DNA from: a virus
Reading direction: 5' to 3' (one strand)
Virus record (IMG/VR): IMGVR_UViG_3300017748_000205
Span: 1 to 20,133 of that record
DNA length: 20,133 nt
In this document: positions 1 to 20,133 of the stretch, one piece after another
Layout of the letters: each line of letters opens with the position of its first letter
Position numbering within the stretch: the first letter of the stretch is position 1
The notes under the pieces: generated by a model
Database searches by the model: none
The model's input: the letters and a program-made list of their open reading frames with translations, nothing else
Told to the model about the DNA's origin: nothing
Made by a program: the position numbers and the translations under genes

Positions 1-656
1 AGTTCTTCCATCGTAAGATTAAACTCTTCTTTAAGGTTCATGAACTTACGAACATCAGCAAAAAGTTTTTCACCATCTGTAAATCCTTTTGGAAGACCAG
101 ATTCAAAACCATATTCTGTTACTTTACCTCTTGCATCAACAACATTTTTATACTGATTTTTAACAGCAGCAGCTCGCATCTTTGATGCAGACATTCCCTC
201 TACACCGTCTGCGTCTGGGTCACGTTCTCCAGCAGATACTACCTTAATATCATCGAATCCGTAGAAACCGTGTCTACCTTCTTCACCATTATATTTGTTA
301 AGTAGGTTGTCAAATTCGTCCACTCTGTCAGAACCAACAACCATTACAATCGCCTTGTGACCTTTGTTATGAAGTTCAACTGCGATATCGAATACGTTTC
401 TTGCACGACTTACTTTGATGTTCTTCTTATACTTTGAGAACATCTTCTTCATGTATGCAACCTTCTTATTATGTGGAAGGGGGTCTTTCTTTGGGTTCTG
501 TGAATGTGATGGATACACATACATAGGAGCGCCAGGGTTCTTACCCTGCTCTCTTGCCAGTGCATCTATAAGTTTTTCGTGACCAGTTGTTGGTGGATTA
601 AATCTACCAAACGTAAATACTGCGGTGTCACCTCTTGCTTCTTTAAAAGTTTTCAT
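1..656 (-). CDS. Nucleotidylyltransferase of the NMNAT/cytidylyltransferase fold, 3' end cut off by window
   Basis: Reading back from ATG at 654-656 gives 218 residues with no stop before the window edge, so the C-terminus is missing. Residues 14-26 read FTFGRFNPPTTGH, the nucleotide-binding signature of the HxGH (here TTGH) nucleotidylyltransferase superfamily, which includes NadM/NadR, CoaD and glycerol-3-phosphate cytidylyltransferase. A second family hallmark, the S/T-rich motif before an Arg, appears as MSASKMR. VVGSDRV is the usual strand-4 segment. Such enzymes transfer AMP or CMP to a phosphorylated substrate. The substrate cannot be told here; an NAD+ role is possible but is inference. 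A Shine-Dalgarno GGGAG lies 6 bases upstream, inside the end of the preceding basic-protein gene, so the two are coupled. It is the last visible gene of the late-promoter cassette. The superfamily call is firm. Confidence 0.85.
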   Translation of the reverse strand, partial: MKTFKEARGDTAVFTFGRFNPPTTGHEKLIDALAREQGKNPGAPMYVYPSHSQNPKKDPLPHNKKVAYMKKMFSKYKKNIKVSRARNVFDIAVELHNKGHKAIVMVVGSDRVDEFDNLLNKYNGEEGRHGFYGFDDIKVVSAGERDPDADGVEGMSASKMRAAAVKNQYKNVVDARGKVTEYGFESGLPKGFTDGEKLFADVRKFMNLKEEFNLTMEE

Positions 657-657
657 T

Positions 658-1074
658 CTAATCTCCCACAGCATCTTGGCCTGCCATTGCGGCCTTGTTC
701 TGTTTAACTCTCTCGCCTTCACCAGCCTTCAGTTTCCTAAGAATCTTCTGTGAAATCTTATCAATCACTTTACGTTTCTTGGCCACAATCTTCTGGTCAA
801 TTTGAATTCGTTTTTGCATAGGGAGTTCTTTGTAGTTTACATCTGGGCCTAAACTACGTTTGATTACCATCTGTTTTGCTTGACGTTTTGCAATCGCCTG
901 TAACGCTTCTGGGTCACGGCGTCTTACTCTTGCTCTCTTCTTCTTCATCTTCACAGAAGATTTCCTTGCAAGAATTTTCATACGTCTACTCATCTTTCTG
1001 CGATTCTGCATAATTTGAGCAGGCGTTGCTTTCTCTTCGATTTCGTCTTCAAATAATTCTTTAAAAGTTATCAT
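658..1074 (-). CDS. Highly basic small phage protein, function unknown
   Basis: This gene encodes 138 aa. ATG at 1072-1074 overlaps the TGA of the upstream ligase-like gene as ATGA, which implies translational coupling. The first 15 residues are acidic (FKELFEDEIEE). Residues 25-55 are dominated by Lys and Arg (RRKMSRRMK, KMKKKRARVRRR), and a second basic helical stretch runs at about 95-120 (KKRKVIDKISQKILRKLK). There is no Cys, signal peptide or membrane segment. The composition suggests a nucleic-acid-binding or DNA-condensing protein. With a TATAAATA promoter heading the operon, it could be a late or packaged protein, but that is inference. The short N-terminal pattern, MxTFKE(A/L)x, resembles the start of the next gene (MKTFKEARG). 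I do not recognise a named family. Confidence 0.85.
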   Translation of the reverse strand: MITFKELFEDEIEEKATPAQIMQNRRKMSRRMKILARKSSVKMKKKRARVRRRDPEALQAIAKRQAKQMVIKRSLGPDVNYKELPMQKRIQIDQKIVAKKRKVIDKISQKILRKLKAGEGERVKQNKAAMAGQDAVGD

Positions 1075-2303
1075 TTATCCCATGCCTTTATTGCAGTAAA
1101 GTTATTGAAACTAAATTCCATTCTATCGACTAACTTCACAGCGTCACCAGATACCCTATCAATTGCAACATAGCCCTCTGGGTTAGTCACTTTAAATCCA
1201 TTACTAGTCTTGATAAAGGTATCAGTTAAACCCTTTACACTATTTAGTTTTTTCACAATCCCCATCTTGGCATTTACTAGATGTGATTGGAACGCAATAA
1301 CCGCCTCTAAATTTGTTAAATCTTTCTTAAATTCTCTTGCGTATTCTTTACCTTTTGTTCTCAGAACATCTTTACTCTTTTCGGTTTTTACTTTGTCAAC
1401 CTCTTTTGCAAAGTGATTTTCCACCCAAGTGATATATCCGGCTGCGTGTTGTTTTGGGTTCTTGATTGCTTCACCCTTACGAACCTTTGAGTTGTTGTAT
1501 GTCTTGAGTGATGCACCAACAAGTTTACCTGTCAGCGAGTTTTGCAATCTAAGGAACTTAGATAATTTTGCAGAGTTAATTTGGTGGAAGGACTTACCAG
1601 CGTTTGATAAGTGACCAGTTACAGTTGCGTTTTCAGCAGATGTAAATGTTGCAGTACCAGATGCATCCTTATATGTTGCATCATCCATCCATACAGATGA
1701 AGTCTTTGTTAGTTTACTAATGTTTGCACCGAATGATGCCTTCATATCTTGCAGTGCAGAACCAGTATATGTTGTATGCCATACGACACCAATCTTTGCA
1801 CTGTTAATTACTTTACCAAGGTCACTATCTGTCGGAACAGCATATACAATAGTATTAGGCTGAAAAGTATAATACTTTGTGCCGTCAATGGTTGTCTTTT
1901 CAACATCGTCTGTAAACATGAGGTCACCTTGCAGTACCCCTGTAATACCCAACTTAGAAAATTCTTTGAGTGCAATCTTAAATTTAGAATTAAGATTTCC
2001 AGATAAATCAGCATCAATCTCTTCCTCTGTCTTATAGAGTTTCGGTTCTACGTTGAATACCGATTTCTTTGCAACGAAAAACTTATTATCCTCTGGGTCA
2101 ATACCAGCGAATATCGCAGGCGCACCATCCCACTTCACAGTCATGTTAACTGAACTACGACTTGCACCAGAAAACATATCTCTCAGTGAACGCATGAAGT
2201 TGATTGCGGCCCTACCGCCGGGCACACCAAAGTTTAAGATTTCATCTTCAATGTGTTCTAAGTGCAGATTCTTTCCTGCTTTGTTTTCCATTAGCGACTG
2301 CAT
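1071..2303 (-). CDS. Ligase-like covalent nucleotidyltransferase candidate (KxDG protein)
   Basis: This gene encodes 410 aa. ATG at 2301-2303 shares one base with the upstream TAA (TAATG). A second ATG four codons in (Met5) is an alternative start. The visible motifs, in order, match the ATP-dependent DNA/RNA ligase and capping-enzyme superfamily. Motif I is KWDG at residues 57-60 (VKWDGAPAIF), with Lys57 the expected adenylated residue. A motif III-like segment is GVLQGDLMF at about 122-130, and a IIIa-like hydrophobic/aromatic stretch is at about 170-180. Motif IV is EGYVAID at 376-382 and motif V is AVKLVDR at 388-394. The interval between III and IV is long and carries a Lys-rich insert (about 270-350), unlike minimal ligases. 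An OB-fold is not obvious. Proteins of this type occur in marine T4-like phages as uncharacterised families. Existence of the gene is certain; ligase activity is a motif-based inference. Confidence 0.8.
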   Translation of the reverse strand: MQSLMENKAGKNLHLEHIEDEILNFGVPGGRAAINFMRSLRDMFSGASRSSVNMTVKWDGAPAIFAGIDPEDNKFFVAKKSVFNVEPKLYKTEEEIDADLSGNLNSKFKIALKEFSKLGITGVLQGDLMFTDDVEKTTIDGTKYYTFQPNTIVYAVPTDSDLGKVINSAKIGVVWHTTYTGSALQDMKASFGANISKLTKTSSVWMDDATYKDASGTATFTSAENATVTGHLSNAGKSFHQINSAKLSKFLRLQNSLTGKLVGASLKTYNNSKVRKGEAIKNPKQHAAGYITWVENHFAKEVDKVKTEKSKDVLRTKGKEYAREFKKDLTNLEAVIAFQSHLVNAKMGIVKKLNSVKGLTDTFIKTSNGFKVTNPEGYVAIDRVSGDAVKLVDRMEFSFNNFTAIKAWDK

Positions 2304-3439
2304 TAGAATCTCACTTTTGGATTACCATTGGATACATCAAGTTTAACACCCAAGATTTCTTGTACTTTGTCGATACCAGAAACAAGTAATGCCTTTACCT
2401 TATTCCAAATATAAGATAACATTTTCTTGAGAATATTTTTTAAGAATTGAACACCAGATTTTACACCAGATACAACCTTGTCAAATAAACCTTCATATAA
2501 TACTTCCTCTTGATATGCATGGTCAAATGCTTCTTTAAAAATACCTTTTGTCGCTGTCCAAGCACTTCCACCTGTACCAGATGTTTTAAACGAAATATTA
2601 AATGAGGTTTGTGATGCAACATAATCAACATACTTATCGTTAATTGCCACATAATCCGATTTACCGTTTTCATCAAACTTTAAAATGTGAGTTGCTTTTG
2701 GTAATGGGTCTTTAAACTTTTGATTGCCAGTCATTGCCTCACGGACGACCTCTTTATTAATCTCTGGTGTATTAAGAAGGTCTTTTAGTGCTTCAGTCAT
2801 TGCAGTCTGTTTCTGCAATCTTTCTTTTACCCAATTAGTCAAATCATCGTCAACACCGTCTTTGATAGCAGCCTTGAAATCATTAATCTGTCCACCAGCA
2901 GGCAACTTGAATGATGTGAATTCTTTTTCGATATCATCTGTCAATGAATTCCAAGACTCATTGAGTGCTTTACTTTTCACGCTGTCAGATAGATTGTCAT
3001 ATGCGGCGGCCAATGTTGCAAGTGTTTCTGCCTTACCACCAGACATAAGTTGAGAACCACCATATTTTTTTAGACTAATATGTTGTTTATTAATATACAT
3101 ATCAGTTTTAGGTGTTTTTGTAGAACCACCGGCAGGTTTACCTGTGGTTTGAATGAAGTAAGAATCCCATTTAGGATTAAGTGGTGCGTTACCAGAACCA
3201 AAGTGTTTCATAGTTCCACTTGGTCTACCAAATGCATTTTTTACAATCTTGTCACCAACTTCCATCCAATCATCATAAAGTGGTTTCCAATTGGTTTCTG
3301 CTGATTTGATTGCCGCTTTCTTGTCTTGACGCAAGGATTTCATATTGTAGGCTGCACAGATGATATTCTCAAACTCTGCACCCCTTGGTTTTTTACCCTT
3401 TGCCTCTACAAGTTCAATATGTTCCTTGAGAGTTAACAT
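2303..3439 (-). CDS. Putative PD-(D/E)XK-like nuclease, late gene
   Basis: From ATG at 3437-3439 the protein has 378 aa. An in-frame GTG three codons upstream is possible, but GGAG lies 8 bases before the ATG and fits it better. The N-terminus has G-A-E-F-E at about 20-24, as in the first helix of many PD-(D/E)XK enzymes. It is followed by TPKTDMYINKQHISLKKYG (about 109-127): an Asp at 113, a beta-hairpin, then S-L-K with Lys124. This looks like the D-x(n)-(E/S)xK core, with Ser in place of the usual Glu. A Gln (GGSQLMSGG) follows, as in restriction-type nucleases. The last ~65 residues form amphipathic, cationic helices (GLFDKVVSGVKSGVQFLKNILKKML) that could bind DNA or membrane. It is the first gene of the cassette behind the TATAAATA/sigma70 promoter. 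Nuclease function is inference; the gene is certain. Confidence 0.8.
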   Translation of the reverse strand: MLTLKEHIELVEAKGKKPRGAEFENIICAAYNMKSLRQDKKAAIKSAETNWKPLYDDWMEVGDKIVKNAFGRPSGTMKHFGSGNAPLNPKWDSYFIQTTGKPAGGSTKTPKTDMYINKQHISLKKYGGSQLMSGGKAETLATLAAAYDNLSDSVKSKALNESWNSLTDDIEKEFTSFKLPAGGQINDFKAAIKDGVDDDLTNWVKERLQKQTAMTEALKDLLNTPEINKEVVREAMTGNQKFKDPLPKATHILKFDENGKSDYVAINDKYVDYVASQTSFNISFKTSGTGGSAWTATKGIFKEAFDHAYQEEVLYEGLFDKVVSGVKSGVQFLKNILKKMLSYIWNKVKALLVSGIDKVQEILGVKLDVSNGNPKVRF

Positions 3440-3467
3440 TTCAATCACTCCATATAAATTACATACT

Positions 3468-3475
3468 TATTTATA
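3468..3475 (-). promoter_or_regulatory. T4-type late promoter TATAAATA
   Basis: An exact match to the T4 late promoter octamer lies on the minus strand, in the short non-coding gap before the nuclease-like gene. The expected start is about 6-7 bases downstream (near 3461), leaving a leader of roughly 20 bases before the ATG at 3439 with GGAG in it. It would be read by host core polymerase with a gp55-type late sigma and the gp33/gp45 coactivator system. gp45 is present in this window; gp33 and gp55 are not. It overlaps the -10 of a sigma70-like promoter. Confidence 0.75.
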
Positions 3476-3498
3476 TAACAAGTGATTTAGATTGTCAA
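3470..3498 (-). promoter_or_regulatory. Sigma70-like promoter overlapping the late promoter
   Basis: A perfect TTGACA occupies 3498-3493, followed by a 17-base spacer and TATAAA at 3475-3470. The -35 hexamer contains the TGA stop of the upstream 74-aa gene. The -10 hexamer is the first six bases of TATAAATA, so early and late recognition would share the same start region. Confidence 0.65.
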
Positions 3499-3719
3499 CC
3501 CTTAACAGTCAAAAAAGCAGGCATAGGGTGTTCACCAAACGGTTTATTCTTGTTTAAGTGGTAACAAACTCTAGATGCATCTTCTTCAAACTGAAAATCT
3601 TGCACAACTCTTCGTGATGGAAGTTCGATGACTTCCCATAGTTTTGTCTCAAGGTTTACGTCAGTGAAGTACTTTATTTGTTCCTTCTTCCTATACCTTG
3701 AGGTCAGAGAATTTTTCAT
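3495..3719 (-). CDS. Small protein downstream of gp41, function unknown
   Basis: The frame is open from 3782, but I chose the Met at 3717-3719. This gives 74 aa (MKNSLTSRYRKKEQIKYF at the start) and reduces the overlap with the gp41 3' end from 92 to 29 bases. AAAGG just before this ATG is a poorly spaced ribosome-binding site, with a further purine run (GGAAAGAG) upstream. The sequence is a mixed alpha/beta pattern (KYFTDVNLETKLWEVIELPSRR, then VVQDFQFEEDASRVCYHLNKN). It has one Cys and no membrane segment or recognised motif. Its stop codon TGA lies inside the -35 element of the next promoter. I do not recognise a family. If the upstream Met is used the protein is 95 aa. Confidence 0.6.
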   Translation of the reverse strand: MKNSLTSRYRKKEQIKYFTDVNLETKLWEVIELPSRRVVQDFQFEEDASRVCYHLNKNKPFGEHPMPAFLTVKG

Positions 3720-5088
3720 ATCCTTTGCTCTTTCCAGCAAACGGTGTGTTATCGAATACATTTTCATCTTGTCCACTATCAACTAAATCTCCCTGTGCTT
3801 CTTGTTCACAATCATACAGACGCATCTTTGCTCTGTCTATTCCCAATACAAATCTCTTATTCATAGTAGGGTCATTGTATCGGTTCTTCAATTGTTTGAC
3901 CACAATCTGATTGAGGTCTTCTAGTTCCTCTGTCGAGATTAGTGCAAACATTAGGTCGGCCGTTGCAGGCAAACCAAAACTTTCTGAAGTGTCTTCTAGT
4001 CCAATGTCTGTGGAAGTGAACCCTGTTCGTGTTGTCTGGGTTGCAGACATGATGGGTACATTCGTTTCCACTGCAAGTCCTCTTAGTTCTTCTGCAATCG
4101 ACTTGATATAGAAGTAAGAGCCTACATTTGCATTTCCTTTGAATCGTGAAGATGCACATATATTTAGATAATCAATAAAAATAATGTCTGGTCTGAAACT
4201 ACGTTTTAGTGCGAGTTCCTTGATAAGACTTCTGAAATGTCCAACGTGTGCTGACGCAGTTGGGTATTCCTTAATAATCAACTTTCCGTTTGTCTTTTTT
4301 TGTATCTTGGATAACTGTGTTTCAAACATCTTCTTTGGAAGAGAATGCAAGTCATCCATTGTAACATTCATTAGATTCGCATCAATACGTTCTGCAATAC
4401 GTTCTTCTGCCATCTCCATTGTGATGTACAGAACATTCTTACCTTGCATAAGTGTTGATGACGCAACATGACACATGAACAACGACTTACCAACACCAGT
4501 TCCGGCCAGTGCGATATTCAATGTCTTTTGTGGTAATCCACCTTTAGTAATCTTGTTGAAATAATCTAGGTCAAACGCAATCTTCTCTTCTTTCTTGTGA
4601 TAGAAGTCAAATCGTTCTGAACCATCTTCAACGTAGTCGTGACCAATATTAGTATCAAATGATACTGCAAGTGCCTCAGATAGAATGGATGGGATTGCTT
4701 CTGGTGTTCTCTCCTTATCCTTTCCATCAATAATTCCTATTCCTTCAACAACCGCATTGTAGATTGCTTTGTCTTTGCAAAACTTTTCTGTGGTATCAAG
4801 TAACCATTGCGTGTCAACATCTGTCTTTTCAAGCGAAGCAATGATACCCACGATTTTCTTATACTCATCATCATTGACATCCTTTCGATTGTCGAGTTCG
4901 ATAGTGAGAGCTTCCTGTGTCGGAATTGCATTGTACTTTTCAGTGAACTTCGTAATCTCTTCAAAGATTACACGTTCATTCTTATCTGCATAATATTCTG
5001 GTTTGATAAATGGGATTACTTTCCTTGCGTAATCCTCATCCCAAATCAGATTAGTTAGTGTGGTTCTCTCTATCGTCTGCATCGACAT
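3691..5088 (-). CDS. 41: Replicative DNA helicase, DnaB family (T4 gp41-like)
   Basis: This 465-aa protein compares with 475 aa for T4 gp41. It has the DnaB/RecA-fold helicase core. Walker A is GTGVGKS at 196-202, a TMEM segment at about 223-226 (YITMEMAEERIAERID) corresponds to motif H1a, and Walker B is DIIFIDYLN at 301-309. SATQTTRTG follows as a motif H3-like sensor, and an R-x-KNRYNDP region lies near the C-terminus. Family knowledge: gp41 forms a hexamer that translocates 5'-3' on the lagging-strand template, is loaded by gp59 and works with the gp61 primase. Neither partner is in this window. ATG at 5086-5088 lies within the end of the preceding gene (38-base overlap), with GAGGG about 11 bases upstream; an ATG two codons later is an alternative. 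The position after uvsX agrees with T4 organisation. Confidence 0.95.
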   Translation of the reverse strand: MSMQTIERTTLTNLIWDEDYARKVIPFIKPEYYADKNERVIFEEITKFTEKYNAIPTQEALTIELDNRKDVNDDEYKKIVGIIASLEKTDVDTQWLLDTTEKFCKDKAIYNAVVEGIGIIDGKDKERTPEAIPSILSEALAVSFDTNIGHDYVEDGSERFDFYHKKEEKIAFDLDYFNKITKGGLPQKTLNIALAGTGVGKSLFMCHVASSTLMQGKNVLYITMEMAEERIAERIDANLMNVTMDDLHSLPKKMFETQLSKIQKKTNGKLIIKEYPTASAHVGHFRSLIKELALKRSFRPDIIFIDYLNICASSRFKGNANVGSYFYIKSIAEELRGLAVETNVPIMSATQTTRTGFTSTDIGLEDTSESFGLPATADLMFALISTEELEDLNQIVVKQLKNRYNDPTMNKRFVLGIDRAKMRLYDCEQEAQGDLVDSGQDENVFDNTPFAGKSKGYEKFSDLKV

Positions 5089-5377
5089 ATTGTAAACTAC
5101 CCTCGTTTAATTGTTCCATAATAATATGCTGAAGAATGTCTCCAGCAAGTTCAAAAAAATCATCACCAAAAAAGTCTTTTGGTAAGTCATTAGAATCTAA
5201 CATATCCCATTCAAAATGTAAAGTAGCTTTGTCAGTTTTTTTATCCTCTGAAACATCTACTTTACCATAGCGATATACAACACCTTGGTACTTTCCTGCC
5301 TTCTCAGTCAGTCCAATACCTGTCCATTTCTGGTCTTTGTTTTCTACATATTTGAAGTAATCGCCCATGTCCTTCAT
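5051..5377 (-). CDS. Conserved-looking small phage protein, function unknown
   Basis: This gene encodes 108 aa. ATG at 5375-5377 shares a base with the TAA of the upstream gene (TAATG), indicating coupling, with AAGGT about 9 bases upstream. The sequence begins with aromatic and charged residues (MGDYFKYVENKDQKWTGIGL). A predicted beta-rich middle follows (YQGVVYRYGKVDVSEDKKTDKATLHFEWDML), then an acidic helix (FFGDDFFELAGDILQHIIMEQL). The last 38 bases lie inside gp41. I recognise no catalytic motif. The placement between an Sm-like candidate and the helicase suggests early or middle expression with replication genes, but no role can be assigned. Confidence 0.8.
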   Translation of the reverse strand: MKDMGDYFKYVENKDQKWTGIGLTEKAGKYQGVVYRYGKVDVSEDKKTDKATLHFEWDMLDSNDLPKDFFGDDFFELAGDILQHIIMEQLNEGSLQYVDADDRENHTN

Positions 5378-5676
5378 TAGATAATAACCTTACCTTGTGC
5401 TGGAACGGCAAGGCCTGTTACTGCCTCCGTGTATGCAGCACTAAATTCTGGATTAGTTTCTGTTAGAATAACAACTCCACCAGCATAAAACATTCCCTGT
5501 TTTGGATTTTCTGTACCTGTCATACAGATACCCCTTGCGAAACCTACTTTGCCGTCTGGGGTATTTACCAACATTCTTGGATTCTCAAGTGTAATGTTTC
5601 CATTATTCTCATGCATAAATTTGCCAATGTACTCACCAGCAAGTGTTACTAGTGATACTACTTTACCGTTTACCAT
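5377..5676 (-). CDS. Small beta-rich protein, possible Sm/SH3-like fold
   Basis: This 99-aa protein has a very good ribosome-binding site, AAGGAGA, 5-6 bases before ATG at 5674-5676. The N-terminal half reads VNGKVVSLVTLAGEYIGKF, then HENNGNITLENPRMLV. Short alternating hydrophobic strands with a central G-E-Y-I-G turn and the ITLENPRML ending resemble the Sm1/Sm2 layout of LSm/Hfq proteins or another small SH3-like barrel. The C-terminal half is Gly/Ala/Thr-rich and hydrophobic (GMFYAGGVVILTE), without a clear transmembrane helix. Resemblance to Sm proteins is by eye only. The gene sits between the oxygenase and the helicase and is tightly packed with the next gene. Confidence 0.8.
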   Translation of the reverse strand: MVNGKVVSLVTLAGEYIGKFMHENNGNITLENPRMLVNTPDGKVGFARGICMTGTENPKQGMFYAGGVVILTETNPEFSAAYTEAVTGLAVPAQGKVII

Positions 5677-5685
5677 AATTTCTCC

Positions 5686-6252
5686 TTAAACATAATGAAG
5701 GTAACTTCCAATTATATATTTGGATTTGTCACCTGTTACTTTTCGGCCTGCGTGAAGATGTGTCCACATTGGTGGGAACATCAACATTCTACCTGCCTTC
5801 GGTGTTACAGAAATATCCCTCTGGGGGAAATCTGTTTCACCACCTTCTGGTTCATTGAGGTATAGAAAAAATACCAAGAACCGTCTTGCAGATGCATAGT
5901 TTCCTACATCTACATGGTCATGAAATTCATCAACACCATTTGGTTCGTATCGTTTCATGCGATACATTTCATAAGCATATTTTTCTGGGAACATCTTGTT
6001 AGTTACATCACAATCTTCCATGTATCTGTCGATACAACTATTGAAGGCGTACTGCAAGTTATCTTGATATGGTTTCCAGTTCTTATACTGTTGCAATGTA
6101 ATTTGAGTAAAAGAACGATGACCCTTTAGTGTTTGTTTATCAAACTGGTCTTCGTTCTTTTCAAACTCCTCAATCATGTGGTCACACATGAGTTGTGGAA
6201 TCACATCATCATAGACACGAATGTAGTTTTCATTCAGATTCTTGAACTGCAT
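5686..6252 (-). CDS. 2-oxoglutarate/Fe(II)-dependent oxygenase (prolyl-4-hydroxylase-like)
   Basis: The open frame begins at 6312, but I chose ATG at 6250-6252, where [18 protein letters not shown] starts a typical phage family N-terminus. This leaves 188 aa and a 23-base overlap with uvsX instead of 83. The Fe(II) facial triad is visible: EFHDHVD supplies HxD at about His113/Asp115, and [19 protein letters not shown] supplies the distal His (about 167). The Lys/Arg that binds 2-oxoglutarate follows in [22 protein letters not shown] and [11 protein letters not shown] are the standard jelly-roll segments of the P4H family. These enzymes hydroxylate protein or nucleic-acid substrates using O2 and 2-oxoglutarate. 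The substrate in marine T4-like phages, where the family is common, is unknown. Confidence 0.9.
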
Positions 6253-7285
6253 CTTCAACTTCCACTTCTTGATGATTACCGTACTTGAATTCTTTCTGTG
6301 CAAATTCGTCAAGTTGACGCATTACATCTTCAGTATAGAATTTTTCTGGGTCATTATTGATTGTCTTACCGAATGTCTTTGTGCCATCTGGTAGTTCAAT
6401 ACGAGTGGAAACTGATTTAAAGATACCTGCCTTGAGAGCAAGTTCAAGTAGACCATAGTACCTATCCAATCCACGTTCATACATCAGACGTACATCAACC
6501 ATCTTGTTTTCGATAGTCAAACGTGACTTCTGATTTTTACAGTGAATGATATTACCAACAACTTCAGTACCGTCTTTCTCTTTCTTCTTTGAAAGATACA
6601 CGATTGAAGATGCGGCATACTTCAGACCAGAACCACCACCCATTTCTTTTGTTGGGAACATAGAACCTACAACGTCATATGTATGGTTGGTAACAATCAT
6701 TGGTACTTTTGCCTTACCAAGTTTCAAGGTCAATACTCTAAATGCGGCCTTGAGAACTTGGGCCCGTGTCATATCTCTGGTTTCCTTACCTTCGGCAGTA
6801 TCATCAACCTCTTTTGTAGTTGACAACATACCAAGTGAATCAAGACATAACATAATTGGTTGTCTGTTTGCTTCATCTTGTCTTAGGTAATCATCCAGTA
6901 CACGAATTGCCTGTGTTCTAAACTCTTGTACAGTTGTTACTGGTAGAATGACCATACGTTCTGGGTCAATACCCCTATCAACAACCATTTGTTTAGTGAT
7001 TGCACTTTCTGATTCAAAGTACAAAACACCAGCGTTTGGATTTGCATCCAAGAACGACTTCACCATTCCCATCACGAAAAATGTTTTACCTGTTGCACTT
7101 TCACCAGCAACAGCAGTAATCTTGTTCGCAGGCAATCCACCATAGATTGACCCACTCAGTAACGCATTAAAGATATATGAACCAGTGTCAATAAAGTTAT
7201 CAACGTCACCAGCCTCTACACCCTCAGATACGAGTGCGGCGTATTCGTTGCCCGCCGTCTTAGCAATGTTTTTCAAAAATTCCAT
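6230..7285 (-). CDS. uvsX: UvsX, RecA-like strand-exchange recombinase
   Basis: This gene encodes 351 aa, close to the T4 UvsX length. Walker A is GESATGKT at 61-68, the catalytic Glu lies in YFESESA at 89-95, and Walker B is [12 protein letters not shown] at 143-154. An L1/L2-type DNA-binding region follows near [13 protein letters not shown]. The C-terminus ends in an acidic tail ([12 protein letters not shown]), a common feature of phage RecA proteins. Family knowledge: UvsX coats ssDNA with UvsY and gp32 and drives recombination-dependent replication and repair, using ends resected by gp46/gp47, which are also here. ATG at 7283-7285 is preceded by GGTGATATATAACT, an arrangement shared with gene 43. 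The end overlaps the oxygenase gene by 23 bases. Confidence 0.96.
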
Positions 7286-7287
7286 AG

Positions 7288-7689
7288 TTATATATCACCA
7301 TCCTTTCGATTTTCAGAGAGATACGCATCAAAACCGCCTGGGTATCTTGCCTCCAACTTTTCGATATTTGTTTCAATCACATCATCTATAGTAATATCTA
7401 GTGCGATACAAGCCTGGGCTATGTACCACATGATATCTCCTAATTCTCGTTTTGCATGGTATTGTGCATCTTCATCAAAGGGTTTACCTTGGAAGAAACA
7501 CTTCTTCACAATCTCTGCGAACTCACCACCTTCGGCCGTAATACCGATTGCGGCAGTCAGAATCCTTTCTGGTTGAACACCATGTTCTTCAACAATCTCA
7601 CAAGACTCAGTGAAGTACTCAGCATCTTTTGATGCTTGACTAGTCACCTCATCCACGAATTCTGCATACTTATTAAAATCAACAGTCAT
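7288..7689 (-). CDS. mazG: MazG-like nucleotide pyrophosphohydrolase
   Basis: This gene encodes 133 aa, a single all-alpha MazG-like domain. The metal-binding motif ExxE is [13 protein letters not shown] at 51-63 (Glu53, Glu56) and the second motif is [13 protein letters not shown] at 80-92 (Glu82, Asp85). The family tail [13 protein letters not shown] follows at 108-120. Members hydrolyse (d)NTPs to NMP and pyrophosphate. In marine phages MazG has been proposed to affect ppGpp or nucleotide pools, and biochemical work has favoured dGTP/dCTP-type substrates, so the role here is open. ATG at 7687-7689 has GAGG six bases upstream. Only two bases separate it from uvsX. The symbol is used for domain similarity, not for orthology with bacterial mazG. 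Confidence 0.9.
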
Positions 7690-7697
7690 AATTTACC

Positions 7698-8393
7698 TCA
7701 CTTTACTGCAATTGCACCCACGAACATATGGTTACGCCAAAACGGTTGAACGTCCTTGAACCCAGCATTATATATCATGTCTGTAAGTTCGTTCCATGTA
7801 TTTGGTTTCATCATATGTCTAAGAGTTCGTTCTTTGTTCATAATATCTTCAGTGTCAAATGACTTTCTTTTATAGTCATAATAATTGAATGTCAACATAT
7901 CTTGAAAAGTTGCATTCTCACAGATTGTTTTCTCAGAGAAGATAAACGCACCACCACAGTTCAAACCGTGATAGATATTTTTAATAACTTGTTTCCTATC
8001 TCTCTTGGGCATAAACTGTAAAGTAAAGATAGAAGTAACAAGAGATGCATTATGAATTTCTGTATCTCTAATATCTTCATGTTCAAAGTACACCCAAGCG
8101 TTTGGGTCAAACTTATAAATTACATCTTCACGTTTTACAAGGTCATCTTGAAACCCATCTGCAATCTCAATACCGTACCAACTTGCATCAGTACAATGGT
8201 CATAGTTGGCCTCGATTAGTCTTTGTGTCATCTTACCTGTAGAACAACCAAGGTCATACACGTTTGTATCGTTCTCTACAAAGTAACGAGATAGACTAAC
8301 AATGTCCTCTAGTAAATGTCCATAACCACGAATAGAGTTTTCGATATGTTCATCAAAACCCTCTTCACGATGTGCGAATGTAAAGTCAGCCAT
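7698..8393 (-). CDS. CmoA-like SAM-binding enzyme (carboxy-SAM synthase family)
   Basis: This gene encodes 231 aa; E. coli CmoA has 247. Extended similarity to CmoA can be seen by eye. VYDLGCSTG at 45-53 is the SAM-binding loop, EDIRDTEIHNASLV at 106-119 matches the CmoA segment after motif II, and FTLQFM, NIYHGLNCGGAFIFSEK (139-155) and YNAGF match closely. CmoA makes carboxy-S-adenosylmethionine from SAM and prephenate for CmoB, which modifies U34 of tRNAs. No CmoB lies in this window. At the position of E. coli Arg199, which binds the carboxylate, the ungapped alignment gives Glu188 followed by Arg189 (NKERTLR). The activity could therefore differ, for example ordinary methyl transfer. ATG at 8391-8393 has AGGAG nine bases upstream and overlaps the preceding gene by 8 bases. 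Confidence 0.85.
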   Translation of the reverse strand: MADFTFAHREEGFDEHIENSIRGYGHLLEDIVSLSRYFVENDTNVYDLGCSTGKMTQRLIEANYDHCTDASWYGIEIADGFQDDLVKREDVIYKFDPNAWVYFEHEDIRDTEIHNASLVTSIFTLQFMPKRDRKQVIKNIYHGLNCGGAFIFSEKTICENATFQDMLTFNYYDYKRKSFDTEDIMNKERTLRHMMKPNTWNELTDMIYNAGFKDVQPFWRNHMFVGAIAVK

Positions 8394-9534
8394 TGTTGTA
8401 TACTCCTATCACCTTTTCATAAACAGATGATGCAATCGCCTTTAACATCAAAGGTGGCACCATCCTACCAATTCTTTCTGCACGTTGATTCCACTTACCA
8501 GTAAGAACAAAGTCATCTGGAAGGGATTGAATTCTCATCAGTTCACCAATAGTTAGTTTTCTAGGTTCAGACCAGTGGAATGAACCAGCATTAGTAATAC
8601 CAGAACCCATTGCAGTAATTGTGGGGGCTGGTTGTTCTAATGAAACTCTCTTCAAATTGAAGTGACTGTTTCGTTCATTGAAGTCATCACCATTCAAAAC
8701 TCTCTCTGGGAAAGTTGGCATCTTTGCACCAGTGTCTTGCCAGTACTTTGTACCCAAGAATCTTTCAGTCAACATATCAACTTCTTCTTTGTCATACTCT
8801 AGACCATTGAGTGCATCCTTCAAAGGAACAACATAGTCAAAGTTCTCTGGGAACACACTACCAATGTTCATAAATGTCAAACCAACTTTAGTAGTTACAT
8901 CATTACGAACACCGATAAAGAACACTCTAGTTCTTGTCTGGGATACACCAAAGTAACGACTATCTAAAACCTTTGCACAAACATCATAACCAATCTGGTC
9001 AAATGTGTTCTGAATCTTGTTGAAGTATTGTTTTGCCTCACCAATAGTCAGGCCTGCAACATTCTCTGCAATAATTACTTTTGGTCTAATCTCATCTGCA
9101 ACTCGTAGAAACTCAAAGAACAAGTCTTCAATGTTCTCGACCATCTTACCATCAGAATACTTTTTAGTTTGACCCCAACCATCAGAGTGTTTACCACCAG
9201 TAGTATGACACATTTTACCAGCAACTGAAAATGCAGAACAAGGTGGTGAACCATCAAGAATATCAAGTTCTCCAACCTCAAGTCCAGCAACATCTAAAAA
9301 GTCTTTACCAGACAACTGTTTGATGTCGCCTGGCAAGATTGGTGTATCTGGGTAGTTTTCTCTATAAGTGTTCTGGGCCTCTTCTACAAATTCATTCATG
9401 CAAAGAATCTTACCGCCTGCAAGACGATATCCTGTAGAAGAACCACCCCCACCAGCAAAGGTAGAGATGACTTTAAATTTGTTTTGTGCAGATGCATCAC
9501 GCACATCTTGTATTGTGTATGGGTTATAACTCAT
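8386..9534 (-). CDS. DNA (cytosine-5) methyltransferase, Dcm family
   Basis: This gene encodes 382 aa. The ordered C5-MTase motifs are complete. Motif I is STFAGGGGSSTGY at about 24-36, with an unusually Gly-rich loop. Motif IV is GSPPCSAFS at 95-103, with nucleophile Cys99. Motif VI is ENVAG at 157-161, motif VIII is QTRTRVFFIG at 199-208, and motifs IX/X lie near RKLTIGELMRIQSLPDDF. The target-recognition region between VIII and IX is moderately short. It would methylate cytosine in phage or host DNA, either for protection from restriction or for regulation. No cognate restriction enzyme is adjacent. ATG at 9532-9534 overlaps the TGA of DNA polymerase (ATGA), so it is likely made together with gp43. 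Confidence 0.95.
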   Translation of the reverse strand: MSYNPYTIQDVRDASAQNKFKVISTFAGGGGSSTGYRLAGGKILCMNEFVEEAQNTYRENYPDTPILPGDIKQLSGKDFLDVAGLEVGELDILDGSPPCSAFSVAGKMCHTTGGKHSDGWGQTKKYSDGKMVENIEDLFFEFLRVADEIRPKVIIAENVAGLTIGEAKQYFNKIQNTFDQIGYDVCAKVLDSRYFGVSQTRTRVFFIGVRNDVTTKVGLTFMNIGSVFPENFDYVVPLKDALNGLEYDKEEVDMLTERFLGTKYWQDTGAKMPTFPERVLNGDDFNERNSHFNLKRVSLEQPAPTITAMGSGITNAGSFHWSEPRKLTIGELMRIQSLPDDFVLTGKWNQRAERIGRMVPPLMLKAIASSVYEKVIGVYNNG

Positions 9535-12008
9535 GCAAAGAAATCCTCCAAAGTTGTCTGCGTACCGTAGGAACGGTCAATGTTCCATCCGATATTGTCA
9601 GTGATGAAAGATAGTGGTTCAACAAATGCTTTTTCATATTGTGTATCATAGTCGATATACTTGTGAATGTCAAGTTCTTTTGGAACTTTTGTCATGAAAG
9701 ATATGACATTCGCACCCAATGGGTTGGGTTGTCGCAGTTGAATGAACTTAATCTTGTCACCCTCTTGAATATATGGATATTTAGCATTCAAGTTTTTCTC
9801 ACTTATCATATGATTGTAAATAAGTGAACCCTTGATATGCATGGGTGTTCCTTTGCGATAGATGGATGCACTGTCACGAAACTTCTTTAGTCCATTGACA
9901 GAACGAGGATATGCAATCTCCTCAACAGGTAAGTTGATAAACTCCTTACGAAAGTCTTGGATGAAAGTGTTGAGTTCTTTCTCATCACCAGACATGATAA
10001 TCTTCAGTGCCTCTTTAATCTTTGCACGACATGGTGCAGGCGTTGAAGACTTGACAGCCTCGATACCCATAATCTTTAGTTGAGGTTCTTTGAAACGTAC
10101 ACCTTCAACATCCCATGCGTTGAGAATGTACCTTTTCTTTGCAGTCCAGATTCCTTTGTCTGCAACCACCTCACGTTTCATCTGCATCTTCTGGTCATAC
10201 GCCTGAACATAATCTGCAAGTTCTTTGTAAGACTTGTCAATAAATGGTTCAATCTTTTCTTTCGCAATCGTATCAAGGAAGTCGATGGGATTGTTTGGTT
10301 TAACTGCATCAATGATAGCGTCAAATGTAACATAGATAGAATCTGTGTCAGATGCAATAACAAAGTCTTTACCTTCTGTATTGAGTATCTTGTTTAGATA
10401 CTGATTAATCTTTTTCTCAATCCAACGAATGGACAACTGACCGGCCTTGGTGATACCTTCTGCAATCGCAAGGTCATAGTAACGAAAGTATTGATTACCA
10501 ATTGCACCATAGGCAGAGTTCAGTGAAATCTTTCGAGCCATCTGGATGTTGTTGTAACGACTGATATACTTTTGATACTTGGGGTCTTTGGTATCTTCAA
10601 AGTCCTGTTTGGCCCGCAACATCTTTTTCTTGAAGATGGTACGGTCATCGTAAATCTCTTGCATCATCTCTGGAAGGAAACCCTTCTTGTCCTTACGATA
10701 CAACGCACCGTTAGGTGTAATAGTGCATTGGTCTGGAATATCAATTGGTGTTTCTTTCAACATCGTGTCAACGTCCAGTTTCATATAATCGCCAGTGACC
10801 AGTGTTTCTGGTGACATATTGTACTGCATGATAAGATGTGGATACAGTGAGTTCAAGTCAAATGACATAACCCACTTGTGTTGACCAACCTGTGGTTCTT
10901 TGACGTATGCACCCTCATACTTGTCAGACTTTGATGAATGCGACTTTTGAGGAATAACAATCTTTTTCTTCTTGAGATAATTGTGAATCAGAACATCCCA
11001 ATACTTCACCTGTCCGAATACATCTTCATAGTTGACCTTCGCCTCGTAGGCCATGGTGAACAACAACTCCAACAGTTTCATCCTGTCTTCCAGACGGTCA
11101 ACAAGTTCAACGTCAACGATGTTGTAGTCAATGAATGATTGATAGTCTTTGGTGTACCAATCTTTGAAAGTGTCGTATGGGTTTTCGTTCTTCTTCTCAC
11201 CCAACTCCACGAAAGCGATATGGTCAAGTCGATATGATTCTTGTCGAGTGTATGTGAACTTCTGATACAGTTGTAGATAGTCAAGGTTTGCAACACCTTG
11301 AATGTCATAGACCTGTTGTGGTCTACCGTGACTATACACAGAACGTGATGACACGTTGCCCCAAGGGGAAAACTCTTTCGCTCGGTCTTCACCAAGAACC
11401 TTGGTCACACGATTGACTAGGAAAGGAATATCAAAGAACTCCGTGTTCCAACCAGTGATTGCATCTGGATAGTGTTTGACCCAAAAGTTCATAAACGATG
11501 CAAGTAGTTCGTTCTCATTGGAACAGTTGATGTAAGTAATATCTTCTCTGTCGTTTTGATAGTCACCAATACCCCACACCACAATCTTCTTGGTGGTTTG
11601 GTTCTTGATGGTGATAGACAACATTTCTTCTTCGGCCTTCTCTGGGTCTGGAAAACCGTTCTCGCATTGTGTCTCAATATCAATTGTACACACAAGAATC
11701 TTGTCACTATCCCATTCCACACGGTCTGGATATGTGTCTGACAAATAAGTGTATGCAAACCTGTCTAGTCCATAGACCAGATGAGGTTGGTTCTGATATT
11801 GTTGTATGAATTCTTTTGCACCCTTGATAGTGTCATGTTTGTATGGCATGACATTCTTACCATCAAGAGTCTTCCATCCAGTTTCTTTCTGGACAGGAAC
11901 GTACAAAGTTGGTGAGTACTTAACCTTGTGATTAAGTCGCTCACCATTCTTGTATTCTCTTACGAGGATTTGATTACCCCATTGGGTAACATTGGTATAA
12001 AAACGCAT
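9531..12008 (-). CDS. 43: Family B DNA polymerase (T4 gp43-like)
   Basis: This gene encodes 825 aa, against 898 in T4. The 3'-5' exonuclease motifs are present: Exo I TIDIETQ (Asp110/Glu112), Exo II GWNTEFFDIPF (about 186-196) and Exo III YNIVD (295-299). The polymerase motifs are also present: A is SFDLNSLYP at 382-390, B is KISLNSAYGAIGN at 493-505 and C is ASDTDSIYV at 552-560. The extreme C-terminus QTTLEDFFA is the clamp-binding tail expected to dock on gp45. All catalytic residues look intact. Translation starts at ATG 12006-12008 with AAGGTGA about 12 bases upstream. A TTGACA-N17-TATAAC promoter overlaps that site. No autoregulatory hairpin like that of T4 gene 43 is obvious in the short leader. 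Confidence 0.98.
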   Translation of the reverse strand: MRFYTNVTQWGNQILVREYKNGERLNHKVKYSPTLYVPVQKETGWKTLDGKNVMPYKHDTIKGAKEFIQQYQNQPHLVYGLDRFAYTYLSDTYPDRVEWDSDKILVCTIDIETQCENGFPDPEKAEEEMLSITIKNQTTKKIVVWGIGDYQNDREDITYINCSNENELLASFMNFWVKHYPDAITGWNTEFFDIPFLVNRVTKVLGEDRAKEFSPWGNVSSRSVYSHGRPQQVYDIQGVANLDYLQLYQKFTYTRQESYRLDHIAFVELGEKKNENPYDTFKDWYTKDYQSFIDYNIVDVELVDRLEDRMKLLELLFTMAYEAKVNYEDVFGQVKYWDVLIHNYLKKKKIVIPQKSHSSKSDKYEGAYVKEPQVGQHKWVMSFDLNSLYPHLIMQYNMSPETLVTGDYMKLDVDTMLKETPIDIPDQCTITPNGALYRKDKKGFLPEMMQEIYDDRTIFKKKMLRAKQDFEDTKDPKYQKYISRYNNIQMARKISLNSAYGAIGNQYFRYYDLAIAEGITKAGQLSIRWIEKKINQYLNKILNTEGKDFVIASDTDSIYVTFDAIIDAVKPNNPIDFLDTIAKEKIEPFIDKSYKELADYVQAYDQKMQMKREVVADKGIWTAKKRYILNAWDVEGVRFKEPQLKIMGIEAVKSSTPAPCRAKIKEALKIIMSGDEKELNTFIQDFRKEFINLPVEEIAYPRSVNGLKKFRDSASIYRKGTPMHIKGSLIYNHMISEKNLNAKYPYIQEGDKIKFIQLRQPNPLGANVISFMTKVPKELDIHKYIDYDTQYEKAFVEPLSFITDNIGWNIDRSYGTQTTLEDFFA

Positions 12009-12014
12009 AATATA

Positions 12015-12043
12015 GTTATATCACCTTAGTTTGTGATTGTCAA
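12015..12043 (-). promoter_or_regulatory. Sigma70-like promoter before DNA polymerase gene 43
   Basis: TTGACA occupies 12043-12038, followed by a 17-base spacer and TATAAC at 12020-12015. The -35 includes the TGA stop of the upstream 76-aa gene. A start 7 bases after the -10 would fall on the A of the gene 43 ATG, so the transcript would be leaderless and lack the AAGGTGA site. mRNA reading through from upstream would keep that site. Confidence 0.6.
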
Positions 12044-12270
12044 GAGAAAAGATTCTTTTGTTCTTCGCTGAAGTACTTGTTAATCATTTCTAGTCTGTCA
12101 TCGGCAGCCGCAAGTTTATTCAACTCTTCAATAACTGCTTCTGTAACGTCTGAATGCTCGCCGATACCAGCGGGCATAGTTTGGTATACTTTAATGTTTG
12201 CGATATGTACCGCCACTTCTCCTTCGGCCTGCTTTCTTGCAGCCTCCATAATATAATCGCCTGGTTTCAT
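12040..12270 (-). CDS. Small acidic protein between regA and 43, function unknown
   Basis: This gene encodes 76 aa. ATG at 12268-12270 has GAAGGTGA six bases upstream and starts two bases after the RegA stop. The sequence is mostly helical with acidic and Ala-rich stretches (MEAARKQAEGEVAVHIANIKVYQ, then DVTEAVIEELNKLAAADDRLEMINKYF). It has no Cys, Trp, membrane segment or known motif. The position between regA and 43, where T4 has no gene, suggests a replication-linked or structural helper, but nothing in the sequence fixes a function. Its TGA stop forms part of the -35 element of the gene 43 promoter. Confidence 0.75.
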   Translation of the reverse strand: MKPGDYIMEAARKQAEGEVAVHIANIKVYQTMPAGIGEHSDVTEAVIEELNKLAAADDRLEMINKYFSEEQKNLFS

Positions 12271-12272
12271 AA

Positions 12273-12683
12273 TTATTCACCTTCTTTCTTTTTTCCAATA
12301 TTATATTTTGTCTCAAGTTTCCATTCACCCTTTTCCTTGAAACTAATTACTTTAATTTGAGACAAGGGTGCTGCCTCAATCTTAGTTGTTCCCACAACAT
12401 CTACTAATCCCCAATCTGCTAATAGATTAGCGATAGTATTCCTTCTTGCAATATCGTTCTCAGACAGGTTGGTATCTTTACCGTCTAATGCAAACAATTC
12501 TTTAAAATGTACGATGTAATATTTACCTTGCTTGTGTAAAATATGGCAAGATTGGAAGAGTGTTTTATCTTTGCGAGAAGCAACTCCAATACGAGATAAG
12601 GTTTCTCTAACCTTCAGAAAATCGTCTGGTTCATTCAGACGAACTTCCAACATCTCCTCTGGACTCCACGATGTTTCATTCAT
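12273..12683 (-). CDS. regA: RegA translational repressor
   Basis: This gene encodes 136 aa; T4 RegA has 122. From residue 11 (MLEVRLNEPDDFLKVRETL) the protein matches RegA along its length, with SRIGVASRKDKTLFQSCHIL, KGKYYIVHFKE-like KQGKYYIVHFKELFALDG, ADWGLVDVV, and ISFKEKGEWKLETKYNIG near the end. T4 RegA binds the start regions of many early mRNAs, including 44, 45 and its own, and blocks ribosomes. The ATG at 12681-12683 overlaps the gp62 stop (ATGA) and has AGGTGGAAG upstream, so I kept the 10-residue N-terminal extension. Met11, after GAGGAG, is an alternative closer to the T4 start. The C-terminus adds a Lys/Glu tail. Confidence 0.95.
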   Translation of the reverse strand: MNETSWSPEEMLEVRLNEPDDFLKVRETLSRIGVASRKDKTLFQSCHILHKQGKYYIVHFKELFALDGKDTNLSENDIARRNTIANLLADWGLVDVVGTTKIEAAPLSQIKVISFKEKGEWKLETKYNIGKKKEGE

Positions 12684-13072
12684 TTTCTTCCACCTTTATT
12701 CAATTTACTTTTTATCATGGCGATTTGTTCATCATCTAAAACATCTAGAGCGGCCTTGGCCTTCTCGTTACTGTATCCGAAATATTCTTTTACATACTCT
12801 AAGTTCTTAGACTTCTTCGCCTTCATCCAAGGAGCATATCTATTCATACTCCTCAAACTATTTAGTAAAAAGTCATTTTGAAGTTTGTTGTCTAGGTGGT
12901 GTAAACGATTCATCTCATTTACGATTAGACACTCTTGCATACCTGTAGGGGCAAGACACTTGTTGATAATAAAGGCAGGATACTTCTTTTCCCACATTTC
13001 ATCCTCACCGTCCATGAGGTTTTGTTTAGTCTTGTTTATCGCCTTTAAGTATTCTTTCAGTTCATAACTCAT
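12680..13072 (-). CDS. 62: Clamp loader small subunit (T4 gp62-like)
   Basis: This gene encodes 130 aa, against 187 in T4, a shortening usual in marine relatives as far as I recall. Identification rests mainly on position: it lies between 44 and regA, and its ATG (13070-13072) overlaps the gp44 TGA as ATGA. Sequence features agree, with a helical protein starting SYELKEYLKAINKTKQNLM and continuing YPAFIINKCLAPTGM. The stretch YPxFIINxxLS/A is typical of gp62. It has no ATPase motif. One gp62 with four gp44 subunits forms the complex that opens gp45 and loads it at primer-template junctions. ATGA overlaps at both ends point to tightly coupled translation. Confidence 0.9.
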   Translation of the reverse strand: MSYELKEYLKAINKTKQNLMDGEDEMWEKKYPAFIINKCLAPTGMQECLIVNEMNRLHHLDNKLQNDFLLNSLRSMNRYAPWMKAKKSKNLEYVKEYFGYSNEKAKAALDVLDDEQIAMIKSKLNKGGRK

Positions 13073-14004
13073 CTGAACTGCACCGATGTCATCATCTCAG
13101 TGAGACAAGCCAAGAGATTAATTTCTTGGTCAGCGACAAAGGCAGACTTATAAGAATAATCCCCAAGTATGAGAACACAGTGAGGAACAGCGCTATCTGG
13201 TACATTACCAGATAAACTATCATAAATCCTACGATAAACCCTATGAGGGTCATTGTCCAGATTATGAACAACCCACTCTCTACAACCCTTGAAGTCTTTA
13301 TCCTTAATAAATGACACGAGCTCTTTGATAGAAGCGTCTGATAGATTGACGAGGATTCCAGCATCAATAGAACCTGTCGCAGAGTATCGTTGTAGTTCGT
13401 TGAGACATCTTCTCCAATCTGGAAAAAACTTGTTGATAAGGTCTGCCACAACTTTTTCATTTGAGTTAACATTCTCAGTCTCCAAAATGTGTTGTACACG
13501 TTTCATAAAACCCATTGCAAGTTTTGGTTTCTCTTCGTTTGGAATACGAAACTCTATCGTAGAACAACGACTATGCAAAGGTTCAATGATACGATTTCTG
13601 AAATTACAAGTCAGAATGAAACCACAGTTTCTACTAAACTCCTCAATAAACCCACGCAACGCTGGTTGTGTGGATTGTGGGTTTAGATAATCTGCCTCAT
13701 CCAGAATAACGTACTTGCGTTTACCATCCATAGAGACAGTACTCGCAAAGTTTTTAATTTTAGTTCGTAGTGTGTCGATACCAGATTCTTCAGAACCGTT
13801 TATCATCATGTAGGTACAACCAATCTGTTCCAGCATTGCTTTTGCAATTGTAGTCTTACCAACACCGGCCGTACCAGTGAGTAGTAGATTTGGAATCTCT
13901 TCGTTGTCTACGAACTGTTGAAAAGTCTGCTTTAGTTCACTTGGAAGTATGCAGTCCTCAATTGTTTGAGGACGGTACTTCTCTACCCATAATATATCAT
14001 TCAT
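13069..14004 (-). CDS. 44: Clamp loader ATPase large subunit (T4 gp44-like)
   Basis: This gene encodes 311 aa (T4: 319), an AAA+ protein of the RFC/DnaX clan. The N-terminus ILWVEKYRPQTIEDCILP is the conserved RFC box. Walker A is GTAGVGKTT at 44-52, Walker B is YVILDEADYL at 98-107, sensor 1 is FILTCNF at about 129-135, and the SRC motif is HSRCST at 144-149, whose Arg acts across the subunit interface. The collar domain follows from about residue 230. With gp62 it hydrolyses ATP to load gp45. ATG at 14002-14004 lies one base after the gp45 stop. A clear strong ribosome-binding site is missing; GAGA is about 12 bases upstream, which may allow repression by RegA as in T4. Confidence 0.97.
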   Translation of the reverse strand: MNDILWVEKYRPQTIEDCILPSELKQTFQQFVDNEEIPNLLLTGTAGVGKTTIAKAMLEQIGCTYMMINGSEESGIDTLRTKIKNFASTVSMDGKRKYVILDEADYLNPQSTQPALRGFIEEFSRNCGFILTCNFRNRIIEPLHSRCSTIEFRIPNEEKPKLAMGFMKRVQHILETENVNSNEKVVADLINKFFPDWRRCLNELQRYSATGSIDAGILVNLSDASIKELVSFIKDKDFKGCREWVVHNLDNDPHRVYRRIYDSLSGNVPDSAVPHCVLILGDYSYKSAFVADQEINLLACLTEMMTSVQFR

Positions 14005-14005
14005 T

Positions 14006-14662
14006 TTAAGCAGTCTCTAGTGCAATGTAGTATTCGACATCCTTACTGACGTTCTTGAAACGTGAGATACCTTTTTCAGATACCTGTACGTCATAATCAC
14101 CAGACAAGAGTTTTAGATTCTCTACCTTGAAGTAGAACTTCTTACCTTTCGCTGGACTTTCTGCACCAACCTCAACACTGAAATTGTTTGAGGTATCATT
14201 CTTACGGTCACTCACACGCAAGTCCATGATACTGTCAGTACCAATGTCAAGAACCATATCTGGCGCTCCAAGAACAGCGGCGGCCTTCAATACTTGATTG
14301 AAAGTATCTTTAGTCAGAGTAAACTCTGCATCTACAGACGGCATACTGATTTCTGTCTTTGGTGTAGTAACCACAGATGGGTCAGAATAGAAGTAGGTCA
14401 AGTCTTGACTACCTTGTGCAATACGCACACTCTGTTCACCAAATGTAAGTTCTGGGTCATTGAATAGTGACAGTGCAGACAAGAACTCATTCAAGTCATA
14501 GATTGCAAAGTCAGTATCAAATGTATCAGGCACAGTTGCGGTGGATACAATGTTCTTCATTTGAGACATTGTTGCAATCTTGTTGCCTGGGCTCACAAGA
14601 AGGTTGGCGTTGATGGTTGAATAGTTCTTCAACACTTCCCTTGTATCATTACTAAGTTTCAT
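14006..14662 (-). CDS. 45: Sliding clamp, DNA polymerase processivity factor (T4 gp45-like)
   Basis: From ATG at 14660-14662 the protein is 218 aa (T4: 228) and begins MKLSNDTREVLKNYSTINAN, very like the T4 start MKLSKDTTALLKNFATIN. I rejected an upstream TTG that would add 12 residues overlapping the preceding gene. Other matches include FDTDFAIYDLNEFLSALSLF, YYIALE at the C-terminus and the two-domain repeat layout. The clamp is a trimer encircling DNA. It tethers gp43 and also activates late transcription with gp33/gp55, which links it to the two TATAAATA promoters in this window. GGAG lies 10 bases before the ATG, within the last codons of the upstream 54-aa gene. Confidence 0.96.
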   Translation of the reverse strand: MKLSNDTREVLKNYSTINANLLVSPGNKIATMSQMKNIVSTATVPDTFDTDFAIYDLNEFLSALSLFNDPELTFGEQSVRIAQGSQDLTYFYSDPSVVTTPKTEISMPSVDAEFTLTKDTFNQVLKAAAVLGAPDMVLDIGTDSIMDLRVSDRKNDTSNNFSVEVGAESPAKGKKFYFKVENLKLLSGDYDVQVSEKGISRFKNVSKDVEYYIALETA

Positions 14663-14666
14663 AATA

Positions 14667-14831
14667 TTATTTCTCCAATTTACTTTTAATTGCTTCAACT
14701 CTTGATTTCATCCAACTGATTGCAGTGTGGATGTGACCTGTATCCTCTGGTTGCAGTTGTGTTTCTGCATAAGCGATTTCTTCCATGAGAATAATCAAGC
14801 GGTCAGTTTCGCTTACAAGACCCTTCGACAT
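14667..14831 (-). CDS. 54-aa helical protein, function unknown
   Basis: This is a short gene between DUF3310 and the clamp. ATG at 14829-14831 opens a 54-codon frame ending TAA at 14667-14669. The product begins MSKGLVSETDRLIILMEEIA, is acidic and helical in the middle (AYAETQLQPEDTGHIH), and ends with a basic helix (AISWMKSRVEAIKSKLEK). GGAAACTAATGA just upstream provides a GGA-type ribosome-binding site. It fills the gap exactly: 3 bases after the DUF3310 stop and 4 bases before gp45. The amphipathic heptad-like pattern (LIILMEEIAYAE, SWMKSRVEAIKSKL) suggests a small coiled-coil or helical hairpin. No family is recognised. T4 also has small genes (45.1, 45.2) near this point, but I see no sequence link. 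Confidence 0.7.
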   Translation of the reverse strand: MSKGLVSETDRLIILMEEIAYAETQLQPEDTGHIHTAISWMKSRVEAIKSKLEK

Positions 14832-14834
14832 TCA

Positions 14835-15113
14835 TTAGTTTCCTTCTCTACTGTCGTGATTGTGTAATGCCATTATACCATAATGAATTACTTTTAGCAA
14901 GTCATTTCTGTTCTTGCCATCTTTCTTTCCGTATCTTTGAGAATACTTCAAAATATTCCCAATACAGAAACCTTCACCATGTCCACTGTCCATGATAAAT
15001 TCTGTCGCTTGGAATTTGTTGTGTGAATAATGTGCATTGTAAGTACCGTCAATGTACTCTTGCAGTTCATTCAGAATCTTGTCTTCTGAATATTTGTAGT
15101 CAATATTTTTCAC
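14835..15113 (-). CDS. DUF3310-type small phage protein (nucleotide kinase-like)
   Basis: This gene encodes 92 aa. The frame starts with GTG at 15111-15113 (no usable ATG), with AGGA eight bases upstream. The family pattern is visible: EFIMDSGHGEGFCIGNILKYSQRYGKKDGKNRNDLLKVIHYGIMAL. GN-x-x-KY-x-x-RxGKK followed by a DL-x-K-x-x-x-Y helix is the DUF3310 hallmark. The family is widespread in phages and has been annotated as a nucleotide kinase-like protein without solid biochemistry. The N-terminal 40 residues are polar (KNIDYKYSEDKILNELQEY). It probably shares the transcript starting near 15453 if the hairpin at 15134-15156 is read through. Confidence 0.85.
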   Translation of the reverse strand: MKNIDYKYSEDKILNELQEYIDGTYNAHYSHNKFQATEFIMDSGHGEGFCIGNILKYSQRYGKKDGKNRNDLLKVIHYGIMALHNHDSREGN

Positions 15114-15133
15114 CTGTTACATCCTATAAGTTT

Positions 15134-15156
15134 GATGGGGGGAAGAACCCCCCATC
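15134..15156 (-). terminator. Strong GC stem-loop between the HTH-like and DUF3310 genes
   Basis: This is a perfect 9-bp inverted repeat, GATGGGGGG / CCCCCCATC, with a 5-base loop (TTCTT on the transcribed strand). It lies 12 bases after the stop of the 85-aa gene and 20 bases before the DUF3310 GTG. No U-run follows, so it is not a textbook intrinsic terminator. It may attenuate transcription, protect the 3' end of the upstream mRNA or mark a processing site. Confidence 0.5.
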
Positions 15157-15167
15157 GAGTCTGACAT

Positions 15168-15425
15168 TTAGTATGCGTACTTTGTACCAAGTACAGACGC
15201 AATACCAGCCGCAATGATTTCCTTTGAAGGAGTTCCCATTCTATACGCAACGCCCTTTGCAGTGTCGTTAGTATAGATACAGTGACCCTCTGATTTCAAA
15301 GTGTCAATCATTTTAGTTGGTGAAGTAAGGTCAAATCTTTTTCTCAAGACTTTCCACGTTACATTTTCACCTTTTGACAAAAGGTTGAATACCTTCTGCT
15401 TTTTGCTTAGTTTTCTTCTGCTCAT
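15168..15425 (-). CDS. Small winged-helix/HTH-like protein
   Basis: I chose ATG at 15423-15425 because GGGAG lies 5 bases upstream; the first ATG (15435-15437) would put that Shine-Dalgarno inside the gene. The product is 85 aa and basic at the N-terminus (MSRRKLSKKQKVFNLLSKG). It continues NVTWKVLRKRFDLTSPTKMIDTLKSEGHCIY and VAYRMGTPSKE. The pattern of helix, turn with T-W-K-V-L-x-x-R-F, recognition-like helix (SPTKMIDTLKSEG) and a beta wing (CIYTNDTAKGVAYRMG) fits a winged-helix DNA-binding domain. A regulatory role is therefore plausible, on phage or host promoters, but no target is known. It has its own TTGACA-N17-TATGAT promoter and is followed by a strong stem-loop, so it is an independent early-type unit. 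Confidence 0.75.
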   Translation of the reverse strand: MSRRKLSKKQKVFNLLSKGENVTWKVLRKRFDLTSPTKMIDTLKSEGHCIYTNDTAKGVAYRMGTPSKEIIAAGIASVLGTKYAY

Positions 15426-15459
15426 AATTACTCCCATAATTTATTAGTTGAGTATTCAC

Positions 15460-15488
15460 ATCATATCAAAGAAAACCCCATTTGTCAA
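15460..15488 (-). promoter_or_regulatory. Sigma70-like promoter for the winged-helix gene
   Basis: TTGACA occupies 15488-15483, followed by a 17-base spacer and TATGAT at 15465-15460. The predicted start is near 15453, giving a leader of about 28 bases that contains GGGAG before the ATG at 15425. It lies in the gap after the hsp20 stop. Confidence 0.75.
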
Positions 15489-15493
15489 GGGAT

Positions 15494-15937
15494 TTATTTG
15501 ACGGCAATCAACTGAGGTTTTTTCTCCTCTGGTACGATTCTTTCTAGTTCGATAGTCAACATACCATTGTCGAGTTTTGCACCCCCTACAACAATATCAT
15601 CGGCCAGAGTGAACTTTCTAGTGAAGTTTCTCTGTGAGATACCTTTATAAAGAGTTTCCTTTTCCTCTTTCTCTTTTACTGATTTTACAGTGAGAAGACC
15701 CTCTGCGAATTCAATTTCGATATCCTTCTTACCGAATCCAGCGAGTGCCATTTCAATTGTGTAATTGTACTCATCTGTCTTTTCAATATTGTAAGGTGGA
15801 TACCCTGTTGATTCTGCCTGATGAGTTACATAATCGAACAGTCTGTCGAATGTTCTATCGAAGCCCACGGCATAGGGTGTCATGTGATTTACGTCAAATG
15901 CCTGAAGGGCATTTCTGAATGTGCTTAAGTTAGTCAT
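15494..15937 (-). CDS. hsp20: Small heat shock protein (Hsp20/IbpA-like)
   Basis: This 147-aa protein closely matches bacterial IbpA in layout. The N-terminal arm contains GFDRTFDRLFDYV (24-36), followed by GYPPYNIEKTDEYNYTIEMALAGFGKKDIEI (starting about residue 45). The alpha-crystallin core includes LYKGISQRNFTRKFTLADDI and the conserved GMLTIEL, and an [I/L]-x-[I/V]-type tail PQLIAVK closes the protein. Such proteins form oligomers that hold unfolding proteins. In T4-like phages of marine bacteria hsp20 is nearly universal and is thought to help scaffold or capsid assembly, though this is not proven. ATG at 15935-15937 has AAGGAG 7 bases upstream. The gene has a TATAAATA promoter and a leader able to hide its ribosome-binding site. 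Confidence 0.95.
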   Translation of the reverse strand: MTNLSTFRNALQAFDVNHMTPYAVGFDRTFDRLFDYVTHQAESTGYPPYNIEKTDEYNYTIEMALAGFGKKDIEIEFAEGLLTVKSVKEKEEKETLYKGISQRNFTRKFTLADDIVVGGAKLDNGMLTIELERIVPEEKKPQLIAVK

Positions 15938-15944
15938 AATTTAT

Positions 15945-15962
15945 CTCCTTTGTTTAAGCAAG
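15945..15962 (-). promoter_or_regulatory. ROSE-like RNA thermometer candidate over the hsp20 ribosome-binding site
   Basis: In the leader, CUUGCUU (15962-15956) can pair with the Shine-Dalgarno AAGGAG (15950-15945) across a 5-base AAACA loop: C-G, U-A, U-G, a bulged G, then C-G, U-A, U-A. UUGCU opposite AGGA with the G bulged is the hallmark of ROSE-type thermosensors that control bacterial hsp20/ibpA genes. A second inverted repeat, TGCAGA/TCTGCA at 15996-15972, lies upstream. The DUF932 leader has the same AAACAAAGGAGAT-type context without UUGCU. Based on pairing by eye only. Confidence 0.45.
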
Positions 15963-16000
15963 ATTAATAATTGCAGACCGATAATTCGCATCTGCATCCA

Positions 16001-16008
16001 TATTTATA
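16001..16008 (-). promoter_or_regulatory. T4-type late promoter TATAAATA before hsp20
   Basis: An exact TATAAATA octamer lies on the minus strand, inside the inverted repeat CCATAT-AA-ATATGG. The predicted start is near 15995, giving a leader of about 58 bases to the hsp20 ATG. This places hsp20 with late (virion assembly) expression. Confidence 0.75.
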
Positions 16009-16009
16009 T

Positions 16010-16037
16010 GGGGATTAATTCCGAAAAATCAACCCCC
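16010..16037 (-). terminator. Stem-loop after the DUF932 gene, possible terminator
   Basis: On the transcribed (minus) strand GGGGGTTGATT pairs with AATTAATCCCC over 11 bp, including two G-U wobbles, around a TTTCGG loop (UUCG-like). It begins 14 bases after the DUF932 stop. In plus-strand RNA the two wobbles would become A-C mismatches, so the structure favours minus-strand transcripts. No U-run follows, and the late promoter of hsp20 begins directly after it. Confidence 0.5.
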
Positions 16038-16050
16038 ACACAAATTCTTT

Positions 16051-17010
16051 TTAGGCGGCTTCGGCGTATTCCAAAGCCTTGTCAAGTGCGTTCAACTTGA
16101 CCTTACGGTTACGTCCGTACCAAGATGAAACCAAACGTCCATCATTTGAACGACCTTGCAAGTGGTCTGTCATGTTAGTGACAGAGTTGAAGGCAGTCCA
16201 CCAAGTACCTTGGGCAAAGTTAGCGCCAGGTTGGACATCAAGGTTTTCGTAGGCGAGTTTCGCATTACGAGTTGTAAATGGAAGTTCACCATCTACTTTC
16301 TCTTTGGCAGGAGCGCCGAATACTTCATTGAAGTACTGGATGACATTATCACCAGTTGCCTTCTTTGAACCAAGGAACGCAGCCATTGATTTGTACTCTT
16401 GCATTTTCTCATTTGCAATATTCATGTGTGCCTTCACCTCAGCAGGGTCAAAGGCCTTACGGTGGTTTACCGTTACCATCTTATCTGCATTCTGTGAAAG
16501 AGAAAGTGTAAGAGTGTTGTTACAAACCACACGAATTGGTGTCATACGAATGTTAATCGCCTTACCAAACTGGTGTGGGTTTGAGAACAAGAAGTAGTTC
16601 TCTGTAACGTCACCGTTAAACAATTCAAATGATTCTTTACACTTTGCAAGTGCCCAAACCATTTGTCCATCTTTCAGTGAACCAGCAGTGTGCATTTCCA
16701 TGTCACCTGCCATCACATACTCGTGGAAGAATTCAAATGCCTCTGAGTTCTGTACAGGATTCCAACCTGTACCAACAACATCAAGAATAGAGTTGTCAGA
16801 GGTTCTTACAAGTGCTTCCTTGTTTGGAACTTTAACACCGTTTGGTGTCATCAGTGGTTGTTTCTCCACTTCCCAATCAAGTCCAGCGACTTTTTGGAAT
16901 TGGTCTGGTGTGAGGTCTGCCTCAACCTTTGTACCAAGTCCATGCCATGGAAGGTCACCAACGTATGCCATTTGTGCCTGTCCGTTTACAATTTCAAGTT
17001 CGTGTGCCAT
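16051..17010 (-). CDS. DUF932 (phage/plasmid-related, TIGR03299-like) protein
   Basis: This gene encodes 319 aa, the usual length of the family. The start MAHELEIVNGQAQMAYVGDLPWHGLGTKV, with its PWHGLGTKV motif, is diagnostic. Later family segments are AGLDWEVEKQPL, VVGTGWNPVQN, MVWALAKCKE, NPHQFGKAINIRMTPIRVVCNNTL and QGTWWTAFNSVTNMTDH near the end. The family is common in phages and plasmids. Its molecular function is unsettled, and I do not assign one. The gene has one of the strongest expression contexts in the window: a TTGACA-N17-TATTAT promoter and AAAGGAGAT eight bases before ATG at 17008-17010. It is followed by a stem-loop, so it seems to be a single-gene transcription unit placed between genes 46 and 45. 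Confidence 0.9.
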   Translation of the reverse strand: MAHELEIVNGQAQMAYVGDLPWHGLGTKVEADLTPDQFQKVAGLDWEVEKQPLMTPNGVKVPNKEALVRTSDNSILDVVGTGWNPVQNSEAFEFFHEYVMAGDMEMHTAGSLKDGQMVWALAKCKESFELFNGDVTENYFLFSNPHQFGKAINIRMTPIRVVCNNTLTLSLSQNADKMVTVNHRKAFDPAEVKAHMNIANEKMQEYKSMAAFLGSKKATGDNVIQYFNEVFGAPAKEKVDGELPFTTRNAKLAYENLDVQPGANFAQGTWWTAFNSVTNMTDHLQGRSNDGRLVSSWYGRNRKVKLNALDKALEYAEAA

Positions 17011-17046
17011 GATATAATCTCCTTTGTTTTCTCACTTTACTATTAC

Positions 17047-17075
17047 ATAATACACGTTTTAATAACAAATGTCAA
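17047..17075 (-). promoter_or_regulatory. Sigma70-like promoter for the DUF932 gene
   Basis: TTGACA occupies 17075-17070, followed by a 17-base spacer and TATTAT at 17052-17047. The predicted start is near 17040, with AGGAG at 17023-17019 before the ATG at 17010. It lies in the 83-base gap after the small methyltransferase gene. With one mismatch to the two hexamers and ideal spacing it should be strong. Confidence 0.8.
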
Positions 17076-17093
17076 GATGTTTTTATAACTTTT

Positions 17094-17627
17094 TTAAGGT
17101 GCGACATTCTGCCTACCCCAGAATTCGATTGGTTTGACTTGTGGGGTATTTTCAAACAAATACCAACAACAATTGTCTTTACCAACACTAGAACTCCCTT
17201 CAATCCACTTGACTCTACCTATACTAACAACTTTTTTCAGTTTTGTCAAGTAGGGAATTGACTGTTTTGTATGCATCCAATCCGAATCAAACAATAACCA
17301 AGTGGGGGCCATTGCAGAAAACCTCTCTATCATGGGGTGTAATATCTTACGATTCCAAGGTGGATTCGTTATTATATATGGTGTTTCTACTTGTTGTAAT
17401 AACAAAGCATCATACTGAATAACTCTACTGTCCTGTGGTTCGATATCATATGCGTGTGTGCATTTACCACCATTACTCTCAAGATGGTCAATCAATCTAC
17501 CGTCACCAGCACAAGGCTCCATGAATGTGTACCATTCTGGTAGATGTGCAATAAGAGGTTCTACGGCCGAATATGGTGTAGGATAAAAGTCTCTGGGTAT
17601 TCTTTCAAATTCACTGCGTTTTCCCAT
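17094..17627 (-). CDS. Small SAM-dependent methyltransferase with NPPW motif
   Basis: This gene encodes 177 aa. After RDFYPTP (12-18), MEPCAGDGRLIDHL at 36-49 is the SAM-binding motif I. AYDIEPQDSRV (59-69) gives the acidic residue of motif II, and ITNPPWN at 86-92 is the catalytic motif IV (D/N-PP-Y/W) of enzymes that methylate exocyclic amino groups, such as adenine-N6. The segment WLLFDSDWMHTKQS follows, and there is no obvious target-recognition domain. It could act on DNA, RNA or protein glutamine; DNA adenine is the simplest guess but is not proven. ATG at 17625-17627 shares one base with the gp46 TAA (TAATG), so it is coupled to gp46. The next gene starts after a new promoter. Confidence 0.85.
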   Translation of the reverse strand: MGKRSEFERIPRDFYPTPYSAVEPLIAHLPEWYTFMEPCAGDGRLIDHLESNGGKCTHAYDIEPQDSRVIQYDALLLQQVETPYIITNPPWNRKILHPMIERFSAMAPTWLLFDSDWMHTKQSIPYLTKLKKVVSIGRVKWIEGSSSVGKDNCCWYLFENTPQVKPIEFWGRQNVAP

Positions 17628-19333
17628 TATGCAACCTTACTAAAGTTTTTCACCTTCTCAAACTTAATCACACTTCTAAACTTGTCAATCAACATATCCT
17701 GTTTGTGTGAAATAATAAACACGTTCTCTTTGTCAAAGGTATTCAGAATCTTCAAGAAGTCATCCGTACCTGTTGCATCCAACGAACTATCAAATATCTC
17801 ATCAAGTATGAGTAGATTCGTATTCGTAGAATTTTTCATCTTTGCAATGGCCCTCCATGTAAAGAGTAGTGCAAGGTCAATACGCATCTTCTCACCTTCA
17901 GAAAAGTTTGCATACGAAAATACATCACGAAAACGTGACTTGATTGTTTCGTTGAAGTTCTCATCAATATTGAAGTTGACAAAGAAATCCATAGAAGACA
18001 AATATGTGTTAATCAACTTATTCATGACAGGTAGATACTGTTTAATAATCTTGGTCTTGATACCAGTGTCCTGTAACAAATTCTTGGCCACATCATAATA
18101 GACCATATCTTCTCTCAACTTTGATTTAGTTGAATCTAAAGTATCGCACATTTTCTTGAGATTGTCAAGTTTTTCGTAATCTGTTTTCGTAACATCTCCA
18201 CTTTCGATTTGACGAATCTCTTCAGTCAGTGTTGCATTAAACTTCTCTAGTTCAATGATACCACTGTTGAGTTTTGCAAGTGTAAGAGTATTATCATTAA
18301 TTACCTTTGCAATATCTTTATACTCTTTGAGTTTATTGTTTGCCTTGTCCATCTCCGACTTCATCTGTACAAGACCATCAGTCAACTCCTTGACCTGTTC
18401 ACTTCTTTGTGAAATAGTCTTGGCCTTGAACTCCTCACTAATAGACTGTTCACAAGTCGGACACACCTCTGTAGTTTCCATAAAAGAAATCATCTGTTCA
18501 TGTCGATTGTGTTTGTCCTTTAGTGTAAATTGAATGTCTTTTAGTTTATCACGTTTTTCAATTGCACCCTCTTCACCAGACATTGCATTTAGAAGGGTCT
18601 GGTTCTCTTCCGTGATTCGGTTCGCCTCTGCTTTACGAGTGAACACTTCCTCTTCATTACCATCTCTAAGAGTTGTCTTTTGAGATAGAAGAGTGTCCTT
18701 ATTCCGTTCAACATCCTCAATGTACTTCTCCTGTAACTCTACCTTTTCTTTGTGTAGGTCTGTTTGGTATTGGTTCTCACTGATATCTGTGTTAAGAGAT
18801 TTCACCTTACCTTTCAATATTAAATTCATCAGCGAGAATATCTTAATGTCAAGAATGTCCTCTACAACTTCCCTTCTTGCTTGTGACTTCAACTGCATAA
18901 AAGGAATGAATGTCGATGACCCTAGAATCACGACCTGTGTAAATGAGCGATAGTTCAACTTCAAGATTTGTTGTTCTAGATGTTTCTGATAATCCTTTGC
19001 ATTTGCACTTTGGTTTATCATATTACCATCTACCCAAATCTCAAACGTGTTTGGTTTGATGCCACGAACTACCTTGACATTTTTATTCTGAGTTTCAAAT
19101 TCGATTTCAACAACCGTACCTTGGCCGTTGACAGTATTGATAAGTTGGTTCTTACTAATTTGTCTGAATGGTTTACCAAACAATCCAAAACATAATGCAT
19201 CAAGAATGGTAGACTTACCAGCACCATTCTCTCCAATAATCAAAGTTGATGGGTTTCTATCCAACTGAATTTCAGTGAACGTATTCCCTGTGGATAGAAA
19301 GTTCTTCCACCTCGCATACTTAAATGTAATCAA
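17627..19333 (-). CDS. 46: Recombination exonuclease ATPase subunit (T4 gp46, SbcC/Rad50-like)
   Basis: This gene encodes 568 aa (T4: 560). Walker A is GENGAGKST at 34-42, and the Q-loop region is near SFTQVVILGSS (130-140). Long coiled coils flank a zinc hook CPTC at 291-294. The ABC signature is FSEGEK at 477-482, Walker B is LLILDE at 507-512, the D-loop SSLDA follows, and the H-loop is IISHKQ. It forms the Rad50/Mre11-like complex with gp47 that resects DNA ends for UvsX-driven recombination and replication. The start is TTG at 19331-19333, directly after the gp47 TAA. There is no ATG nearby, the protein matches family members from this point, and GGAG lies 6 bases upstream. Confidence 0.97.
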   Translation of the reverse strand: MITFKYARWKNFLSTGNTFTEIQLDRNPSTLIIGENGAGKSTILDALCFGLFGKPFRQISKNQLINTVNGQGTVVEIEFETQNKNVKVVRGIKPNTFEIWVDGNMINQSANAKDYQKHLEQQILKLNYRSFTQVVILGSSTFIPFMQLKSQARREVVEDILDIKIFSLMNLILKGKVKSLNTDISENQYQTDLHKEKVELQEKYIEDVERNKDTLLSQKTTLRDGNEEEVFTRKAEANRITEENQTLLNAMSGEEGAIEKRDKLKDIQFTLKDKHNRHEQMISFMETTEVCPTCEQSISEEFKAKTISQRSEQVKELTDGLVQMKSEMDKANNKLKEYKDIAKVINDNTLTLAKLNSGIIELEKFNATLTEEIRQIESGDVTKTDYEKLDNLKKMCDTLDSTKSKLREDMVYYDVAKNLLQDTGIKTKIIKQYLPVMNKLINTYLSSMDFFVNFNIDENFNETIKSRFRDVFSYANFSEGEKMRIDLALLFTWRAIAKMKNSTNTNLLILDEIFDSSLDATGTDDFLKILNTFDKENVFIISHKQDMLIDKFRSVIKFEKVKNFSKVA

Positions 19334-20133
19334 TTATATCTCCAAATCACTTGCCTCTAGGTACAGAGTACGCATCGTGCTTTTCAATCTACCCTTATCT
19401 ATATCAACATCCAGTTCGTCAATATATCTATCTAAAAGTGTCGTGGTGTCCTGTGCGTTCTCAATAATCTCATCAGATACATTCTCTGCATCTAACTCTG
19501 AGAAGTCCTCTACAATCTTAACCTCATGCGTTTTGACTGCAAGGAGTCTATCTAGAAACTTATCAAACCCATACAAGTCTTTCTTGTTGACTACAACCAA
19601 CTTTACAAACTTGTCTTCATACTGTTCCACATCATGTGTAGTGTAATCAGTTTGACTATCATCATAATAAATCTTTGCAAAGATTTTAAATGGATTCTGA
19701 ATATACTCAAGTTCTCTGGTTGCCGTATCAAAGATATGGAAACCTTTTGTTTCGTTATGGTCACTCCATGTCATCTGGTATGTGTTACCAAGATAATAGA
19801 TGTGTCCATCGTCTGACTTCTTATGAAAGTGACCAGAGAAAACAGTATCAAACTTTCTAAACATCTCTCTAGGATAACCACCCTCACAAAAATGTCCAGC
19901 GTGCATTTCAAATCCATTTACTTCTAGGTGACCCATACAGATGTCTGCGTAGGTCATTTGAATACCCCTCATGACAGATTCATAGTTACCCTCGTTAATC
20001 CAAGGTAACAAATGAATACCAACACCATCAAACTCTTCAGTACATGGGTGGTCATAACATTTAATGTTGGGGTATTTCTCATCTCCAGGCCCACCAAGTA
20101 ATTCAAACAGTGAATTAATCTCGTTTGTGTTCC
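19334..20133 (-). CDS. 47: Recombination endonuclease subunit (T4 gp47, SbcD/Mre11-like), 5' end cut off by window
   Basis: The frame is open from the window edge to TAA at 19334-19336, giving 265 residues. T4 gp47 has 339, so roughly the first 75 residues (the first metal-binding motifs) lie outside. A TTG at 20009-20011 is internal, since homologous sequence (ELLGGPGDEKYPNINV, then YDHPCTEEFDGVGIH) continues upstream of it. Visible metallophosphoesterase features include GHFCEGGYPRE and SGHFHKKSDDGHIYYLGNTYQ, the GHxH motif that binds metal. The C-terminal ~110 residues form the cap/helical region that contacts gp46 (IDELDVDIDKGRL). It is the nuclease partner of gp46 in processing double-strand ends. 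Confidence 0.93.
   Translation of the reverse strand, partial: NTNEINSLFELLGGPGDEKYPNIKCYDHPCTEEFDGVGIHLLPWINEGNYESVMRGIQMTYADICMGHLEVNGFEMHAGHFCEGGYPREMFRKFDTVFSGHFHKKSDDGHIYYLGNTYQMTWSDHNETKGFHIFDTATRELEYIQNPFKIFAKIYYDDSQTDYTTHDVEQYEDKFVKLVVVNKKDLYGFDKFLDRLLAVKTHEVKIVEDFSELDAENVSDEIIENAQDTTTLLDRYIDELDVDIDKGRLKSTMRTLYLEASDLEI

What the first reader, a model, noticed from the sequence alone, without database searches (positions are those of the whole stretch)
1..3475. Late-promoter cassette pairing a nuclease-like, a ligase-like, a basic and a nucleotidylyltransferase gene
Four tightly packed genes (an ATGA and a TAATG overlap, then a 1-base gap) follow a TATAAATA/TTGACA promoter. Seen directly: the late octamer, the gene packing, the KWDG/EGYV motifs, the TTGH motif, the very basic 138-aa protein and the D...SLK pattern. 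Inference: a nucleic-acid cut-and-seal or end-processing set. It might be carried in the virion or made late, with the nucleotidylyltransferase providing or altering a nucleotide cofactor (NAD+ or another adenylylated compound). Ligase-like plus nuclease-like enzymes in a late operon are unusual, because T4 makes its ligases early. This is the best candidate in the window for an undescribed system.
Basis: partly seen in the sequence, partly recalled or inferred. Interest (0 to 1): 0.72.

Follow-up and report, generated by a model that had tools for sequence, protein, structure and literature searches.

The report
Phage head-packaged nuclease and ligase-like kit
A marine T4-like phage carries a late-expressed gene set (a restriction-enzyme-like nuclease, a ligase-like protein, a very basic protein and a nucleotide transferase) whose proteins start with the same kind of address tag that T4 uses to load proteins into its head, so they are probably injected into the host with the phage DNA.

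Summary
In detail: four minus-strand genes (A, B, C, D) are packed as described, after a TATAAATA octamer. The window is a fragment of a T4-like (Kyanoviridae) phage near Methylophilales phage Melnitz-1. Comparative data make the octamer a real late promoter: in Melnitz it precedes mostly head and tail genes, and 39 of 56 relatives have it upstream of A. A's model matches restriction endonuclease HinP1I (Z 9.7; next 4.0). B is DUF6267: residues in the positions of ligase motifs I, III, IV and V are invariant across very divergent members, and part of its model aligns, weakly, with RNA ligases. Nine complete relatives encode DUF6267 and no ligase of four Pfam families. D is a nucleotidylyltransferase found beside B in 193/195 loci. 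Main new point: in the window's clade A, B, C and D start with a sequence like T4's capsid-targeting peptide (31-65% against 8% of other genes; T4 IPII and IPIII match). Published proteomics already find D's homologue in cyanophage virions. Best reading: a late-made, head-packaged, ejected nucleic-acid-processing set. Late expression and the fold of A are well supported, packaging of A-C is inferred, and the biochemical task is unknown.

The parts
3468..3475 (-). T4-type late promoter octamer TATAAATA, 28 bases before gene A
   Evidence: same octamer upstream of A in 39 of 56 relatives and upstream of head/tail genes in Melnitz-1
3493..3498 (-). TTGACA, 17 bases upstream of the octamer (sigma-70-like -35 box)
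   Evidence: a TTGACA-N15-19-TATAAA arrangement in 16 of 56 relatives, so an additional early promoter is possible
2303..3439 (-). Gene A: 378-aa nuclease-like protein; tag-like N-terminus MLTLKEHIELVEA; conserved E24, D113, S122-x-K, Q130, E138
   Evidence: (HinP1I 2fkc Z 9.7, 186 aa aligned)
1071..2303 (-). Gene B: 410-aa DUF6267 protein with ligase-type motifs KWDG (57), QGDL (125), EGYV (376), KLVDR (390)
   Evidence: (PF19782 E 3.5e-105)
658..1074 (-). Gene C: 138-aa very basic protein (pI 10.9) with tag-like N-terminus MITFKELFEDEIEE
   Evidence: no significant Pfam or PHROG match
3..656 (-). Gene D (cut by window end): cytidylyltransferase-like (CTP_transf_like) domain, TTGH and SASKMR motifs; N-terminus MKTFKEARG (T4 IPI starts MKTFKEF)

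Best explanation
Genes A-D form a late-transcribed operon of enzymes that are loaded into the phage head through T4-type capsid-targeting N-termini, trimmed by the phage's own prohead protease (gp21, peptidase family S77) at an [LI]xE site, and ejected with the DNA at the next infection. A is a PD-(D/E)XK-type nuclease with the HinP1I fold and occupies a slot in which nuclease-like proteins are exchanged. B (DUF6267) is a divergent covalent nucleotidyltransferase of the RNA-ligase type without a C-terminal OB domain. C is a basic, probably nucleic-acid-binding partner. D is an adenylyl/cytidylyl-transferase (NMNAT-like). Most likely use: act within the first minutes of infection, before phage genes are expressed, on host or incoming nucleic acid: A cuts, B seals phage-side breaks or repairs cleaved RNA, D restores NAD+ or a similar cofactor. 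Shown computationally: late promoter, linkage of B and D, fold of A, tag similarity. Shown by others: D-type protein in cyanophage virions. Inferred: packaging of A-C in this clade, ligase activity, joint action, biological target.
For: Late; Melnitz also encodes a late sigma factor. Tag: the pattern at the positions mapped genetically in T4 IPIII (4, 7, 8, 10; PMC9026906) matches T4 IPII and IPIII strictly, with one weaker hit among the other T4 genes of the stretch examined. In Melnitz only A and B of 218 proteins match strictly (0.15 expected), and D matches the variant form. In the window-like clade A 31%, B 65%, C 65%, D 58% against 8% of other genes. Melnitz's major capsid protein has FLSE-AAP near its expected cleavage site and Melnitz A starts MQGFKTFLSE-A; the S77 protease is present. 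In cyanophages D alone keeps the tag (59%; A and B 0%), and D is what proteomics detects: S-SM1 (PMC3037559), S-SZBM1 D=140 detected, DUF6267=141 and slot-A=142 not, S-CREM2 (PMC10665884), S-SCSM1 (PMC9602691). Folds and motifs. B present in 9/9 complete relatives, all without a Pfam RNA/DNA ligase. A kinase of the zeta/polynucleotide-kinase kind sits between B and D in 43 HTVC008M-like loci.
Against: No proteomics was found for the window's clade. The N-terminal pattern also occurs in UvsX (MDFLKDIVKE) and some other genes, so single hits are weak; the window's own B (MQSLMENKAG) and D (MKTFKEARG) carry only shortened forms. In the HTVC008M lineage B and D do not match. S-SZBM1_139 and S-SCSM1_90 are detected or annotated as virion proteins without a clear tag. 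B's model is of moderate quality (pTM 0.58, motifs I, IV and V at low confidence), Foldseek had no hit, HHalign with T4 Rnl2 relatives was negative. CsCl-purified virions can carry abundant contaminants, as the S-SCSM1 and S-CREM2 authors themselves say. No activity has been measured.
Confidence: 0.6

Rival explanations
1. The genes are ordinary intracellular nucleic-acid enzymes of the replication cluster (B = the phage's missing ligase next to polymerase, UvsX and the gp41-type helicase), made late or throughout infection for replication and repair; the N-terminal likeness to T4 internal proteins is incidental.
For: The operon lies directly downstream of polymerase, UvsX and helicase in the relatives examined. 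B is the only ligase-like gene found. A TTGACA box 17 bases from the octamer allows early transcription. In cyanophages B has no tag and was not detected in S-SZBM1 virions.
Against: Late octamer upstream of A in 39/56 relatives; tags in A, B, C and D of the window's clade far above background; the D-type protein in several virion proteomes; replication ligases usually have an OB domain, for which B has no room (it ends 20 residues after the motif V lysine).
Confidence: 0.22
2. The set is an RNA-repair kit: kinase and ligase-like B heal tRNA cleaved by host anticodon nucleases, as T4 Pnk/Rnl1 do, delivered in the head so that repair starts at once.
For: B's best ligase matches are RNA ligases (T. 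brucei REL1 Z 6.5, T4 Rnl2 6.2, tRNA ligase 5.8, Naegleria RNA ligase 5.2) above DNA ligases (4.7); a polynucleotide-kinase/zeta-like kinase lies inside the cassette in HTVC008M-like phages and carries a tag-like N-terminus in Melnitz.
Against: The Z-values are middling and lie among helical matches; the kinase could equally be a zeta-type kinase; it is not in the part of the cassette seen in this window; A and D have no role in the known RNA-repair pathway.
Confidence: 0.25
3. The proteins are structural or DNA-condensing head-core components whose enzyme folds are relics.
For: C is very basic; downstream neighbours are annotated as virion proteins in S-SCSM1; A's slot is tolerant of unrelated replacements.
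Against: Catalytic-type residues of A and B are invariant across divergent relatives and D keeps its motifs.
Confidence: 0.1
4. A is a sequence-specific endonuclease that attacks host or rival DNA while the phage avoids or methylates the sites (a virion-borne reversal of restriction-modification).
For: HinP1I fold; hypervariable slot; a C5 cytosine methyltransferase lies in the same window (8386-9534); GATC is absent from the window (0 against 85 expected) and rare in Melnitz (23 against 499).
Against: GATC depletion is spread over many different A types and is partial within several of them, so it does not track A; no known link between this methyltransferase and A.
Confidence: 0.12

Closest known systems
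T4 internal proteins IPI, IPII, IPIII and Alt (head-packaged, ejected)
   Same: N-terminal MK-x-[FY]...[LI]xE tag, late promoter, prohead protease S77, highly variable cargo behind a conserved tag (PMC9026906, PMC3012670)
   Different: Cargo here is a nuclease fold, a ligase-like protein and a nucleotidylyltransferase in one operon inside the replication cluster; packaging of A-C is not yet measured
Cyanophage virion cytidylyltransferase/NMNAT-like protein (T4-GC190)
   Same: D's homologue; detected in S-SM1, S-SZBM1, S-SCSM1 and S-CREM2 virions
   Different: The papers read treat it as a lone metabolic or regulatory enzyme; its linkage to DUF6267, the nuclease slot and the capsid tag was not found in them
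HinP1I type II restriction endonuclease (PD-(D/E)XK fold)
   Same: Overall fold over 186 residues, Z 9.7
   Different: 13% identity, S in place of the usual D/E before the catalytic K, long extra C-terminal helix, no linked known cognate methyltransferase
T4 RNA ligase 2 / REL1 family (covalent nucleotidyltransferases)
   Same: Order of motif I, III, IV and V residues; partial structural alignment of residues 53-211
   Different: Inserted helical domain of about 130 residues, largely missing from short cyanophage forms; no detectable profile similarity; little sequence after motif V
T4 polynucleotide kinase / zeta-type kinases
   Same: P-loop kinase inside the same cassette in HTVC008M-like phages
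   Different: Absent from the part of the cassette seen in this window

Membership tests
T4-type head-packaged (internal) proteins | N-terminal capsid-targeting sequence with an [LI]xE processing site | tested here: met
   for the clade; the window's own B and D carry shortened forms
T4-type head-packaged (internal) proteins | Late (TATAAATA) expression | tested here: met
   (sequence evidence only)
T4-type head-packaged (internal) proteins | Prohead protease of family S77 in the phage | tested here: met
   in Melnitz-1; not in the 20-kb window itself
T4-type head-packaged (internal) proteins | Presence, processed, inside virions and ejection into the host | not testable with these tools
   Published only for D homologues and for S-SCSM1 ORF89-93 (PMC9602691)
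PD-(D/E)XK nuclease (A) | REase-like fold | tested here: met
   HinP1I Z 9.7, rmsd 3.8, 186 residues; influenza PA endonuclease rows at Z 2.6-3.0
PD-(D/E)XK nuclease (A) | Catalytic D and (D/E)xK, K present | tested here: inconclusive
   D113 invariant, S122-x-K in place of (D/E)xK, E138 invariant; the 2014 review notes that the motif varies and that residues may be recruited from elsewhere (PMC4081073)
Covalent nucleotidyltransferase / ligase (B) | Motif I K-x-D-G, then III, IV (EG), V (K) in order | tested here: met
   K57, D59, G60, D127, E376, G377, K390 invariant in 12 divergent members
Covalent nucleotidyltransferase / ligase (B) | Nucleotidyltransferase fold | tested here: inconclusive
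   REL1 Z 6.5, Rnl2 6.2 over about 100-118 residues; Foldseek none; HHalign none
Covalent nucleotidyltransferase / ligase (B) | Ligation or self-adenylylation activity | not testable with these tools
   Needs purified protein
NMNAT / cytidylyltransferase (D) | Domain match and (H/T)xGH motif | tested here: met
   PF01467 25 bits against a cut-off of 21; TTGH at 23 and SASKMR at 156
NMNAT / cytidylyltransferase (D) | Substrate is NMN/NaMN | not testable with these tools
   Weak match to phrog_3462 (E 2e-4)

The most novel reading that the evidence does not exclude
Marine T4-like phages load their heads with a complete exchangeable nucleic-acid-processing set (swappable nuclease, a previously unrecognised RNA-ligase-type family DUF6267, in some lineages a polynucleotide-kinase-like enzyme, and a nucleotidylyltransferase) and inject it, so that cutting, sealing and cofactor supply are active before the first phage transcript.
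Probability: 0.3. Interest if true: 0.85.

Novelty: new variant of a known kind. Interest (0 to 1): 0.66.

Why it matters
It would give function and delivery route to DUF6267, a family present in all nine complete kyanovirus genomes checked here and not mentioned in any paper of the searched library. It would extend the T4 internal-protein principle (a conserved tag, variable cargo) to abundant ocean phages, and would explain why an NMNAT-like enzyme keeps appearing in cyanophage virions. The tag gives a simple sequence rule for predicting injected cargo in marine phages, testable by virion N-terminomics.

Tried and rejected
Foldseek against PDB for A and B gave no hit at E<=0.001. Profile searches of PDB sequences with A1 and A3 gave only chance matches. 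HHalign of DUF6267 with T4 Rnl2 and 30 relatives gave probability 0.2%. DUF6267 has no hit in plasmids and no paper names it. I first took S-SCSM1_90 (virion protein beside D) for DUF6267; the profile search showed it is not, it is a slot-A protein of phrog_1462, and S-SCSM1's DUF6267 lies at 221 kb without virion annotation. I looked for DUF6267-D fusions suggested by phrog_455 in S-H9-2, ACG-2014f, S-N03 and two jumbo phages: none fused. Self-avoidance as a clue to A's target: GATC depletion does not track A's type. 'Every A-slot protein has D...SxK': 86 of 153 do against 14 of 545 other long ORFs, but whole clusters (for example the 455-aa one) do not show it, so the slot is mostly, not always, of that type.

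Full report
WHAT IS THERE. The four genes of the finding are real and lie on the minus strand: A 2303-3439 (378 aa; an upstream GTG would give 381), B 1071-2303 (410 aa), C 658-1074 (138 aa) and D 3-656, which runs off the window. The junctions TAATG, ATGA and a 1-base gap are as reported. The record is a 20,133-base virus fragment. Protein B is 73% identical to its homologue in Methylophilales phage Melnitz-1 and 44% to Pelagibacter phage HTVC008M, both Kyanoviridae. The gene order helicase, A, B, (C), D is shared with both, and helicase, slot A, B, D with several cyanophages.

CO-OCCURRENCE. In viral contigs, 193 of 195 loci that have B and at least 1.5 kb of sequence after it have D within 4 kb; 207 of 218 have an ORF in slot A. 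These loci were fetched with queries from three lineages, so they do not sample all phages. In some cyanophages a short DUF6267 lies far from D. Slot A is held by at least 12 groups not joined by BLAST. Many share D...SxK (86 of 153, against 14 of 545 other ORFs of 220 aa or more; the sequences are not independent). The A model also matches by fold uncharacterised 276-aa cyanophage proteins with only 16-18% identity; S-IOM18, one of the two phages named there, has a 276-aa gene directly in slot A, although I did not check that it is the same accession.

LATE PROMOTER. TATAAATA alone is not unusual in this AT-rich window. In Melnitz it occurs 25 times in 141 kb and lies within 120 bases upstream of 20 annotated genes, mostly scaffold, major capsid, sheath and baseplate genes; the one in the replication cluster is gene A, at -47. 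In window-like relatives 39 of 56 A genes have it. Sixteen of the 56 also have TTGACA at sigma-70 spacing, so early transcription too cannot be excluded.

CAPSID-TARGETING N-TERMINI. T4 IPIII needs only its first ten residues for packaging, with positions 4 and 7 for targeting and 8 and 10 for processing at [LI]xE (PMC9026906). A pattern built on those positions finds T4 IPII and IPIII, but not IPI, and one weaker false hit among 29 T4 genes tested. In Melnitz it finds strictly only A (MQGFKTFLSEA) and B (start MINFSKYITED, read from a TTG) among 218 proteins, with D (MKKFSEIIEARG) and a kinase-like protein (MKTFAELQEG) among the variants. Melnitz's major capsid protein carries FLSEAAP, and its S77 protease, scaffold and capsid genes are recognised. 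In the window-like clade the pattern occurs in 31% of A, 65% of B, 65% of C and 58% of D, against 8% of other genes; in cyanophages only D has it (59%, against 7%). False positives exist (UvsX), and in HTVC008M relatives only A is enriched. D of the window begins MKTFKE, as T4 IPI does.

PROTEOMICS BY OTHERS. D's homologue was found in virions of S-SM1 (PMC3037559), S-SZBM1 (PMC9146016), S-SCSM1 (PMC9602691) and S-CREM2 (PMC10665884). The S-SCSM1 record marks ORF89-93 as virion proteins, including the slot-A protein ORF90 and D itself, ORF91. In S-SZBM1, D (140) was detected but DUF6267 (141) and slot A (142) were not. This agrees with the tag being on D alone there. Contamination is possible, as those authors note.

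PROTEIN A. The AlphaFold model (pLDDT 82) aligns with HinP1I at Z 9.7 over 186 residues, rmsd 3.8; the next row is 4.0. Invariant residues include E24, D113, S122, Q130 and E138. The usual acid before K is a serine; such deviations are known among type II enzymes (PMC4081073). Nuclease activity is inferred.

PROTEIN B. DUF6267 keeps K57, D59, G60, D127, E376, G377 and K390 in 12 forms down to 25% identity, while the helical part around residues 220-345 is largely missing from the short forms. Order and chemistry match ligase motifs I, III, IV and V; the identification of these motifs rests on my knowledge of the family. Part of the model (residues 53-211) aligns with REL1, T4 Rnl2, tRNA ligase and Naegleria RNA ligase at Z 5.2-6.5, within the range the tool calls middling and mixed with helical matches. 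Foldseek and HHalign gave nothing. I rate a nucleotidyltransferase fold at about 0.7 and ligase function at about 0.5. Nine complete Kyanoviridae genomes have B and no match to PF09414, PF01068, PF09511 or PF01653; T4, included as a positive control in the PF09511 search, was found.

PROTEINS C AND D. C has no significant family match and is very basic. D matches CTP_transf_like just above its cut-off and keeps the TTGH and SASKMR motifs. Melnitz's full-length relative carries a long tail with DUF5824. Its substrate is unknown; NMNAT is the published guess.

MECHANISM. Late synthesis, tag, protease site and, for D, published virion presence point to head cargo ejected with the DNA. A nuclease slot that is exchanged beside a constant ligase-like partner recalls the variable T4 internal proteins, described as a diverse set of defence proteins behind a conserved tag (PMC3012670). 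An HTVC008M-type cassette adds a P-loop kinase between B and D (43 loci), which favours nucleic-acid end processing, possibly of RNA. What the set cuts or seals cannot be told from sequence.

VERDICT. Late head-packaged cargo: about 0.6 to 0.7. Joint cut-and-seal function: about 0.3.

Noticed in passing
window 1-20133; Melnitz-1 (L267-L269): GATC is absent from the window (0 against about 85 expected) and rare in Melnitz-1 (23 against about 499); CGCG and CCGG are also depleted in Melnitz. Depletion differs between relatives and does not track the slot-A type.
   Followed up: partly
window 8386-9534 (minus): C5 cytosine DNA methyltransferase (PF00145) after the DNA polymerase gene; best PDB match 8yf3 (E 8e-143). 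HTVC008M has a DruA-like protein (PF14236) at the same place.
   Followed up: partly
L268 14603-15271 (Melnitz 64603-65271); L003 9718-10380: Zeta/polynucleotide-kinase-like P-loop kinase with tag-like N-terminus in Melnitz; its relative sits between DUF6267 and the cytidylyltransferase in 43 HTVC008M-like loci.
   Followed up: partly
L091 6062-7624 and L002 13219-13974: Genes downstream of D share a 'DxDNDGD..DSDKYL..RRK'-like segment; S-SCSM1 ORF92 with this segment is annotated as a virion protein. Probably further head cargo or core proteins.
   Followed up: no
window 16001-16008 (minus): Second TATAAATA in the window, upstream of the small heat-shock-like gene 15494-15937; Melnitz has the octamer before its Hsp20 gene too.
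   Followed up: no
window 16051-17010 (minus): DUF932 protein within the replication cluster.
   Followed up: no
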